A DNA stretch of 64,000 bases from Pseudarthrobacter phenanthrenivorans Sphe3 (GTDB taxonomy: Bacteria; Actinomycetota; Actinomycetes; Actinomycetales; Micrococcaceae): the NCBI RefSeq assembly GCF_000189535.1, contig NC_015145.1, positions 1,488,001-1,552,000 on the forward strand. Reading direction: 5' to 3'. A program made the position numbers and the translations under genes. Numbering within the stretch: position 1 is the stretch's first letter; every line of letters begins with the position of its first letter. Below, piece after piece: positions 1-64,000 of the stretch. The notes beneath the pieces are model-generated. The model had not been told where the DNA came from. It was given only the letters and a program-made list of their open reading frames with translations, and ran no database searches.

Positions 1-575
1 TTCATGCGGTCCCGGGGCACGAAAAGCCCGCAGAGCAGTATCTGCGGCACGACCACCACCGGCATGAACTGCACCGCCTGGAACTCGGTCCTGGCAAATG
101 CCGAACAGAACAGGCCCAGTGCCACGCCCAGGACTGCGTTGATCACAGCGATGAAGACCACGTAGCCGGGGGACCCCAGAATATCCAGGTCGAAGATCCA
201 GTACGCCACCGCTGTGGCCACCAGCGACTGCAGGGCGGCCATGATCGAGAACGCCAGGCCATAGCCGAACAGAAGGTCGGCCTTGTGCACCGGCGTCGTC
301 AGCAGCCGCTCCAGGGTTCCGGACGTGCGTTCACGCAGCATGGTGATGGACGTGACCAGGAACATCACCACGAAGGGAAAAATGGCCAGCATCATCAGGC
401 CCACGCGGTCGAACGTGCGGGGGACCCCCGGCGGCAGCGTCTCGTTCTCATAGAGGAAGTACACGGCCGTAAGGAGCAGTGCGGGTACCACCAGGATCAT
501 GGCGACGCTGCGGTGGTCGTGGCGCAACTGGTCCAGCACCCGGCGGGTGGTGGCGAGCATCATCCTGGGATCCAT
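1..575 (-). CDS. ABC-2 type transporter permease (3' end outside window)
   Basis: Membrane subunit of an ABC exporter, cut by the window edge after 191 codons. The start ATG overlaps the stop of the upstream ATPase (TGATG), so the two are translationally coupled. The visible protein has a hydrophobic segment at about residues 24-40, a second at about 62-78, then the ERTSGTLERLLTTP motif typical of ABC-2 permeases, and further segments at about 108-125, 138-158 and 168-182 ending in LLCGLFVPRDRM. This architecture belongs to the DrrB/YhgE-like ABC-2 family, whose members export drugs or lipids. The substrate cannot be read from the sequence. Confidence 0.9.
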   Translation of the reverse strand, partial: MDPRMMLATTRRVLDQLRHDHRSVAMILVVPALLLTAVYFLYENETLPPGVPRTFDRVGLMMLAIFPFVVMFLVTSITMLRERTSGTLERLLTTPVHKADLLFGYGLAFSIMAALQSLVATAVAYWIFDLDILGSPGYVVFIAVINAVLGVALGLFCSAFARTEFQAVQFMPVVVVPQILLCGLFVPRDRM

Positions 576-1396
576 CACTGCCCCCTCCGCATCCCGGCAG
601 CGCCGGGCAGCCCGGCGTCCTCAACAGCAGCCGGCCTTCCCCCATCAGCGGACTCCTCGATGATGTGCAGGAAAGCCTGCTCAAGGTCGCTGCTGTGTCC
701 GCGCCGGCTCAGTTCCTCCGGTGTCAGGTGCGCGAGCAGCCTTCCTCCCCGCAGCAGGAGCAGCTGGTCGCACCGGCTGGCTTCCTCCATCACGTGGCTG
801 GACACCAGGAGGGTTGTTCCGGCGTCAGCCATGGAGCGGAACCGGCTCCAGAGATCAGCGCGCAGCACCGGGTCCAGCCCCACTGTGGGTTCGTCCAGCA
901 CCAGCAGCCGGGGACGGGATACCAGCGCGCAGGCCAGGGAAGCGCGGCTGATCTCGCCGCCGGACAGGTCCGCGGCCTTCTGCCGCGCCTGGCGTTCAAG
1001 CCCGACGGCGGCGATCGCCTCCGCCGCGTCGGCTTTCCGCTTCCGGTGCATGGCCCCGAAGTATCGGACGTTCGCTTCCACGGTCAGGTCCGGATACAGG
1101 CTTGGCGACTGGGTCACATAGCCCACCCGGTGGCGGAGGGCGGCACTGCCGGCAGGAAGCCCAAGCACCTGGACCGTTCCGGAGGCAAGCCGCTGGACGC
1201 CGACAATAGCCCTCATCAGGGTGGTCTTTCCGCTGCCGGACGGTCCCAGCAGGCCCGTGATCCTGCCGGCCGGGAGGGCGAAGTCAAGGGCTCGAAGAAC
1301 GGGCACCTTGCCGCGCCGGACGTCCAGCCCGGAAGCAACAATGGCAGGTTCCGGCCCGTCCGCCGGGACCCTTGGTGCTGCTGTGGAATGGGACAT
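575..1396 (-). CDS. ABC transporter ATP-binding protein
   Basis: Nucleotide-binding subunit (273 aa) that powers the downstream ABC-2 permease at the inner face of the membrane. Walker A is GPSGSGKT (about residues 51-58), the signature is LSGGEISR, with Glu where Gln is usual, and Walker B is LLVLDEPTVGLDP followed by a switch His in VSSHVMEE. The ATG has a GGAGG Shine-Dalgarno just upstream. The DrrA-like pairing of one ATPase and one permease suggests an efflux system. The promoter overlaps a palindromic operator (1441-1460), so expression is probably repressor controlled, but no regulator gene is adjacent. Confidence 0.93.
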   Translation of the reverse strand: MSHSTAAPRVPADGPEPAIVASGLDVRRGKVPVLRALDFALPAGRITGLLGPSGSGKTTLMRAIVGVQRLASGTVQVLGLPAGSAALRHRVGYVTQSPSLYPDLTVEANVRYFGAMHRKRKADAAEAIAAVGLERQARQKAADLSGGEISRASLACALVSRPRLLVLDEPTVGLDPVLRADLWSRFRSMADAGTTLLVSSHVMEEASRCDQLLLLRGGRLLAHLTPEELSRRGHSSDLEQAFLHIIEESADGGRPAAVEDAGLPGAAGMRRGQ

Positions 1397-1440
1397 GACA
1401 GCCTCCGCCGGGGTTACGCGTGCCGCAGTCTTGCGGCCCT

Positions 1441-1490
1441 AATTCATCACCCGATGAATTAAAACTAGACCTCGCCGCTGGAGTGGTCAA
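1441..1490 (-). promoter_or_regulatory. ABC exporter promoter with palindromic operator
   Basis: On the minus strand, TTGACC (1490-1485) and TAGTTT (1467-1462) are separated by exactly 17 bp, a good sigma-70-type promoter. Immediately downstream, at the expected transcription start, lies the perfect inverted repeat AATTCATC-ACCC-GATGAATT (1441-1460; 8-bp arms, 4-bp spacer). The size and position fit a MarR- or TetR-type repressor site; the family is inferred. Confidence 0.7.
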
Positions 1491-1611
1491 CGGCAGGATT
1501 CGGGAAAATACTTGTCAACGTGCCCCGGATCACATAGGTTCGATCTAGCTGCGCTGGAGTGGCGTGGGCGGTCTCACCAGTCCTCACCAGTACTTAGGCG
1601 ATAACGGCGTT

Positions 1612-1680
1612 GAGCCACGCCCGGATACGATGACCAGCCTCGTTGGGGGGCCAGGGGCTTTGTATTCCCGGGCGTGGCTC
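1612..1680 (+). other. Long-range inverted repeat in the proS upstream region
   Basis: GAGCCACGCCCGG (1612-1624) pairs perfectly over 13 bp with CCGGGCGTGGCTC (1668-1680), enclosing 43 nt. It lies 110 bp upstream of proS within the 394-bp interval 1397-1790, which holds no credible gene. A TAGATT hexamer (1723-1728) downstream could be a proS -10. The repeat may be a structured leader, a terminator for upstream transcription, or a protein site. No T-box specifier or antiterminator pattern was recognised. Confidence 0.4.
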
Positions 1681-1790
1681 TACTGTGTCCGGCGGGAGTC
1701 CGGGCAGGGCCTCCCGTGCCGGTAGATTAGTACCCAGACGAAATCCCGGCCCTGCTGCTCCAGCACTTCCCCAGAAACGGATACCCACCC

Positions 1791-3602
1791 GTGGTTACAC
1801 GACTGTCCCAGCTGTTCCTGCGCACCCTGCGTGAAGATCCCGTCGATGCCGAGGTTGCCAGCCATCGGCTCCTGGTCCGTGCAGGCTACATCCGCCGCGC
1901 CGCCCCCGGCATCTACACCTGGCTGCCGCTGGGCCTCAGCGTCCTGCGGAAGGTCGAGGCCGTCATTCGCGAGGAGATGGCTGCCATTGGTGCCCAGGAA
2001 GTCCATTTCCCGGCGCTCCTTCCGCGCGAACCCTACGAGGCCACCAACCGGTGGACGGAGTACGGCGAGGGGCTGTTCCGGCTCCAGGACCGCAAGGGTG
2101 CCGACTACCTCCTGGCCCCCACGCACGAGGAAATGTTCACCCTGCTGGTCAAGGACCTGTACTCCTCCTATAAAGACCTGCCGCTGAGCCTCTACCAGAT
2201 CCAGAACAAGTACCGCGACGAGGCACGTCCCCGCGCGGGCCTGCTGCGCGGCCGCGAGTTCATCATGAAGGACTCCTACTCCTTCGACGTGGACGACGCC
2301 GGCCTGGACGCCAGTTACGCCGCCCACCGCGGCGCCTACTTGCGCATCTTCGAGCGGCTGGGCCTGGAAGTCATCCCGGTCACCGCCACGGCCGGGGCCA
2401 TGGGCGGGTCCAAGAGCGAGGAATTCCTGCACCCAACCGACATCGGCGAGGACACCTTCGTCCGCTCGGCGGGCGGCTACGCAGCGAACGTCGAAGCCGT
2501 CACCACCGTCGTCCCCGGCGAGATCGATTTCACCGGTGCCCCGGCCGCCGTCGTCCGCGACACCCCTGACACCCCCACCATCGATACCCTGGTCACCGCC
2601 TCCAACGCGCTGGCCCCGCGCACTGAGGCCGACGGCGGCGCATGGACTGCCGCCGACACGTTGAAGAACGTGGTGCTCGCCGTGACCCTGCCCACCGGCG
2701 ACCGCCAGCTGGTGGTCATCGGTGTCCCGGGCGACCGCGGTGTGGACCTGAAGCGCGTCGAGGCCAACATCGGCTCCTTCCTGCCGATCGCCGGTGAAAT
2801 CGGCCTCGAAGCCGCCAACGACGAAGACCTCAAGAAGCAGCCCCTCATCGTCAAGGGCTACCTCGGCCCGGGCATGTCCCTGGACGAATCGCTGCTGGGC
2901 GCCGAAAGCGCAACGAAGCTCTTGTACCTGGTGGACCCGCGCGTGGTCCGCGGGACGGCCTGGATCACGGGGGCCAACGAGGCCGGCAAGCATGTGTACG
3001 GGCTGGTGGCAGGCCGCGACTTTACCTGGGACGGAGTCATCGAGTGCACCGAGGTCCGCGAGGGCGATCCGGCGCCGGACGGCTCGGGTCCCCTGGAGAT
3101 CGCCCGTGGCATCGAGATGGGCCACATCTTCCAGCTGGGCCGCAAGTACGCCGAGGCCCTGGAGCTGAAGGTGCTGGACCAGAACGGCAAGCAGGTCACC
3201 GTCACGATGGGCTCCTACGGCGTGGGCGTCACCAGGGCTGTTGCAGCACTGGCAGAGTCGAACCACGACGCCAGGGGCCTGGTGTGGCCGCGCGCTGTTG
3301 CGCCGGCAGACGTCCACGTGGTGGCCGTGGGCAAGGGCGAAGAAATCTTTGCCACCGCCGAGCGGCTGGCAGCGGAACTTGAAGCAGCCGGCCTTGACGT
3401 CCTGCTGGATGACCGGCCCAAGGTGTCGCCTGGCGTCAAGTTTGGCGACGCCGAACTGGTGGGCGTTCCCACCATCCTGGCGGTGGGCCGCGGGCTGGTG
3501 GACGGCGTGGTGGAGATCAAGGACCGCCGCAGCGGCGAAGCCGAGAACGTGGCGGTGGACAAGGCTGTTGACTACGTAGTCAACGCCGTCCGCGCCAGCT
3601 GA
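1791..3602 (+). CDS. proS: Proline--tRNA ligase (bacterial type)
   Basis: Charges tRNA-Pro with proline in the cytoplasm (603 aa). The N-terminal class II catalytic core carries the motif 2 region [18 protein letters not shown] (about residues 143-160) and motif 3 SYGVGVTR near residue 470. Between them, at about 220-400, lies the INS editing domain that marks the bacterial-type enzyme and clears Ala-tRNA-Pro. The C-terminal anticodon-binding domain begins near [13 protein letters not shown]. The start is GTG 1791, directly before the conserved [13 protein letters not shown]; no strong Shine-Dalgarno is visible. The TauE/SafE gene follows 7 bp later, so the two may be cotranscribed. Confidence 0.97.
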
Positions 3603-3609
3603 GGCGCCG

Positions 3610-4404
3610 GTGGAGTCCGGACTCGAATCGCTCGGGCTGGCCACTCTCCTGTTGATCGTGCTGGCCGGCTTCGCAGCCGGCTGGGTGGACGCAGTAGTGG
3701 GCGGGGGCGGGCTGATCCAGCTCCCCGCCCTGTTGCTCGTCCCCGGCATCACCCCGGTCCAGGCGTTGGCCACCAACAAGATGGGCTCGATTTTCGGCAC
3801 CGCCACGAGCGCTGCCACGTACTACCGGCGCGTGGGGCCCGATCTTCGGACGGCGCTGCCCATGGCCGTCATCGCCTTGGCGGGCAGCTTCGGCGGCGCC
3901 GTCCTGGCGGCCTCGCTGCCGGCGAGCGTGTTCAAGCCCATCATCGTCACGGCACTGGTCGCCGTCGCGCTTTTCACGGCGCTGAAACCGGACGTCGGCG
4001 GCATCACCGTGTTGCGCCACGACGGACACAAGCACTATGTGGTGGCCTGCCTGATCGGCGCCGTCATTGGCTTTTATGACGGCCTCATCGGGCCGGGCAC
4101 CGGCTCCTTCCTGGTGATTGCCCTGGTCTCGGCCATGGGCTATGCCTTCCTGGAAGCCAGCGCCAAAGCGAAGATCGTGAACATGGCCACCAATGCGGGC
4201 GCACTGCTGTTCTTCCTGCCGCACGGGTCGCTCCTGTGGGGACTGGGCCTGCTCCTGGGTGCAGCCAACATGGCCGGCGGCTACCTGGGGGCGCGGACGG
4301 CCGTGAAGCAGGGAAGCCGCTTCGTCCGGGTGGTCTTCCTGCTGGTGGTGTCCGCCCTCATCATGAAGCTGGGCTACGACGTGTGGCAGGAAAACTTCGC
4401 CTGA
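3610..4404 (+). CDS. TauE/SafE family sulfite exporter-like membrane protein
   Basis: Integral membrane protein of 264 aa with about eight hydrophobic segments and the TauE/SafE (DUF81) signature early in the sequence: GWVDAVVGGGGLIQLPAL (about residues 24-41), followed by the NKMGSIFGT element. A second half-repeat starts near residue 140 (GFYDGLIGPGTGSF). The family transports sulfite, sulfoacetate or related organic anions; the specific substrate is not predictable here. GTG 3610 lies 7 bp after proS, suggesting a shared transcript, although no functional link to proS is evident. Confidence 0.9.
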   Translation: MESGLESLGLATLLLIVLAGFAAGWVDAVVGGGGLIQLPALLLVPGITPVQALATNKMGSIFGTATSAATYYRRVGPDLRTALPMAVIALAGSFGGAVLAASLPASVFKPIIVTALVAVALFTALKPDVGGITVLRHDGHKHYVVACLIGAVIGFYDGLIGPGTGSFLVIALVSAMGYAFLEASAKAKIVNMATNAGALLFFLPHGSLLWGLGLLLGAANMAGGYLGARTAVKQGSRFVRVVFLLVVSALIMKLGYDVWQENFA

Positions 4405-4459
4405 CGGTACGCAACTGTCCGGCCTCGTCGCTGCCTGAAGTGAGGCGTAGCATGCAGTT

Positions 4460-5851
4460 ATGTCACACGGCGACGACCAGTACGGCCCCGCTTTGGCAGC
4501 GGCAGCCCGCCACTCGGCAGCTTGGCTAAACAGCCTTTCCACCCGGCGGGTGGGTCCCGCGGTGCCTGCCCATGACCTCACCGGAATCTTCGGCGGACCC
4601 TTGCCGCAGGACGGAATGCCGGCCGAGGAGGTGGTGGATTTCCTGGCCCGGGCGGCAGAACCGGGCCTGATGGCGATGCCCTCCGGCCGGTTCTTTGGCT
4701 GGGTCATCGGAGGGACGCTGCCCGCTGCCCTTGCCTCGGACTGGCTGGTGAGCTCCTGGGACCAGAATTCCGGGCTGCGCTACGCCACGCCAGCCATGGC
4801 CGCCATCGAGGAATGCGCCGGCAACTGGCTCCTTGAGCTGCTGGGACTCCCGCCGGGTTCCGATGTGGGCTTTGTCACCGGCGCCACCATGGCGAACTTC
4901 ACGGGAATGGCTGCAGCGAGGTGGCGCCTCCTGGCTGACGCCGGCTGGGACCTGGACCGGGATGGTCTCTTCGGGGCGCCGCGCATCCGCTGCTTCGTGG
5001 GGAAGGAACGGCACGACACCGTGGACCTTGGGCTGCGCTATCTCGGCCTGGGGCAGCCCACAGTGGTTGACGCCGACGGCCAGGGGCGCCTGGTCCCGGA
5101 AGCCCTGGAGGCAGCCCTGGCAGACGGATCCGGACCTGCGCTGGTCTGCCTGCAGGCCGGAAACCTGCATTCCGGCGCGTTCGATCCGTTTCCCGAGGCC
5201 ATCCGGATCGCCCGACAACACGGAGCGTGGGTGCATGTGGATGGCGCCTTTGGGCTGTGGGCGGCAGCAGCCCCCGAGCTGCGCCGCCTGACCCGGGGAT
5301 ATGAGGACGCCGACTCCTGGGGCACTGACGCCCACAAGACCCTCAACGTGCCTTACGACTGCGGCATCGCCATTGTCCGGGACGCTTCCGCCCTCCGCTC
5401 AGCCATGGGCCTGCATACCAGCTACCTCATCCAGGATGCCGAAGGCCCGGGCGACCCGTTCGAGAAAGTCCCGGAGCTGTCCCGCCGTGCACGCGGCGTG
5501 CCCGTGTGGGCCGCCTTGAAGAGCCTGGGCCGGGAGGGAGTGGCCGCGCAAGTCAGGGGAATGGCCGCTGCCGCCTCGGACATCGCCGCCGGACTGGCCG
5601 GGCTGGACGGAGTGGAGGTGCTGAACGACGTCGGCTACGCCCAGGTGTCCGTTGCCTTCGGCGACGACGCCACAACCCGCGCAGTGACAGCAAGGATCAT
5701 CGGGGACGGCAAGGTATGGATGTCCGGTTCACGCTGGCGGGACCGGGACATCCTGAGGGTGTCCGTCAGCAACTGGCAGACTGCGGGGGAGGACGTCCGG
5801 ACGGCAGTGGACGCCGTGGCCAGCGCCCTCACAGCTGTACGGGCAGGTTAA
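4460..5851 (+). CDS. PLP-dependent decarboxylase / aspartate aminotransferase-fold protein
   Basis: Group II pyridoxal-phosphate decarboxylase family protein (463 aa). A substrate/PLP region appears as GFVTGATMANF (about residues 134-144). The active-site lysine lies in the SWGTDAHKTLNVPYDCG block (about 287-303), and the aspartate holding the PLP ring lies in WVHVDGAFGLW. Family members decarboxylate aromatic or acidic amino acids or act as cysteine sulfinate or diaminobutyrate decarboxylases; the substrate is not assigned here. A TAGCAT hexamer ends 6 nt before ATG 4460, predicting a leaderless transcript and supporting this start. Its stop lies 1 bp from that of the convergent phosphotransferase gene. 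Confidence 0.85.
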   Translation: MSHGDDQYGPALAAAARHSAAWLNSLSTRRVGPAVPAHDLTGIFGGPLPQDGMPAEEVVDFLARAAEPGLMAMPSGRFFGWVIGGTLPAALASDWLVSSWDQNSGLRYATPAMAAIEECAGNWLLELLGLPPGSDVGFVTGATMANFTGMAAARWRLLADAGWDLDRDGLFGAPRIRCFVGKERHDTVDLGLRYLGLGQPTVVDADGQGRLVPEALEAALADGSGPALVCLQAGNLHSGAFDPFPEAIRIARQHGAWVHVDGAFGLWAAAAPELRRLTRGYEDADSWGTDAHKTLNVPYDCGIAIVRDASALRSAMGLHTSYLIQDAEGPGDPFEKVPELSRRARGVPVWAALKSLGREGVAAQVRGMAAAASDIAAGLAGLDGVEVLNDVGYAQVSVAFGDDATTRAVTARIIGDGKVWMSGSRWRDRDILRVSVSNWQTAGEDVRTAVDAVASALTAVRAG

Positions 5852-5852
5852 C

Positions 5853-6893
5853 TCACCCTTCGAGGGCGGCCTGGCCGGGTTCCGGCAACGCATGCGCCGG
5901 GGGCAATCCATCCAGGGTGCGGCCGGCCAGGGTACTTGCCACCCAGAGGGAACGTGCCAGGTCGCCCCGGTGGCCCGGCTTTCCCGCGTACGCCAAGGCG
6001 TTTGCCACTTCCCGCACCACGGCCCACTGCCGGGCCGCCTCGGGATCGAGCCCGGCCGCCGAACTGAATTCCGCGCAGCGTTGCCGCAGCCCGGACTCGG
6101 GATGGTTCAGGGGCAGGTCCTGCAGGCGGTTCCACAACAGCGGGGCTACGGCGAATTCCGCTTCGCCGATCATGGGCTGTGGATCGATGGCGGCATACCC
6201 TGCAGGGGACGTGGCTTCGCCGGCGGGTGCATCCGGCCGGGCCAGGATGTTGAGGAAGTGCAGGTCCGTGTGCACCAGGACGTCCCGGGCAGAGCGCCGT
6301 CCCACCGCCCCGCGGGTCTGGCAGACTTCGAGCGCCGCTTCCAGCAGCCACCGGGGAAAAGGGCGGCCAAGCTGTTCCCAGTCCGCGGGAAGGTCATCGC
6401 TCCACTGCTCCGCGCGGGCGGCAACGTGCTCGAATTCCCGCCACTGGCGGCGGTCATCAGGCACCAGTCCCAATTGCGGGACCAGCCCTCCCCACACCAC
6501 TACGGCGTCAGCCATGGGGACGCCGGAGAGCGGGCGCCCGGCGTCGAGCCTTTCCAGGAGCATGGAACAGGTGTCCGGATCCGAATCAAGCAAGGCGACG
6601 GCGCCCCGACCCTGCCACAGTGCCAGCGCATGGTGCTCACGCCTCGCCTCATCGTGCGGAAAGGCAATTTTCAGGACGGCGGGGGAGCCGTACTCCCGGC
6701 ACACCGGCAGGACGATCGCCCCATGGCCGTTCCATGGCAGGGATCCGGGAGGGAGGTCGGAAACAAGGCGCCACTTCTCCAGGAGACTGCCGGCGATGCC
6801 GGGCAGGGATGCCAGCCAGTCGCGGCCTTCACGGCTGCGTCCATAGCGTGCAGCCAGGTCCGGCGGGATGGGGAGTGCTGCTGGCTGGTTCAT
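5853..6893 (-). CDS. Aminoglycoside phosphotransferase (APH(6)/streptomycin 6-kinase-like)
   Basis: Predicted kinase-fold small-molecule phosphotransferase of 346 aa. The APH catalytic loop reads LVHTDLHFLNIL (the usual HGDLHxxN with Thr for Gly), and the metal-binding segment is AIDPQPMIGEAEFAVAP, the arrangement of the streptomycin 6-kinase group. A nucleotide-binding Lys lies in VLKIAFPHDE. ATG 6893 is chosen because the similarity begins here and TACGCT ends 8 nt upstream; the frame stays open further upstream, but that part resembles no domain. It may give intrinsic aminoglycoside tolerance or act on a cellular metabolite; the substrate is unproven. Confidence 0.82.
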   Translation of the reverse strand: MNQPAALPIPPDLAARYGRSREGRDWLASLPGIAGSLLEKWRLVSDLPPGSLPWNGHGAIVLPVCREYGSPAVLKIAFPHDEARREHHALALWQGRGAVALLDSDPDTCSMLLERLDAGRPLSGVPMADAVVVWGGLVPQLGLVPDDRRQWREFEHVAARAEQWSDDLPADWEQLGRPFPRWLLEAALEVCQTRGAVGRRSARDVLVHTDLHFLNILARPDAPAGEATSPAGYAAIDPQPMIGEAEFAVAPLLWNRLQDLPLNHPESGLRQRCAEFSSAAGLDPEAARQWAVVREVANALAYAGKPGHRGDLARSLWVASTLAGRTLDGLPPAHALPEPGQAALEG

Positions 6894-6979
6894 CAGTCCC
6901 AAGCGTACGTGCAAGGGACGGCCGGCCTGCGGGGGCGCCGCAGTTTCCGTCGCAGTCACCCCGCCATTTCGGCGCAGCC

Positions 6980-7747
6980 TTAGACCACTCCCGTGGCCCC
7001 GAGCAGGGTGCCGATGCTGAACGTTGCGGCCAAAGCCAGGGCACCGCCCACCACCACGCGCAGCGCGGCCCTGGTCTTTGATCCGCCCCCGATCCATGCC
7101 CCCAGGCCGCCCGTCAGTGCCAGTGCCACCAGGACCATGGCGAAGGTGACCGGAACCCGGATCTCCGGGGGTGGGAGCAGGATCGCCAGCATGGGGAGGA
7201 TGGCCCCGATGATGAACGCCACGGCGGATGCGAAGGCGGCATGCCAGGGGCTGACGATGTCTGTCTCGTCGATATTGAGTTCAGCGGAGAGGTGCGCGGC
7301 CAGGGCATCGTGGGCAGTAAGTTCCTCAGCCACCTTCCCGGCCGTTTCCGGGGTGAGGCCCTTGGCGAGGTAGATGGCAGTCAGTTCGGCCAGTTCCTCC
7401 TCAGGTTCCTCGGCCAGTTCCCGGCGTTCCTTTTCGATCAGCGCGCGCTGGCTGTCGCTTTGGCTGCTCACGGAGACGTACTCACCCAGTGCCATGGACA
7501 CGGCACCGCCCACCAGGCCGGCGGCCCCTGCAGCAAGGATGGGGCCGGATTCGGCCGTGGCGCCGGCAACGCCCACCACGATGGCGGCGACGGAGACGAT
7601 CCCGTCATTGGCGCCGAGGACACCCGCGCGCAGCCAGTTCAGCCGCTGCGCGATGTCGTTGCCATGCGGCTCGGTTTCCAGGTGGCGCTGGAGCCCGCGG
7701 CCCTGCGGATCGGCTCCGGACGGCTGCGGCGGTTCAAATGCATCCAT
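6980..7747 (-). CDS. VIT1/CCC1 family iron/manganese transporter-like protein
   Basis: Membrane protein of 255 aa of the VIT family, which moves Fe2+ or Mn2+ out of the cytoplasm in plants and yeast. The first helix region contains LRAGVLGANDGIVSVAAIVV (about residues 40-59), then a second helix with AGAVSMALGEYVSVSSQ-like residues, a charged cytosolic stretch rich in Glu (about 103-160), and three C-terminal helices ending in FSIGTLLGATGVV. The Glu-rich region corresponds to the family's metal-binding domain. It lies between the phosphotransferase and DUF4439 genes on the same strand, with gaps of 86 and 15 bp. Confidence 0.93.
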   Translation of the reverse strand: MDAFEPPQPSGADPQGRGLQRHLETEPHGNDIAQRLNWLRAGVLGANDGIVSVAAIVVGVAGATAESGPILAAGAAGLVGGAVSMALGEYVSVSSQSDSQRALIEKERRELAEEPEEELAELTAIYLAKGLTPETAGKVAEELTAHDALAAHLSAELNIDETDIVSPWHAAFASAVAFIIGAILPMLAILLPPPEIRVPVTFAMVLVALALTGGLGAWIGGGSKTRAALRVVVGGALALAATFSIGTLLGATGVV

Positions 7748-7762
7748 GCCTTCAGCAAACCA

Positions 7763-9043
7763 TCAGAAGCCTCCGGGGGCCACCTTAGGGGCAGGGGAGG
7801 CGGTGGGAGCGGCGGAAAGGCCAGGCAGCTGCTCCGGGTCCAGGGCGATGCCGGGAACCGGGCCCGGGTCGCCTCCCCACTGCACTGCGCGGCGGGCAGT
7901 GGACTGGAGGGCAGCGATGGCCCACTTCCGGACGTCGCTATCAGCGTGCGCCACAAGATCCCCGTACACCGGCAAGGCCGCAAGCTCCAGGGCCGCCAGC
8001 CCGGCGGCCGGCGCCGCAAGGAAACCGGGATCAAGGACGTATCCCGGCTGTTGGGTGGCCGGTTCAAGGCATGCCGCACGGGCATGCGCCGCCGCTTCGG
8101 AGGCAAGCTCCTGGTGCTGTTCAAGGAAGCCTTGCGCGATCAGGGTCTGGTCGGGGGCAAGCCGTGGAAGGGCTGCCTGGTAGGCGTAGACGCCCTGATG
8201 CTCCGCCGCCCCTGCCGCGGACAGCGCCGCCCCGAGGGCTGATGCCTGCAGTGCTGGTAGCGCCGGCCTGGCGGACGCTGGGGCGTCCCCGTCAGTAGCC
8301 GGAGCCGCAGCCGGAGCGGGGCTTCCCGTTGCCGGAAGTCCTGTCGGCACAGGGTGGGGCGAGGGGCAGTCGGAGGGGGTGGGGCCGGGCGTGGAGGCAG
8401 GGGAGCCGACGGCGGTGCTGCCGCCGGGTGCCGCCGCGGCAGCATGGGGGAGTGTCTCCAGGGCAACGCCGCTGGCCGCTGCGAGTTTCCCGGCGGCGAG
8501 CAGCTGCGCAGTGCCCGCCCCCGCCAGAAGCCGTGCCATGCCGCCGTCGGCTGTTTCCGCGTCCCTGAGCCGCTGCAGGCCGCTGGTCGAGAGGGCGGCA
8601 GCGAGGTCCGCGGGGGTGGCCGCCGTGGTTGGTTCAGGTGCGGGCGCGGTTCCTTCAGAGGCCGCGGACGGGGAGGACAGGGAAGAGGCCGGCGCCGTCG
8701 CAGCGTCCGGCAGGGAGGATTCCGACGGCGAAACGAGGGCACGTGCCTGCAGGGTCAGCAAAGTCACAGTCGCGTCCGCGGCGGGGCTTGCGGCCGTGTC
8801 CGCCCCGGCTGCCTCGGCGGTCTGCCGGGCCGCTGCAAGCAGGTCCAGCGAGTCCGCCAGGGCAGCCCGCCGTGCCTGCTCTGAAAAGGGCGGATCCGCG
8901 GGGGCAGGAGGCTCGGCAGGGATCAGGGTGAAGCCGAGGCTGAGGACCAGGAAGAGTGTGAAGGAGATAACGGCGTACCGGAAATAGCGCAGGATGGGGC
9001 GGTTTTCCCGATTGTCGTCTTTCACAACAGACCATGGTGTCAC
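7763..9043 (-). CDS. Membrane-anchored DUF4439 (ferritin-like) protein
   Basis: A 426-aa protein with one N-terminal transmembrane segment (about residues 25-42) and an Ala/Pro/Ser-rich extracytoplasmic linker to about residue 250. The C-terminal DUF4439 domain (about 265-390) includes HQGVYAYQAALPRLAPDQ and FLEQHQELASEAAAHA, typical of this ferritin-like fold. DUF4439 genes sit divergently beside rimP in many actinobacteria, as here; no function is established. The start is GTG 9043; GTG 9025 is an in-frame alternative just before the KDDNRENRP segment. The linker is low-complexity and shows no catalytic motif. Confidence 0.75.
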   Translation of the reverse strand: MTPWSVVKDDNRENRPILRYFRYAVISFTLFLVLSLGFTLIPAEPPAPADPPFSEQARRAALADSLDLLAAARQTAEAAGADTAASPAADATVTLLTLQARALVSPSESSLPDAATAPASSLSSPSAASEGTAPAPEPTTAATPADLAAALSTSGLQRLRDAETADGGMARLLAGAGTAQLLAAGKLAAASGVALETLPHAAAAAPGGSTAVGSPASTPGPTPSDCPSPHPVPTGLPATGSPAPAAAPATDGDAPASARPALPALQASALGAALSAAGAAEHQGVYAYQAALPRLAPDQTLIAQGFLEQHQELASEAAAHARAACLEPATQQPGYVLDPGFLAAPAAGLAALELAALPVYGDLVAHADSDVRKWAIAALQSTARRAVQWGGDPGPVPGIALDPEQLPGLSAAPTASPAPKVAPGGF

Positions 9044-9126
9044 GCCTGCGGGGATTCACCGTCCCACCGGACGGCTAAAATAGCTACGCTAGTAAACACC
9101 ACATCATCTATAGGGAGGCGGCCGGC

Positions 9127-9705
9127 ATGGTGAGCAATGCAGAAGCCACGGCTTCATCAGGCAACCCGGAAGCGGCCCGGCTCCGCGCGCTCCTCGAACC
9201 CGCGGTCCAGGCGAACCGCCTGTACCTGGAGGACGTGGCCATCGTGGCAGGGTCCCACCGTGTGGTCCACGTTGTAGTGGACCTGCCGCAGGAGGAAACC
9301 GGCGGCGTGGGCCTGGACGTCATCGCGGACATCTCCAAGGTCCTCTCGGACGTGCTGGACAATGATCCCGGCGACGACGGACGCCCCTACGACCTTGAAG
9401 TGTCCTCTCCCGGGGTCGGGCGTCCCCTGACGGAACCCCGTCACTGGCACCGGGCCAAGGGCCGCCTGGTCAAGGTCAACGTGCTCCAGGGCGACAACGT
9501 CACGGGCCGGATCCAGGCAGTGGATGACGCCGGCGTCACCATCGTCCCGGAGATCGCCGTCAAGAAGGGCATGAAGCCCAGGCAGGGCGACCCCGTAAAA
9601 CTTCCTTTCGACAGGATCCGCAACGGAAAAGTCGAGATCGAATTCAGCCACCTCCCCGAGGATGGTCTGGAACCTGGACACAATGGACCTTCTGAGGAGG
9701 CCTAA
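9127..9705 (+). CDS. rimP: Ribosome maturation factor RimP
   Basis: Cytoplasmic factor for 30S subunit maturation (192 aa). The N-terminal domain ends in the conserved [19 protein letters not shown] segment (about residues 90-108), followed by the SH3-like C-terminal domain with [18 protein letters not shown] 9127 has a strong AGGGAGG Shine-Dalgarno at 9112-9118. It is the first gene of rimP-nusA-ylxR-infB-rbfA. An A/T-rich TAAAAT/TAGCTA stretch at 9076-9087 is a possible -10 region shared with the divergent DUF4439 gene. The stop overlaps the nusA start (TAATG). Confidence 0.95.
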
Positions 9706-10685
9706 TGGATATTGACATGAGCGCACTGAGACTTCTGGAGCGTGAGCGTGAAATCCCGCTGGACCTCCTGATCCCCACCATCGAGCAGGCGCTCCTGGTG
9801 GCCTACCACAAGTCGCCCGGCGCCTTCGAGAAGGCCCGCGCGGAGCTGGACCGCAAGAGCGGCCACGTGACTATCTGGGCTGTCGAGATTGACGACGACG
9901 GCGCCCCCATCGGTGAGTTCGAGCACACCCCCGAGGGGTTCGGCCGGATCGCCGCCAGCACCGCCCGGCAGATCATCCTGCAGCGCCTGCGCGACGTCGA
10001 AGACGACAACGTCCTGGGCGAGTTCAAGGGCCGCGAAGGTGAACTGGTGTCCGGCACCATCCAGCAGGGCAACAACCCGCACATGATCCAGGTCAACCTG
10101 GGCTCCGTGGAAGCACTGCTGCCGCCGCCCGAGCAGGTTCCCGGCGAAAAGTACATCCATGGCAACCGGCTCCGCGCCCTCGTCATCGACGTCCACCGCG
10201 GTTCCAAGGGTCCGTCCGTCACGCTGTCCAGGTCCCACCCCGGCCTCGTCCGGAAGCTCTTTGAACTCGAGGTCCCGGAGATCGCCGACCGCTCGGTGGA
10301 GATCGTTGCGCTGGCCCGGGAGGCAGGGCACCGCACCAAGATCGCAGTGAAGGCAAACGTCCCCGGCATCAACGCCAAGGGTGCCTGCATCGGCGAAATG
10401 GGCTCGCGCGTCCGGGCCGTGATGACTGAGCTCAACGACGAAAAGATCGACATTGTCGACTTCAGCGAGAATCCGGCCACCTTCATTGCCAGTGCGCTGT
10501 CGCCGTCGCGCGTGAATTCGGTCACCATTACCGATGAAGCAACCCGCTCCGCCCGCGTGGTGGTTCCGGACTACCAGCTCTCCCTGGCCATCGGCAAAGA
10601 GGGCCAGAACGCCCGTCTGGCTGCCAAGCTCACCGGCTGGCGGATCGATATTGTGTCCGACGCCGCTGCCGGCCGCGACAACTAG
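9705..10685 (+). CDS. nusA: Transcription termination/antitermination factor NusA
   Basis: RNA-polymerase-associated factor (326 aa) that modulates pausing, termination and antitermination. It has the N-terminal RNAP-binding domain (about 1-110), an S1 domain around 120-185 ([20 protein letters not shown]), and two KH domains including [23 protein letters not shown] and [19 protein letters not shown]. It ends after KH2 and lacks the C-terminal acidic repeats of the E. coli protein, as is usual in actinobacteria. ATG 9705 overlaps the rimP stop; ATG 9717 is an alternative. A short hairpin (TCGGG/CCCGA, 10692-10707) follows the stop codon. Confidence 0.96.
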
Positions 10686-10752
10686 CGCTCTCGGGCTGCC
10701 TCCCGAAGCCGGAAACGCCTGCGAAGTTTCGGGCAGAACGGCCGGGAGGGGC

Positions 10753-10869
10753 TAGAATAGAAAAGACCGCGCCTAACAGCCGGCAGCCGTGCGCCTCGGG
10801 CGTGCCCCTTCCGTTCCCATCGGAGCTCCCTTCGCGGAGGCCCGGTGAACAGCGGAGGAGGCCTGTCCA
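10753..10869 (+). promoter_or_regulatory. Possible internal promoter and strong RBS before ylxR
   Basis: A TAGAAT hexamer (10753-10758) in the nusA-ylxR gap could start a ylxR-infB transcript, although no clear -35 is visible. The strongest Shine-Dalgarno of the gap, GGAGGAGG (10854-10861), is 8 nt before ATG 10870, which is out of frame with ylxR. Confidence 0.35.
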
Positions 10870-10974
10870 ATGGCCAGCAGATATGAACGTCAGGAAGATG
10901 ACCGTGCCAGCATCAAGCGGGAATCAACCGGAGCGTACCTGCATCGGATGCCGAAAGAAGGGCCTGCGGTCTGA
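10870..10974 (+). CDS. Possible 34-codon ORF overlapping the ylxR start in another frame
   Basis: A short charged ORF (it begins MASRYERQEDDRASIKRES) preceded by GGAGGAGG at ideal 8-nt spacing. It overlaps the first third of ylxR in the frame one base behind it. It could be a translated coupling ORF, part of a +1 frameshifted YlxR, or a chance frame behind an RBS used differently. No homologue is recognised. Listed because it has the best RBS in the region. Confidence 0.3.
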   Translation: MASRYERQEDDRASIKRESTGAYLHRMPKEGPAV

Positions 10975-11239
10975 GTTACTCCGGCTCGTCGCCGAAGGCA
11001 GCGGATCAAGCGCTGTCCTTGTGGATGAACGACGCCGGATGGCTGGCCGGGGTGCATGGCTGCATCCCAGCGAATCGTGCCTGGCTCTGGCGATCAAGCG
11101 GCGAGCATTCGGGCGCGCCCTCGGCGGCGCAACCGGAACTGACGCCGTCGAACGCCGGATCAAGTCAGGCCCGAACGTTGCAGGCGTTCCGGCAACTGCA
11201 ACACCAACCGTCCAACCTGAAAGCGGGTCAGAAATCTGA
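10904..11239 (+). CDS. ylxR: YlxR family (DUF448) RNA-binding protein
   Basis: Small basic protein of the YlxR/RnpM family, encoded between nusA and infB as in many Gram-positives. The conserved block starts at PERTCIGCRKKGLRSELLRL and continues with GRGAWLHPSESC and LAIKRRAFGRAL. Known homologues bind RNA (for example RNase P RNA in Bacillus). The chosen start is GTG 10904, 6 nt after AGGAAG (10892-10897); ATG 10898, ATG 10883 and a more distal GTG 10802 are in frame but have poorer spacing. About 30 C-terminal residues are Ala/Pro/Thr rich and not conserved. Confidence 0.88.
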   Translation: MPASSGNQPERTCIGCRKKGLRSELLRLVAEGSGSSAVLVDERRRMAGRGAWLHPSESCLALAIKRRAFGRALGGATGTDAVERRIKSGPNVAGVPATATPTVQPESGSEI

Positions 11240-11301
11240 TGGAAACCCGATGAGTTCCCAGCGATGAGTGCGTAACGATGACAACTTTGTTGCGCTCTGC
11301 A

Positions 11302-11380
11302 ATGGGCCCTTCCGCAGTAAACGCGGCTGGGGCCCGCAGTAAGAAGTAGACGGTTCGTGCCTGGCTCGGTGCGGACCGAG
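11302..11380 (+). other. Hairpins in the infB leader
   Basis: Within the 152-bp ylxR-infB gap, GGGCCC and CCGC (11302 onward) pair with GCGG and GGGCCC (to about 11337). A second hairpin, CTCGGT-GCGG-ACCGAG (about 11365-11380), stands just before the infB Shine-Dalgarno AGGAGAA (11383-11389). They may influence infB translation or be weak attenuators. No U-tract follows either stem. Confidence 0.35.
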
Positions 11381-11391
11381 ACAGGAGAAAT

Positions 11392-14340
11392 GTGGCCAAG
11401 GTCCGCGTACACGAGCTTGCGAAAGAGCTCGGTATTACTTCCAAAGATGCAGTGACAAAACTGCAGGAACTGGGCGAATTCGTTCGCTCCGCCTCTTCAA
11501 CCATTGAGGCCCCGGTAGTGCGCAAGCTGCGCAATGCCTTCCCCGACGCTGCCGCCAAGGCATCAGCTCCGGCCGCCGCGCCCAAGGCGCCCGCCCCGTC
11601 GGCAGAAGCACGTCCTTCAACCCCGGCTCCCGGCCCGGCTGCACCCAAGGCGCCCGCGGCCAAGTCCGAGGCACCGGCACCCGCCGCTCCGGCAGCACCG
11701 GCTGCCCAGGCAGCTGCGCCGGCACAGGCTGCTCCGGCGGCACCAGCCCAGCCCGCGGCATCGGCACCGGTGGCACCTGCCGCCAGCCGTCCCGCAGCAC
11801 CCGCCGCTCCGTCCACGGGCGCAAAGCCCGGCGCACGGCCGGCCCCCAAAGCTGAAACCCCTGCAGCACCCACCCGCTCCGGCGGATCACAGGGTGGCTC
11901 AGCTCCCCGCCCCGGCGGTCCCCGCCCGGGCAACAACCCCTTCGCCACGTCCCAGGGCATGCCCCGCGGCCGCGGCGGGGACGGCGAGCGTGCTCCCCGT
12001 CCCGGCAACAACCCGTTCGCCACGTCCCAGGGCATGCCCCGTCCGGGTGGAAGCCGCACCGACGGCGACCGTCCCGGTGGTCCGCGTCCCGCAGCCGGTG
12101 CGGGTGGTCCCCGTCCCGGTGGTCCGCGTCCCGCAGCCGGTGCAGGCGGCCCCCGTCCCGCAGCCGGTGCCGGTGGTCCCCGCCCGGGTGCACCGCGTCC
12201 CGGTGGCGCCGGCGGAAACCGTCCTACTCCAGGCATGATGCCCAACCGCACTGAGCGTCCCGCACCCGCAGGTGCAGGACGTCCCGGTGGCGGCGGCCGC
12301 GGTCCCGGACGCCCCGGTGGCGCTCCCGGCACCGGTGGTCCCGGTGGCGGCGGCGGTGCTCCCGCCGGCGGTGGCTTTGGCAAGGGCGGCCGCGGACGCG
12401 GCGGCACCCAGGGTGCCTTCGGCAAGGGCGGCGCAGGCCGCGGCAAGCAGCGCAAGTCGAAGCGCGCAAAGCGCCAGGAACTTGAGCAGATGAGCGCACC
12501 GTCGCTGGGTGGCGTGAGCGTACCCCGCGGCGACGGCAACACTGTGATCCGGCTGCGCCGTGGCTCGTCCATCACGGACTTCGCCGACAAGATCGAGGCG
12601 AACCCCGCCGCACTGGTGACGGTACTGTTCCACCTCGGTGAAATGGCAACCGCAACCCAGTCGCTGGACGAGGAAACCTTCGCACTGCTGGGCGAGGAGC
12701 TTGGCTACAAGCTCCAGGTTGTGTCGCCGGAGGACGAGGAGCGCGAGCTGCTCTCCACCTTCGACATCGACTTCGACGCCGAGCTTGAAGCCGAAGGCGA
12801 CGAAGACCTTGAGGCACGTCCTCCGGTCGTCACCGTCATGGGCCACGTGGACCACGGTAAGACCCGACTGCTCGATGCCATCCGCAAGTCCGACGTCATG
12901 GCGGGCGAGCACGGCGGCATCACCCAGCACATCGGTGCCTACCAGGTCACGCACAACCATGAGGGCAATGACCGGAAGATCACCTTCATCGATACCCCGG
13001 GCCACGAGGCGTTCACCGCCATGCGTGCCCGTGGTGCGAAGGTCACCGACATCGCCATCCTGGTGGTCGCAGCGGACGACGGCGTGATGCCCCAGACCGT
13101 TGAGGCGCTCAACCACGCCCAGGCGGCAAACGTGCCCATCGTGGTGGCCGTGAACAAGATCGACAAGGAAGGCGCCAACCCGGACAAGGTCCGCGGCCAG
13201 CTGACCGAGTACGGCCTGGTTCCCGAGGAATACGGTGGCGACACCATGTTCGTGGAGGTCTCTGCCCGCCAGAACCTCAACATCGACGAGCTGCTCGAGG
13301 CAGTCCTGCTCACAGCAGACGCCGCCCTGGACATGCGCGCCAACCCGAACAAGGACGCCCGCGGCATCGCCATCGAAGCCAACCTGGACAAGGGCCGCGG
13401 TTCCGTGGCCACCGTCCTGGTGCAGTCCGGTACGCTGCGTGTCGGCGACACCATCGTTGCAGGCACGGCCCACGGCCGCGTCCGTGCGATGTTCGACGAC
13501 GACGGCAGCGCACTGACCGAGGCAGGCCCGTCCCGCCCCGTCCAGGTGCTGGGTCTGTCCAACGTCCCGCGTGCAGGCGACACCTTCTTCGTGACCGCTG
13601 ACGAGCGCACCGCCCGCCAGATCGCCGAGAAGCGTGAAGCAGCCGACCGCAACGCCGCCCTGGCCAAGCGCCGCAAGCGCATCAGCCTCGAAGACTTCGA
13701 CCAGGCAGTGGCCGAAGGCAAGATCGACACCCTCAACCTCATCCTCAAGGGTGACGTGTCCGGTGCCGTGGAAGCCCTCGAGGACGCCCTGCTCAAGATC
13801 GACGTCGGCGAAGGCGTGCAGCTGCGCGTCATCCACCGCGGTGTGGGTGCCATCACGCAGAACGACGTCAACCTGGCAACAGTGGACAGCGCCGTCATCA
13901 TCGGCTTCAACGTCAAGCCTGCCGAGCGGGTTGCCGAACTGGCAGACCGCGAGGGCGTGGACATGCGCTTCTACTCCGTCATCTACTCCGCGATCGATGA
14001 CATCGAGATGGCGCTCAAGGGCATGCTCAAGCCGGAATACGAAGAGGTCCAGCTGGGTACCGCCGAGGTCCGCGAAGTCTTCCGCTCCTCCAAGTTCGGA
14101 AACATCGCCGGCTCGATCGTCCGCTCGGGCGTCATCCGCCGTAACTCCAAGGCACGCATCAGCCGCGACGGCAAGATCATCGGTGACAACCTCACCGTTG
14201 AGACGCTCAAGCGCTTCAAGGACGACGCCACCGAGGTCCGCACGGACTTCGAGTGTGGTATCGGCCTCGGCTCTTACAACGACATCAACGAAGGCGACAT
14301 CATCGAGACCTTCGAGATGCGTGAGAAGCCGCGCGTCTAG
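11392..14340 (+). CDS. infB: Translation initiation factor IF-2
   Basis: GTPase that places initiator tRNA on the 30S subunit (982 aa). It starts at GTG 11392 with [19 protein letters not shown], the IF2 N-terminal helix domain. Residues about 60-350 are an Ala/Pro then Gly/Pro/Arg-rich disordered linker with internal repeats, long as in other actinobacteria. The GTP-binding domain carries G1 GHVDHGKT (about 483-490), then DTPGHEAF, and NKID. Domains II-IV follow, with the C-terminal [12 protein letters not shown] and EDIIETFE-like end. An AGGAGAA Shine-Dalgarno is 2 nt upstream. It is followed by a palindrome-rich 248-bp gap before rbfA. Confidence 0.97.
11912..12215 (+). repeat. In-frame degenerate repeats in the IF-2 linker
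   Basis: Two copies of a segment encoding [15 protein letters not shown] (about 11925-11970 and 11998-12045) are followed by repeated units encoding [11 protein letters not shown] and PRPGG (about 12070-12215). They keep frame and encode the disordered linker. Such tracts change length by slippage or recombination between related strains; they are not a CRISPR array. Confidence 0.7.
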
Positions 14341-14369
14341 GCTGTTCCAGCCTTAAAGGGTGCGGGGTC

Positions 14370-14484
14370 GTTGGGATTTTTCCGGCGGCCCCGCCCCTTC
14401 GCTGGGTGGCCAACGTCTTACGACGTCGGCCACCCAGCTTCGGCAGGCCCGATGCCACTCCCAGGCCGCCGGAAAAATCCCAAC
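14370..14484. repeat. Nested palindromic element (21-bp terminal inverted repeats)
   Basis: Perfect 21-bp inverted repeats at 14370-14390 and 14464-14484 (the left arm begins GTTGGGATTTTTCC) enclose a second hairpin at 14401-14438. That hairpin has 11-bp arms GCTGGGTGGCC/GGCCACCCAGC plus an inner ACGTC/GACGT stem. The left arm could alternatively form GCGGGG/CCCCGC with 14362-14394. It occupies most of the infB-rbfA gap (14341-14588). Candidates are a MITE or REP-like element, or a processing/termination structure. No target-site duplication is evident and no second copy was noticed in the window. Confidence 0.75.
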
Positions 14485-14588
14485 GTGGGTCCGTCTTAGG
14501 CCCGCCCAGAGTGCGTGGCATCAATCGAACGTGGGTACGTCAGCTGCAACACGCCGTCGTACGTTCCAAATTTTTTTAGGAGTTGTTC

Positions 14589-15098
14589 ATGGCTGATCCG
14601 GCACGTGCTGCCAAGTTGGCGCAGCGGATTAAGGTTGTTGTTGCTGAGGCCCTGGGCCGGAAGGTTAAGGATCCGCGGTTGGAGGGCATCACCGTTACTG
14701 ATGCCCGAGTGACCAATGACCTGCAACATGCCACCGTCTACTACACCGTCTTTGGCGACCAGGCTGTCCAGGCCGACGCCGCCAAGGGACTTGAGAAGGC
14801 CAAGGGGGTGCTTCGGCAGGAGGTTGGCCGGAACATCACCGTCCGGTTGACTCCCAGCCTCGAATTTGTGGCCGACCAGATTCCCCAGGTTGCCTCCAAT
14901 CTTGAGGAGCTGCTGAGGGAAGCCAAGAAGCGCGACGCTGAGGTGGCCGCCCTGGCGGCCCAGGCAAAGCATGCCGGCGACGCCGATCCCTACAAGAGCG
15001 ACGCGTCGGCCGACGTGGACATCGACGAGGACGACTTCGACGAAGAGGACTTTGACCTCAGCGACGACGAGGAACTCGACGAAGACGGCAACAAGTAA
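14589..15098 (+). CDS. rbfA: 30S ribosome-binding factor RbfA
   Basis: Cold-shock-type 16S rRNA maturation factor (169 aa). The KH-like domain spans about residues 1-115, with RIKVVVAEALGRKVKDPRL, ITVTDARVTNDLQHATVYY and LRQEVGRNITVRLTPSLEF. A strongly acidic C-terminal tail (about 135-169, runs of Asp/Glu) is typical for actinobacterial RbfA. The start is ATG 14589, with AGGAG at 14578-14582; an in-frame TTG two codons upstream is less likely. It is separated from infB by the nested palindrome and may have its own transcript. Confidence 0.95.
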   Translation: MADPARAAKLAQRIKVVVAEALGRKVKDPRLEGITVTDARVTNDLQHATVYYTVFGDQAVQADAAKGLEKAKGVLRQEVGRNITVRLTPSLEFVADQIPQVASNLEELLREAKKRDAEVAALAAQAKHAGDADPYKSDASADVDIDEDDFDEEDFDLSDDEELDEDGNK

Positions 15099-15140
15099 AC
15101 GGCGACATATAAACAGCCGGTGCGGCATCAAAGCCGGCAC

Positions 15141-15182
15141 AGCAGAAGGCCCGGACCGCAGATGCAGTCCGGGCCTTCTGCT
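15141..15182. terminator. Bidirectional terminator between rbfA and the ScyD-like gene
   Basis: GCAGAAGGCCCGGAC (15142-15156) and GTCCGGGCCTTCTGC (15167-15181) form a perfect 15-bp stem with a 10-nt loop, extended by one A-T pair. It lies between convergent genes, and a short T-rich end follows on the plus strand. Confidence 0.85.
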
Positions 15183-15204
15183 TCCCAGGAAACGTTTCCG
15201 GCCT

Positions 15205-16344
15205 CTACCGGAGGTCGGCCTTCACCACTTTGCCCTGCGGTGGGCCAGAGGGGGCGGCGCCGGGGCCGGGCGGGGGACCGCCCAGGGCGTCCGCTGTGGC
15301 GTAGAGCGTCCGGCCGTGGATTTCGACGTCTGCCGGCGCCCCGACTGCCAGGAACTCGGTGCGATGTCCCTTCCACCCGTGGAACTTCAGGATCTGGTTA
15401 CCAAAGAGCGAAGCCACGTACACATCGCCGTTGTTCGCCACGGCAAGGCCGGTGGGGCTGAGGATGTATTCAACCCAGAGTTTCACCTCGCCCGTCCACG
15501 GGCTTACCTTGAAGATGGCGCCGCGGTCACCGAGCGCAGGAACCTCCGGTCCTCCCGGCAGGGAAGACACGTAGAGCCAGCCGTCCGGCCCCATTTCAAC
15601 ATCCGTGGGGACAGGCTCGAACGCGTACTCAAACCCTGCACAACTTGGTGCGCCCAAGGCATCCGCGGCATCTGCCGTAAGCACCGCGGGCCTCGGCGGC
15701 AGGACGGCCAGGGTGGCGACTGCGCCCGAATTGACGCTGACCTTGAGGATTGCATTTGCCCCGGCGTCAGCCACATAGGCCCTGTTTCCCTGGACGTATG
15801 CAGCGTAGGGATTGGAATCCAGCGCTCCTGTGTACTGGCCAGGGGGAGCCTGCGGGACGGCTGCGGCTTCCGTGAGGCATTGTTCGCTCGTCCCAGGCGC
15901 AAAGCCATAATGCTGGCCGGCGTCGGGGTTGGTGCTTCGCTCGTGTTCCGCCAGGTCCGCTATGGTCCTGGCAGCGCCCCTTGGATTGATGGACTTCAGG
16001 TACCCGCCCAAAGCGGCCGGATCACCTTGGCCCGCTCCCTTGGTTTCTAGGAAAAAGGTGGTGGCGCCGCGCGTTTCCACACCGGCAACACCCCAGCCTT
16101 GGGGTGCCTGGTACACGGTTTCCACGGTCTTGTCCCGGTTGACGCGGCTAAGCGTGCCCGCGAAGTCCTGGGTTACGTAGACGGATTTGGTTGTTCCAAT
16201 AGCCAGGTGGAGTGGCGAGACGAGACCCTCGGCCAGGACGTCCGGTTCCGGCTGCGGAGCGGGGCCGTGTCCCCACGAGGGGGCCGCCGGTGCGAGGGCG
16301 GCAACAGCCGCCAAGCAGGCGATGATGGTTATGTTCTTCTTCAT
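15205..16344 (-). CDS. ScyD/ScyE family secreted beta-propeller-like protein
   Basis: Exported protein (379 aa) with a clear signal peptide at residues 1-24 (MKKNITIIACLAAVAALAPA, then a small-residue cleavage region). The mature part has repeated propeller-like blades such as SPLHLAIGTTKSVYVTQDFAGTL (abbreviated), DVEMGPDGWLYVSSLPGG and PTGLAVANNGDVYVASLFGN, the pattern of the actinobacterial ScyD/ScyE family (NHL/SMP-30-like folds). The name comes from scytonemin cluster genes, but no scytonemin pathway is here and the function is unknown. ATG 16344 is preferred: it begins the signal peptide and has GGAG 6 nt upstream. Confidence 0.8.
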   Translation of the reverse strand: MKKNITIIACLAAVAALAPAAPSWGHGPAPQPEPDVLAEGLVSPLHLAIGTTKSVYVTQDFAGTLSRVNRDKTVETVYQAPQGWGVAGVETRGATTFFLETKGAGQGDPAALGGYLKSINPRGAARTIADLAEHERSTNPDAGQHYGFAPGTSEQCLTEAAAVPQAPPGQYTGALDSNPYAAYVQGNRAYVADAGANAILKVSVNSGAVATLAVLPPRPAVLTADAADALGAPSCAGFEYAFEPVPTDVEMGPDGWLYVSSLPGGPEVPALGDRGAIFKVSPWTGEVKLWVEYILSPTGLAVANNGDVYVASLFGNQILKFHGWKGHRTEFLAVGAPADVEIHGRTLYATADALGGPPPGPGAAPSGPPQGKVVKADLR

Positions 16345-16463
16345 TGAATACTCCGGGGTTGTGCCCAATCTGGGCCGGGATATGCAGCCTCACGGAGAGG
16401 CGGACAGGAGAACCCCCGGCGTCAGCCTACGCCCGCCATGGCGCACGTGTCGTCGGTAGCCAG

Positions 16464-16523
16464 CCCCTAATCAGGCCCCCTGTTTCATCCCCTAATCCCG
16501 CATCGAATGGCTAGGATCTAGCT
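16464..16523 (+). promoter_or_regulatory. Leaderless promoter with CCCCTAATC direct repeats
   Basis: CCCCTAATC occurs at 16464-16472 and again at 16489-16497, 25 bp apart. The second copy occupies the -35 position of a promoter whose -10 TAGGAT (16512-16517) ends 6 nt before ATG 16524. A poor -35 overlapped by a direct repeat suggests activator-dependent transcription; the regulator is not identified. Confidence 0.5.
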
Positions 16524-17009
16524 ATGACGCAGCCGAACGACACCACCCTCACCGCCAAATACCTGGAGCAGGCCGTGGAACTGGCCACCAGGAACGTCAG
16601 TGAAGGGGGCGGACCGTTCGGGGCACTGGTGGTGACGCCGGACGGGCGCGTGCACGAAGGGGTCAACCGCGTCACCCGGGACAACGATCCCACGGCCCAC
16701 GCCGAGGTGGTGGCCATCCGTGCCGCGGCGGCAGCCACGGCAAATTACGACCTTCACGGGGCGGTGCTGTACGCGAGCTGCGAGCCCTGCCCGCTTTGCC
16801 TTGCCTCCGCACTTTGGGCAAGGATCGACCGCGTGTATTTCGCGGCCGACCGCCACGGGGCCGCCGCCGCCGGCTTCGACGACGCCGTCTTCTATGACTA
16901 CTTCGAGGGGACCCGGCCGGAACTCCTGCCCGTCACCCGAGGCGACATCGCGTCGTCGGACGCGCCCTTCCAAGCCTGGGGCGCCTTTGAGGGCAGAAAG
17001 GAATACTAG
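16524..17009 (+). CDS. guaD: Nucleoside/guanine deaminase (CDA fold)
   Basis: Zinc-dependent deaminase of 161 aa resembling Bacillus-type guanine deaminase, which converts guanine to xanthine. The zinc motif is HAEVVAIR (His and catalytic Glu, about residues 57-64) with CEPCPLCLASALWARI (two Cys, about 86-101). The C-terminal AGFDDAVFYDYF resembles the substrate-closing segment of GuaD and argues against tRNA adenosine deaminase. ATG 16524 follows a -10-like TAGGAT by 6 nt. The thioredoxin gene follows 2 bp after the stop, so the two are probably cotranscribed. Another purine or pyrimidine substrate remains possible. Confidence 0.82.
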   Translation: MTQPNDTTLTAKYLEQAVELATRNVSEGGGPFGALVVTPDGRVHEGVNRVTRDNDPTAHAEVVAIRAAAAATANYDLHGAVLYASCEPCPLCLASALWARIDRVYFAADRHGAAAAGFDDAVFYDYFEGTRPELLPVTRGDIASSDAPFQAWGAFEGRKEY

Positions 17010-17011
17010 GA

Positions 17012-17449
17012 ATGGAACCTGCACTTATCAGCTGCCCCGCCTGCGGGAAGACCAACCGGGTGCCCGCACAGGCTGCCGGCAGGCCGCGGTGCGGCAGCTG
17101 CAAAGCCGGGCTGCCGTGGATCGTCGCTGCGGGTGATGCTGATTTTGCCGCCGTGGCCGAGCAGTCGCCCGTTCCAGTGCTGGTGGACTTCTGGGCCGCC
17201 TGGTGCGGTCCCTGCCGCATGGTGAGTCCAGTGCTGGACACGCTGGCCAGGGAGCGGCCAGGTCGGATCAAACTGGTCAAGGTGGACGTGGACAAGTCGC
17301 CGGCCCTGTCGCGGAGGTTCGACGTGCAGGCGATTCCCACCCTGATGGTCATTGTGGACGGCAAGGTGGTAGCCCGCCAGGCCGGCGCAGCGCCGGCAAA
17401 CGTACTGCGTTCCTGGCTGGACGGGGCACTTTCCGGGACCCGCCGCTAG
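17012..17449 (+). CDS. trxC: Thioredoxin with N-terminal zinc ribbon (thioredoxin-2 type)
   Basis: Protein disulfide reductase of 145 aa. The first 33 residues contain CPACGKTN and CGSCKAG, two CxxC pairs forming the zinc-binding N-terminus seen in thioredoxin 2. The thioredoxin fold follows, with active site FWAAWCGPCRM (about residues 65-75) and the cis-proline segment AIPTLMVI. It sits 2 bp downstream of the guanine deaminase gene in an apparent two-gene unit. The symbol reflects domain architecture, not proven orthology. Confidence 0.88.
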   Translation: MEPALISCPACGKTNRVPAQAAGRPRCGSCKAGLPWIVAAGDADFAAVAEQSPVPVLVDFWAAWCGPCRMVSPVLDTLARERPGRIKLVKVDVDKSPALSRRFDVQAIPTLMVIVDGKVVARQAGAAPANVLRSWLDGALSGTRR

Positions 17450-17475
17450 TTCCCTTTGTGCTGGTCAGGGACCTC

Positions 17476-18633
17476 TCAACCGTGACGGCCGGGCAGCCGG
17501 TTCAGGCCCTCAACCAGGTCATCCTGCTTTCCGCAGAGCGCCACCCTGACCCAGCCCTCGCCGATGGAACCGAACGCGGTCCCCGGCGCCAGGGCGACGC
17601 CCGAGTCGGCGAGGAAGCGGCGTACCCAACTTCGGACGTCCCCTCCGGTGGCATGGGAGACATCCGCCCACAAATAGAAGGCCCCTTGCGCCTTCAGGTA
17701 AGGGATTCCCTTGGCATCGAGGACCGCCGACGCCGCGTCCCGGTTGGCCCGGTAGTGCCGGTGGGCGTGCTCCACGTAGTCCTGCGGCCCGGTCAGGGCA
17801 GCGAGTGCGGCGTATTGCGAAGGCGACGCCACGCAGGAGACGATCGACTCCATCACGTTGTCCATCTCCTGCTTGATCCCGGGCGGGCAGATCAGCGCGC
17901 CGATCCGCAGCCCGGTGAGCCCGTAAGTCTTGGAAAGGGTCAGCGACGTGAAAACGCGGGAGTCATCGGGAGTGCCGCCGTCGAACCTGGCGGGGCTGAC
18001 GTGCGGCACGTCGTAGGTGAACGCCTCGTAGCATTCGTCCGAGATGACCCACAGATCATGCCGGCGGGCCAGGTCCATCAGGTCGCGGGTCAGGTCTTCG
18101 GCAAGTACGGCGCCGAGCGGGTTGGAGGGGGAGTTCAGGACCAGCACCCGGGTCCGGTCCGTGACCAGCGCCTCGATGTCGCCGGGCCTGGGCTGGAAAC
18201 CGTGGTCCGGGTACAGCGGATAGCCCACGGGAACGGCATTCAGGAGCCGGCTGGTCATGGCAAACGTGGGGTAGCCCGGATTGGGAACCAGAATTTCGTC
18301 ACCGGGGGAGAGCAGCAGGCTCATGGCGAAGTGCAGGCCCTGTTGCGCCCCGTCCACCACGTAGACCCGGTCAGCGGCAATATCAATGCCTTGCTGCTCC
18401 CGGAAGCGGGCAGCGAAAGCTTCGCGCAGCCCCGGGATGCCCGCGTTGGGCGTGTAGTTGGTCTCGTCCCGGTCCAGGCACGCCATGCCTGCGTCCAGGA
18501 CGTGACGGGGGAGGGGGAAGCCGGGCTCGCCGATGCTGAGCACCAGGGCGCCGGGAGTCCGCCACGCGGCCTCGGTAATCTCGCGGATCTGGTTGACGGG
18601 CACATCGCGGGCATGGGCGGCAAGCTCGGGCAT
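17476..18633 (-). CDS. Class I/II pyridoxal-phosphate aminotransferase
   Basis: Fold-type I aminotransferase of 385 aa. It shows YTPNAGIPGLREAFA (about residues 58-72), the PLP contact region NSPSNPLGAV, SDECYEAF (PLP-ring Asp region) and the Schiff-base Lys in SLTLSKTYGLTGLRIG (about 234-249). It resembles the AspC/MalY-like broad group; the substrate is not assignable. ATG 18633 is supported by TAGGAT ending 7 nt upstream (leaderless). ATG 18642 lies inside that -10 region, and the frame upstream has no family similarity. It is divergent from truB with a 116-bp shared promoter region. Confidence 0.88.
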   Translation of the reverse strand: MPELAAHARDVPVNQIREITEAAWRTPGALVLSIGEPGFPLPRHVLDAGMACLDRDETNYTPNAGIPGLREAFAARFREQQGIDIAADRVYVVDGAQQGLHFAMSLLLSPGDEILVPNPGYPTFAMTSRLLNAVPVGYPLYPDHGFQPRPGDIEALVTDRTRVLVLNSPSNPLGAVLAEDLTRDLMDLARRHDLWVISDECYEAFTYDVPHVSPARFDGGTPDDSRVFTSLTLSKTYGLTGLRIGALICPPGIKQEMDNVMESIVSCVASPSQYAALAALTGPQDYVEHAHRHYRANRDAASAVLDAKGIPYLKAQGAFYLWADVSHATGGDVRSWVRRFLADSGVALAPGTAFGSIGEGWVRVALCGKQDDLVEGLNRLPGRHG

Positions 18634-18749
18634 GCCTGCCATCCTAGCTGGCGCAAGGGTTGCCGCCCGGCCCTGGCGCCGGGGCTGCTGCAGGGCCCCG
18701 GTCCCACGTGTGCGCCGGCGCGTCAACCAGCGCCGATATACTGGGAGGC
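18634..18749. promoter_or_regulatory. Divergent leaderless promoters (aminotransferase / truB)
   Basis: On the minus strand, TAGGAT (18646-18641) ends 7 nt before ATG 18633. On the plus strand, TATACT (18737-18742) ends 7 nt before GTG 18750. Both fit -10 elements whose transcription start is the start codon itself. Good -35 boxes are not obvious in either direction. Confidence 0.6.
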
Positions 18750-19703
18750 GTGCTTTCTGGACTGGTGATAGTGGACAAGCCGCAGGGATGGACCAGCCAT
18801 GATGTGGTTGGCCGGATGCGGCGCCTCGCAGGGACCCGGAAAGTAGGGCATGCGGGCACCCTCGATCCCATGGCCACCGGGGTGCTGGTGGTGGGCATCA
18901 ACAAGGCCACCCGCCTGCTCACCTACATCGTGGGAACCTCCAAGACCTACACCGCCACTATCCGCTTGGGCCAGTCGACCGTAACGGACGACGCCGAAGG
19001 TGAAGTCACTGCCACGGCCGGCACTTCAGGGGTCAGTGAGCAGGCGATCCACGACGGCGTTGCGGCGTTGACCGGCAACATCCAGCAGGTGCCCAGCAGC
19101 GTCAGCGCCATCAAGGTCAACGGTGAGCGTGCCTATGCGCGCGTCCGGTCGGGTGAGGACGTTACCCTGGCCGCCCGTCCAGTCACCATCCACCGCTTCG
19201 AAGTGCACGCCATCCGGCGGAATCCTGAAACGGACACCGTGGATGTGGAGGTCACCGTTGAATGTTCCTCCGGCACCTACATCCGCGCCCTGGCCCGGGA
19301 CCTGGGCAATGCGCTGGGGGTTGGTGGGCACCTTACCGCGCTGCGGAGGACGCACGTGGGCCCCTACTCCCTGGAACAGGCGCGAACGCTCGAACAACTG
19401 GCCGAGGAACTCAATGTCCTGGAAATGTCCCAGGCCGCCCGGGCGCTGATGCCCAACCGCGAGCTCACCGCCGAGGAAACCACTGAAATTTCCTTCGGCC
19501 GCCGCATTGCTGCCGGCGCTGCCACGGGAAGCGCCGAAGCTGCCACTGCCGAGCACCCGGCAGCCGCTTTCGCGCCCGACGGAAGCCTGGTGGCCCTGCT
19601 GGCTGATGCCGGCAGTTTCGCCAAACCAGTGCTGGTGTTTGCCCCCGGCAACGGCAACTCCACCCCAGGCAGCTCCACCCCAGGCAGCGTCGGGGAGGGC
19701 TGA
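18750..19703 (+). CDS. truB: tRNA pseudouridine(55) synthase
   Basis: Makes pseudouridine 55 in the T-loop of tRNAs (317 aa). The N-terminus SGLVIVDKPQGWTSHDVV and RKVGHAGTLDPMATGVLV contain the TruB core; the catalytic Asp lies in GTLDPMATG (about residue 40). Further motifs are KTYTATIRLGQST and CSSGTYIRALARDLG. The C-terminal TruB domain is followed by an Ala/Ser/Gly-rich tail. GTG 18750 is chosen because the domain starts here and TATACT lies 7 nt upstream; the GGGAGG between them is too close to act as an ordinary RBS. It is followed 2 bp later by a membrane protein gene. Confidence 0.95.
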   Translation: MLSGLVIVDKPQGWTSHDVVGRMRRLAGTRKVGHAGTLDPMATGVLVVGINKATRLLTYIVGTSKTYTATIRLGQSTVTDDAEGEVTATAGTSGVSEQAIHDGVAALTGNIQQVPSSVSAIKVNGERAYARVRSGEDVTLAARPVTIHRFEVHAIRRNPETDTVDVEVTVECSSGTYIRALARDLGNALGVGGHLTALRRTHVGPYSLEQARTLEQLAEELNVLEMSQAARALMPNRELTAEETTEISFGRRIAAGAATGSAEAATAEHPAAAFAPDGSLVALLADAGSFAKPVLVFAPGNGNSTPGSSTPGSVGEG

Positions 19704-19705
19704 GC

Positions 19706-20059
19706 GTGGACGCATATTTCTACATCATCCTGGTGGTGGGGCTCCTGTCCACGGGTATCTGCCTCACGGCGGGAATCCTGAAGAAGGCTCCGAACGACGT
19801 AACCATCCTGTCCGTGGCAGCTGTGGAAGTTTCCCTGCTGGTTTACCTGGTGGGCTCCATCGTCAGGGTCATTGCCGGCGAACCTATCGCGGGTGAAGCG
19901 TGGGAGTTCTGGGGCTACCTCGTCACTGCCATGCTCCTGCCGCCGGCGGCCGTCTACTGGTCCATCCTGGAGCGGACCAGGTGGAGCAACTTTGTCCTGG
20001 CCGCCGTGGGCGTCACCGCGCTGGTGATGGCGGCACGCATGAACCAGATCTGGTATTGA
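19706..20059 (+). CDS. Small conserved membrane protein (unknown function)
   Basis: A 117-aa protein with four predicted membrane helices: about residues 4-24, 34-55, 68-88 and 95-112. No catalytic motif or named family is recognised. GTG 19706 follows the truB stop by 2 bp and has GGGGAGGG at 19692-19699, so it is probably translated from the truB transcript. The next membrane protein gene follows almost immediately, suggesting the two are partners. Confidence 0.75.
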   Translation: MDAYFYIILVVGLLSTGICLTAGILKKAPNDVTILSVAAVEVSLLVYLVGSIVRVIAGEPIAGEAWEFWGYLVTAMLLPPAAVYWSILERTRWSNFVLAAVGVTALVMAARMNQIWY

Positions 20060-20060
20060 A

Positions 20061-20549
20061 ATGGAAGAAGCACATAACGTGAAAGACCAGCAGGCAACCA
20101 GCGCCGCCGGCCAGCGCATCCCGGGCAACAGCCGGACCGCCGCCAACAGCCGCAATACGGGCCCGGGCCGGCTGCTCATTGCCGTGTACGCCGTCTTTGC
20201 CATCTCGGCGTCCGCCCGTGCCGGGTACCAGATCCTCACCAAGTTCTCCGAAGCTCCGCTCGCGTACCTGCTCTCCGCCTTCGCGGCCCTCGTCTACGTG
20301 GTGGCCACGGTCTCGCTGGCCAAGGCCGGCAGCACCTGGTTCAAAGTTTCAGTGGCAGCGGTGCTGGTGGAACTCATCGGCGTGGTGGTGGTGGGCGCCT
20401 TGAGCGTGTTTGATCCCGTGGCCTTCCCGCACGAAACCGTCTGGTCCCTGTTTGGCCGGGGCTACGCCTTTATCCCGCTGCTGCTGCCGATCCTGGGCCT
20501 GGTGTGGCTGTACCGGCGGCGGCCCGCCGCGAAGGCTGCTGCAGCCTGA
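20061..20549 (+). CDS. Small conserved membrane protein (unknown function)
   Basis: A 162-aa protein with a polar N-terminus (residues 1-35) and four predicted membrane helices (about 37-58, 67-87, 94-116, 132-152), ending in an Arg/Ala tail. It shows no recognised domain. ATG 20061 lies 1 bp beyond the previous stop. GTG 20079 is an in-frame alternative with GGAAG upstream; both are acceptable and differ by six residues. It belongs to the truB unit by spacing. Confidence 0.72.
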   Translation: MEEAHNVKDQQATSAAGQRIPGNSRTAANSRNTGPGRLLIAVYAVFAISASARAGYQILTKFSEAPLAYLLSAFAALVYVVATVSLAKAGSTWFKVSVAAVLVELIGVVVVGALSVFDPVAFPHETVWSLFGRGYAFIPLLLPILGLVWLYRRRPAAKAAAA

Positions 20550-20629
20550 CCGGCACTTCGACTCGGATCGATGCGGCTCCGGCCGCCGCCGGTCCTTGCC
20601 TAAACACATGAAGTCTGGTTCACTAATTC

Positions 20630-20730
20630 ATGTGGAGGGGAGTATCCCCCGAATGCTTCGTCGTCAGTCCGGCCGCCCCTGAGCGGCCCGGTGAAGCAGG
20701 CTCCTGAGGGAGCCGGGAAAGACCTCCGGT
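20630..20730 (+). ncRNA. yybP-ykoY-type manganese riboswitch
   Basis: The 5' segment GTGGAGGGGAGTATCCCCC (from about 20631) and the 3' segment GGAAAGACCTCCGG (about 20716-20729) carry the two conserved loops of this class, GGGGAGUA and AGACCU. They are closed by GGAGG/CCTCC. The location directly upstream of terC matches the known association of this Mn2+-sensing riboswitch with TerC/MntP-type exporters. A possible promoter (TTGCCT 20596-20601, 17 bp, TTCACT 20619-20624) precedes it. The expression platform would be the 30 nt before ATG 20760. Confidence 0.82.
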
Positions 20731-20759
20731 TGGTTAATCTGACTGGAAGTGGGTTCCTG

Positions 20760-21791
20760 ATGAATGTTCCCCTGTGGGGCTGGCTGGCTGTCCTTCTCTT
20801 CATCGTCCTGATGCTTGCCGTAGACCTCTTTGCCCACCGCAAAGCCCATGTGATCGGCGTCCGGGAAGCGGCGCTGTGGTCCGCCGTCTGGGTGGCTTTT
20901 GGTGTTGGCTTCGGCGTCCTGGTGTGGCAGTTGTACGGTGCGGAGTTCGGCCAGCAATACTTTGCCGGCTACCTGATTGAAAAGTCCCTCGCGGTGGACA
21001 ACGTGTTTATTTGGGCCATCATCTTCACGTACTTCGCCGTACCGCGGGAGTACCAGCACCGCGTCCTGTTTTTTGGTGTCCTGGGAGCACTGGTGTTCCG
21101 CGGCATCTTCATCGCGGCCGGTGCCGCCATCATCGCCAGTGCCGGATGGGTGCTGTACCTGTTCGCCGCATTCCTGCTGGTCACGGGTTACCGGATGATC
21201 CGGCACCGGAATGACCATGTGGACCCGGCAAAGTCCCGGGCGCTGAAGCTATTCCGCCGGTACGTACCCATGACCAACGACTTCCATGGGCAGCGCTTCC
21301 TGATCCGGCGGGACGGCGTCCTGCTGGCCACCCCGCTGCTCGCTGTCCTGGTCCTGGTGGAGGCAACGGACATCATCTTCGCCGTTGATTCCATTCCTGC
21401 CATCTTCGCGGTGACGGACGACGTGTTCCTCGTGTTCACGGCCAACGCGTTCGCCATCCTGGGCCTGCGTGCCATGTACTTCCTGCTGGCGGACCTCATC
21501 CACCGGTTCATCTACCTCAAGACCGGCCTGGCGCTTGTCCTGATCTGGGTGGGCATCAAGATGTTCCTGAAGATCGACATCTACTACATCCCCACCCCGG
21601 TGTCACTGGCGGTCATCGCAGTGATCCTCTCCGTCTCGGTGGCCGCAAGCCTGTGGGCCACCCGGGGCCAGGGACGGCAGCCGCTGCCGGCACCTGCGCA
21701 AGCCCCTTTCGGGAGTGCGACACCCGAGGACATGGCGGCCCTGGAACCCTTGTGGCGCCGCAGGGAACCCAGCAGGTCAAACCATCCATAG
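20760..21791 (+). CDS. terC: TerC/Alx family integral membrane protein (probable Mn exporter)
   Basis: A 343-aa TerC-family protein with about nine membrane segments. Diagnostic motifs are SLAVDNVFIWAIIFTYF (about residues 79-95) and LVEATDIIFAVDSIPAIFAV (about 198-217), with the acidic residues proposed to bind metal. Relatives export Mn2+ or load it onto secreted enzymes. ATG 20760 is used because the open frame upstream runs into the riboswitch. The riboswitch implies induction by high manganese. The C-terminal tail after the last helix is polar. Confidence 0.93.
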   Translation: MNVPLWGWLAVLLFIVLMLAVDLFAHRKAHVIGVREAALWSAVWVAFGVGFGVLVWQLYGAEFGQQYFAGYLIEKSLAVDNVFIWAIIFTYFAVPREYQHRVLFFGVLGALVFRGIFIAAGAAIIASAGWVLYLFAAFLLVTGYRMIRHRNDHVDPAKSRALKLFRRYVPMTNDFHGQRFLIRRDGVLLATPLLAVLVLVEATDIIFAVDSIPAIFAVTDDVFLVFTANAFAILGLRAMYFLLADLIHRFIYLKTGLALVLIWVGIKMFLKIDIYYIPTPVSLAVIAVILSVSVAASLWATRGQGRQPLPAPAQAPFGSATPEDMAALEPLWRRREPSRSNHP

Positions 21792-21812
21792 CACTACACA
21801 CAGGGAGCATCC

Positions 21813-22184
21813 GTGACAGCTGAAAGTTCCGATCCCAGCCGCCCGGTTCCCCCCCGTCCAGGCGGGCCGGCCCGGCCCGCCTGGACATTCATCACAAACC
21901 ATGGACACGTCCTGCTCGCCGTCGCACGCGATCCCGATATCCTGGTGGCCGATATCGCCGGAAGGGTGGGGATCACCACGCGGGCTGCCCTGCAGATCCT
22001 CAAGGACCTCGAAACTGCCGGCTACTTGGAGCGCGCCAGGGTGGGGCGCAGGACGCGCTACACCATCAGGCCGCACCAGCACTTCCGGCACCCCACCACT
22101 GCGGCGCAGGAGGTGGATGGACTGATCCGCCTGTTCTCAGGCCCTGCGCCCGGCGGAGGTCCGGACGCTCCAACGGAGCAGTAG
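21813..22184 (+). CDS. Winged-helix transcriptional regulator
   Basis: A 123-aa DNA-binding protein with one winged helix-turn-helix: HGHVLLAVARDPDILVADIA (about residues 30-49), recognition region RVGITTRAALQILKDLETAG and wing GYLERARVGRRTRYTI. It resembles MarR/ArsR-like single-domain regulators of the HTH_24 type. A Pro-rich N-terminus precedes the domain. GTG 21813 has AGGGAG 5 nt upstream. It lies 21 bp after terC, so it may share the riboswitch-controlled transcript. The target is unknown; it has no ligand domain. Confidence 0.8.
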   Translation: MTAESSDPSRPVPPRPGGPARPAWTFITNHGHVLLAVARDPDILVADIAGRVGITTRAALQILKDLETAGYLERARVGRRTRYTIRPHQHFRHPTTAAQEVDGLIRLFSGPAPGGGPDAPTEQ

Positions 22185-22235
22185 CAGCAACGCACGGGGG
22201 TTTCCCCTTCGTCAGGGCGGGCCCCCGAATGCAGG

Positions 22236-22268
22236 TAATCTTAGAGAGTTCCGCGGCCGGTACCGGCC
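22236..22268 (+). promoter_or_regulatory. Possible ribF promoter and palindrome
   Basis: TAATCT (22236-22241) is a plausible -10. The self-complementary 14-mer GGCCGGTACCGGCC (22255-22268) lies just downstream of the predicted start in the short ribF leader. No FMN riboswitch pattern is present. Confidence 0.35.
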
Positions 22269-22305
22269 CGGACACTGGTACTTGCAAGCGGTTAAGGCGA
22301 GGGTG

Positions 22306-23289
22306 ATGGTCTACATCTGGAACGATCCGTCCGAGGTCCCGGCGGACTTCGGCCCATCTGTTGTCACCATCGGAAACTTCGACGGCGTCCACCGGGGGCA
22401 CCAGCAGGTGCTGTCCGAACTGGTCCGCACGGCCCGCATCACACGGTCCAAAGCGGTTGTGGTCACCTTCGATCCGCACCCTGCCCTGGTCCACCGTCCG
22501 GAATCCGCGCCTGAGCTGATCATGGGGCTGCCGGACAAGCTGGAGGCGCTGGGGGAGTTGGGCCTGGACGCCATCCTGGTCATGAAGTATTCACTGGACC
22601 TCGCCAGCCTCACCCCGGAGGAATTCGTGGAGCAGTACCTGGTGGACTGCCTTCATGCCGGCCATGTCGTTATCGGCCACGATGTACGCTTCGGCCGCGG
22701 CAACTCAGGGGACCTGGAAACCATGCGGGAGCTCGGACGCAAGTTCGGTTTCGAGGTGCAGGTCATCAGCGAGTTCGGCTCCGAGGGCTACCCCCTGCAT
22801 GACGACGACGGCACGGACCGCCGCTGTTCCTCCACCTGGGTGCGCGAAGTCCTCCAGGAGGGAGACGTGGCCACGGCTGCAGCAGTGCTGGGCCGGCCGC
22901 ACCGTATGCGGGGCGAAGTTGTGCACGGTGCCGCCCGCGGCCGGGCCCTCGGCTTCCCCACTGCAAACCTTGCCAGCAACGCCAGCGGTCTGATTCCAGC
23001 CGACGGGATCTATGCCGGCTGGCTCGTGGACCAGGCCGGAAAGCGGTGGCCAGCGGCCATTTCCGTGGGATCGAACCCCACCTTCGACGGCGTCAGCCGG
23101 CAGGTGGAGGCCCACGTGATCGACCGGCCCAAGGAGGCCGTGGAGGACTTCGATCTGTACGGCCAGACAGTAGTCGTGGAATTCGTGGCCCGGCTCCGGG
23201 GCATGGTGGCTTACCGTGGGCCGGAGGCACTCGTGGAACAGATGCGCCTGGACGTCATCCAGGCCCACGATCTGCTCGCCAGGCGCTGA
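22306..23289 (+). CDS. ribF: Bifunctional riboflavin kinase / FAD synthetase
   Basis: Converts riboflavin to FMN and FMN to FAD (327 aa). The N-terminal nucleotidyltransferase domain has VVTIGNFDGVHRGHQQVL (about residues 18-35) and the CSSTWVREVLQEGD block (GSSxxR-like, about 169-182). The C-terminal kinase domain has GRALGFPTANL (about 205-215) and PADGIYAGWL. ATG 22306 is chosen; the frame extends upstream to TTG 22282, but the conserved part starts soon after the ATG. kynA follows 37 bp later. Confidence 0.95.
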   Translation: MVYIWNDPSEVPADFGPSVVTIGNFDGVHRGHQQVLSELVRTARITRSKAVVVTFDPHPALVHRPESAPELIMGLPDKLEALGELGLDAILVMKYSLDLASLTPEEFVEQYLVDCLHAGHVVIGHDVRFGRGNSGDLETMRELGRKFGFEVQVISEFGSEGYPLHDDDGTDRRCSSTWVREVLQEGDVATAAAVLGRPHRMRGEVVHGAARGRALGFPTANLASNASGLIPADGIYAGWLVDQAGKRWPAAISVGSNPTFDGVSRQVEAHVIDRPKEAVEDFDLYGQTVVVEFVARLRGMVAYRGPEALVEQMRLDVIQAHDLLARR

Positions 23290-23326
23290 ACCGTCCGGAA
23301 GGGCGCCATCAGGGAAAGGCAGGACC

Positions 23327-24181
23327 GTGTCCGTCGAGAAGAACACCCGGAAGCTGGACAAAGGCATTGTCCGCGACTTCAGCTCCCGGATGAGTTACGC
23401 GTCCTACCTCCAGCTGCCAACACTCCTGAGTGCGCAGCAGCCGGTCAGCAAGCCGGAACACCACGACGAACTGCTTTTCATCATCCAGCACCAGACCACC
23501 GAGCTGTGGCTCAAGCTGGTCCTGCATGAACTGCGCAGCGCGGCCGCCTGGCTCAGGTCAGACGACCTGGGATCAGCCCTCAAGGGCATCGCACGGGTGA
23601 AGCACATCCAGAAAACGCTCACCGAACAGTGGTCCGTGCTGGCCACCCTGACACCCACCGAGTACTCCCAGTTCCGCGGCTTCCTGGGCAACTCCTCAGG
23701 TTTCCAATCTGCCCAGTACCGTGCTGTGGAGTTCGTGCTCGGCAACAAGAACCGCAAAATGCTCCCGGTGTTCGAGTCAGATCCGGAGGCACACGCCATG
23801 CTGGAGGAACTGCTCCTGGCACCCAGTATTTACGATGAATTCCTCGCCTACCTCGCGCGCCAGGGATTCGACGTTCCGGCCTCCGTCCTGGAGCGGGACG
23901 TGACCAGGGCCCACGAGTACACTCCCGAACTGGTGCCGCTGTTCAAGCACATCTACGAGAACGCGGCAGGCAACTGGGGCGCCTATGAGGCTTGCGAGGA
24001 ACTGGTGGACCTGGAGGACAACTTCCAGCTGTGGCGCTTCCGCCACCTGCGGACGGTCCAGCGGACCATTGGCATGAAATCCGGGACCGGCGGTTCCAGC
24101 GGCGCCGCGTTCCTGCAAAAGGCACTGGAACTGACGTTCTTTCCAGAGCTGTTCGCCGTCAGGACGGAGATCGGGCAATGA
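23327..24181 (+). CDS. kynA: Tryptophan 2,3-dioxygenase
   Basis: Haem dioxygenase (284 aa) catalysing the first step of tryptophan degradation, L-Trp to N-formylkynurenine. It has the TDO sequences MSYASYLQLPTLLSAQQP, LLFIIQHQTTELWLKLVLHE (haem-pocket helix with His), QFRGFLGNSSGFQSAQYR and RTIGMKSGTGGSSGAAFLQ near the C-terminus, which carry the substrate-binding and haem-ligand regions. GTG 23327 is 7 nt after AGGGAAAGG. The stop overlaps the kynU ATG (ATGA). No arylformamidase gene lies in the window. Confidence 0.96.
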   Translation: MSVEKNTRKLDKGIVRDFSSRMSYASYLQLPTLLSAQQPVSKPEHHDELLFIIQHQTTELWLKLVLHELRSAAAWLRSDDLGSALKGIARVKHIQKTLTEQWSVLATLTPTEYSQFRGFLGNSSGFQSAQYRAVEFVLGNKNRKMLPVFESDPEAHAMLEELLLAPSIYDEFLAYLARQGFDVPASVLERDVTRAHEYTPELVPLFKHIYENAAGNWGAYEACEELVDLEDNFQLWRFRHLRTVQRTIGMKSGTGGSSGAAFLQKALELTFFPELFAVRTEIGQ

Positions 24182-25437
24182 GCATGGACCAGCAATCACC
24201 AACCAAAGATGCCCAAACATGGTTGCAGCAGCGCGCAGTTGAGCTGGACAACAAGGACCCGCTGGCACACTGCCGCCAGCACTTCATCGGCACCGACACC
24301 CCGCTGTCATACCTGGACGGCAACTCCCTGGGCCGTCCGCTGAAGCGCACCCCCGACGACATCAGCCGCTTCATCACCCAAGGTTGGGGCGGACGGCTGA
24401 TCCGCGGCTGGGACGAGGAGTGGCTGGACCTGCCGCAGTCCATTGGCGACCAGCTGGGACGGGCCGTGCTCGGCGCAGCACCCGGCCAGACCATCATCGC
24501 CGACTCCACCACGGTGGTGCTCTACAAACTGATCCGTGCAGCCCTCGCCGCGGTGGCCGACCCGGACCGCAACGAACTGGTCCTGGACACCGAAAACTTT
24601 CCCACTGACCGGTACCTGGTGGAAGGGATCGCCCTGGAAGAAGGCCTGACCCTCCGCTGGATCCAGGCAGACCCAGCCGCCGGGGTGACCGTTCAACAGG
24701 TGCGGGAGGCAACGGGGCCGCGCACCGCCGTCGTACTCCTGAGCCAGGTTGCCTACCGCTCCGGCCATCTGGCCGACCTGCCTGCCATCACCGCGGCAGT
24801 GCACGACGCCGGGGCGCTGGTGGTGTGGGACCTGTGCCACTCCGCCGGGTCGGTGGAGATTGGACTGGACAGTGCCGGCGTGGACTTTGCCGCCGGCTGC
24901 ACCTACAAGTACCTCAACGGCGGTCCCGGGTCGCCCGCCTTTGCCTACGTCAACCAGCGCCACCTCGCGTCCCTCAACCAGCCAATTTGGGGCTGGATGG
25001 GGCGCAAGGACGCCTTTGAGATGGCCGCCGGGTACGAGCCGGCAGCGGGCATCCGCGGATTCCTCAGCGGAACGCCGGCGGTCTTCGGCATGCTGGCGAT
25101 GCGTGGAACGCTGGACCTCATCGAGGAGGCCACGATGGCCGCCATCCGGGAGAAATCCATACAGCTGACGGACTTCGCGGTGGAAGTGTTCGACGCCCTG
25201 CTGGCGCCCCTGGGTGCGGAACTCGGCACGCCCCGCGAGCCTGCCAGGCGCGGCAGCCACATCACCGTGGACCATCCGGACTTCACCAAGGCAACGGTGG
25301 AGGCGCTGTGGGCCGGGGATGTAATTCCCGACTTCCGGTCTCCCCACGGCATCCGGGTGGGTCTGTCACCGCTGAGCACCAGTTTCCAGGAGACCCTGCA
25401 GGGCATGGCCGCGATGCGGGACCGGCTGCAGGGGTGA
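24178..25437 (+). CDS. kynU: Kynureninase
   Basis: PLP enzyme (419 aa) that splits kynurenine or 3-hydroxykynurenine into (hydroxy)anthranilate and alanine. Features include PLSYLDGNSLGRPLK (about residues 41-55), the VWDLCHSAGSVEIGL block (Asp for PLP ring, about 218-232) and the Schiff-base Lys in CTYKYLNGGPGSPAF (about 241-255). ATG 24178 overlaps the kynA stop, indicating translational coupling. With kynA it suggests conversion of tryptophan to anthranilate plus alanine, provided formamidase activity comes from elsewhere. Confidence 0.95.
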   Translation: MSMDQQSPTKDAQTWLQQRAVELDNKDPLAHCRQHFIGTDTPLSYLDGNSLGRPLKRTPDDISRFITQGWGGRLIRGWDEEWLDLPQSIGDQLGRAVLGAAPGQTIIADSTTVVLYKLIRAALAAVADPDRNELVLDTENFPTDRYLVEGIALEEGLTLRWIQADPAAGVTVQQVREATGPRTAVVLLSQVAYRSGHLADLPAITAAVHDAGALVVWDLCHSAGSVEIGLDSAGVDFAAGCTYKYLNGGPGSPAFAYVNQRHLASLNQPIWGWMGRKDAFEMAAGYEPAAGIRGFLSGTPAVFGMLAMRGTLDLIEEATMAAIREKSIQLTDFAVEVFDALLAPLGAELGTPREPARRGSHITVDHPDFTKATVEALWAGDVIPDFRSPHGIRVGLSPLSTSFQETLQGMAAMRDRLQG

Positions 25438-25449
25438 TTCGAGCCGGTT

Positions 25450-25619
25450 TCGACAACATTAGGCAGAGGCCGGTAAACTGAACGATGGATCCGGCTGCAG
25501 TCCGTGGCGGCTGGTTCCTGTTGTTGTGGCAGCGTCCGGCAGTCCAGGGCAAGCCATGGCGGCAGACCCGGCAGTGAATTACTGACCTGGGCCCTCACGG
25601 CACATCCCAAGGAGATATT
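25450..25619 (+). promoter_or_regulatory. rpsO promoter and candidate S15 autoregulatory leader
   Basis: TCGACA (25450-25455), an 18-bp spacer and TAAACT (25474-25479) form a promoter. The predicted leader is about 134 nt and rich in GC hairpins (for example around GCCATGGC), ending in an AAGGAG Shine-Dalgarno before GTG 25620. Actinobacterial rpsO leaders are known to include S15-binding RNAs; a match here is inferred from position and length only. Confidence 0.5.
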
Positions 25620-25889
25620 GTGGCACTTGACGCCGCTGTAAAGCAGTCCATCATCAAGGAATACGCAACCGGCGAAGGTGACACCGGTTCACCTGAGGTC
25701 CAGGTTGCTGTCCTGACCCAGCGGATCAAGGATCTGACTGAGCACATGAAGGAGCACAAGCACGATTACCACACCCAGCGCGGTCTGCTGGCCATGGTTG
25801 GTCGTCGCAAGCGCATGCTGAGCTACCTCAAGAAGACTGACATCGCCCGCTACCGTTCGCTCATCGAGCGCCTCGGCCTGCGCCGCTAG
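25620..25889 (+). CDS. rpsO: 30S ribosomal protein S15
   Basis: Primary 16S rRNA-binding ribosomal protein of 89 aa, the standard length. It shows [17 protein letters not shown] (about residues 20-36), [19 protein letters not shown] and [14 protein letters not shown], all hallmark S15 segments. GTG 25620 has AAGGAG at ideal distance. It is followed by an intrinsic terminator and then pnp, the conserved rpsO-pnp order, but each gene appears to have its own structured leader. Confidence 0.98.
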
Positions 25890-25900
25890 TCACACTTTGG

Positions 25901-25936
25901 GGCGGCCCCTTCCTCCGTGGAACGGGCCGCCTTCTT
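25901..25936 (+). terminator. rpsO intrinsic terminator
   Basis: GGCGGCCC (25901-25908) pairs with GGGCCGCC (25924-25931) around a 15-nt loop and is followed by TTCTTC. It lies 11 bp after the rpsO stop. Confidence 0.75.
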
Positions 25937-25953
25937 CACATGAATAACTAAAC

Positions 25954-26131
25954 AGGAGGATCAACCGCATCACGCATTCGCGGTCCTCGGTAGTGATCCC
26001 CGGGAACGGCTTCCTTGATGAAGCCCCGGCCCGTGGGTCTCGATCGATGACCGGGTGCAGGGCCAGTAGACAGATACTGGGCTGGGTTGATGCGGCTGGA
26101 CTTCCGTAAAACAGAAACGGAGGTGACTCTC
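25954..26131 (+). ncRNA. Structured pnp leader (candidate Actino-pnp motif)
   Basis: The leader is bracketed by a long-range helix, CCGCATCA (25965-25972) with TGATGCGG (26088-26095), and contains the perfect hairpin GGCTTC-CTTGAT-GAAGCC (about 26008-26025). An AGGAGGA (25954-25960) at the 5' side has no start codon behind it. Position and architecture fit the Actino-pnp RNA described upstream of actinobacterial polynucleotide phosphorylase genes, probably an RNase-processed autoregulatory leader. Assigned from memory of the motif, without a covariance search. Confidence 0.55.
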
Positions 26132-28393
26132 TTGGAGGGTCCCGAAATCCAGTTCTCAGAGGCAGTCATTGACAATGGCCGCTTTGGCAAGCGTGTAATC
26201 CGCTTTGAAACCGGCCGCCTCGCCAAGCAGGCAGCCGGCGCAGCGATGGTTTACATCGACGATGACACCGCGCTGCTGTCCGCCACCACCGCCGGCAAGC
26301 ACCCGCGTGAAGGCTTCGATTTCTTCCCGCTCACGGTCGACGTCGAAGAGCGCATGTACGCTGCCGGCCGCATCCCGGGCTCGTTCTTCCGCCGCGAAGG
26401 CCGCCCGTCCACTGAAGCCATCCTGGCCTGCCGCCTGATGGACCGCCCGTTGCGTCCTGCCTTCATCAAGGGCCTGCGCAACGAGGTCCAGATCGTGGTG
26501 ACGGTCCTGGCCATCAACCCCGACGAGCTCTACGACGTGGTGGCCATCAACGCCTCCTCCATGTCCACGCAGCTTTCCGGCCTGCCGTTCTCCGGCCCCA
26601 TCGGCGGCGTCCGCGTTGCCCTGGTCGCCGATGAAAACGGATCACAGTGGGTTGCTTTCCCCAAGCACTCCCAGCTGGAAAACTCCGTGTTCAACATGGT
26701 GGTGGCCGGCCGCATCGCCGGTGACGACGTCGCCATCATGATGGTGGAAGCCGAAGCGACCGACAACTCCTGGAACCTCATCAAGGAACAGGGCGCCACC
26801 GCCCCCACCGAAGAGGTTGTTTCCGAGGGCCTTGAGGCTGCCAAGCCGTTCATCAAGGCACTCTGCGAAGCCCAGGCGGACCTGGCTGCCCGCGCCGCCA
26901 AGCCCACCGTCGAATTCCCCGTGTTCCTGGACTACGAGGACGACGTCTACGCCGCTGTTGAGTCCGCTGCCGCTGACAAGCTGGCCGCTGTCTTCCAGAT
27001 CGCGGACAAGCAGGAGCGCGACAACGCTTCTGACGCCCTTAAGGACGAGGTCACCGCTTCCCTGGCCGGCCAGTTCGAGGGCCGCGAGAAGGAGCTGTCC
27101 GCAGCATTCCGCTCGGTCACCAAGCATGTTGTGCGCCAGCGCATCCTCAAGGACCAGATCCGCATCGACGGCCGCGGCCTGACGGACATCCGCCAGCTCA
27201 CCGCCGAGGTCGAGGTCCTGCCGCGCGTCCACGGCTCCGCCATCTTCGAGCGCGGCGAGACCCAGATCATGGGTGTCACCACGCTGAACATGCTGAAGAT
27301 GGAACAGCAGATCGATTCGCTGTCGCCGGTGAAGACCAAGCGCTACATGCACAACTACAACTTCCCGCCGTACTCCACCGGTGAAACCGGCCGCGTGGGT
27401 TCGCCCAAGCGCCGCGAAATCGGCCACGGTGCCCTGGCAGAGCGTGCACTTGTGCCGGTCCTGCCGTCCCGCGAGGAATTCCCGTACGCCATCCGCCAGG
27501 TATCCGAGGCCCTCGGTTCCAACGGTTCGACGTCCATGGGTTCCGTCTGCGCCTCCACCCTCTCGATGCTGAACGCCGGTGTGCCCCTGAAGGCCGCCGT
27601 CGCCGGTATCGCCATGGGCCTGGTCTCCGACCAGGTTGACGGCCAGACCCGCTACGCGGCACTGACCGACATCCTCGGCGCCGAAGACGCTTTCGGCGAC
27701 ATGGACTTCAAGGTTGCCGGTACCTCCGAGTTCGTCACGGCCATCCAGCTGGACACCAAGCTCGACGGTATCCCCGCATCAGTGCTGGCAGCAGCCCTGA
27801 AGCAGGCCCGCGAAGCCCGGCTGCACATCCTGGAGGTCATCAACTCGGCCATCGACACCCCGGACGAGCTCTCCGAGTTCGCACCGCGCGTCATCGCCGT
27901 GAAGATCCCCGTGGACAAGATCGGCGAGGTCATCGGCCCCAAGGGCAAGATGATCAACCAGATCCAGGAAGACACCGGCGCCGACATCTCCATCGAGGAC
28001 GACGGCACGGTCTACATTGGCGCCACCAACGGCCCGTCTGCAGAAGCAGCACGCTCCGCCATCAACGCCATTGCCAACCCGCAGGTCCCGGAAATCGGCG
28101 AACGCTACCTGGGTACGGTCGTCAAGACCACCACCTTCGGTGCCTTCGTGTCGCTGACCCCGGGCAAGGACGGCCTCCTGCACATCTCCGAGCTGCGCAA
28201 GCTGGCCAACGGCAAGCGCGTGGACAACGTCGATGACGTTGTCTCCGTGGGCCAGAAGGTCCAGGTGGAGATCACCAAGATCGATGACCGTGGAAAGCTC
28301 TCGCTGGCCCCGGTTGTTGCCGAGGAAGAAGGCGCCGAGGTCGAGACCGAGCGCGTCCACACCACCGAACCTGCTGAAGGCGCTGACGTCTAA
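26132..28393 (+). CDS. pnp: Polyribonucleotide nucleotidyltransferase (PNPase)
   Basis: 3'-5' phosphorolytic exoribonuclease (753 aa). Two RNase PH-like domains flank an alpha-helical linker (about residues 1-220 and 320-545); the second carries [20 protein letters not shown] and [16 protein letters not shown] ([20 protein letters not shown]) and S1 ([20 protein letters not shown]) domains follow near the C-terminus. The start is TTG 26132: the protein then begins [16 protein letters not shown], and GGAGGTGA (26119-26126) is 5 nt upstream. The acidic tail after the S1 domain is short. Confidence 0.97.
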
Positions 28394-28420
28394 AGTTCCG
28401 GTTTCGGTACTGGCATAATC

Positions 28421-28453
28421 GGCGGGGCCGGTGGATGATCCACCGGCCCCGCC
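28421..28453 (+). terminator. pnp terminator hairpin
   Basis: GGCGGGGCCGGTG (28421-28433) pairs perfectly with CACCGGCCCCGCC (28441-28453) across a 7-nt loop. The T-tract is weak (GCTGTTAC). Confidence 0.7.
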
Positions 28454-28503
28454 GCTGTTACGATGGCAGCCAGATCCCGGCTGCCCCTTTTTGAAAGGCC
28501 TCA

Positions 28504-29847
28504 ATGACTGTTGTACCCCTGCCGCTTGAGCAGAACCACCGCGGCGACACCCTGGTCCACGGTTCCGACGGCGGCTCCGAGGTCCGGCGTTCGGTGCTGC
28601 CCGGGGGAGTGCGGGTGCTCACCGAGGCGATGCCCGGGCAGAGGTCGGCCACCATCGGTTTCTGGGTGGGAGTGGGTTCCCGGGACGAGGCACCCGGCCA
28701 GCACGGCTCCACCCACTTCCTGGAGCACCTCCTGTTCAAGGGAACCAGGCGCCGCACCGCGCTGGAGATTGCTTCCGCCTTTGACGAGGTGGGTGGTGAG
28801 TCCAACGCCGCGACCGCCAAGGAAAGCACCTGCTATTTTGCCCGCGTCCTGGACACGGACCTGCCCATGGCCATCGACGTCATCGCGGACATGATCACCG
28901 GCGCAGTCCTTGATCCCGCTGAAATGGAGCAGGAGCGCGACGTCATCCTTGAGGAAATCGCCATGGACAGCGATGACCCCACAGATGTGGCCCATGAGCA
29001 CTTCGTGTCAGCAGTACTGGGCAGCCACCCGCTGGGCCGCCCCATTGGCGGTACTCCGGACGCCATCCGGGCCGTGGCCCGGGATTCAGTGTGGGAGCAC
29101 TACCAGCGCTATTACCGTCCGGACGAACTAGTGATTACCGCAGCCGGCGGCCTGGAGCACGACGTCGTGTGCGACCTTGTGGTGGAGGCGCTTGAGTCTG
29201 CGGGCTGGTCACTTGAGGCCGATGCGGCACCGGTGGATCGACGGTCCACCGAGCGTGCCCTCATTACCGGGACCGCCGGTCTCCACGTCGTCAAACGCGC
29301 CGTCGAGCAGGCGAACATCATCATGGGTTGCCCCACCATCGTTGCGACCGACGAACGGCGCTATGTCATGAGCGTCCTCAACGCCGTGCTCGGCGGGGGT
29401 ATGTCCTCACGGCTGTTCCAGGAGATCCGCGAGAAGCGCGGCCTGGTGTATTCCACGTACTCGTTTGCGTCCTCCTACGCGGATGCCGGCTACTTCGGTA
29501 TGTACGCCGGGTGCACGCCGTCCAAGGTGCGCCAGGTGCTGGACCTGCTTGCTGTGGAGCTGGACAAGCTGGCGGAGCATGGAATTTCCGACGACGAGCT
29601 CCGCAAGGCAGTGGGCCAGCTCGGCGGCGGCATTGTGCTCGCCCTCGAGGACACGGGCTCGCGAATGTCCCGGCTGGGCCGGGCGGAGCTCGTCTCGGGC
29701 GAGTACCAGGACATCGACGAAACGCTGCGCCTGATCAAGGCCGTCACGGCGGAGCAGGTCCAGGAGCTCGCGGCCGAACTGGCAGCGGCGCCCCGGACTG
29801 TGACTGTTGTAGGACCATTCGAGGAAACTGAAACCTTCGGGCTTTAA
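28504..29847 (+). CDS. M16 family zinc metalloprotease (processing-peptidase-like)
   Basis: A 447-aa pitrilysin/M16B protein. The inverted zinc motif HFLEHLLFKGT (HxxEH, about residues 77-87) is followed by the distal Glu in the ESNAATAKESTCYFARV region. The C-terminal half carries RGLVYSTYSFASSYADAGYF and the R/Y substrate loop. Genes of this family follow pnp in many actinobacteria. Bacterial relatives degrade short peptides or process proteins; the target is unknown. ATG 28504 has GAAAGG 5 nt upstream. A DUF1579-like gene follows 37 bp later. Confidence 0.92.
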   Translation: MTVVPLPLEQNHRGDTLVHGSDGGSEVRRSVLPGGVRVLTEAMPGQRSATIGFWVGVGSRDEAPGQHGSTHFLEHLLFKGTRRRTALEIASAFDEVGGESNAATAKESTCYFARVLDTDLPMAIDVIADMITGAVLDPAEMEQERDVILEEIAMDSDDPTDVAHEHFVSAVLGSHPLGRPIGGTPDAIRAVARDSVWEHYQRYYRPDELVITAAGGLEHDVVCDLVVEALESAGWSLEADAAPVDRRSTERALITGTAGLHVVKRAVEQANIIMGCPTIVATDERRYVMSVLNAVLGGGMSSRLFQEIREKRGLVYSTYSFASSYADAGYFGMYAGCTPSKVRQVLDLLAVELDKLAEHGISDDELRKAVGQLGGGIVLALEDTGSRMSRLGRAELVSGEYQDIDETLRLIKAVTAEQVQELAAELAAAPRTVTVVGPFEETETFGL

Positions 29848-29884
29848 CAGGGAATGCCAAGTCTCGGCAGGAAGGCGGCGGATC

Positions 29885-30388
29885 GTGGAAGGAGCCATGC
29901 CGGCGCGCGGTCCCGGAGCCTTGGCAGGCTTCCTTGGCCACTGGCGCGGGACTACCAGGTTTGCCGCCGGTCCCTGGGGGCAGGAAGAACGTTCTGTTGA
30001 ATCAGAAGTGACATACAGGGCCGTGGCTGCTGGTACCGCTGTGGTGCAGAGCTACCGTCATCTTGAACCGGACGGGACGCATTTCGAAGGCTACGGGATC
30101 TTTACCGTCGATCCCGCCCATCAGGACGTCCTCTGGTACTACGTGGACAACGCCAGTCCGGGCCAGGCGGCACCAGTCCGCTGCACATGGCACGACGGTG
30201 TCCTTCGGGTTGAACGGCGCAGCAGTGCGGGCTGGACCCGCCATACCCTGAGGGTCGACGGCGACGTACTCACGCACGTCACGGAAGTTCGCAACCGTGG
30301 CCGCAAGGCCGGCGGGGAGTCTGGGGAAGCCGACGGCGCTGGCTCAGCGTATGTTCCCTTTATGACATCGAGGTTCCAGCGGAGCTGA
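29885..30388 (+). CDS. DUF1579-like (lipocalin-type fold) protein
   Basis: A 167-aa protein with the pattern GALAGFLGHWRGTTRF near the N-terminus, then alternating beta-strand-like segments (TAVVQSYRHLEPDGTHFEGY, DVLWYYVDNASPG, HTLRVDGDVLTHVTEV), as in DUF1579/THAP4-like beta-barrels. No signal peptide or catalytic motif is visible. GTG 29885 is the likely start; ATG 29897 is an alternative with GGAAGGAG only 2 nt upstream. It is convergent with the HNH gene, the stops lying about 30 bp apart. No function is assigned. Confidence 0.65.
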   Translation: MEGAMPARGPGALAGFLGHWRGTTRFAAGPWGQEERSVESEVTYRAVAAGTAVVQSYRHLEPDGTHFEGYGIFTVDPAHQDVLWYYVDNASPGQAAPVRCTWHDGVLRVERRSSAGWTRHTLRVDGDVLTHVTEVRNRGRKAGGESGEADGAGSAYVPFMTSRFQRS

Positions 30389-30418
30389 CAGTTTCCAGCG
30401 ACTGCCGGTAGGGCAGGG

Positions 30419-32188
30419 TCAGACCTGTGCCATGTCCCACTCCCACTCTTTGAGCGGGTGCTTCGGCAGTTTCGGGAGGACGGCATAGAAGTCGTCCCAC
30501 ACAGGATCGTCGGGCGGCATGTCGTCTGCATCCACGAGGTGGTCCTCTTCATGGGGCGGCTCCGCCGTCAGAAGCGTGAGCATTACCGTGGCGCTGGCCG
30601 GTGTGATTGCACCCGCCGTTGCACCTGTTTCACCTGTACCCGGCCCCTCGGCTGCATTAGGACGAATCCCGGGAGGCCATTCTGGTGGATGCCAGTCGTG
30701 GTGTTCGGCTTTGTAGTCCCGTCCGGTTGGCGAGATCCAGCCGGGTGGTTCGTTCCGGGTTGCGGAGGTGGGTTCCCAGCCGCTGTTGTGTTTAAGGCGG
30801 TGGTGTTTCGGGCAAAGTTGAGCCAGGTTGCTGATGCCGGTGGTTCCGCCGTGTTGCCAGGCTGTTAGGTGGTCCGCACCGTTGTCGAATGCAGGGTTGT
30901 TGCAACCGGGGAAGGTGCATTTGCCGTCCCTTAGCCGCAGTGCATTCTTCATGGCCTGGGTCAGCCGATAACTGGTCCTTCCGATTTCCAGTGGCGCACC
31001 ATCGTGGGGATCAATGAGCACGCGGTAGAACGAGCCAGCGCCGTTGGCAACGAGCTTCCTCGCCATGGAGGCAGGGATTGGTCCGAACCCGTCCAGGCTT
31101 GCGGGTTCGTCGGTGAGGCCGAGAAGTGAGAACACCGGGACCGTGACCAGGACCTGGGCGTCCGGGACCGGGACACTGGCGAGATTGGAGGAGCCGTAAG
31201 CCGTGGTGGTGTCACCAGTGTCACCAGTGTCATCGGTGTCAACCGCGGCCAGCGAGGCCCTCCCGATCGGGTCGCCGGCGGGTCCTTCAGCTTCGTTGTC
31301 TTGTCCTGCGCTCTTTGCCGCGGCCTTACTTCTGACAGGTCCTGCGCTGAGGAGCAAGTGGGCGACGATGTCGGGACGTAACTGCGTCATCGTGCGGGGC
31401 TCGTCGGGACCTTGGAGCCCGCGGGCGAGGGCGGTGGTGCGGTTCCAGATCGCGTTTGCGGTGTCGCCGGGCAGGTACAGCGAGAGCCAGGCCATGCCGT
31501 CGCGGTCCGGGGCGTATTCCATGCGCCGGTCCGCTGCACTCTTGGCGTGGCGCTGTTCGAGGGACTCGGGGTGGTGGCGTTCCCGCCAGGCCCGGACCTT
31601 GGCCCGGAAGCGTGTGGGGACCAGGTCACCGGCTGCGGCACGGCGGGGTGGGTTCGGCGCGTCGGGGTCCAGGAAATGGGCGACCAGGGCGGTGGCGCCG
31701 GCGGGGCTGAGGCTGTCTGTTTCATCGGCGATGATTTTGGCGTGCTGCCAGGAGATGGTCCCGGCGGAGAGGGCGTCCATGACCAGCGGGTGGGAGTGCA
31801 GCTGCCGGGACTGGGTGACCAGCGCCCCGGCCGCGCTGGAGCTTATGGTGAGGACCCCGGCGATTTCCTCCACCGCGGACATGTCGGCGTAGGTCCGTTC
31901 ATGCACGGGCGCCTCGGGCGGGATCATGGCGTGCTGGATGCCGACTGCCTCGGCGGCGTCGCGGGCTTTGACCGCGGCGATCTGCGCTTCGAGTTGCTTT
32001 GCCACCGCCAGGCGCTCCAGGCGGAGCTCGTATCGCCTCTGCAGCACATTAACCCCGGCACCCGCATCAGTGCCGGATTCCAGAGCGGCATCCTCGAGAA
32101 ACAGGGCATCCAGGCGAGCGGTGGAGGCCTGAATGCCCTCCATCGCTGGTGCCGTGCCCGCGCCGTTTCCCATGCAAACATCATCCAT
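30419..32188 (-). CDS. DUF222 / 13E12-repeat HNH endonuclease-like protein
   Basis: A 589-aa protein of the large actinobacterial 13E12 family. An N-terminal DUF222 region (about residues 30-350) is joined through an acidic Thr/Asp linker to a C-terminal HNH domain: CTFPGCNNPAFDNGADHLTA (zinc Cys pair and the His of HNH) then NLAQLCPKHHRLKH. The HNH residues look intact, so nuclease activity is possible. The start is uncertain: ATG 32188, 32173 and 32143 are candidates without good RBS. It lies 52 bp downstream of moaD on the same strand, unrelated in function. A 9-bp repeat (TGTCACCAG-like, about 31207-31240) encodes the Asp/Thr linker. Confidence 0.82.
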   Translation of the reverse strand: MDDVCMGNGAGTAPAMEGIQASTARLDALFLEDAALESGTDAGAGVNVLQRRYELRLERLAVAKQLEAQIAAVKARDAAEAVGIQHAMIPPEAPVHERTYADMSAVEEIAGVLTISSSAAGALVTQSRQLHSHPLVMDALSAGTISWQHAKIIADETDSLSPAGATALVAHFLDPDAPNPPRRAAAGDLVPTRFRAKVRAWRERHHPESLEQRHAKSAADRRMEYAPDRDGMAWLSLYLPGDTANAIWNRTTALARGLQGPDEPRTMTQLRPDIVAHLLLSAGPVRSKAAAKSAGQDNEAEGPAGDPIGRASLAAVDTDDTGDTGDTTTAYGSSNLASVPVPDAQVLVTVPVFSLLGLTDEPASLDGFGPIPASMARKLVANGAGSFYRVLIDPHDGAPLEIGRTSYRLTQAMKNALRLRDGKCTFPGCNNPAFDNGADHLTAWQHGGTTGISNLAQLCPKHHRLKHNSGWEPTSATRNEPPGWISPTGRDYKAEHHDWHPPEWPPGIRPNAAEGPGTGETGATAGAITPASATVMLTLLTAEPPHEEDHLVDADDMPPDDPVWDDFYAVLPKLPKHPLKEWEWDMAQV

Positions 32189-32240
32189 CGAGGCACTGAC
32201 ATTCCCGGTGACCTGCAGACCAAACGCGGCAGGGCTGCTC

Positions 32241-32507
32241 CTAGCCCCCGGCGAAGGGAGGCAGCACATCCACCACGTCGTCGGCCTTCAGCACCGCGCC
32301 GTGGTCCCTTACCGCCACCTCGTTGAGCAGGAAGCTGCTTCTCGACAGGATGCGCGGCAGCGGAGGAGTGCCGGCAGGCGGTTCGGGCCGCTCCACGGAC
32401 AGCACGGCCTCCAGCAGGTCGGCAACAGTGGCACCAGGCGCCAGCTCGAAGCGCTCTTCCTCAAGGCCGGCCGCGGCGCGCGCGGCAGCGAAGTAACGTA
32501 CGTTCAA
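32241..32507 (-). CDS. moaD: MoaD/ThiS-like molybdopterin synthase small subunit
   Basis: Ubiquitin-like sulfur carrier (88 aa) that delivers sulfur for molybdopterin synthesis with MoaE. It starts NVRYFAAARAAAG and ends in DVVDVLPPFAGG; the C-terminal Gly-Gly is the thiocarboxylation site and is essential. The start is TTG 32507, 5 nt beyond the moaA stop; no better codon precedes the conserved first strand. Cotranscribed with moaA on the minus strand. The partner moaE is on the opposite strand about 5 kb away. Confidence 0.9.
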   Translation of the reverse strand: MNVRYFAAARAAAGLEEERFELAPGATVADLLEAVLSVERPEPPAGTPPLPRILSRSSFLLNEVAVRDHGAVLKADDVVDVLPPFAGG

Positions 32508-32512
32508 AAGTT

Positions 32513-33640
32513 TCAGCCCCCGATGGCGCTCATGCTGCGGTCCGGCTGGACGAAGTCCGGAGCGTCAAGCCCCACGTGGTCCATTCCGTGGGCTTTTGGC
32601 TTGAGCCACATGGCGTCCTGCCACCGCCGGGCAAGAGCCTCGTCGCTGGCGCCTGAACGCAGCAGGCCAAGCAGGTCGAACTCTTCGCGCGAAAACAGGC
32701 AGCTCATGATCTTCCCCTCTGCCGTGATCCGCGTCCGGCGGCAGTCCGAGCAGAAGGGTTCGGTTACGGAAGCAATAATCCCCACGGTGCCCAGCACCGG
32801 ACCGGACGAGCCGCCGGACCCTGCCGTCCGCCGTCGTACTTCAAAGCGTTCCGCGGGGGCGCCGTCACGGGCCCGCGGGTCGGGGCTGAGGACGAAGTCC
32901 GATGAGAGCAACTGGCGGATCTCAGCGGCCGTGATCATATTCCGCCGCGTCCAGCCGTGGTCAGCGTCGAGCGGCATCTGCTCGATAAACCTCAGCTCAT
33001 AGCCACGCTCCAGCGCCCAAGCCAGCAGGGCCGGCGCCTCGGCGTCGTTAATGCCCCGCATCAGGACCGCATTGAGCTTGACGGGCCCGAGCCCGGCCGC
33101 CCAGGCCGCATCCACCCCGGCCAGCACCTGGTCCAGGAAAGGCCTGCGCGTGAGCTGGGTGAACGTCTCCTCGTGCAACGAGTCGAGGGAGACATTGATG
33201 CGGGTCAGGCCCGCGGCCTTCAACGCCGCCGCCTTCTTCGCCAGGCCCACCCCATTGCTCGTCATTGAGATGGGCAATGCCGGATGATTGCGGCGCAGCG
33301 CGGCGATGATGTCCACCAGGTCATGCCGGACCAGAGGCTCGCCGCCGGTCAGCCGCAGTTCACGCACGCCCAGCTGCTCCACGCCGATCCGCACGATGCG
33401 GACAATCTCCTCCGCCGACATCACAGCCTGCTTTGCAAGCCACTCCAGGCCCTCGGCAGGCATGCAGTATGTGCAGCGCAGGTTGCATTTGTCCGTCAGG
33501 GATAGCCGCATGTCCGTGGCGCGGCGGCCGTAACGGTCGGCCAGTCCGGCCGGAGCATCGGCCGGACGGGCGGCCGGGTCGGAGGGCAGCGATGCGCCTG
33601 CTTCCTCGCGCGGCTGCGGCATGCCTAGCTGGACACTCAT
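32513..33640 (-). CDS. moaA: GTP 3',8-cyclase
   Basis: Radical SAM enzyme (375 aa) that converts GTP to the cyclic intermediate of molybdopterin synthesis together with MoaC. The N-terminal 4Fe-4S site is KCNLRCTYC (CxxxCxxC, about residues 51-59), with LRLTGGEPLVRHDL following. The C-terminal cluster site is EPFCSDCRRTRITAEGKIMSC, and the protein ends in Gly-Gly. An N-terminal extension of about 35 residues is Pro/Ala-rich. ATG 33640 is preceded by TAGCCT at 6 nt, predicting a leaderless mRNA. Confidence 0.96.
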   Translation of the reverse strand: MSVQLGMPQPREEAGASLPSDPAARPADAPAGLADRYGRRATDMRLSLTDKCNLRCTYCMPAEGLEWLAKQAVMSAEEIVRIVRIGVEQLGVRELRLTGGEPLVRHDLVDIIAALRRNHPALPISMTSNGVGLAKKAAALKAAGLTRINVSLDSLHEETFTQLTRRPFLDQVLAGVDAAWAAGLGPVKLNAVLMRGINDAEAPALLAWALERGYELRFIEQMPLDADHGWTRRNMITAAEIRQLLSSDFVLSPDPRARDGAPAERFEVRRRTAGSGGSSGPVLGTVGIIASVTEPFCSDCRRTRITAEGKIMSCLFSREEFDLLGLLRSGASDEALARRWQDAMWLKPKAHGMDHVGLDAPDFVQPDRSMSAIGG

Positions 33641-33757
33641 GGATTCAGGCTACGCCACGATGGGCGCTGCATCACACCCGTGACGGTCTGTGCCATGCAA
33701 GCAGGTTGCGCTGGGGAGGCAAGTGCCGCCGCTATCCTCCGTATCTATGCTGGAGGT
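33641..33757. promoter_or_regulatory. Divergent leaderless promoters (moaA / molybdoenzyme)
   Basis: TAGCCT (33652-33647, minus) ends 6 nt before the moaA ATG, and TATGCT (33746-33751, plus) ends 6 nt before GTG 33758. Both Moco synthesis and the enzyme likely to use it are therefore served from one 117-bp intergenic region. No Moco riboswitch fold was recognised; the gap is too short for one plus both promoters. Confidence 0.6.
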
Positions 33758-35386
33758 GTGAACAGCTCCCAGCCACAGCAGGCAGGGCACGACGGCGGGA
33801 CGCGGCTTCCGGAGCCACCGCCGCCTGCACTGCAGCGCGGGTCCGGACCGCGGCGACGGACATGGCTGGCGGCCGCGGCTGGTGCAGTCGCCGTGGGCTG
33901 TGCAGTGGTGCTGGGGGAGCTTGCGGCGGGATTCTTCAGTCCGGCGCTCTCACCGGTGACTGCTGTTGGCAGCGCCGTGATCGACGCCGTTCCGCCCGGT
34001 GTGAAGGATTGGGCTGTCGCCGTTTTCGGTGTCGCAGACAAGCTGGCCCTCCTCGCGGGCATGGGCCTGGTCATAGCTGCATTGGCCGGGTTGGCTGGAG
34101 TACTTGAGCGCCGCCGGCGTTTTGCCGGTGTTGCCCTGATTGCCGTCTTCGGAGCAGTGGGCCTGGTAGCGGTGCTGACGCGGGCACAAGCAACCTTCAA
34201 CGCCGCCGCCCTGGCCGTGGTGACCGCTGCCGGTGCCGGTGCACTGCTGAGGTTCCTGATCCGCCGGCTGGAGGAGTGGAAGGACAACGCATCCGGGCAG
34301 GCAGCCGATCCCGTGCAACCTCGCCGCCGCTTCCTCCAGGCTGTGGCGGGCGGAGCCGCTGTCACCGCCATCGGCGGCATTCTTGCCGGAGTGTGGCGGG
34401 GGACCGCCGCCGTGGTCAGCGAAGCAAGGAGCCGACTAATGCTGCCGGTCCCCGCGTCGCCTGCGCCGCCGATACCCGCCGGCGCGGAGGCAGGGATCAA
34501 CGGTATGCCCCGGCTGGTCACGGCCAATCCGGATTTTTACCGGATCGATACGGCGCTGGCTGTCCCTTCCCTCAACCCCGACACCTGGGTCCTGAACGTC
34601 ACCGGAATGGTGGACCGGGAGGTGGCGTTGAACTTCACCGAGCTCCTCGCGAAACCACTGATCGAACGCCACATCACCATCGCCTGCGTTTCCAACAGCG
34701 TGGGCGGGGACCTGATCGGCAATGCACGCTGGCTGGGCTGGCCCGTCCGGGAACTGCTGGCCCTGGCAGGCCCTCGGCCCGGCGCGGACATGGTGCTGTC
34801 GCGCAGCACCGACGGCTGGACGGCGGGCACCCCGCTCGAAATCCTCACTGACGGCAGGGATGCGCTGCTTGCCGTCGGCATGAACGGCGAACCCCTTCCC
34901 CTGGAGCATGGATTCCCGGCCCGACTGGTAGTACCGGGGCTCTACGGCTACGTCTCCGCCACCAAATGGGTCACGGAGCTCAAAGTCACCAGGTTCGCTG
35001 ACGACGCCGGTTACTGGACGCCGAGGGGCTGGTCGGAGCGCGGTCCCATCAAAATGTCATCAAGGATTGACGTGCCCCGCAGCGGCGAGCGCCTCGGGAA
35101 GGGAACGGTGGTGTTCGGCGGCGTGGCCTGGGCCCAGCGCACGGGGATCGGAAAGGTGGAGCTTCGCGTTAACCGCGGCCAGTGGCAGCGTGCGGAGCTG
35201 GCCAGGGCAATCTCGCCTGACACTTGGTGCCAATGGAAGCTGGGCGTGGACCTGGCGGAAGGGCAGTATGAGGTTCAGGTCCGTGCCACGGATCTCGCAG
35301 GCCGCGTGCAGGACGGGCAGGACAGGCCGCCCGCCCCCGACGGCGCCACGGGCTTCCACACCGTTAGAGTGGACGTGCAAACCTGA
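33758..35386 (+). CDS. Membrane molybdopterin-dependent oxidoreductase (sulfite oxidase family)
   Basis: A 542-aa protein with five predicted N-terminal membrane helices (about residues 25-47, 75-95, 103-123, 128-148, 190-212). An extracytoplasmic sulfite-oxidase-like Moco domain (about 240-430) and a C-terminal dimerisation/Ig-like domain (about 440-540) follow. The molybdenum-ligand Cys lies in ITIACVSNSVGGDLIGNA, followed by ARWLGWPVRELLALAG. The sulfite oxidase fold is clear, but the substrate is not. GTG 33758 follows TATGCT by 6 nt. Its stop overlaps the moeA start, so enzyme and cofactor assembly are translationally linked. Confidence 0.88.
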   Translation: MNSSQPQQAGHDGGTRLPEPPPPALQRGSGPRRRTWLAAAAGAVAVGCAVVLGELAAGFFSPALSPVTAVGSAVIDAVPPGVKDWAVAVFGVADKLALLAGMGLVIAALAGLAGVLERRRRFAGVALIAVFGAVGLVAVLTRAQATFNAAALAVVTAAGAGALLRFLIRRLEEWKDNASGQAADPVQPRRRFLQAVAGGAAVTAIGGILAGVWRGTAAVVSEARSRLMLPVPASPAPPIPAGAEAGINGMPRLVTANPDFYRIDTALAVPSLNPDTWVLNVTGMVDREVALNFTELLAKPLIERHITIACVSNSVGGDLIGNARWLGWPVRELLALAGPRPGADMVLSRSTDGWTAGTPLEILTDGRDALLAVGMNGEPLPLEHGFPARLVVPGLYGYVSATKWVTELKVTRFADDAGYWTPRGWSERGPIKMSSRIDVPRSGERLGKGTVVFGGVAWAQRTGIGKVELRVNRGQWQRAELARAISPDTWCQWKLGVDLAEGQYEVQVRATDLAGRVQDGQDRPPAPDGATGFHTVRVDVQT

Positions 35387-36738
35387 TGGCTACTGAAGGC
35401 GGAACCATGACCAGCCCGCACCCGCATGGCACGTCCGCGCACGGAGCCCAGGATAAGTCCCGGCAGCCCAGCGGCCAGGCCCCGCAGCACACCCGCCCGG
35501 CCCGGTCCGTCGGCGAGCACGCGGCCGCCGTCGCCGCCCTGCTGCGGCCCCTGCGTTCGGTGGAGCGGACCCAACTGTTGCCTTTGCAGGAGGCGCTGGG
35601 CCGGGGCCTGGTTGACGATATTGCCGCACCCATTGACTTGCCGCCCTTCGCCAACTCGCAGATGGACGGCTACGCCATCCGTTCCGCTGACGTGCCCGAC
35701 GGCGGTGCGGAGCTGCGCGTCATGCCTCCCGTTCCCGCCGGCGCCAGTCCCGCCGCCCTTCAGCCAGGGATGGCAGCGCCCATCATGACCGGGGCGATGC
35801 TGCCAAAGGGTGCCGACGCCGTCGTGCCCATTGAACGGGCGGTCCCGGACCGCTTCCTGCCGTACACGCAGCAAGGGAACGGGCAGGAGGCCAAGTCCGG
35901 CACCGAACAGCCAACGGTGTGGCTGCCGCCGGCGGCGCCCGGCACCTATGTACGGGAAGCCGGCAGCGATGTGCGTGCCGGCGCCCTGGCCCTGTCCGCC
36001 GGCACCTTCCTGGGTCCGGCCCAGCTGGGCCTGCTCGCGGCGCTGGGAATCCCTGAAGCGACAGTCCACCAGCCCATAACAGTCCTGCTGGTGACCACCG
36101 GCGACGAAGTTGTGCCGCCGGGACGGGAACTGCCCGCCGGCAAGATCTACGACTCCAACGGCACCCTCCTGGCGGCGGCCATGACGCAGGCCGGACTGAG
36201 GGTGCGCCGCGCCGGCATAGCCACGGACAATCCGGAAGCCCTGCGAACGCTGCTGCGCACTGAAGGAGGCGGGGCGGACCTGATCGTCACTACCGGCGGT
36301 GTCAGCAAGGGCGCCTACGAGGTGGTCCGGCAGGCCATGGAAGGCCAGCCGGTGGAATTCCTGCATGTGGCCATGCAACCGGGAGGCCCGCAAGGAATCG
36401 GCAGCTTTGACGGGCGGCCGTTCCTAGGATTCCCAGGAAACCCGGTCAGCTGCCTGGTGTCCTTCGAAATGTTCCTCCGCCCGGTCCTCGCGGGCCTGTT
36501 CGGCGCACCCGCCACCCGCATGTCCCTCCGGGTCCTCCTCAGCCAGCCGTTGACGTCCCCGGAACATAAGCACCAGGTCCGGCGCGGCACACTCCTGCCG
36601 GACGGGACAGTCGAGCTGCAGGGCGGCGAAAGCTCGCACCTGATGCATGCGCTCGCCGGATCCAACGTGCTGGTGCACGTTCCTGTTGGGGTGGCAGCGC
36701 TTGGCGCCGGGGCAGAGGTGGAAGTATGGATGCTGTGA
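35386..36738 (+). CDS. moeA: Molybdopterin molybdotransferase
   Basis: Inserts molybdate into adenylylated molybdopterin (450 aa). Motifs: [19 protein letters not shown] (about residues 85-103), [49 protein letters not shown] and [19 protein letters not shown] 35-residue polar N-terminus precedes the domain; ATG 35407 is an in-frame alternative. ATG 35386 overlaps the oxidoreductase stop (TGATG), and the moaC start lies inside its last codons. An Ala/Pro-rich insert lies near residues 155-185. Confidence 0.96.
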
Positions 36739-37220
36739 ATGCAGAACAGACTCCCGCCTCGCTGACGCACCTGCGCCAGGACGGCAGCGCCCAGATGGTG
36801 GATGTCTCCGCCAAAGCCGAAACCACCCGCGAGGCCACCGCCACCGCCACGGTTCACACCACCGCCGAGGTGCTGGGCCTGCTCGGCTCCGGCGGCCTCC
36901 CCAAGGGGGATGCCCTGGCTGTCGCGAGGGTTGCCGGAATCATGGCCGCCAAGAAAACGCCCGAGCTGATTCCGCTGTGCCACCCGCTGCCGCTGTCCAA
37001 GGTCACCGTCGATTTCGAGCTTTCAGCGGACTCCGTGGCCGTCCTCGCCACGGTCAAGACCCGCGGCGTCACGGGCGTGGAGATGGAGGCCCTCACCGCC
37101 GCTTCCGTCGCCGCCCTGAGCGTCTACGACATGATCAAGGCCGTGGACAAGCACGCCGTCCTCACCGACATCAAAGTGCTGGCCAAGAGCGGCGGCAAGA
37201 GCGGGGACTGGACCCTGTGA
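36726..37220 (+). CDS. moaC: Cyclic pyranopterin monophosphate synthase
   Basis: Acts after MoaA to form cyclic pyranopterin monophosphate (164 aa, usual length). Motifs include [36 protein letters not shown] (catalytic and binding residues, about residues 77-96), [17 protein letters not shown] and [18 protein letters not shown] 36726 overlaps moeA by 13 nt and the stop overlaps the mog GTG, so moeA-moaC-mog form one coupled unit. Confidence 0.97.
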
Positions 37221-37741
37221 CCAAGACCTTCAATGCAGCCGAACCCCACCGCCACGGCGACGTCCAGGGCCGCAAGGCCGGCGTCGTGATCGCCTCCACG
37301 CGTGCCGCTGCCGGCATCTACGACGACGAAACCGGCCCCGTCATTACAGACTGGCTCACCGAACACGGCTTTGACGTGTTTCCCGCCATGGTGGTCCCCG
37401 ACGGCGAGCCCGTCGGCGCGGCCATCCGTGCGCTGCTCACCCAGCGCCCCGCCGTCGTCATCACCAGCGGCGGCACCGGCCTGAGCCCGGATGACCGGAC
37501 GCCGGACGTTACGCTGCCGCTGCTGGACCGGGAGATCCCGGGGATCATGGAAGCCATCCGCCGGGCCGGCGCCGCGAAGACCCCGCTGGCGGCCCTCAGC
37601 CGTGGATATGCCGGCGCGGCGGGCCAGACCTTCATCATCAACCTGCCCGGCTCACCAAAAGGGGTCATGGACGGACTGGCCGTCCTAGACCCGGTGATCG
37701 GGCATCTTTGCGACCAGCTGGAAGGCGGCCATGGGCACTGA
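37217..37741 (+). CDS. mog: MogA/MoaB family molybdopterin adenylyltransferase
   Basis: Adenylylates molybdopterin before molybdate insertion by MoeA (174 aa). It has [20 protein letters not shown] (about residues 24-43), the MPT-binding motif [19 protein letters not shown] (about 78-96) and [19 protein letters not shown] (about 139-157). GTG 37217 overlaps the moaC stop (GTGA). A 20-residue polar N-terminus precedes the domain. MogA and MoaB are not separable from this sequence alone. Confidence 0.93.
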
Positions 37742-38225
37742 AACAGCATTCGAGGTAGTGAACGCAGTCCTGAGCGCGGAGCCTATCTCCGTGGACCGGG
37801 CCATTGCGGCAGTAGAGAGCGATACGGCGGGGGCGGTGGTCAGCTTCAGCGGCGTCGTACGCAATCACGACGGCGGCAAGCCGGTTGAGCGCCTCAGCTA
37901 CAGCGCGCACCCCACGGCGCACCAGGTGATGACGGACGTCGTCGCGCAGTTGGTTGCGGAGCATAACGCTGCGGCAGAGGGCCAGGCCTCCGGGGAGGAA
38001 CCGGCAGGTGAGCCAACGCAGCCGGTCCGCATCTGGGCAGCGCACAGGATCGGGATGCTGGAGATTGGCGACCCCGCGCTGGTGTGTGCCGTTTCTGCCG
38101 CCCACCGGGGCCAGGCATTCGCCGTCTGCTCCGAACTCGTGGACCGGATCAAGGAGCAGGTTCCCATCTGGAAGGAACAGTTCTTCACCGACGGCACAGT
38201 GGAATGGGTGGGAGCGGGCAGCTGA
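37731..38225 (+). CDS. moaE: Molybdopterin synthase catalytic subunit
   Basis: Large subunit (164 aa) that uses MoaD thiocarboxylate to make the dithiolene of molybdopterin. Motifs: AGAVVSFSGVVRNHDGGKPV, LSYSAHPTAHQVM, AAHRIGMLEIGDPALVCAVS and ELVDRIKEQVPIWKEQFF, with the conserved Lys near the C-terminus. An Ala/Glu/Pro-rich insert (about residues 82-98) is longer than in E. coli MoaE. It overlaps mog by 11 nt and is the last gene of the plus-strand Moco unit; dapB follows after 90 bp. Confidence 0.95.
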   Translation: MGTETAFEVVNAVLSAEPISVDRAIAAVESDTAGAVVSFSGVVRNHDGGKPVERLSYSAHPTAHQVMTDVVAQLVAEHNAAAEGQASGEEPAGEPTQPVRIWAAHRIGMLEIGDPALVCAVSAAHRGQAFAVCSELVDRIKEQVPIWKEQFFTDGTVEWVGAGS

Positions 38226-38315
38226 CCGCTGGCGCCCGACCTGGACCGGTTGCTGCGAGGTAACGCACAGGCCCTGGTTCCCCTGCTTCCAGCGCCCGCC
38301 GGTAGGGTTAACGGC

Positions 38316-39086
38316 ATGACCGAACAACTCTCCGATCCCAAGCTGGTTGCCGTCCTGGGCGCCAACGGCCGCATGGGCGCAGAAGCCGTAAAAGCCGTTG
38401 AAGCCGCACCCGACATGAAACTCGTGGCCGCCTTGGGCCGGGGTGACTCGCTGGAGCAGGTCACCGCCGCGGGCGCCCGGTACATCGTGGACCTGACGGT
38501 GCCGGAGAGCACAGAGGAGAACGTGCGGTTCGCCGTCGAACACGGAATCCACGCCGTTGTGGGCACTACCGGCTGGGATGCCGGCCGCCTGTCCGCGCTC
38601 GAAAGCCTGCTGGCAGCACACCCGGAAACGGGGGTCCTGATTGCACCGAACTTCGCCCTGGGATCGGTACTCGCCTCCGCCTTCGCCGCCAAGGCATCCA
38701 AATACTTTGAATCGGTGGAGATCATTGAACTGCACCACCCGGACAAGGTGGATGCTCCCTCCGGGACCTCTGTCCGCACTGCCCAGCTGATCGCCGCCGA
38801 ACGGAACGCGGCGCAGGTTCCACCCAGCCCCGACGCCACCACCAGCGAACTCCCCGGTGCCCGAGGCTGCGAAGTCGACGGCGTGCGGGTCCACAGCGTC
38901 CGCCTGCGCGGGCTCGTGGCCCACCAGGAAGTCCTCCTGGGGGGTGCCGGCGAGCAGTTGACCCTGCGCCACGACTCCTTTGACCGCGCCTCCTTCATGC
39001 CCGGCGTCCTGCTGGGCGTGCGCAACGTGTCCGCCCACCCCGGACTGACCGTGGGCCTTGACGGCTACCTGGACCTGGGGCTCTAG
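38316..39086 (+). CDS. dapB: 4-hydroxy-tetrahydrodipicolinate reductase
   Basis: NAD(P)H-dependent reductase (256 aa) in diaminopimelate and lysine synthesis. The Rossmann motif VLGANGRMGAEAVKAV starts at about residue 12. The catalytic region is VEIIELHHPDKVDAPSGTSV (His and Lys of the family, about 137-156), followed by the C-terminal VHSVRLRGLVAHQEVLLGG. ATG 38316 is preceded by TAGGGT (38303-38308) at 7 nt, predicting a leaderless mRNA. Upstream in-frame codons lack similarity. dapA lies about 2.2 kb downstream. Confidence 0.96.
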   Translation: MTEQLSDPKLVAVLGANGRMGAEAVKAVEAAPDMKLVAALGRGDSLEQVTAAGARYIVDLTVPESTEENVRFAVEHGIHAVVGTTGWDAGRLSALESLLAAHPETGVLIAPNFALGSVLASAFAAKASKYFESVEIIELHHPDKVDAPSGTSVRTAQLIAAERNAAQVPPSPDATTSELPGARGCEVDGVRVHSVRLRGLVAHQEVLLGGAGEQLTLRHDSFDRASFMPGVLLGVRNVSAHPGLTVGLDGYLDLGL

Positions 39087-39088
39087 CC

Positions 39089-39577
39089 GTGGCCAACCTG
39101 CTGGCTGCGTTCCGGAAAAACCGCACCAAGATCTGGGTGGGGGCCGTGACGCTGCTGCTGGTTTTCTACCTGGTGGTGTCCTTCCAGCGGTCCATCCTCC
39201 TTTTGACGGACAGCAACCTGGCAGCGCAGGCCATCGGGGCTGCCTACCTGGTGCTGCCGGTCATCGGCGCCTGGGCCCTGATCCGGGAACTCATGTTCGG
39301 TGCGCGCACAGAGCAGATGGCAAGAGTCCTTGAGGCCGAGGGCGGGCTGCCGGTGGACGAGTTGCCCCGCACCCCGGCCGGACGGATTGTCCGCTCGGCG
39401 GCGGATGCCGAGTTCGAGAAGTACCGGGCGGAGGCCGAAGCTGCCCCGGACGACTGGCGTTCCTGGTTCCGCTTGAGCTGTGCCTACGATGCCGCCGGAG
39501 ACCGCAAGCGGGCCCGGGCCTCCATGCGTGACGCCGTCAGGCTTTTTACCGCGGGTCCTACTGCCGGACAACCCTGA
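39089..39577 (+). CDS. Membrane protein with C-terminal TPR-like region
   Basis: A 162-aa protein with two predicted membrane helices (about residues 14-34 and 43-65) and a soluble C-terminal part. Its segment WRSWFRLSCAYDAAGDRKRARASMRDAV resembles one tetratricopeptide unit (abbreviated at the edges). Similar genes follow dapB in other actinobacteria; the function is unknown. GTG 39089 is 2 bp after the dapB stop, so it is probably cotranscribed. Its end overlaps the convergent acyltransferase-like gene by 20 bp. Confidence 0.7.
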   Translation: MANLLAAFRKNRTKIWVGAVTLLLVFYLVVSFQRSILLLTDSNLAAQAIGAAYLVLPVIGAWALIRELMFGARTEQMARVLEAEGGLPVDELPRTPAGRIVRSAADAEFEKYRAEAEAAPDDWRSWFRLSCAYDAAGDRKRARASMRDAVRLFTAGPTAGQP

Positions 39578-40796
39578 CATGGCCGCGCCCCAGCTGGTTC
39601 GCGGCGTGGCCGAGCCATTCCAGCGGGCCGCGCCACGCCAGCAGCACGAACACGATGCCGACGACGACGGCGGCGGCCGCCTGCACGAAGTACATCCCGT
39701 CTTCGGTCCAACCGCTTGGCAGGGGTTTGAGGTAGAACCCTGAGACCACCCAGACATGGATGGTGTACAGCGTCAGCGTCATGGCCCCGGCACCGCGCAG
39801 CGGCAGCAGGAGGTCCAGGTCAACCCATTCGGCCAGCCTGCCCAGCAGGAGGCAGGCACCAATGACCGCCACTGCCACCCCGGACGTATGCAGCAGGTCC
39901 AGGGTGGTGCCGGAATGCGGTGCGGCTGACGCCAGCCACCACCACGAGCCCTCCTGCGGAATGCCCGTCAGGTTGACCTGCAGGACGCTGTCCAGCGGGT
40001 AACCCGGTGAGTTGAGCACTTCCTCCAGGGCCTGCCGGCCGCCCCAGCTTTCCATCGCGGTAACGCCCAGGGTCTTGGCCAGGACCGCAACCACGGAGCC
40101 GGCCACCAGCAGGAACAGCGGCAGCATCGCCCTGCCCAGGACCAGCCTGCCGACGACGAGTCCCACCAGCAGGTAGGAGAGCCACTGGAACACGGGGTAG
40201 TAGCCCGTGAAGAACAGGTCCGCCAGGAGCCTGGATGGTGTACCAAGGTCCTCCCACGACGGGTTGTGGCCCAGCTTCAGCGGAGGCTCGGCGGCCAGGA
40301 GCCAGGGGCGAATCAGGTAGGCGAGCACGGGGGACCCCAGGATCCAGCCGCCTGCCCACGCGCAAAGGCGCTTGAGGCCCATCCCCAGGAAGGGCAGGAC
40401 GCACAGGAACAGGACGGCGTAATGGACCAGGATGATGGCCAGGTTCACCTCCAGCCCGCCCAGCGTCAGTCCGACGGCGGCGATCACCAGGGCCCGCAAA
40501 GCGATGCCGCGGCGGGCAGCGCCCAGGTCCGGGCTCTGCACCGGCCTGTGCTTTCCCGTGGAGAGTGCCAGGCCCACTCCAGCCAGGACGGCGAACAGGG
40601 CGGCTGCACGGCCCGAAAAGGTGAGCCCGATCCATGTGGGAGTCAGGCCCGCGTCTGATTCGAAAGTGGGAAGCAGATGTGTGGCCATCATGCCCAGCAA
40701 AGCCAAGCCGCGGGCGGCGTCGATGCCGTGGAGCCGGCCCCCTGATGGCTGCCCGGCAGCCTTGCGGGACGTTCTGGCCGGGGTTCGGGACGTCAT
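39558..40796 (-). CDS. Heparan-alpha-glucosaminide acetyltransferase-like (DUF1624) membrane protein
   Basis: Polytopic membrane protein (412 aa, about ten helices). The N-terminal catalytic-like motif RLHGIDAARGLALLGMMATH (about residues 21-40) includes the conserved Asp and membrane His typical of HGSNAT/DUF1624 and related DUF418 acyltransferases. Later segments LTLYTIHVWVVSGF and WRGPLEWLG match the C-terminal family pattern. It may transfer acyl groups onto cell-envelope glycans; the substrate is unknown. ATG 40796 is preceded by a weak GACGAT at 6 nt. Convergent with the TPR-like gene. Confidence 0.8.
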   Translation of the reverse strand: MTSRTPARTSRKAAGQPSGGRLHGIDAARGLALLGMMATHLLPTFESDAGLTPTWIGLTFSGRAAALFAVLAGVGLALSTGKHRPVQSPDLGAARRGIALRALVIAAVGLTLGGLEVNLAIILVHYAVLFLCVLPFLGMGLKRLCAWAGGWILGSPVLAYLIRPWLLAAEPPLKLGHNPSWEDLGTPSRLLADLFFTGYYPVFQWLSYLLVGLVVGRLVLGRAMLPLFLLVAGSVVAVLAKTLGVTAMESWGGRQALEEVLNSPGYPLDSVLQVNLTGIPQEGSWWWLASAAPHSGTTLDLLHTSGVAVAVIGACLLLGRLAEWVDLDLLLPLRGAGAMTLTLYTIHVWVVSGFYLKPLPSGWTEDGMYFVQAAAAVVVGIVFVLLAWRGPLEWLGHAANQLGRGHVRVVRQ

Positions 40797-40845
40797 GACC
40801 AGATCGTCTCACACCTGCCTGTAACCGGGCTGTCAAGAGTCACCC

Positions 40846-40881
40846 TTGTATTCGAATATATGTTCGAATAGCATGGGCGGC
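40846..40881 (+). promoter_or_regulatory. LexA-box promoter of the DUF222 fragment
   Basis: TTGTAT (40846-40851) and TAGCAT (40869-40874) are 17 bp apart. The spacer contains CGAATATATGTTCG (40853-40866), a near-perfect actinobacterial LexA box that differs from CGAACnnnnGTTCG only at position 5. The -10 ends 7 nt before ATG 40882, so the transcript should be leaderless and directly repressed by LexA. Confidence 0.75.
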
Positions 40882-41241
40882 ATGCATACTCCATCGTCAG
40901 GAAATCCTGCTTCTGAGCCCGGCACCCCGGGGCTCATGAAGGCCATGAGCCCCGGGGTGGTCGACTACCTTTTCCGCCAGCTCGTGGCTGGCCGTCCGCC
41001 GGAGGACGTCCAGTGGGAGCGGGAAGGGATCAGCCTCGCAGCCCAGCCGGAGGGTGCCGAACTCGCCCGCCGCCTCGCCGAGACGGACCTTGACGCGCTG
41101 ACCCCCGTGGAGCTGTTCCACTACGTCAGGGCTGCCCAGCGTCTTGCGGCATGGGCAGAGGACCTCCGGCAGGCCGCCGTCGGACGGTACTGCCGGCAGC
41201 CCGGGGCGGCTCCGCGTTCGGCCAGCCACCCGGCATCCTGA
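40882..41241 (+). CDS. Short DUF222-like protein (possible remnant), SOS controlled
   Basis: A 119-aa protein whose C-terminal half, LDALTPVELFHYVRAAQRLAAWAEDLRQAAVGRY (abbreviated at the edges), matches the first helices of DUF222/13E12 proteins. The rest of DUF222 and the HNH nuclease are absent. The reading frame is clean and its promoter is intact, with a LexA box. It is either a degraded 13E12 gene that kept its regulatory region or a functional stand-alone DUF222 N-terminal protein. ATG 40882 is set by the promoter; an open frame extends slightly upstream through the LexA box and is rejected. Confidence 0.65.
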   Translation: MHTPSSGNPASEPGTPGLMKAMSPGVVDYLFRQLVAGRPPEDVQWEREGISLAAQPEGAELARRLAETDLDALTPVELFHYVRAAQRLAAWAEDLRQAAVGRYCRQPGAAPRSASHPAS

Positions 41242-41326
41242 CTGCGGAAGCAAGCAGCGGACATTTGACGTGCATCACGCCCCCTGCATTGTCCTAACCA
41301 GCCGCCGACAGGGTAACGTTTTTTCC

Positions 41327-42235
41327 ATGGCTGACACATCCGCGCATCTTCCTGCCCTCGGTACTCTCCTGACCGCCATGGTCACGCCGTTCACCAAGGA
41401 CGGCGCAGTGGATTATGAGCAGGCTGCGGCATTGGCCAGCAAGCTGGTCGACGACGGCTGCGACGGGTTGGTGGTTACCGGCACCACGGGTGAAACGTCA
41501 ACGCTGACGGACGAGGAAAACCTCGGCATGTTCCGCGCCGTCAAGGACGCAGTGGGCGGCCGGGCAGCCATCATCGCGGGCACGGGCACCAATGACACGG
41601 CACACTCCGTCCACCTCTCGCAGCAGGCGGCAGCCCTCGGCGTCGACGGCCTCCTCCTGGTCACGCCTTACTACAACAAGCCCAGCCAGGCGGGCGTCCG
41701 CGCGCACTTCGAAACCATCGCCAACGCCGTCGATGTCCCCGTCATGCTGTACGACATCCCCGGCCGCTCGTCCATCCCCATCGAGCCCGACACCATGATC
41801 CGCCTGGCCCAGCACCCCAACATCGTGGCCGTCAAGGACGCCAAGGCAGACTTCGTGGCCGCCACGCGGGTTATGGCCGAGACGGACCTTCTCTTCTACT
41901 CAGGCGATGACGGACTCACCCTTCCCTGGATGGCCCTTGGCGCCGTCGGGCTGGTTGGCGTCACAACGCACGTTGCCACCCGCCGCTTCCGTGAGCTCAT
42001 CGACGCCGTTAACGCCAACGACCTCGGCACCGCCCGGAAGATCAATTTTGAACTTCAGCCCGTGGTCCGTGCGACCATGACGCGCGTCCAGGGGGCCGTT
42101 GCGGCCAAACAGATTCTTAAATGGCAGGGAGTCCTGCCCAACTCGATTGTCCGTTTGCCCCTCGTGGAGCCGGACGAAGCCGAGATCGAAACCATCCGCG
42201 GGGATTTGGCGGAAGCGGGGCTGGTCTTTTCCTGA
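41327..42235 (+). CDS. dapA: 4-hydroxy-tetrahydrodipicolinate synthase
   Basis: Condenses pyruvate with aspartate semialdehyde in lysine/diaminopimelate synthesis (302 aa). Motifs: TAMVTPFTKDGAVDY near the start, VVTGTTGETSTLTDEE (about residues 46-61), LLVTPYYNKPSQAGV (catalytic Tyr, about 111-125) and the Schiff-base Lys in NIVAVKDAKADF (about 166-177). ATG 41327 follows TAACGT (41314-41319) by 7 nt, a leaderless arrangement; the frame upstream has no similarity. rnj follows after 41 bp, the standard actinobacterial dapA-rnj order. Confidence 0.97.
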   Translation: MADTSAHLPALGTLLTAMVTPFTKDGAVDYEQAAALASKLVDDGCDGLVVTGTTGETSTLTDEENLGMFRAVKDAVGGRAAIIAGTGTNDTAHSVHLSQQAAALGVDGLLLVTPYYNKPSQAGVRAHFETIANAVDVPVMLYDIPGRSSIPIEPDTMIRLAQHPNIVAVKDAKADFVAATRVMAETDLLFYSGDDGLTLPWMALGAVGLVGVTTHVATRRFRELIDAVNANDLGTARKINFELQPVVRATMTRVQGAVAAKQILKWQGVLPNSIVRLPLVEPDEAEIETIRGDLAEAGLVFS

Positions 42236-42276
42236 GGAGTAAGACCAGCACCCTTCCGCCTGGAAAGTAGTGCAAT

Positions 42277-43968
42277 ATGACCCAAACCGCCCTTACCGGC
42301 CTTGTCACCCCTCCCCGCCTGCCGCAGGGCACGCTCCGGATTGTTCCGCTCGGCGGACTGGGGGAGATCGGCCGGAACATGGCCGTGTTCGAAATAGACG
42401 GCAAGCTGCTGATCGTTGACTGCGGCGTCCTCTTCCCCGAGGAGACCCAGCCCGGCGTCGACCTGATCCTGCCCGATTTCTCCTATATCGAGGACCGGCT
42501 GGATGACATCGTGGCCGTGGTCCTCACCCACGGGCACGAAGACCACATTGGCGCTGTTCCGTACCTGCTGCGCCGCCGCAACGACATCCCGCTGGTGGGC
42601 TCGCAGCTCACCCTCGCCCTGATCGAGGCGAAACTGCAGGAGCACCGCATCCGGCCGTACACGCTCACCGTCGAGGAAGGGCAGGTGGAGAAGTTCGGAC
42701 CGTTCGAATGCGAATTCGTGGCCGTCAACCACTCCATCCCCGACGCCCTGGCCGTCTTCATCCGGACTGCCGGCGGCACCGTGCTGCACACCGGCGACTT
42801 CAAGATGGACCAGCTCCCGCTGGACGGGCGCATCACGGACCTCCGCCACTTCGCCAAGCTGGGCGAGGAAGGCGTGGACCTCTTCATGTCCGACTCCACC
42901 AATGCGGACATTCCCGGGTTCACCACGGCGGAGAAGGAAATCGGCCCCACGCTGGAACGGCTCTTCGGCCAGGCCAGCAAGCGGATCATTGTCGCCTCGT
43001 TCTCGTCCCACGTGCACCGGGTCCAGCAAGTACTGGATGCAGCGGCCAAGCACAACCGCAAAGTGGCGTTCGTTGGCCGCTCCATGGTCCGGAACATGGC
43101 GATTGCGGAAAAGCTGGGGTACCTGGACGTCCCGCCGGGCCTGATCGTGGACATCAAGAACATCGACAACCTGCCGGACAACCGCGTGGTGCTGATGTCC
43201 ACCGGTTCCCAGGGCGAGCCCATGGCCGCGCTGTCCCGGATGGCCAACGGCGACCACCGTGTGGTGGTGGGCGAAGGTGACACCGTCATCCTGGCCTCGA
43301 GCCTGATCCCCGGCAACGAGAATGCTGTCTTCCGCATCATCAACGGACTGCTCAAGCTCGGCGCCGACGTCATCCACAAGGGCAATGCAAAGGTCCACGT
43401 TTCCGGCCACGCCGCCGCCGGGGAGCTGCTGTACTGCTACAACATCCTTGAGCCGCTGAACGCCATGCCGGTGCACGGGGAAACGCGCCACTTGATCGCC
43501 AACGGCAAAATCGCCATCGAGTCCGGGGTGCCCGAAGCCAGCGTCATCCTCGCGGACAACGGCACGGTAATCGACCTCAAGGATCACCGGGCCGACGTGG
43601 TGGGCCAGGTTGAAGTCGGCTTCATCTACGTGGACGGCTCCAGCGTGGGCGAAATCACCGACGCCGACCTCAAGGACCGCCGCATCCTTGGCGACGAAGG
43701 CTTCATCTCGATCATCACGGTCATCCACCGCGCCACCGGCAAGGTGGTGTCCGGGCCCGAGATCCATGCCCGGGGGGTGGCAGAAGACGATTCCGTGTTC
43801 GATGACATCATTCCCAAGATCAATGCCGCACTGGAGGAGGCTGTCCTGAACCACGCGGACCACACCAGCCACCAGCTCCAGCAGGTGGTCCGCCGCGTGG
43901 TGGGCACCTGGGTCAACCGCAAGCTGCGGCGCAAGCCCATGATCATCCCCGTGGTGCTCGAAGCGTAA
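42277..43968 (+). CDS. rnj: Ribonuclease J
   Basis: Metallo-beta-lactamase/beta-CASP exo- and endoribonuclease (563 aa) for mRNA decay and rRNA processing. Zinc-binding motif LTHGHEDHIGAVPYLL (about residues 83-98), HTGDFKMDQLP, SDSTNADIPGFT and the beta-CASP elements VASFSSHVHRVQQV and HVSGHAAAGEL are present. The C-terminal domain ends in RKPMIIPVVLEA. ATG 42277 has GGAAAG about 10 nt upstream. A long hairpin terminator separates it from ftsK. Confidence 0.96.
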   Translation: MTQTALTGLVTPPRLPQGTLRIVPLGGLGEIGRNMAVFEIDGKLLIVDCGVLFPEETQPGVDLILPDFSYIEDRLDDIVAVVLTHGHEDHIGAVPYLLRRRNDIPLVGSQLTLALIEAKLQEHRIRPYTLTVEEGQVEKFGPFECEFVAVNHSIPDALAVFIRTAGGTVLHTGDFKMDQLPLDGRITDLRHFAKLGEEGVDLFMSDSTNADIPGFTTAEKEIGPTLERLFGQASKRIIVASFSSHVHRVQQVLDAAAKHNRKVAFVGRSMVRNMAIAEKLGYLDVPPGLIVDIKNIDNLPDNRVVLMSTGSQGEPMAALSRMANGDHRVVVGEGDTVILASSLIPGNENAVFRIINGLLKLGADVIHKGNAKVHVSGHAAAGELLYCYNILEPLNAMPVHGETRHLIANGKIAIESGVPEASVILADNGTVIDLKDHRADVVGQVEVGFIYVDGSSVGEITDADLKDRRILGDEGFISIITVIHRATGKVVSGPEIHARGVAEDDSVFDDIIPKINAALEEAVLNHADHTSHQLQQVVRRVVGTWVNRKLRRKPMIIPVVLEA

Positions 43969-43983
43969 TAGCGAATTGCCCGT

Positions 43984-44023
43984 TCCGGCCCGCGTTCCCG
44001 TACCCCCGGGACCGCGGGCCGGA
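43984..44023 (+). terminator. rnj terminator-like hairpin
   Basis: TCCGGCCCGCG (43984-43994) pairs perfectly with CGCGGGCCGGA (44013-44023), and the loop can pair internally. There is no clear U-tract, so it may be a Rho-dependent or structural end. Confidence 0.6.
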
Positions 44024-44105
44024 GGCGTTAAAGGGGCCGGCGAACCGGGGGATCAGCGGGGCGAAATCCCCGGAATGCCAGCCCTGCTCGGGTACCGTGG
44101 CTAGT

Positions 44106-47024
44106 ATGGCCACACGTACTACTTCCGCGCCCAACGGATCCAGCAGGGGCAGCGCCGGCAGCAAAACCGGCAGCTCCTCCGGCCGCGGTTCAGCCTCCAC
44201 GGCCGCCAAAACCGGGCGTGCCGGCGGATCCTCCAGCACGGCCCGCACCCGCAAGCTTCCCGCCGTCGAACACCACCAGCCCTGGCTGCTGCGCGTCGTT
44301 GGCGGAGCCTGGCTGGGCTTGGGGCACATGGTGGGCGGAGGAGTCCGGCGCATCGGCCATGACGTCAGCGACCTTCCGGCCGAGGACCGCCGGGATGGGG
44401 CAGCCCTGTTCAACCTGGCACTGGGCACCTTCATCGCAACGTTCGCCTGGTGGGGCCTTACCGGCTGGTTCCCGGACGCCGTGTACGCCGTGGTCAACGG
44501 CACATTCGGCTGGGTCGCGCTGCTGCTTCCGCTGATGCTGTTCGTCTGCGCGTTCCGGCTCTTCCGCCAGCCGTCCGACGGGCGGGGCAACAACCGGGTA
44601 GGCATCGGCTTCCTGATCATGACCTTCGCCGGCTGCGGCCTGGCCCATATTTTGGGCGGACAGCCCACCGTGGCCCAGGGCTTCGACGGGCTCCGCCAGG
44701 CCGGCGGCATGCTTGGATTCCTCGCTGCATCACCCCTGGCAGCGATCCACCCCGCCGTGCCGCTGGTCCTTTACTCGCTGCTGGCCTTCGTCTCCCTGCT
44801 GATCATCACCGCGACGCCATTCACCGCCATTCCGCGGCGGCTCCGCGGCGCCTACGAGCACCTCATGGGCATCGACCTGCTGGATGAACAGGACCGGAAC
44901 GGCCACGACCGCAGCTACCTGGAGCGCACTGCGTCCCCCGCGCCGGCCAAGGCGCCCAGGAAAAAGAGGCGCCGCCTCTTCGGCAAGGACGAGGAAGACG
45001 CCGACGCCGGCCTGGACGGCTACGTTGGCGACGAGGCGTTTGAGCACGCAGTCATTGACGACGACGAGCCCAACGCGCCCCGCCCCGCACCAGGGGTGCG
45101 CCGTCCCACCCAGGCGGAGATCGCCGTCGAGAAGATCAAGGCGGCCCAGGGCCTCGGTGCTGTCCCGTCGCCGCCTTCCTCCCCGCCCGGAGAGAACGCC
45201 ACAGAAGCAATCCCCATGATCACCCCCGGCATGGCTGCCGCGGCCGGCAAGGCTGCTTCGGCAGCACCCACCGTCCCGTCCAACCCGGTGGCGCCGGCCC
45301 CGCCGCCGGTGCCCATCCCGCAGCGCACCGAGCAGCTGTCCCTCGCCGGGGACGTCACCTACACGCTCCCGGCCTCGGACTACCTGACCCCGGGATCCAT
45401 CCCGAAGGAACGCACGGAAGCCAACGACGCCGTCGTCGCTGCCCTTACCGACACCCTCCAGCAGTTCAACGTGGACGCCACGGTTACCGGCTTCAGCCGT
45501 GGCCCCACCGTGACCCGGTACGAAATCGAACTCGCGCCCGGAACCAAGGTGGAGCGGGTCACGGCGCTCTCCAAGAACATCTCCTACGCCGTGGCGTCCA
45601 GCGACGTCCGCATCCTCAGCCCCATTCCGGGCAAGTCCGCCATCGGCATCGAAATCCCGAACACCGACCGTGAAACCGTCTCCCTGGGTGACGTGCTCCG
45701 CAGCCAGAACGCGCGCCGCACCGACCACCCCATGGTGATGGGCGTCGGCAAGGACGTCGAGGGCGGCTACGTGGTGGCCAACCTGGCCAAGATGCCCCAC
45801 CTCCTGGTGGCTGGAGCCACCGGTGCCGGCAAGTCCTCCTTCGTGAACTCGATGATCACGTCCATCCTGATGCGTGCCACTCCTGACGAGGTGCGCATGG
45901 TGATGGTGGACCCCAAGCGCGTGGAACTGACCGCCTACGAGGGCGTCCCGCACCTCATCACGCCCATCATCACCAACCCCAAGAAGGCCGCCGAGGCACT
46001 CCAGTGGGTGGTCCGGGAGATGGACGCGCGGTATGACGACCTTGCCAACTACGGCTTCAAGCACATCGACGACTTCAACAAGGCCGTCCGCGCGGGCAAG
46101 GTCCAGCCGCCGGTGGATTCCAAGCGGGTCATCCGTCCCTACCCCTACCTGCTGGTGATCGTGGACGAGCTTGCCGACCTCATGATGGTGGCCCCGCGCG
46201 ACGTCGAAGACTCCATTGTCCGCATCACCCAGCTTGCGCGTGCCGCCGGCATCCACCTGGTCCTTGCCACCCAGCGGCCTTCCGTGGACGTTGTCACTGG
46301 CCTCATCAAGGCCAACGTGCCCTCCCGCATGGCGTTTGCCACCTCCTCGGTGACCGACTCCCGCGTGGTCCTGGACCAGCCGGGCGCCGAGAAGCTCATC
46401 GGCCAGGGTGACGCGCTGTTCCTGCCCATGGGCGCGTCCAAGGCGATGCGCGTCCAGGGTGCCTGGGTGACCGAATCCGAAATCCACAAGGTGGTGGAGC
46501 ACGTCAAGGGACAGCTCCAGGCCGTCTACCGCGAGGACGTCGCCCCCGAGGCGGAAAAGAAGCAGATCGACGACGATATTGGGGACGACCTCGAGGTGCT
46601 GCTGCAGGCCACGGAGCTCGTGGTCACCACGCAGTTCGGCTCCACCTCCATGCTCCAGCGCAAGCTCCGGGTGGGCTTCGCGAAGGCAGGCCGGCTCATG
46701 GACCTGCTGGAATCAAGGGGAGTGGTGGGCCCATCCGAGGGTTCGAAGGCCCGCGACGTGCTGGTCAAGCCCGACGACCTTGCCCCTGTCCTGGCCGCAA
46801 TGAAGGGCCAGGAACCGCCGGCCGCGCCGGACGCCCAGACTGCAGCGCTGAGCGACAACGCCAACGCCAATATCGCCCAGGGCGGCTACGCGGAGGACCT
46901 GGTGGCTGCGGACCTGGACAAGCGGAAGCAGAACGTCGAATATTACGACGGCTCGGATTCCGCGCCCGGTGGCTATGACGATGACGACGGCTCCGAGGAC
47001 GCCTGGTCCCTGACCGGCCGCTAG
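44106..47024 (+). CDS. ftsK: DNA translocase FtsK/SpoIIIE family
   Basis: Septum-located DNA pump for chromosome segregation (972 aa). A Ser/Gly/Ala-rich start is followed by four membrane helices (about residues 95-230), an Ala/Pro-rich linker, and the motor. Walker A is VAGATGAGKSSFVNS (about 573-587), Walker B is YLLVIVDELADLM, and the downstream block is RAAGIHLVLATQRPSVDVVT. The C-terminal gamma winged helix (RVGFAKAGRLMDLLESRGVV) recognises KOPS-like sites. ATG 44106 follows TACCGT by 7 nt (leaderless); an in-frame GTG 44097 lies within that -10 region. Confidence 0.96.
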   Translation: MATRTTSAPNGSSRGSAGSKTGSSSGRGSASTAAKTGRAGGSSSTARTRKLPAVEHHQPWLLRVVGGAWLGLGHMVGGGVRRIGHDVSDLPAEDRRDGAALFNLALGTFIATFAWWGLTGWFPDAVYAVVNGTFGWVALLLPLMLFVCAFRLFRQPSDGRGNNRVGIGFLIMTFAGCGLAHILGGQPTVAQGFDGLRQAGGMLGFLAASPLAAIHPAVPLVLYSLLAFVSLLIITATPFTAIPRRLRGAYEHLMGIDLLDEQDRNGHDRSYLERTASPAPAKAPRKKRRRLFGKDEEDADAGLDGYVGDEAFEHAVIDDDEPNAPRPAPGVRRPTQAEIAVEKIKAAQGLGAVPSPPSSPPGENATEAIPMITPGMAAAAGKAASAAPTVPSNPVAPAPPPVPIPQRTEQLSLAGDVTYTLPASDYLTPGSIPKERTEANDAVVAALTDTLQQFNVDATVTGFSRGPTVTRYEIELAPGTKVERVTALSKNISYAVASSDVRILSPIPGKSAIGIEIPNTDRETVSLGDVLRSQNARRTDHPMVMGVGKDVEGGYVVANLAKMPHLLVAGATGAGKSSFVNSMITSILMRATPDEVRMVMVDPKRVELTAYEGVPHLITPIITNPKKAAEALQWVVREMDARYDDLANYGFKHIDDFNKAVRAGKVQPPVDSKRVIRPYPYLLVIVDELADLMMVAPRDVEDSIVRITQLARAAGIHLVLATQRPSVDVVTGLIKANVPSRMAFATSSVTDSRVVLDQPGAEKLIGQGDALFLPMGASKAMRVQGAWVTESEIHKVVEHVKGQLQAVYREDVAPEAEKKQIDDDIGDDLEVLLQATELVVTTQFGSTSMLQRKLRVGFAKAGRLMDLLESRGVVGPSEGSKARDVLVKPDDLAPVLAAMKGQEPPAAPDAQTAALSDNANANIAQGGYAEDLVAADLDKRKQNVEYYDGSDSAPGGYDDDDGSEDAWSLTGR

Positions 47025-47047
47025 CCCGGAGACTGTAGCCTAGAAAA

Positions 47048-47692
47048 GTGACTAGCACCGATGCCACCGCGGCCGGCCCAGGCCGTGCCGGGGTTTGGAA
47101 CCTTCCCAATATCCTGACGATGATCCGCATCGCTCTGGTCCCGTTCTTCGTGTGGTTCCTCCTTGCGGATGCGCCAGGGCTGAAGAGTGAGTCCGGCCCG
47201 TGGAGGTGGGCGGCGGTAGTGGCCTTCGCCGTCGCCATTTACACAGACAAGCTCGACGGCGACATCGCCCGGAGCCGGAACCTCGTGACTGATTTCGGCA
47301 AGATCGCCGACCCCATCGCCGACAAGCTGCTCACCGGTTCCGCCCTGGTCATGCTGTCCGTGCTGGGCGAGCTGCCCTGGTGGGTGACCCTGGTGATCCT
47401 GGTCCGCGAGTGGGGCATCACGGCCTTGCGGTTCTTCGTGATCCGCTACGGAGTAATTCCGGCTTCGCGCGGCGGCAAGCTCAAGACCGTAGTGCAGACA
47501 GCGGCGATCTTTCTCTACCTCCTGCCGCTGGCTTCCCTTGCCCCGTGGCTCGGCTGGGTGGCCTTCGCGGTGATGATGGCCGCAGTGCTGATCACCGTCT
47601 GGACCGGGGTGGAATACGTGGTGGAGGCAATGCGCCTGCGCTCACAGGGAAAGCGGCAGGCAGGCAGCAATAAAGGCCAGGAGCCGGCATGA
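47048..47692 (+). CDS. pgsA: CDP-diacylglycerol--glycerol-3-phosphate 3-phosphatidyltransferase
   Basis: Membrane enzyme of phosphatidylglycerol synthesis (214 aa). It begins WNLPNILTMIRIALVPFFVW and carries the CDP-alcohol phosphotransferase signature DKLDGDIARSRN followed by GKIADPIADK (about residues 61-88). About five membrane helices are visible. GTG 47048 follows TAGCCT (47036-47041) by 6 nt, a leaderless arrangement. The stop overlaps the pncC start (ATGA). The family assignment is firm; the alcohol acceptor is by similarity and context. Confidence 0.92.
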   Translation: MTSTDATAAGPGRAGVWNLPNILTMIRIALVPFFVWFLLADAPGLKSESGPWRWAAVVAFAVAIYTDKLDGDIARSRNLVTDFGKIADPIADKLLTGSALVMLSVLGELPWWVTLVILVREWGITALRFFVIRYGVIPASRGGKLKTVVQTAAIFLYLLPLASLAPWLGWVAFAVMMAAVLITVWTGVEYVVEAMRLRSQGKRQAGSNKGQEPA

Positions 47693-48183
47693 CGAACCTC
47701 CAGCATCTGTCGCTCCACCACCTCTCCGAGCAAGCGGTGCGGAAAGCACTTGACCTCCGGCAGACCGTGGCAACGGCGGAATCACTGACCGCCGGGATGG
47801 TATCCGCCGTCCTCGCGGACACCCCCGGTGCCTCCGGCATGCTCCAGGGCGGCGTAGTGGCTTACCAGAACGCCGCCAAGGCGAACCTGCTGAAGGTGTC
47901 CGCGCAACTGCTGGCCGACGTCGGATCAGTTGACGGCGACGTGGCCGCAGCCATGGCCGCAGGAGCCCGCGCAGCCCTGGGCTCCGACGTCGGAGTGGCA
48001 ACCACCGGCGTCGCAGGACCCGAAGCGCACGACGGTAAACCGGTGGGAACTGTGTACATCGGCATCGCCACGGCCGCGGGAACAAACAGCTTCGAATACC
48101 TGTTTTCAGGGAGCAGGGCAGAAATCCGCGGGCAGGCCTGCGGTGCTGCGCTGGAACGGCTCCTCGAAGCCCTGGCTTCCTGA
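47689..48183 (+). CDS. pncC: CinA C-terminal domain / nicotinamide-nucleotide amidohydrolase
   Basis: Stand-alone CinA C-terminal domain (164 aa). Relatives deamidate nicotinamide mononucleotide in NAD salvage. Motifs: TVATAESLTAGMVSAVLADT (catalytic Ser region, about residues 26-45), GGVVAYQNAAKANLL, GVATTGVAGPEAHDGKPVGTVYIG (abbreviated pattern TGxAGPxG-like) and RAEIRGQACGAALERLL. The N-terminal MoCF domain of full CinA is absent. ATG 47689 overlaps the pgsA stop. The next gene is clgR, as in many actinobacteria. Confidence 0.9.
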   Translation: MTNLQHLSLHHLSEQAVRKALDLRQTVATAESLTAGMVSAVLADTPGASGMLQGGVVAYQNAAKANLLKVSAQLLADVGSVDGDVAAAMAAGARAALGSDVGVATTGVAGPEAHDGKPVGTVYIGIATAAGTNSFEYLFSGSRAEIRGQACGAALERLLEALAS

Positions 48184-48429
48184 AGTTACCCGGCTGTAAA
48201 GTTGGCGGGAACAAAAGCCGGTACCGATTAGTTATTACATTGTGTCGCTTCCGCAGAGCGGAGGCGCCTAGGATGAAAAGACCACGACGGTCCGCTCCAC
48301 GGCGGACCTGACCAATGAGGGAGCAAGGCGATACAGATGGTAAAGCAGCCCGTATCCGTAAACGGCGTTGTCCGCTGGAAGGATGTGGGCCTCGCCGATC
48401 AGGGTAAGAGCGAACAGAAGGAGCGCAAG
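48184..48429 (+). promoter_or_regulatory. Upstream region of clgR
   Basis: A near-palindrome GCTTCCGC-AGA-GCGGAGGC (about 48247-48265, one mismatch) precedes TAGGAT (48269-48274), a possible -10. GGTCCGC/GCGGACC forms a hairpin around 48289-48310. ATG 48337 opens an in-frame 31-codon extension of ClgR. The palindrome could be an autoregulatory operator; it does not fit the published ClgR box spacing exactly. Confidence 0.4.
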
Positions 48430-48789
48430 ATGGTTGTACTTCGTCACGAAATCGGTGATGTCCTGCGCGATGTCCGCCAGCGTCAGGGGCGTACGCTCCG
48501 GGAAGTTTCGCACAGCGCCCGTGTCTCCCTGGGTTACCTCAGTGAAGTGGAGCGCGGCCAGAAGGAAGCTTCGTCCGAGCTCCTCTCCTCGATTTGTTCG
48601 GCACTGGATGTCCCGTTGTCCAGCATGCTCCGCGAAGTGAGCGACCGCGTGGCAGTTGCTGAAGGTGTTGCCGTTCCGGACACCGTCCCCCAGGAATTCT
48701 CCCAGCGTTACGGCCGTGACCTTGAGCGCGACCTCAACACTGAACTCAACGACGAACTTTCCACGGGCCTGCTTTCCGGCGCCCGGTAG
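48430..48789 (+). CDS. clgR: ClgR-like XRE family transcriptional regulator
   Basis: Helix-turn-helix regulator (119 aa from ATG 48430) matching actinobacterial ClgR, which controls clp protease and stress genes. The HTH core is [18 protein letters not shown] then [20 protein letters not shown] and [22 protein letters not shown] 48430 has AAGGAG at 48418-48423 with 6-nt spacing and starts where mycobacterial ClgR starts. ATG 48337 would add 31 residues and has a weaker RBS; both starts might be used. The C-terminal tail is acidic. Confidence 0.88.
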
Positions 48790-48824
48790 GGTGTCCACCG
48801 CCTAAGCGGCTCCTGGAGAACGAA

Positions 48825-48870
48825 TCACACAGTGAAGCCCCCGGCCTCGGCCGGGGGCTTCACTGTGTGA
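48825..48870. terminator. Bidirectional terminator between clgR and marR genes
   Basis: A perfect 22-bp stem (48825-48846 with 48849-48870), from TCACACAGTGAAGCC inward to GGCC-TC-GGCC. A T-rich GCTTTTTCC follows shortly after on the plus strand. It is the strongest hairpin in the window and sits between convergent genes. Confidence 0.92.
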
Positions 48871-48884
48871 TGCCGCTTTTTCCG

Positions 48885-49415
48885 CTATTCATCTTCACCG
48901 GGTGCCGCCTGGCCATCCTTCGGGAACCCGTCACGCTCGTAGGTGGAGTTCAACTTGGCCATGTACCGGGCCAATTCCTGCAGGTCCTCTACCGGCCACT
49001 CGCCCAGCCGTTCACGGAAAACCTGGCGCCGGGCGTCCTGTACCTGGTGCATCTTCTCCTCGCCCTTGGGCGTCAGCCGGATGGATTGGGCCCGGCCGTC
49101 CAGCGGGTCGGCTTCCTTGGAGACGAGGCCCAAGCTTTCCAGGAACGCAATTTGCCTGCTGACAGAAGGCTTGCCCACGCCGATGGTCATGGCCAGGTCC
49201 GTGAGCCGGATGGGGCCCTCCCGGCGGATCACCGTCAACAAACCGTACGCGGCCGGCTCCATATCCGGATGGACCTGGCGGGAGAGCTGGTTGGAGATGG
49301 CCCGTGCGCGGCGCCAGAAGAGGCTGATCTGGTGCTCCACATTCTGCAGGGCAGCGTCCACTGTCGATTCGTCGTGGCGGCCTTGCAGGGCGGGGACGTC
49401 AGGCGGGTTGCTCAT
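48885..49415 (-). CDS. MarR family transcriptional regulator
   Basis: A 176-aa MarR-type dimeric winged-helix repressor. The DNA-binding segment is IRLTDLAMTIGVGKPSVSRQ (about residues 69-88), with wing SKEADPLDGRAQSIRLTPKG. Flanking helices ISLFWRRARAISNQLSRQ and ERLGEWPVEDLQELARYM form the dimer part. ATG 49415 follows TAGAAT by 7 nt on its own strand, predicting a leaderless transcript. No adjacent target is obvious; it is divergent from DUF3046-recA. Confidence 0.9.
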   Translation of the reverse strand: MSNPPDVPALQGRHDESTVDAALQNVEHQISLFWRRARAISNQLSRQVHPDMEPAAYGLLTVIRREGPIRLTDLAMTIGVGKPSVSRQIAFLESLGLVSKEADPLDGRAQSIRLTPKGEEKMHQVQDARRQVFRERLGEWPVEDLQELARYMAKLNSTYERDGFPKDGQAAPGEDE

Positions 49416-49456
49416 GGCAACAATTCTAGGGGGCCGGATCGTGAGAGACTTTTCTG

Positions 49457-49681
49457 GTGCGAATCAGCGATTATTGGCGACTTATGGACGACGAATTCGG
49501 CGCCGGCTACTCGCGGGTCCTCAGCAGCACGCTGGTTCTGGCCGGGGTAGGCGGACGCACCGCGGACCAGGCGCTGGCTGCCGGCGTGGAGCCCCGCCGG
49601 GTGTGGCTGGCAGTCTGCGACGTCCAGGACGTTCCTGCTGAACGCCGGCTGGGGCGGGACATCAAACCCAGCGGAGGATAG
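49457..49681 (+). CDS. DUF3046 protein
   Basis: A 74-aa protein matching DUF3046, encoded immediately upstream of recA across actinobacteria. It begins MRISDYWRLMDDEFGAGYSR and contains TADQALAAGVEPRRVWLAVC, the conserved core with Trp and Cys. The function is unknown; relatives lie in the clgR-recA region. GTG 49457 is the start. It is divergent from marR with only 41 bp between them. Confidence 0.88.
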   Translation: MRISDYWRLMDDEFGAGYSRVLSSTLVLAGVGGRTADQALAAGVEPRRVWLAVCDVQDVPAERRLGRDIKPSGG

Positions 49682-49710
49682 GTGCCTTTCCCCGGACACG
49701 CCGCGTTCCT

Positions 49711-49749
49711 GTTCGAATACCTGTTCGGGTAAAGCTATGCTTTTCATAG
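49711..49749 (+). promoter_or_regulatory. recA SOS promoter with LexA box
   Basis: The LexA-like box CGAATACCTGTTCG (49713-49726; 12 of 14 consensus positions) overlaps a -35-like TTCGAA. TATGCT (49735-49740) lies 18 bp downstream as the -10. The -10 is inside a perfect small inverted repeat, GCTATG-CTTTT-CATAGC (49733-49749). This indicates LexA control of recA, leaving a leader of about 125 nt. Confidence 0.7.
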
Positions 49750-49753
49750 CGGG

Positions 49754-49762
49754 TTATCCACA
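49754..49762 (+). other. DnaA-box match in the recA leader
   Basis: TTATCCACA is identical to the classical bacterial DnaA box; actinobacterial origins mostly use TTGTCCACA. It lies 14 bp downstream of the predicted recA -10. A single box can arise by chance, and no origin-like cluster is present. Confidence 0.4.
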
Positions 49763-49873
49763 TAGCCGCCGTCATCCGGCCGGAATGTCAGTGGTGCCCA
49801 TTAGCGTCAGAGATGACCAATAAACCGGCCGCTGAGGCCACTCCACAGCGAGAAAGCATTAGAGGTGTGAACC

Positions 49874-50929
49874 ATGGCGGCAGCCCCGGATCGTGCAAAA
49901 GCGCTCGAAGCAGCCCTTGCCCAGATTGACAAGCAGTTCGGTAAAGGCTCGGTCATGCGGCTCGGCGATGAAGTCCGTGCCCCGATCGAGGTCATCCCCA
50001 CCGGCTCCATCGCCCTGGACGTTGCCCTGGGCATCGGCGGCCTGCCCCGCGGCCGTGTCGTTGAGATCTATGGGCCGGAATCCTCCGGTAAGACCACCGT
50101 TGCGCTCCACGCCGTGGCCAACGCGCAGCGGCAGGGCGGCATCGCTGCGTTCATTGACGCTGAACACGCCCTGGATCCCGAGTACGCCGCGAAACTCGGC
50201 GTGGACACCGACGCGCTCCTGGTCTCACAGCCGGACACGGGCGAGCAGGCCCTGGAAATCATGGACATGCTGGTGGGTTCCGGCTCCCTGGATGTCATCG
50301 TGATCGACTCCGTCGCGGCGCTGGTGCCCCGCGCCGAAATCGAGGGCGATATGGGTGACAGCCACGTGGGCCTCCAGGCCCGCCTGATGAGCCAGGCCCT
50401 GCGAAAGATCACCGGCCGCCTGAGCCAGACCAAGACCACCGCGATCTTCATCAACCAGCTGCGCGAGAAGATCGGCGTCTTCTTCGGTTCCCCTGAGACC
50501 ACCACGGGTGGTAAGGCCCTGAAGTTCTACGCTTCCATCCGCATCGACGTCCGTCGCATCCAGACCCTGAAGGAAGGAGCCGATTCCGTCGGCAACCGGA
50601 CCAAGGCGAAGATTGTGAAGAACAAGATGGCCCCGCCCTTCAAGGTGGCAGAGTTCGACATCATTTACGGGCAGGGTATTTCCCGTGAAGGCGGCATTAT
50701 CGACATGGGCGTGGAGCACGGCATCATCAAGAAGTCCGGCTCCTGGTTCACCTACGACGGTGACCAGCTGGGCCAGGGCATGGAGAACTCGCGGCGCTTC
50801 CTGCGCGACAATCCTGAGCTTGCTGCCGAGCTGGAGCGCCTGATCAAGGAAAAGCTCGGGGTCGGCGTGAAGCCTGCAGAAGCAGAATCCAAGGACTCCC
50901 CGAAACTGAAGGCCGTTGACGGGTTCTAG
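49874..50929 (+). CDS. recA: Recombinase RecA
   Basis: ATP-dependent strand-exchange protein and LexA co-protease (351 aa, usual length). Walker A is [20 protein letters not shown] (about residues 64-83), Walker B is [19 protein letters not shown], and the L2/DNA-binding region holds [20 protein letters not shown]. There is no intein. ATG 49874 follows AGAGGTG (about 49861-49867). It is preceded by a LexA box and followed 3 bp after the stop by recX. Confidence 0.98.
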
Positions 50930-50932
50930 CCG

Positions 50933-51565
50933 TTGAATGGTTATGAACGGGAACGGCCCCGCACCAGCGGCGGACGTCCACGGCGGGCCCGCCCGGCTGC
51001 CCCTGCAGGAGGGGAGCAGGGTGGGCCCGCCGACCCCGACGCACCCAACTTTGGCGATCCCGAGCCGGATCCTGTGTCGGTTGCCCAGGCGATTGTCTAC
51101 CGGCAGCTGACGGCATCGCCAAAGAGCAGGCTCCAGCTCGCCCGGAAGCTCGCCGAGCGGAACATCCCGGAAGAGGTGGCCGAGGCCGTGCTGGACAGGT
51201 TCCAGGAAGTCCGCCTGATCAATGACGCCGAGTTCGCAGACACCTGGGTCCGGAGCCGGGCGCAGTCGCGAAAACTCGCAAAGGGTGCACTCCGCCGCGA
51301 GCTCGCGGACAAGGGAATCGATCAGGAGACGGCCGCCGCAGCTCTGGAACAGCTGTCCGATGCTGACGAGGAGGCGGCCGCCCGGCAGCTGGTGGAGCGG
51401 AAGCTCCGTCCCGGGATGGACCTTCGGGAAAGGTCTGAGCGTGACAAAGCCACACGTCGGCTGGCCTCTATGCTGGCCCGCAAGGGCTACCAGCCGTCCC
51501 AGGCGTTCAGGATCGTGAACGAGGTCCTCGACGGCCATGCTCCGGCAGATCATGCGGAACGGTAA
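50933..51565 (+). CDS. recX: RecX regulatory protein
   Basis: Inhibitor of RecA filament growth (210 aa). A Pro/Arg-rich N-terminus of about 45 residues precedes the three-helix RecX repeats: AIVYRQLTASPKSRLQLARK, AVLDRFQEVRLINDAEFADT and RRLASMLARKGYQPSQAFRI. The start at TTG 50933, 3 bp after recA, is tentative because no RBS is visible. GTG 51074, just before the conserved part, is the alternative. Coupling to recA is expected. Confidence 0.9.
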   Translation: MNGYERERPRTSGGRPRRARPAAPAGGEQGGPADPDAPNFGDPEPDPVSVAQAIVYRQLTASPKSRLQLARKLAERNIPEEVAEAVLDRFQEVRLINDAEFADTWVRSRAQSRKLAKGALRRELADKGIDQETAAAALEQLSDADEEAAARQLVERKLRPGMDLRERSERDKATRRLASMLARKGYQPSQAFRIVNEVLDGHAPADHAER

Positions 51566-51583
51566 AACCGGTACCCTTAACAG

Positions 51584-53143
51584 GTGAGTTTTACCATCCC
51601 TTCCTCCCTGCCCGGTACTGGCACTTCCATCGACGCCGGAGGCGCCCCCACCATGGACGGCAACAAGCCGCGCACCTACCAGGTGCGGACCTTCGGTTGC
51701 CAGATGAACGTCCATGACTCGGAGCGCATGGCCGGCATGCTCGAGGACGCAGGATACGTCCAGGCGGAAGGCGAGCAGGCCGACGTCGTCGTCTTCAATA
51801 CCTGCGCAGTCCGTGAAAACGCCGACAACAAGCTTTACGGCAACCTGGGAATCCTGGCACCCGTCAAGGCAGCAAACCCGGGGATGCAGATCGCGGTTGG
51901 TGGCTGCCTGGCGCAAAAGGACCGGGAAACCATCCTCAAGAAGGCGCCCTGGGTGGACGCCGTCTTCGGTACCCACAACGTAGGGGCCCTGCCGGCCCTG
52001 CTGGAACGCGCCCGCCACAACAGCGAGGCCCAGCTGGAAATCCTGGAATCCCTGGATGTCTTCCCGTCCACCCTCCCCACCAAACGCGACTCGGTGTATT
52101 CGGGCTGGGTCTCCATTTCGGTGGGCTGCAACAACACGTGCACGTTCTGCATCGTCCCCGCACTGCGCGGCAAGGAGAAAGACCGCCGGCCCGGAGACAT
52201 CCTTGCCGAAATCCAGGCCCTCGTGGACGACGGCGCCATCGAAGTCACGCTTTTGGGCCAGAACGTCAATTCCTACGGGGTGGAGTTCGGAGACCGGCTG
52301 GCGTTCTCCAAACTCCTGCGGGCCTGCGGCGGGATCGACGGACTGGAGCGGGTCCGCTTCACCAGCCCGCACCCCGCTGCGTTCACGGACGATGTCATTG
52401 AGGCAATGGCCGAAACCCCGAACGTCATGCCGCAGCTGCACATGCCGCTGCAGTCCGGTTCAGACCGCATCCTGCGGGCGATGAAGCGCTCCTACCGGTC
52501 CACCAAGTTCCTGGGCATCCTGGACAAGGTGCGTGAACGGATTCCGCACGCGGCGATCTCCACGGACATCATCGTAGGGTTCCCTGGTGAAACCGAAGAA
52601 GACTTCCAGGCCACGCTGGACGTGGTGGAGCAGTCGCGGTTTGCCACGGCTTTTACCTTCCAGTATTCCAAGCGCCCCGGAACACCCGCCGCGGACCTGC
52701 CGGACCAGCTGCCCAAGGCCGTGGTGCAGGAACGGTTCGAACGGCTCACCGCGCTGCAGGACCGTATCGCTGCAGAAGAGAACCAGCGCCAGCTGGGCCG
52801 TCGGGTTGAGGTCATGGTTACGGCACAGTCCGGGCGCAAGGCAGGCGAAACACACCGGCTGTCCGGCCGGTCCAGGGACCAGCGCCTGGTGCATTTCTCG
52901 GTTCCCGAGGGTGCCCCAGCACCCCGGCCGGGTGACCTGGTGACCGTCACGATTACCGAGGCCGCTTCCTTCCACCTGGTTGCCGATCCCACGCCTGAGG
53001 ACTACCGCCTCCGGCGTTCCCGGGCCGGTGACGCCTGGGACAGGTCGCAGGCGGACTCCTGCGGTGCCCCGGTACCCGGCAGCGCTGCCGGCGGCAAAGG
53101 TGTTTCATTGGGCATGCCTTCGCTGCCCGTCCGCAGCCGCTGA
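51584..53143 (+). CDS. miaB: tRNA-2-methylthio-N6-dimethylallyladenosine synthase
   Basis: Radical SAM methylthiotransferase (519 aa) acting on i6A37 of tRNA. The N-terminal cluster Cys are in [24 protein letters not shown] and VGGCLAQKD; the radical SAM site is [14 protein letters not shown] (about residues 181-194). A TRAM domain (about 400-470) follows and the C-terminus has a nonconserved extension. GTG 51584 is preceded by TACCCT (51572-51577) at 6 nt, implying a leaderless mRNA. GGTAAAAC/GTTTTACC inverted repeats (51561-51568, 51588-51595) flank it. miaA is 3 bp downstream. Confidence 0.96.
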
Positions 53144-53146
53144 CCG

Positions 53147-54043
53147 GTGGCCACCCCGCCCGTCATCGCCGTCGTAGGTCCTACCGGTTCCGGCAAGTCG
53201 GACCTCGCCGTCAGCCTTGCGCTCGAGCTGGACGGCGAAGTCATCAACGCCGATGCCATGCAGTTCTACCGCGGCATGGACATCGGCACGGCGAAGATCA
53301 CGATGTCCGAACGCAGGGGGGTCCCACACCACCTCCTGGACATCCTGGACGTCACCGAGGAAGCCAGCGTCTCCCGGTTCCAGCAGCAGGCCCGTGAAGC
53401 CGTCTCGGACATCCACTCCCGCGGCAAGCGCGCCGTCCTGGCCGGCGGCTCCGGCCTTTACATCCGGGCAGCCTTGGATGTCCTTGAGTTTCCCGGCACG
53501 GACCCGGCGCTCCGCCGGGAGCTGGAAGCCGACCTGGCCGCCCACGGGCAGGCCGTGCTTCTTGAGCGCCTGCGGCAAGTGGATCCCGAGTCTGCGGGAA
53601 GGGTCTCAGATGACCGGCGCATCATTCGGGCGTTGGAGGTGTACCAGCTCACCGGGCGGCCCTTCAGTTCCTTCATGCCGCAGCGCGAGTATTTCCAGCC
53701 GGCCGTCCAGATCGGACTCACCGTTGACCGCGCGCAGCTCCGCGAGCGGCTCGCCCTCCGCGTCCACCGCATGGTGGGCAATGGCCTGCCCGCTGAGGTT
53801 GAGCGGCTTGAGTCCGAGGGCCTGCGCCAGGGCAAAACGGCCTCCCGCGCCTTGGGGTACGCCCAGTTCCTCAAGGTGCTCGACGGCGAAGCTACAGTCG
53901 CGGAGGCCGCTGAAGAAACGATAGTGGCCACCCGCCAGTTCGCCCGGCGCCAGCTGACGTGGTTCCGTGCCGATCCCCGCATCCACTGGCTCGACTGGCA
54001 GGATCCCGCCCTGGTGGCCCAGGCAGCGGCGCTCAGCCGCTGA
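53147..54043 (+). CDS. miaA: tRNA dimethylallyltransferase
   Basis: Adds the dimethylallyl group to A37 of tRNAs reading UNN codons (298 aa), making the substrate of MiaB. P-loop [20 protein letters not shown] (about residues 9-28), [18 protein letters not shown] and [18 protein letters not shown] are characteristic, as is [20 protein letters not shown] at the end. GTG 53147 lies 3 bp after miaB; the two enzymes act consecutively and are cotranscribed. Confidence 0.96.
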
Positions 54044-54067
54044 ACCTGGACCCGGTAATCTTGAACC

Positions 54068-55012
54068 ATGGACGCAACCCTCGCACAAACCACCGAGCCG
54101 GCCTTCCGCACCTTGAGCGGGCTCCGCTTTTCCAAGGGGCACGGCACCGGCAATGACTTTGTCCTGGTGGCCGATCCGGAGGGCGCCCACAGCATCGCAG
54201 CAGACGAAGTCGCAGCGCTGTGCGACCGGCATCGCGGCATTGGCGGGGACGGACTCATCCGGGCCGTGCCCTCGCGCTTCCTGCCGGAAGGCCGTGAACT
54301 GCTGGTAACTGCCCCCGAGGCGGAGTGGTTCATGGACTACCGCAACGGTGACGGTTCGCTGTCCGAAATGTGCGGCAACGGGGTCCGTGTCTTCGTCCAT
54401 TTCCTTCGCGCCGAAGGGCTGGTCGACCTGCCCGATGGCGGTGCCCTCACCATCGGAACCCGCGGCGGGGTCAAGACTGTGGTGCGGACCGGGGAAGGCT
54501 ATGCCGTGGACATGGGGCCCTGGGAGTTCATCTTTCCGGGCGAGGCAACTGCCAAGGCCATGGACTCACTGGTGACCGCCGAGGGCCTCGAGGTCCCCCG
54601 GCCAGCCCTGTCGGTGAGCATGGGCAATCCGCATACTGTGGTTGCCCTGGCAGAGCTTTCCGAGCTCGCAGGAACGCGGCTCTTCACGGCACCGCAGGTG
54701 GATCCCGTCCCTGCCAACGGAACCAACGTGGAATTCGTGGTTCCGTCCGAACCCCTGGTGCACGACGGCGTAGGGTCCGTAACCATGCGGGTGCATGAGC
54801 GCGGCGTGGGGGAGACCCAATCGTGCGGAACGGGTGCCTGTGCCGCTGCAGTGGCCATCCGGCACTGGGCCGGCGCGGAAGCACCCGACAGCTGGCGCAT
54901 CCACGTTCCGGGAGGCGAGGTGGGCGTCAAATTCTTTGCCGGCCCCGGCGGCCATGAGCACGTGGAGCTGAGCGGTCCCGCCGTTATTGTGGCAACCGGG
55001 ACGCTTTCCTGA
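54068..55012 (+). CDS. dapF: Diaminopimelate epimerase
   Basis: Interconverts LL- and meso-diaminopimelate for peptidoglycan and lysine (314 aa). Catalytic Cys pair: SEMCGNGVRVFVHFLRAEG (about residues 101-119) and ETQSCGTGACAAAVAIRHW (about 254-272). It begins with FSKGHGTGNDFVLVADPEG after a 20-residue leader. ATG 54068 follows TAATCT (54056-54061) by 6 nt, a leaderless arrangement. Its 3' end overlaps the convergent methyltransferase gene by 29 bp. Confidence 0.96.
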   Translation: MDATLAQTTEPAFRTLSGLRFSKGHGTGNDFVLVADPEGAHSIAADEVAALCDRHRGIGGDGLIRAVPSRFLPEGRELLVTAPEAEWFMDYRNGDGSLSEMCGNGVRVFVHFLRAEGLVDLPDGGALTIGTRGGVKTVVRTGEGYAVDMGPWEFIFPGEATAKAMDSLVTAEGLEVPRPALSVSMGNPHTVVALAELSELAGTRLFTAPQVDPVPANGTNVEFVVPSEPLVHDGVGSVTMRVHERGVGETQSCGTGACAAAVAIRHWAGAEAPDSWRIHVPGGEVGVKFFAGPGGHEHVELSGPAVIVATGTLS

Positions 55013-55607
55013 CCTTCAGGATCCGGAATGACTTGGACGTGGCTTCCCGGCTGACGGCGAAGGATTCGTCCAGTTCGGCTGCCAGCCAGCGCTGCAGCGA
55101 GTCCGATCCGAGGTTTTTCTGCACCACAAGCCAGGCCGTACCGCCGGGCGCGAGGCGTGGCAGCCAAAGCTTGAGCAGTGAATGCAGCTCGTCCTTGCCG
55201 ATCCGGATGGGCGGATTGGACCAGATGGTGTCGAAGCGGATGTCGGGATCCACCGCTTCGGGAGTGCTGGCCTTGACGTTGGTCAGCCCGAGGGCTGCCG
55301 CGTTCTCGTTGGTCAGCGTGATGCACCGCTCGTTGACGTCCACCGCGTAGACCTGGGCCGAGGGAGCGCGCAGGGCCATGGTCAGGGCAATGGGACCCCA
55401 GCCGCAACCGATGTCCAGGAGGTTTCCCTGCGGGGCGGGCGCGGGCACCTCCGCGAGCAGGATTGCCGTGCCTTTATCGATTCCGTCCGGGCTGAAGATG
55501 CCGCTGGAAGTCTGCAGCTTGCGCATTTCTCCGGCCAGTTCGACCGTCAATGGCTTCCGTGTGAAAGGGCCGGCGGGTGTTGCGCTGAAATAATGTGCGG
55601 ACTCCAT
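54984..55607 (-). CDS. Class I SAM-dependent methyltransferase (RsmC/RlmG-like)
   Basis: A 207-aa methyltransferase related to the catalytic half of 16S rRNA G1207 methyltransferase RsmC. SAM motif I is NLLDIGCGWGPIALTMALRA (about residues 63-82), the acidic loop is VYAVDVNERC, and the catalytic motif IV is IWSNPPIRIGKDELH (NPPI, about 131-145). It starts with the family's HYFSATPAGPFTRKPL segment. ATG 55607 has TACTCT ending 8 nt upstream. The frame upstream runs into the hflX leader region and is not credible. Confidence 0.88.
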   Translation of the reverse strand: MESAHYFSATPAGPFTRKPLTVELAGEMRKLQTSSGIFSPDGIDKGTAILLAEVPAPAPQGNLLDIGCGWGPIALTMALRAPSAQVYAVDVNERCITLTNENAAALGLTNVKASTPEAVDPDIRFDTIWSNPPIRIGKDELHSLLKLWLPRLAPGGTAWLVVQKNLGSDSLQRWLAAELDESFAVSREATSKSFRILKVRKASRLPQ

Positions 55608-55666
55608 AATTGGCCAGAGTAGTTCCCCTTGCAGCGTAAAGGGAAACCGCCGCTTTGGTCCTCTGC

Positions 55667-55970
55667 TACGCTGGAGGGCATGTTCCTGATCTTCGAGTAA
55701 CCGGCACGGGCCCGTCCCGTCCGAAGCCTGTCCTCCAGCGACAGCCATGTCCCAAACCCCGGCGACGCAGGTTTCCCAACCTTCCGCCGAGTGCACCGGA
55801 CCAGACGCTTCCTTGTTTGGCCGGTCGCCGGACAACACTCGAAAGTCAGTCCGATGCCTGGCTTCCCGCCGTTTCTCCGGCCGCTTTCACATCCGCCACG
55901 TACTTGAGTCGTGGCATGCCCGCCGTGGCAGCCTTCGCGGGCGCCCGGCCCAACAAGCCAGGAGGCTTGG
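55667..55970 (+). promoter_or_regulatory. hflX leader with mini-ORF and RBS-sequestering hairpin
   Basis: TACGCT (55667-55672) ends 7 nt before the mini-ORF ATG 55680. CGCTGGAGG (55669-55677) and CCTCCAGCG (55732-55740) are a perfect 9-bp inverted repeat around the mini-ORF. Further on, GCCACG/CGTGGC (55895-55915) forms a hairpin. CAAGCC-AGGA-GGCTTG (55954-55969) folds the AGGAGG Shine-Dalgarno (55960-55965) into a stem-loop just before ATG 55971. This fits a translation-responsive leader. The rest of the 453-bp gap 55608-56060 holds no convincing gene. Confidence 0.5.
55680..55700 (+). CDS. Putative hflX leader peptide, MFLIFE
   Basis: A six-codon ORF, MFLIFE followed by TAA, located 7 nt after a -10-like TACGCT and so at or next to the expected 5' end of the hflX transcript. 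Its strongly hydrophobic composition resembles short regulatory or resistance-type peptides that interact with drug-bound ribosomes in other bacteria. Its translation and role are inferred; there is no homology evidence. Confidence 0.45.
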   Translation: MFLIFE

Positions 55971-56060
55971 ATGACCGCAGGCCCTCAGCCCAGCGCGAAT
56001 ACTTCCCCAATCACCAGCAATCGGCACTATTCTGGAACTGCCGAACCTTCAAAGGAGACC

Positions 56061-57644
56061 ATGACCAGCCAGCCCAACACCGGATCTGATCCAGCCGCCC
56101 AGGACATGAGTCCTGAGGAAATCCAGGCTGTTATCGACCGGATTCTCTCCAAGGACGTACCGGCCAAGGGCCTTACCACGCCAGCCGGCGGTGAGGACGG
56201 AAGGGACGGGAAGGCAGTCCTTGGCAAGGCGCAGGCGATCTCCCGCCTCGACGAAGAACATACAACGTACGACGGCGACCAGCAGGATCTCGAGGAACGC
56301 CGCGCCCTGCGCCGCACGGCTGGCCTGTCCACTGAACTCGAGGACGTCACCGAAGTCGAGTACCGGCAGCTGCGACTTGAGCGCGTTGTCCTGGCCGGCC
56401 TCTGGTCAGAGGGAACCCTCGCTGACGCCGAGAACTCGCTGCGGGAACTCGCAGCCCTCGCCGAAACGGCCGGCTCCGAAGTCCTTGACGGGCTGGTCCA
56501 GCGGCGCGACAAGCCGGATCCCGGAACGTTCCTCGGCTCCGGAAAAGCCCAGGAGCTCAAGGACATCGTGATGTCCACAGGTGCAGACACAGTGGTGGTT
56601 GACGCCGAACTGGCACCCTCGCAGCGCCGTGGCCTGGAGGACATCGTCAAGGTCAAGGTCATTGACCGGACCGCCCTGATCCTGGACATCTTCGCCCAGC
56701 ACGCCAAGAGCCGCGAGGGCAAGGCCCAGGTGGAGCTGGCACAGCTTGAGTACCTCCTGCCGCGCCTCCGCGGCTGGGGTGAATCGATGTCCCGCCAGGC
56801 CGGTGGCCAGGTGGGCAGCGCAGCTGCAGGCATGGGTTCGCGTGGTCCCGGTGAAACAAAGATCGAGCTGGACCGCCGCCGGATCCGTACCCGCATGGCC
56901 AAGCTGCGGCGGGAGATCGCCGCGATGAAGCCAGCCCGCGAGACCAAGCGCGCCAACCGCCGTCGTAATGAAGTGCCCTCGGTGGCCATCGCCGGGTACA
57001 CCAACGCCGGCAAGTCCTCACTGCTGAACCGCCTCACGGACGCCGGGGTGCTGGTGGAGAACGCCCTGTTCGCCACCCTGGACCCGACCGTCCGTAAAGC
57101 CGAAACCGCCGACGGCCTGGGCTACACGCTGGCCGATACCGTGGGCTTCGTGCGGTCCCTGCCCACGCAGCTGGTGGAAGCCTTCCGGTCCACCCTGGAG
57201 GAAGTGGCGGACTCGGACCTGATCCTGCACGTGGTGGACGCCTCCCACCCCGATCCGGAAGGGCAGATCGCTGCGGTCCGCAAGGTCTTCAGCGAGGTTG
57301 ACGCCCGCAAGGTCCCCGAAATTATCGTCCTGAACAAGGCAGACGCCGCCGACCCCTTTGTGGTGGAGCGGCTCAAGCAGCGCGAACCGCGCCACGTTGT
57401 GGTGTCCGCACGGACGGGTGAAGGTATCCCGGAACTGCTCAGGGCCATCAGCGAGGCGATTCCGCGGCCGTCGGTGAAGCTTGAGCTGCTGATCCCCTAC
57501 GACCGCGGGGACCTGGTCAGCAAGCTCCACGAATCCGACGCGGAGATTATCAGCGTTGACCACGATGAAGCCGGCACCCGGGCAGTAGTCAAAGTCCGGG
57601 AAGGCCTGGCGGCTGAACTGGAACCCTTCGCCAGCAATGACTGA
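56061..57644 (+). CDS. hflX: GTPase HflX
   Basis: Ribosome-associated GTPase (527 aa) that splits stalled or antibiotic-bound 70S ribosomes. The N-terminal HflX domain shows LVQRRDKPDPGTFLGSGKAQ and LAPSQRRGLEDIVKVKVIDR. A coiled coil follows after SRGPGETKIELDRRRIRTRM. The G domain has G1 IAGYTNAGKSSLLNRL (about residues 311-326), DTVGFVRSLP and LNKAD. ATG 56061 has AAAGGAG 3 nt upstream. ATG 55971 is in frame, adds 30 residues and has AGGAGG in a hairpin, so two isoforms are possible. It overlaps dinG by 8 nt. Confidence 0.95.
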   Translation: MTSQPNTGSDPAAQDMSPEEIQAVIDRILSKDVPAKGLTTPAGGEDGRDGKAVLGKAQAISRLDEEHTTYDGDQQDLEERRALRRTAGLSTELEDVTEVEYRQLRLERVVLAGLWSEGTLADAENSLRELAALAETAGSEVLDGLVQRRDKPDPGTFLGSGKAQELKDIVMSTGADTVVVDAELAPSQRRGLEDIVKVKVIDRTALILDIFAQHAKSREGKAQVELAQLEYLLPRLRGWGESMSRQAGGQVGSAAAGMGSRGPGETKIELDRRRIRTRMAKLRREIAAMKPARETKRANRRRNEVPSVAIAGYTNAGKSSLLNRLTDAGVLVENALFATLDPTVRKAETADGLGYTLADTVGFVRSLPTQLVEAFRSTLEEVADSDLILHVVDASHPDPEGQIAAVRKVFSEVDARKVPEIIVLNKADAADPFVVERLKQREPRHVVVSARTGEGIPELLRAISEAIPRPSVKLELLIPYDRGDLVSKLHESDAEIISVDHDEAGTRAVVKVREGLAAELEPFASND

Positions 57645-59694
57645 CCTCGTGGCTGACCAGGCCACGGGCACGCCCGGCGAGCAGTTCGTGCTTGAACTGC
57701 TCGACCGGGCTGTTGCGGCGATGGGCGGGCAAAGCCGGGACGGGCAGCACGAGATGGCCAGGCAGGTGGCTCGTGCCATCGAGACCGGGGACCACCTCCT
57801 GGTCCAGGCCGGCACGGGTACCGGAAAGTCCCTGGCCTACCTGATTCCGTTGATCGCCCACGCCCTCGAAAGCAACAAGCCGGCCCTGGTGTCCACGGCC
57901 ACACTGGCACTGCAGACCCAGATTGTGGGCAGGGACCTGCCCCGGCTCCTCAAAGCCATCACCCCGGCACTGGACCGGCCCGTCAAGGTCGCCTTGGTGA
58001 AAGGCCGGTCCAACTACGTGTGCCTGCACAAACTGGAGGGCGGTTTTCCCTCCGAAGAGCCGTCCGAAGGCCAGCTGTTCAGCCTGGGCGAGGACACCAG
58101 CGTCCCGCATTTCGCTGCTGCCGTGGGCGGCCCGGCCTCCCAGTTCGGCAAAGAGGTGGTCCGCCTGCGGGAATGGGCGGAGAAGACCACCACCGGTGAC
58201 CGGGACGAGCTCCTGCCCGGAGTGACGGACCGGGCGTGGCGGCAGGTCTCGGTTACGTCAATGGAATGCCTCGGGGCGCAGAAGTGCCCCATGGCTGCGG
58301 AATGCTTTAGTGAGCTTGCCCGCCAGGATGCTGCCGAGGCAGATGTGGTGGTGACCAACCATGCCATGCTGGCCGTCAGCGCTTTCGAGGGCCTGGCAGT
58401 GCTGCCCGAGTACGACGTCGTGGTGGTGGATGAGGCCCATGAGCTGCAGGACAGGGTTACCGGGGCGGTATCCGGCCAGCTTTCCGTGGCCATGGTCCAT
58501 GCCGCGGCGGCCGGTGCCCGCAAGCACACCGCCATTACGGTTGACGCGCTCAACGCAGCCGCCGCCAACCTGGAACTTGCCCTTGCCGGCGTTCCCAACG
58601 GGCTGCTCCCGAATGGCCTGAATGACGAGCAGCTGGATTGCGTGGACCAGCTGCGTGAAGCATGCCGGGCTGCCCTCTCGGATTCCAAGGGGGACAGCAG
58701 CACCACGGCCGACGGCGGGCGGCAGCTTGCGCGTTCACGGCTGCTGCTCATCCTGGAACTCTGCGAACGGCTCCTGGCGGCCCGCGAGAACCGCGAAGTC
58801 GTCTGGTTTTCCCGCGCCAGTTCCTTCGACCCGGGGCAAGGATACTCCCAGCCTGACGAGACCGCGCCGGCGCTGATCAACATCGCGCCGCTGTCCGTGG
58901 CAGGGAAACTCAGGGAGGGCCTCTTTGCCGGCCACACTGTGGTGCTGACCTCGGCCACCCTGGCCATCGGCTCCGCGTTTGAACCTGCGGCCGGCGGGCT
59001 TGGCCTTGTGGGCGATGGTGCCCCCAGCTGGACCGGCGTGGATGTTGGGTCGCCCTTCGATTATCCCAAGCAGGGCATCCTCTACGTGGCCGGGCACCTG
59101 CCGAAGCCGGGCAGGGGTGCGTCCCCGGAAGCGTTGGCTGAACTTGAGGCGCTTATCCGTGCCTCCGGGGGCGGCGCGCTCTGCCTGTTTTCCTCCCGCC
59201 GGGCCGCGGAAGAGGCCGCGGAAGCGCTGCGCCCCAAACTGGACATGACTGTCCTGTGCCAGGGGGATTCCACCATGACCGCACTCGTGAAGCAGTTTGC
59301 GGACGAACCCAATACCTGCCTGTTCGGGACCATGTCCTTGTGGCAGGGCGTGGACGTTCCCGGTGGATCCTGCCGGCTCGTGGTGATCGACAGGATTCCG
59401 TTCCCGCGGCCTGACGATCCCCTGATGACAGCGCGCTCAAGGGCTGTAGCCCAGGCCGGCGGCAATGGCTTCATGTCGGTGTCGGCCACGCACGCGGCCA
59501 TCCGGCTGGCGCAGGGGGCCGGGCGGCTGATCCGCTCCACGGGAGACAGGGGAGTGGTGGCTGTGCTGGATTCCAGGCTTGCCACCGAGCGCTACGCCGG
59601 GTTCCTCCGTGCTGCCCTTCCGCCCTTCTGGTCCACCACAGACCGGAAGACCGCCGTGGCTGCCTTGGAGAGGCTGGCCCGGGAACACGCCTAG
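57637..59694 (+). CDS. dinG: ATP-dependent DNA helicase, DinG/XPD family
   Basis: Superfamily 2 iron-sulfur helicase (685 aa) for unwinding damaged or R-loop DNA. Walker A: LLVQAGTGTGKSLAYLIPLI (about residues 53-72). Fe-S cluster region Cys are in NYVCLHK, MECLGAQKCPMAAECFSELA. DEAH box: VVVDEAHELQDRV. C-terminal motifs include GTMSLWQGVDVPGGSCRLVV and QGAGRLIRSTGDRGVVAVLD. ATG 57637 overlaps hflX, so the two are cotranscribed. No LexA box is seen at this gene. It is convergent with lexA. Confidence 0.94.
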   Translation: MTDLVADQATGTPGEQFVLELLDRAVAAMGGQSRDGQHEMARQVARAIETGDHLLVQAGTGTGKSLAYLIPLIAHALESNKPALVSTATLALQTQIVGRDLPRLLKAITPALDRPVKVALVKGRSNYVCLHKLEGGFPSEEPSEGQLFSLGEDTSVPHFAAAVGGPASQFGKEVVRLREWAEKTTTGDRDELLPGVTDRAWRQVSVTSMECLGAQKCPMAAECFSELARQDAAEADVVVTNHAMLAVSAFEGLAVLPEYDVVVVDEAHELQDRVTGAVSGQLSVAMVHAAAAGARKHTAITVDALNAAAANLELALAGVPNGLLPNGLNDEQLDCVDQLREACRAALSDSKGDSSTTADGGRQLARSRLLLILELCERLLAARENREVVWFSRASSFDPGQGYSQPDETAPALINIAPLSVAGKLREGLFAGHTVVLTSATLAIGSAFEPAAGGLGLVGDGAPSWTGVDVGSPFDYPKQGILYVAGHLPKPGRGASPEALAELEALIRASGGGALCLFSSRRAAEEAAEALRPKLDMTVLCQGDSTMTALVKQFADEPNTCLFGTMSLWQGVDVPGGSCRLVVIDRIPFPRPDDPLMTARSRAVAQAGGNGFMSVSATHAAIRLAQGAGRLIRSTGDRGVVAVLDSRLATERYAGFLRAALPPFWSTTDRKTAVAALERLAREHA

Positions 59695-59752
59695 GGCTGC
59701 CGGGAGCGGGCCAGCGCGTCGCCCAGCAGTACGCGGCTTCCGGGAGTGGTGC

Positions 59753-60487
59753 CTAGAGCGAGCGGAGAACTGAAACCACCTTGCCCATGATGGTGGCGTG
59801 GTCGCCGAGGATGGGCTCGTACTGCGTGTTCTGGGGGAGCAGCCACGTGTGGCCGTCACGCTGCCGGAATGTCTTGACGGTGGCCTCGTCATCAAGCAGG
59901 GCTGCCACGATGTCGCCGTTGGCGGCGTCGGCCTGCCTGCGGACCACCACCCAGTCACCGTCGCAGATGGCTGCGTCCACCATGGAGTCTCCTGCAACCC
60001 TGAGCATGAAGAGTTCGCCTTGGCCCACCAGCTGCCGGGGCAGGGGCATGACGTCTTCCACCAGCTGGTCGGCCAGGATGGGACCGCCGGCGGCGATGCG
60101 GCCCACCAGGGGAACCATTGCGGTGTCCAGGGCCGTGGGCAGTTCCGTGACCGTCGCGCCGCCGGGCGCCGCGGCATCAGCCGGCCGGCCCTGGGTTTTT
60201 GCCGCCCCGCTGTCCAGCGTCAGGGGCATCAGGACCTCCATGGCCCGGGGGCGCTTCGGGTCCCGGCGGAGGTAGCCGAGTTTCTCCAGCTGTGAGAGCT
60301 GATGGGTAACACTGGACAGGCTTGCCAGCCCGACGGTGTCGCCGATTTCACGCATGGACGGTGGGTACCCGTTCTCATTGACCGAGCGCTGGATGGTTTC
60401 AAGGATCTTCTTTTGCCGTGGCGTCAGGCCCTTGGCGGTCCTCTTCGGTTGCACGGTTCCCCTGCCCCCGGCGGCTGCTGCTGCCAT
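59753..60487 (-). CDS. lexA: LexA repressor
   Basis: SOS master repressor and self-cleaving S24 peptidase (244 aa). The winged HTH is [20 protein letters not shown] and [20 protein letters not shown] (about residues 21-60). The Ala-Gly cleavage site is in [14 protein letters not shown], catalytic Ser in [17 protein letters not shown], and Lys in [17 protein letters not shown] 60487 is preferred: the frame is open upstream to 60619, but the promoter -10 (60604-60609) lies inside that extension. A loop of about 30 residues between HTH and peptidase is longer than in E. coli. Confidence 0.95.
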
Positions 60488-60603
60488 ATTCGCCAATGCC
60501 TTTCGGTGTCCACCGGGCCTTTCCGCGGCCAGGCCCCGGACGATCCCGCCCTTGAATGTCAGACCCTGCTGATCGACTGTCCGGGTGGTTGTTCTTTCGT
60601 TCA

Positions 60604-60710
60604 AAACTAGGCCAGCCACACGGCTTTTTCAAACATTTGTTCTAGCGAGTCTCGACATTGTTCGTTGATAGGTGCTAAAACTAAGGAAGCAAAGTTCGAA
60701 TATGTGTTCT
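60604..60710. promoter_or_regulatory. Divergent lexA / LysM-gene SOS promoters with two LexA boxes
   Basis: On the minus strand TTGAAA (60632-60627), 17 bp and TAGTTT (60609-60604) form the lexA promoter, and CAAACATTTGTTCT (60630-60643) overlaps its -35. On the plus strand CGAATATGTGTTCT (60697-60710) lies downstream of a TCGACA/TAAAAC pair (60652-60657, 60676-60681) that may drive the LysM gene. Both boxes match the actinobacterial consensus in most positions. The whole gap 60488-60809 (322 bp) is regulatory, with leaders of about 110 nt on each side. Confidence 0.75.
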
Positions 60711-60809
60711 ATTCGCAAGCTGGGCCGTTCGAAGGTCCGGTCGAAAAGCCTCTCAGGGGCAGCGGGGGAGCATCCGGGCAGCACAGTACGGTCCAGGAGG
60801 GATCAGTTC

Positions 60810-61226
60810 ATGTCAGCTACACCTGTTTCACCGAGTTCACGTCCACAGCTGCTTCCAGTGCGGCAGCTTCTCGCTGAGTCCCAGGAACGGCAGGAGGAGC
60901 GGCCTGCGCCGCTTCCGCCCCTGCGCCTCACCCGCCGCGGACGCGTCGTGCTGATCGGGATTCCCCTTGTCCTGCTGGCAGCCCTGCTTCTCTCACTGGC
61001 CGGCTTCTTCAATTCCCCGGCCAAGGCATCGGATTCCATGGCGGACCTCGCCGCAACGCCCACCGTTACCGTCACTGTCCAGCCCGGCGAATCTTTGTGG
61101 GGCATCGCGGCAAGTATCGCCCCGGAGCGCGACGCCCGTGATGTGGTGGCGGACATCGTGCAGCTGAACAATCTGCCGGCGGGCGGAGTGCATCCTGGCC
61201 AGCAGTTGTTCGTTCCCGTCGGATAG
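60810..61226 (+). CDS. LysM domain membrane protein, SOS cell-division inhibitor candidate
   Basis: A 138-aa protein with a basic N-terminus, one membrane helix (about residues 50-70) and an extracytoplasmic LysM domain (about 90-138: TVTVQPGESLWGIAASIAPE to GVHPGQQLFVPVG). Size, LysM end and divergence from lexA match mycobacterial Rv2719c (ChiZ) and functionally corynebacterial DivS, damage-induced division blockers. ATG 60810 has CAGGAGGG 8 nt upstream; the frame upstream crosses the LexA box and is not credible. The inhibitor role is inferred from context. Confidence 0.82.
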   Translation: MSATPVSPSSRPQLLPVRQLLAESQERQEERPAPLPPLRLTRRGRVVLIGIPLVLLAALLLSLAGFFNSPAKASDSMADLAATPTVTVTVQPGESLWGIAASIAPERDARDVVADIVQLNNLPAGGVHPGQQLFVPVG

Positions 61227-61244
61227 AACGGTCATGGACGGCGC

Positions 61245-61262
61245 GGCGTCAGCGACGCCTTT
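61245..61262 (+). terminator. Short terminator after the LysM gene
   Basis: GGCGTC-AGC-GACGCC (61245-61259) followed by TTT, 19 bp after the LysM stop and before the hisC promoter. Confidence 0.45.
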
Positions 61263-61352
61263 GGCGGGCCGGCCCCGAGGCGCCTTCACGCCAAGCGCGA
61301 ACAAGGCACCGTCACATTTTCCGGGGCCAAGCGCTGGCACTAAACTGTTCAG

Positions 61353-62471
61353 GTGAATGACCAGCTAGAGCGCCTGAACCGGCTTCCCCTCCGCAGTAAC
61401 CTCCGTGGCCTGACCCCCTACGGGGCGCCGCAGCTGGACGTCCCCATTCTCCTCAACGTGAACGAGAATACCCATGGTGTCCCCGCGGACGTCAGGGCGG
61501 CCATCAGCGAAGCCGTAACTGAAGCCGCAGCAGGCCTCAACCGCTACCCGGACCGGGAGTTCACCGAACTCCGGAAGGCCCTGGCCGAATACCTGGGGCA
61601 CGGGCTGGATGAATCCAACCTGTGGGCCGCGAACGGATCAAACGAAGTCCTTCAGCAGGTACTGCAGGCATTTGGCGGCCCCGGCCGCACAGCCCTTGGC
61701 TTTCCTCCCACGTACTCCATGTATCCGCTGCTGGCCAGCGGCACCGATACCGAATACGTGGTGGGCGAGCGGGCTGAGGGCTACGGACTGAGTGCTGAAT
61801 CCGCAGCGCGGCAGGTCAAGGAGCTGCAGCCCAATATCGTCTTCCTTTGCTCCCCGAACAACCCCACTGGAACAGGGCTCGGGCTCGATGTGGTGGAAGC
61901 CGTGTATGAGGCTGGCGAAGCCAGCCAAGCCATTGTCATTGTGGACGAGGCCTACCATGAGTTCGCCCACGACGGAACGCCCAGTGCGCTGACACTGCTT
62001 CCCGGCCGGGAGCGGCTCATCGTATCCCGGACCATGAGCAAGGCCTTCGCCCTGGCCGGCGCGCGGCTTGGTTACATGGCAGCAGCGCCTGAAGTCACCG
62101 ACGCCATCCGCCTGGTCCGTCTCCCGTACCATCTCTCCGCCATCACACAGGCCACCGCCCTCGCCGCCCTCCGGCATCGTGAGGCGCTCATGGCGGATGT
62201 CGAGGACATCAAGAAGCAGCGGGACCGCATCGTGTCCGAGCTCACGCGGATGGGCCTCAAGCCCGCTGCATCGGATTCGAACTACGTCTTCTTCGGCGGC
62301 CTGGAGGACCCGCACCGGGTGTGGCAGGAACTGCTGGACGCCGGCGTGCTGATCCGGGACGTCGGGATCTCCGGCCATCTTCGCGTGACGGCCGGAACTG
62401 AGACTGAAACCACAGCATTCCTGACGTCCCTGGAAAGCATCCTTGCAAGCCGGGCCACCCTTCCGGCCTAG
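61353..62471 (+). CDS. hisC: Histidinol-phosphate aminotransferase
   Basis: PLP enzyme of histidine synthesis (372 aa) making histidinol phosphate. It has ILLNVNENTHGVPADVR near the start, LWAANGSNEVLQQVLQAFGG, IVFLCSPNNPTGTGLGLDVV, VDEAYHEFAHDGTP (PLP region) and the Schiff-base Lys in VSRTMSKAFALAGARLGYMA (about residues 225-244). GTG 61353 follows TAAACT (61341-61346) by 6 nt, a leaderless arrangement. It heads a his operon with hisB 59 bp downstream. Confidence 0.96.
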   Translation: MNDQLERLNRLPLRSNLRGLTPYGAPQLDVPILLNVNENTHGVPADVRAAISEAVTEAAAGLNRYPDREFTELRKALAEYLGHGLDESNLWAANGSNEVLQQVLQAFGGPGRTALGFPPTYSMYPLLASGTDTEYVVGERAEGYGLSAESAARQVKELQPNIVFLCSPNNPTGTGLGLDVVEAVYEAGEASQAIVIVDEAYHEFAHDGTPSALTLLPGRERLIVSRTMSKAFALAGARLGYMAAAPEVTDAIRLVRLPYHLSAITQATALAALRHREALMADVEDIKKQRDRIVSELTRMGLKPAASDSNYVFFGGLEDPHRVWQELLDAGVLIRDVGISGHLRVTAGTETETTAFLTSLESILASRATLPA

Positions 62472-62530
62472 ACTGGAAGCAGCGGCGCTGGAAGCCCTGA
62501 CCACCCCCTTGACCCTTAAAGGACCCAAGC

Positions 62531-63157
62531 ATGAGTACCACTGGATTGAATGCGGCTGCGGCCCGGACTGCGCGCATGGAACGTGCCACCAGTGAGTCGT
62601 CCGTGCTCGTGGAAATCAACCTCGACGGTACCGGCGTCTCGGACATCGACACTTCAGTGCCGTTCTACGACCACATGCTCACTGCGCTTTGCAAGCACTC
62701 CCTGATCGACATGACCGTCAAGGCCACCGGTGACATCCACATTGACGTCCACCACACGGTGGAGGACGTCGCGATTACCTTCGGCGAGGTGCTGCGCACG
62801 GCGCTGGGCAACAAGGCGGGTATCAGGCGGTTTGGTGAAGCCACAGTGCCGCTGGACGAAGCGCTGGCCCACGCCGTCGTCGACGTGTCCGGCCGCCCCT
62901 ACCTTGTGCACGGCGGCGAACCCGCGGGCCAGGAGTATCACCTGATCGGCGGGCACTTCACGGGGTCCCTTACCCGCCACGTCTTTGAAGCCATCACGCT
63001 GCACGCCGGGATCTGCCTGCACATGAACGTGATTGCCGGCCGCGATCCCCACCACATCGTGGAGGCCCAGTTCAAGGCATTCGCCCGGGCCCTGCGCGCC
63101 GCCGTGGAACCGGATCCCCGCGTTGAGGGAATCCCCTCCACCAAGGGTGCGCTGTGA
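62531..63157 (+). CDS. hisB: Imidazoleglycerol-phosphate dehydratase
   Basis: Mn-dependent dehydratase of histidine synthesis (208 aa, monofunctional type without the phosphatase domain). Metal-binding motifs are [15 protein letters not shown] (about residues 72-86) and [20 protein letters not shown] (about 168-187). It begins with [23 protein letters not shown] 62531 has AAAGGA 6 nt upstream. The stop overlaps the hisH GTG. Confidence 0.97.
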
Positions 63158-63918
63158 GCGGCCAGGTCCTGCGCGACGGCGCCATCATCGACCCTTCAGC
63201 CTCACGGAAGCTCCCTTCTCCGGAAGGGAAACCCACTGTTACCGTGCTGGACTACGGTTCCGGTAATGTGCGGTCGGCGGTCCGTGCCCTGGAACGGGCG
63301 GGGGCTGAGGTTATCCTGAGCTCCAAGCCCGAGGATGTCCTGAACGCGGACGGCCTGGTGGTTCCCGGCGTAGGTGCCTTCGAAACCGTCATGCGGGAGC
63401 TCAAGGCGGTGGACGGTATCCGCCTTATCGGCCGGCGCGTAGCCGGGGGACGCCCGGTCCTGGGCATCTGCGTGGGACTGCAGGTTCTCTTCGAAGCGGG
63501 TGTCGAGCACGGCACCGAGGCGGAAGGGATCGGCGAGTGGCCCGGAAAGGTGGAGCTCCTGCCAGCCGATGTGGTGCCCCACATGGGCTGGAACACCGTC
63601 AAGGTACCCGAGGGTTCAACGCTGTTCGCAGGGGTCGAGAACGAGCGGTTCTACTTCGTGCACTCGTACGGTGTGCAGGAATGGAACTTCGACGTCATCC
63701 AGCCAAGGATGGCCCCGCCCCTGGTCACCTGGTCAGAACACGGCGCACCGTTCATCGCAGCCGTGGAGAACGGGCCGCTGTGTGCAACCCAGTTCCACCC
63801 GGAGAAGTCCGGCGACGCCGGAGCCCGGCTGCTGCGTAACTGGGTGCAGGCCCTGCGCAAGCCGGAGGCCACCCCGGAGCCGGGCACCACAGAGACTCCC
63901 GCGGACGGCTCCGCCTAG
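63154..63918 (+). CDS. hisH: Imidazole glycerol phosphate synthase, glutaminase subunit
   Basis: Class I glutamine amidotransferase (254 aa) supplying ammonia to HisF. The domain starts at [19 protein letters not shown], with the nucleophile Cys in [16 protein letters not shown] (about residues 97-112) and the catalytic His-Glu in [14 protein letters not shown]. The first 28 residues and the last 20 are nonconserved. GTG 63154 overlaps the hisB stop; GTG 63244 is an internal alternative that would cut the first beta-strand, so the overlap start is preferred. Confidence 0.94.
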
Positions 63919-64000
63919 ATGTGGTCGGTTCTCCTGATGGGGCTCGCCGGCCTGCTTATCGGCGGCGCCCTGTCCTTCCGGCAGCAGCATAAGCCGCTCT
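63919..64000 (+). CDS. Small membrane protein (5' end only)
   Basis: ATG 63919 directly follows the hisH stop and opens a frame to the window edge: MWSVLLMGLAGLLIGGALSF then RQQHKPL. It has one hydrophobic helix and a basic flank. A gene of this type stands between hisH and the next his gene in related genera; its function is unknown. Only 27 codons are visible. Confidence 0.6.
   Translation, partial: MWSVLLMGLAGLLIGGALSFRQQHKPL

Follow-up and report, generated by a model that had tools for sequence, protein, structure and literature searches.

A conserved, probably leaderless six-codon ORF ahead of hflX in Arthrobacter and its relatives, a candidate macrolide-sensing switch

The intergenic stretch ahead of hflX, the gene for a ribosome-splitting GTPase, holds an ORF of six codons (mini-ORF) close behind a −10-like element, and this raises the question of whether so short an ORF can sense ribosome inhibition and set HflX levels in response. 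A sequence-only reading of the window, that is, of the whole 64,000-nt stretch of Pseudarthrobacter phenanthrenivorans Sphe3 DNA analysed here, had proposed that it does, with a short hydrophobic peptide that reports the inhibition and switches hflX-dinG expression, and had noted an enclosing inverted repeat. The stretch is flanked on one side by a divergent methyltransferase gene on the minus strand (start at 55607; families match only below cut-off) and on the other by hflX (ATG 56061), and the gene 3′ of hflX encodes a DinG/YoaA-type helicase for which the best models score below their cut-offs. The coordinates of all features are collected in Table 1.

Table 1. Features of the hflX leader region in window coordinates
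Feature	Positions	Strand	Basis
Extended −10 TGC-TACGCT, distal (leader) promoter	55664..55672	+	TGN-TANNNT in 146/146 genus loci; column conservation
Six-codon mini-ORF MFLIFE-TAA, ATGTTCCTGATCTTCGAGTAA, probably leaderless	55680..55700	+	Pattern search, 146 loci read, substitution pattern
P1 5′ strand, codon 3 to first base of stop (CUGAU, UUCGAGU)	55686..55698	+	Fold, pair counts, long-range pairing probabilities
P2 hairpin just past the stop codon	55702..55723	+	Fold; similar folds in relatives
P3 hairpin with conserved internal loop (GCG-AYGC-AGG ... CCT-TC-CGC)	55760..55789	+	Fold; alignment columns
P4 hairpin, variable sequence	55791..55828	+	Fold; comparable stems in relatives
P1 3′ strand, "anti-ORF" (ACUCGAA, GUCAG), pairs with mini-ORF	55837..55849	+	Fold, comparison
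Alternative hairpin (AAGUCAG with CUGGCUU) using the anti-ORF, exclusive with P1	55843..55864	+	Fold of the window locus (L002)
AGGAGG + ATG 55971, where translation of hflX probably begins on the long transcript	55960..55973	+	In frame, 30 codons upstream of ATG 56061
TATTCT, −10-like element of the proximal hflX promoter	56028..56033	+	Conserved ahead of hflX
hflX (short start), ribosome-splitting GTPase	56061..57644	+	NCBIfam TIGR03156 GTPase HflX, 439 bits (cut-off 217)

The hflX upstream regions were read in 146 of 150 genus genomes (30 from a first scan and 116 later), and the close loci recruited with the window HflX carry Arthrobacter, Pseudarthrobacter and Paenarthrobacter names. One record titled Vibrio cholerae strain 35D (L054) has an Arthrobacter-like hflX region with 80% HflX identity; this assembly is probably mislabelled or contaminated. 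Every one of the 146 loci holds exactly one ORF of three to eight codons behind TGN-TANNNT-N5-9-ATG, and its length is six codons in 145 of them. The encoded peptide is MFLIFE in 111 loci, MFLNFK in 10, MILNFK in 6 and MILISK in 4, with other peptides elsewhere, while the stop is TAG in 114, TAA in 31 and TGA in a single locus (L212, genome G050), where a frameshift leaves the four-codon form MFLI-TGA, a natural variant that bears on the six-codon requirement. TGA ends 19 of 39 long ORFs, roughly chosen, of the window itself. Of the 150 genus genomes, 110 contain a single match each to a degenerate M-F-L-[IV]-F-E-stop pattern, against 0 matches for the reversed control; in 109 of the 110 the match coincides with the mini-ORF and lies 272-508 nt ahead of the hflX ATG, and in the remaining genome (G047) hflX matched on another contig. 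The arrangement first noticed in the window, TACGCT followed after 7 nt by MFLIFE and a stop, is present there and has a homologous mini-ORF in all 146 loci; codon conservation in relatives, which the sequence-only reading had named as its own check, was examined and held, with MFLIFE itself in 111 of 146. As judged by sequence comparison, the mini-ORF is real and strongly conserved, beyond chance.

The −10 element and the ATG are separated by 7 nt in 145 of the 146 loci and by 6 nt in the other, the base directly ahead of the ATG is C in 145 of 145 loci with the 7-nt spacing, and no conserved −35 was seen for the distal leader promoter among the genus loci. The fixed spacing, combined with the lack of a conserved Shine-Dalgarno sequence, suggests that the mini-ORF is leaderless, and the 7-nt spacing and the invariant C at −1 place the predicted transcription start at the A of the ATG (55680). 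The mini-ORF is thus probably the very start of the hflX mRNA made from the distal promoter. If transcription does start at this A, the left arm of the inverted repeat is absent from the RNA, and the repeat and its GGAGG probably lie outside the transcript. The 9-bp repeat is present in the window where the sequence-only reading had placed it (CGCTGGAGG, 55669-55677; CCTCCAGCG, 55732-55740), but it is not conserved, being perfect in 4 of 146 loci, with GGAGG ahead of the ATG in 13 of 146. As lineage-specific elements, the repeat and GGAGG were rejected as the switch; it is another pairing, that of mini-ORF codons with 55837-55849, which has been retained.

The same geometry lends itself to the main rival explanation, a sensor of translation status in which 70S loading at the 5′ AUG would open this retained pairing (helix P1, Table 1) and raise hflX, the peptide mattering little, so that any inhibitor trapping ribosomes in the first codons (lincosamides, pleuromutilins) would act. 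We regard such a sensor as possible but rather unlikely. The leaderless geometry is the most invariant feature of the locus, with N7 in 145 of 146 loci and C at −1 in all of those; leaderless mRNA binds 70S ribosomes, according to the passages cited here (PMC9031893), and intact 70S is the HflX substrate. The way in which the codons themselves have changed, considered next, bears on how much the peptide matters.

Base changes were counted by the Fitch method on a FastTree tree of flanking sequence (~330 aligned bases) that is resolved only roughly. The six bases ahead of the invariant C changed 17-37 times each on this tree, compared with 0 changes at the C and the ATG. Within the ORF, changes cluster at synonymous positions, with 19 at the first base of codon 3 (CTG/TTG) and 15 at the third base of codon 5 against only 1 to 3 at each of the other positions of these two codons, and the last base of the stop codon underwent 13 TAA/TAG interchanges and none to TGA. 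Silent changes outnumber replacing ones by 17 to 3 at codon 3 and by 13 to 4 at codon 5, whereas at codons 2, 4 and 6 replacing changes prevail (10, 8 and 7, compared with 1, 4 and 2 silent ones) and are mostly F/I, I/N and E/K/Q; because these three codons change amino acid, the peptide is not frozen. These counts firmly support a coding pattern of change, and they bear out the claim of a conserved leader mini-ORF upstream of hflX that had been made from the single sequence. Retention of L3 and F5 in the genus while synonymous positions vary argues against a translation-status sensor to which the peptide is nearly immaterial. It would also be conceivable that the mini-ORF is a by-product of the promoter with no regulatory role, since an ATG 7 nt past a −10 element is common in actinobacteria, yet its occurrence in 146 of 146 loci, the synonymous-site pattern and the pairing of the ORF with its anti-ORF make this very improbable. 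An amino-acid attenuator sensing Phe, Leu or Ile tRNA charging is equally hard to credit: codons for these residues do predominate, but there are six codons without a single-codon run, the TTG and CTG Leu codons interchange freely and the downstream gene is not biosynthetic.

Most of the loci shown have a segment some 120-190 nt downstream of the mini-ORF that is complementary to it. Within the window, CUGAU (55686-55690) pairs with GUCAG (55845-55849) and UUCGAGU (55692-55698) with ACUCGAA (55837-55843), whether the minimum-energy or the centroid fold is taken; the resulting P1 closes a multibranched RNA that encloses P2, P3 and P4, and the leader folds 3.6 sd below shuffles (z = -3.6). In 88 representatives of the 146 loci, codons 3-6 find a partner 90 nt or more downstream with a mean probability of 0.69, which falls to 0.21 on shuffling of the downstream sequence, and P1-type pairing probability exceeds 0.5 in 70 of the 88 against 0 of 88 control means (six shuffles each), leaving 18 leaders without P1 above that level. 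Leaders also fit their own ORFs better than swapped ones (18.0 vs 16.1, sd 0.2; 0 of 2000 permutations as high, kinship uncorrected). The two partners change jointly from lineage to lineage: UUCGAGU/ACUCGAA accompanies MFLIFE, UCCAAGU/ACUUGGA accompanies MILISK and MFLNSK, and ACUUCAAGU/ACUUGGAGU is found in the MFLNFK lineage, while in a Paenarthrobacter-like lineage the pairing register is shifted, around GAUC.

In an alignment of 27 sequences, all 162 cells of the six P1 core pairs hold a standard pair. GC is exchanged for AU at the first base of codon 6 in 11 sequences, and UG for AU at the second base of codon 4 in 10; over the whole structure 90.5% of cells are paired, compared with 30-54% after sliding. 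The covariation score, 0.241, is above the 0.172 of shuffles, but neither the count of pairs with changes in both partners (matched by 162 of 500 shuffles) nor that of pair types (393 of 500) is, and these two of the five measures are the ones that the tool rates least prone to relatedness. Joint change of the P1 partners is visible but rests on few evolutionary events. Taken with the pairing probabilities, the comparison provides good support for a mini-ORF that pairs with the downstream anti-ORF to form a putatively switchable RNA.

Covariance models from Rfam gave no match at E<=1 on window positions 55400-56200, and on seven relatives they gave none on the element and one viral-family match (E 0.95) off it; membership in a known Rfam riboswitch or leader family was rejected for want of any match on the element in the window and these relatives. 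The internal loop of P3 (window 55760-55789 and relatives) is a candidate protein or ligand site, and the 27 aligned sequences all agree throughout the loop and its flanks, apart from a single C/T column. This invariance favours a further alternative, in which sensing, or the binding of a protein, falls to the RNA through the P3 loop (AYGC x UC) and the ORF is secondary. We consider it improbable in view of the coding pattern inside the mini-ORF, the lack of an Rfam match in the window and on the element in seven relatives, and the outcome of applying the RNA model to 56 other-genus loci, where nothing convincing was found (best E 0.55) though some of these loci have mini-ORFs.

The preferred reading, in which a drug-held ribosome on the mini-ORF flips this pairing, calls for a second conformation and an output step. 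When the first 36 nt were blocked, mimicking a ribosome halted at the stop, the anti-ORF tended to pair downstream in many MFLIFE loci. Its GAA pairs within 33 nt with a mean probability of 0.81 against 0.41 in shuffles, above 0.5 in 48 of 50 distinct MFL[IV]FE-type loci, and the alternative hairpin has a mean z of -2.3 over these 50 loci and -0.7 over 45 mixed representatives; modelled in this way, support for the hairpin appears limited to the MFLIFE lineage. A simple scan of window positions 55500-56200 found 0 terminator-like sites, and attenuation by an intrinsic terminator between the mini-ORF and hflX, of the MsrDL or rli80 type, was rejected on this basis. Release of a sequestered hflX start, as in translational attenuation, is likewise unsupported, the predicted access of the start being unchanged in 76 loci on blocking nt 1-36 (0.36 to 0.37). 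Because the leader is C-rich and G-poor (C 0.34-0.42 and G 0.23-0.35 in 20-nt bins covering +20 to +260 relative to the mini-ORF), our guess for the output step is Rho-dependent termination.

The peptide resembles a known arrest peptide, which gives substance to the earlier suggestion that a short hydrophobic peptide could serve as a macrolide sensor. In the passages cited here, MsrDL is described as a hexapeptide (MYLIFM) in the leader of streptococcal mefA/msrD that undergoes erythromycin-dependent termination arrest; L3A and I4A abolish induction and every other residue but Y2 contributes, F5 collides with the GGQ motif of release factors and together with displaced rRNA bases excludes these factors, and a UAG stop weakened MsrDL, UAA being preferred (PMC10314930). 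MFLIFE is identical to MYLIFM at M1, L3, I4 and F5 and has F for Y at position 2, a likeness expected by chance with P = 4e-5 for random GC-rich codons and 0.016 for hydrophobic peptides, both calculated post hoc. This match, too, stands against a translation-status sensor indifferent to the peptide. The likeness extends to a hexapeptide followed by a stop (six codons in 145 of 146 loci) and to a ribosome-protection gene downstream, and among the 145 six-codon ORFs Phe5 is found in 137 and Phe2 in 130. At the two residues essential in MsrDL, both present in the window, the genus is mixed: Leu3 is found in 142 of 145, but position 4 is Ile in 121 and Asn in 21, whereas MsrDL is intolerant of Ala there in the passages cited; the stop, UAA in both MsrDL and the window, is TAG in 114 of 145 genus ORFs and TAA in 31; and position 6, Met in MsrDL, is mostly E or K here. 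MsrDL also has its own RBS and an intrinsic terminator, in contrast to a probably leaderless ORF for which no terminator was found and whose downstream gene is hflX. No word beginning with "Actino" occurs in the main text of the MsrDL paper (PMC10314930), a literature search for MFLIFE or MFLIF returned unrelated matches only, and one for Arthrobacter with hflX had no title on hflX regulation among the matches listed.

On this analogy, the hflX transcript from the distal promoter would start with a leaderless six-codon ORF that, without drug, ribosomes would finish fast, so that the RNA would rest in the P1-closed state, from which most transcripts would stop early or be unproductive; blocked ribosomes would turn HflX up, and HflX would then split blocked ribosomes. 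That the hflX leader encodes a leaderless, MsrDL-like macrolide-arrest hexapeptide serving as the switch for HflX is, in our estimate, an evenly balanced proposition, and we put forward macrolide sensing of this kind, a well-motivated idea, as the best single explanation with a confidence that is again about even.

Three other systems share parts of this design. In the excerpts cited, rli80-hflXr of Listeria monocytogenes combines a 14-aa uORF bearing an RLR motif with an intrinsic terminator (PMC6310831). As there, a uORF and alternative RNA folds precede an HflX gene and the ORF region joins the fold; the present locus differs in having six codons and an anti-ORF, no RLR and no terminator found, and an RLR (or +X+) arrest motif is absent from the genus peptide list, with MKNK in one other genus. 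Mycobacterial leaderless polycysteine short ORFs (Canestrari et al. 2020) are proposed, in the passages cited, to attenuate the downstream gene (PMC9031893). These embody the same leaderless attenuator idea in an actinobacterium, but the mini-ORF has no Cys codons and its proposed signal is the drug-bound or idle ribosome. An AT-hook tail is a criterion for WhiB7, and neither of the two WhiB proteins found in the window genome has a WhiB7-type AT-hook tail. Mycobacterial hflX is macrolide- and lincosamide-inducible and WhiB7-linked, as far as the cited part of the source describes it (PMC12493154). The mycobacterial gene is raised by translation inhibitors; the same response is proposed here for a genome in which no WhiB7-like protein was found.

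The leader is probably not the only route to HflX. An in-frame upstream start with an SD-like sequence lies exactly 90 nt ahead of the hflX ATG in 129 of 146 loci and 87 nt ahead in 1, and is lacking in 16, and hflX likely has two translation starts, one on the long transcript and one giving a short form behind TATTCT. In the window, the upstream start would add a probable 30-codon N-terminal extension to HflX (MTAGPQPSANTS..., 55971-56060), for which reason gene callers may place the hflX start differently. ACTATTCT is located 34-37 nt ahead of the hflX ATG in 133 of 146 loci, and a CAGCCCAGCGCGAAT block (window 55986-56000) precedes it (56026) by a fixed 40 nt, counted between their first bases, in all 105 loci that contain the two; the arrangement is retained even in some loci whose reading frame is lost. 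From its conservation the CAGCCCAGCGCGAAT block (within 55985-56033) looks like a regulator site or a part of the proximal hflX promoter. This promoter probably also feeds hflX, and it may drive the gene independently, with the leader dispensable for basal hflX.

Outside the genus, 60 hflX upstream regions were covered, representing 27 genera of the same family, and 26 of them contain a short ORF 6-8 nt past TANNNT, the 26 coming from 12 genera of which one (g12) is doubtful; this looser motif is expected 0.096 times per 750-nt region in mono-nucleotide shuffles, or ~6 times in 60. The more distant named loci of the first scan held a mini-ORF in 9 of 63, and the 64th (L078) is a genus member with MFLIFE. 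The 19 printed loci without a mini-ORF match have, by eye, mostly a short intergenic region and the proximal promoter only. Many of the other-genus peptides are hydrophobic (MTLIFV, MTLFFV, MTFIFV, MTFL, MTYL, MLIFL, MFLFI, MRLFK, MFLFK, MFLLFA, MFLMYL, MLSFL), and MTLIFV, MFLLFA and MFLMYL also score well against MsrDL, whereas MTFFHS and MTFLPA do not; the hydrophilic MKK, MKNK, MANK and MTNK are unlike MsrDL. Recurrence of position and form while the peptide differs (MTFL, MLIFL, MRLFK, MKK, MANK) speaks for the translation-status sensor.

The RNA beyond the mini-ORF has a narrower distribution. Model R1 gave 14 matches at E<=0.1 in 197 family genomes, 9 of them in this genus (9 of 12 sampled); the 5 outside the genus had no hflX match in their loci, and R1 also missed 3 genus genomes. 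The full leader RNA therefore appears genus-restricted as far as this model reaches. Long-range pairing in other genera is at most suggestive, reaching p<0.05 in only 7 of 33 loci (Fisher combined 1e-5, the loci being related); suggestive examples come from a Glutamicibacter-like group, ATGACTCTG/CAGAGTCAT in L066 and ATGACTTTTC/GAAAAGTCAT in L279. A leaderless M-[FY]-[LF]-I-F-x-stop pattern was found in 3 of 394 class genomes, all three of them genus genomes and each at the hflX mini-ORF.

A wider proposal, tentative and one that we doubt more than we believe, is that a leaderless mini-ORF, loaded by 70S ribosomes and held by drug, flips the ORF-anti-ORF switch to give more HflX, as a homeostatic loop that replaces WhiB7 in Micrococcaceae and has been re-made genus by genus with different mini-peptides. 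If true, in actinobacteria seemingly without WhiB7 the 5′ end of the hflX mRNA would itself sense drugs that target the ribosome, by means of a very short ORF initiated with no Shine-Dalgarno sequence; the MsrDL arrest solution (an x-L-I-F-x hexapeptide) would be suggested for a chromosomal gene of actinobacteria living in soil; and the leader would offer a simple system for asking whether leaderless initiation reports 70S abundance.

Individual loci of other genera depart from the common form. In L277 (g27), 357 nt upstream of the hflX match, the ORF behind the TGATAGAGT promoter, again of leaderless type, is longer (MILTQRVYTRIRFVG) than the 4-7 codons that relatives have there. In L291 (g13; TAGAAT-N7-ATCACTTTT) and L283 (g17; TAGAGT-N7-ATCACTAAT), ATC replaces ATG at the place of the mini-ORF start, as either a lost start or a non-standard start codon.
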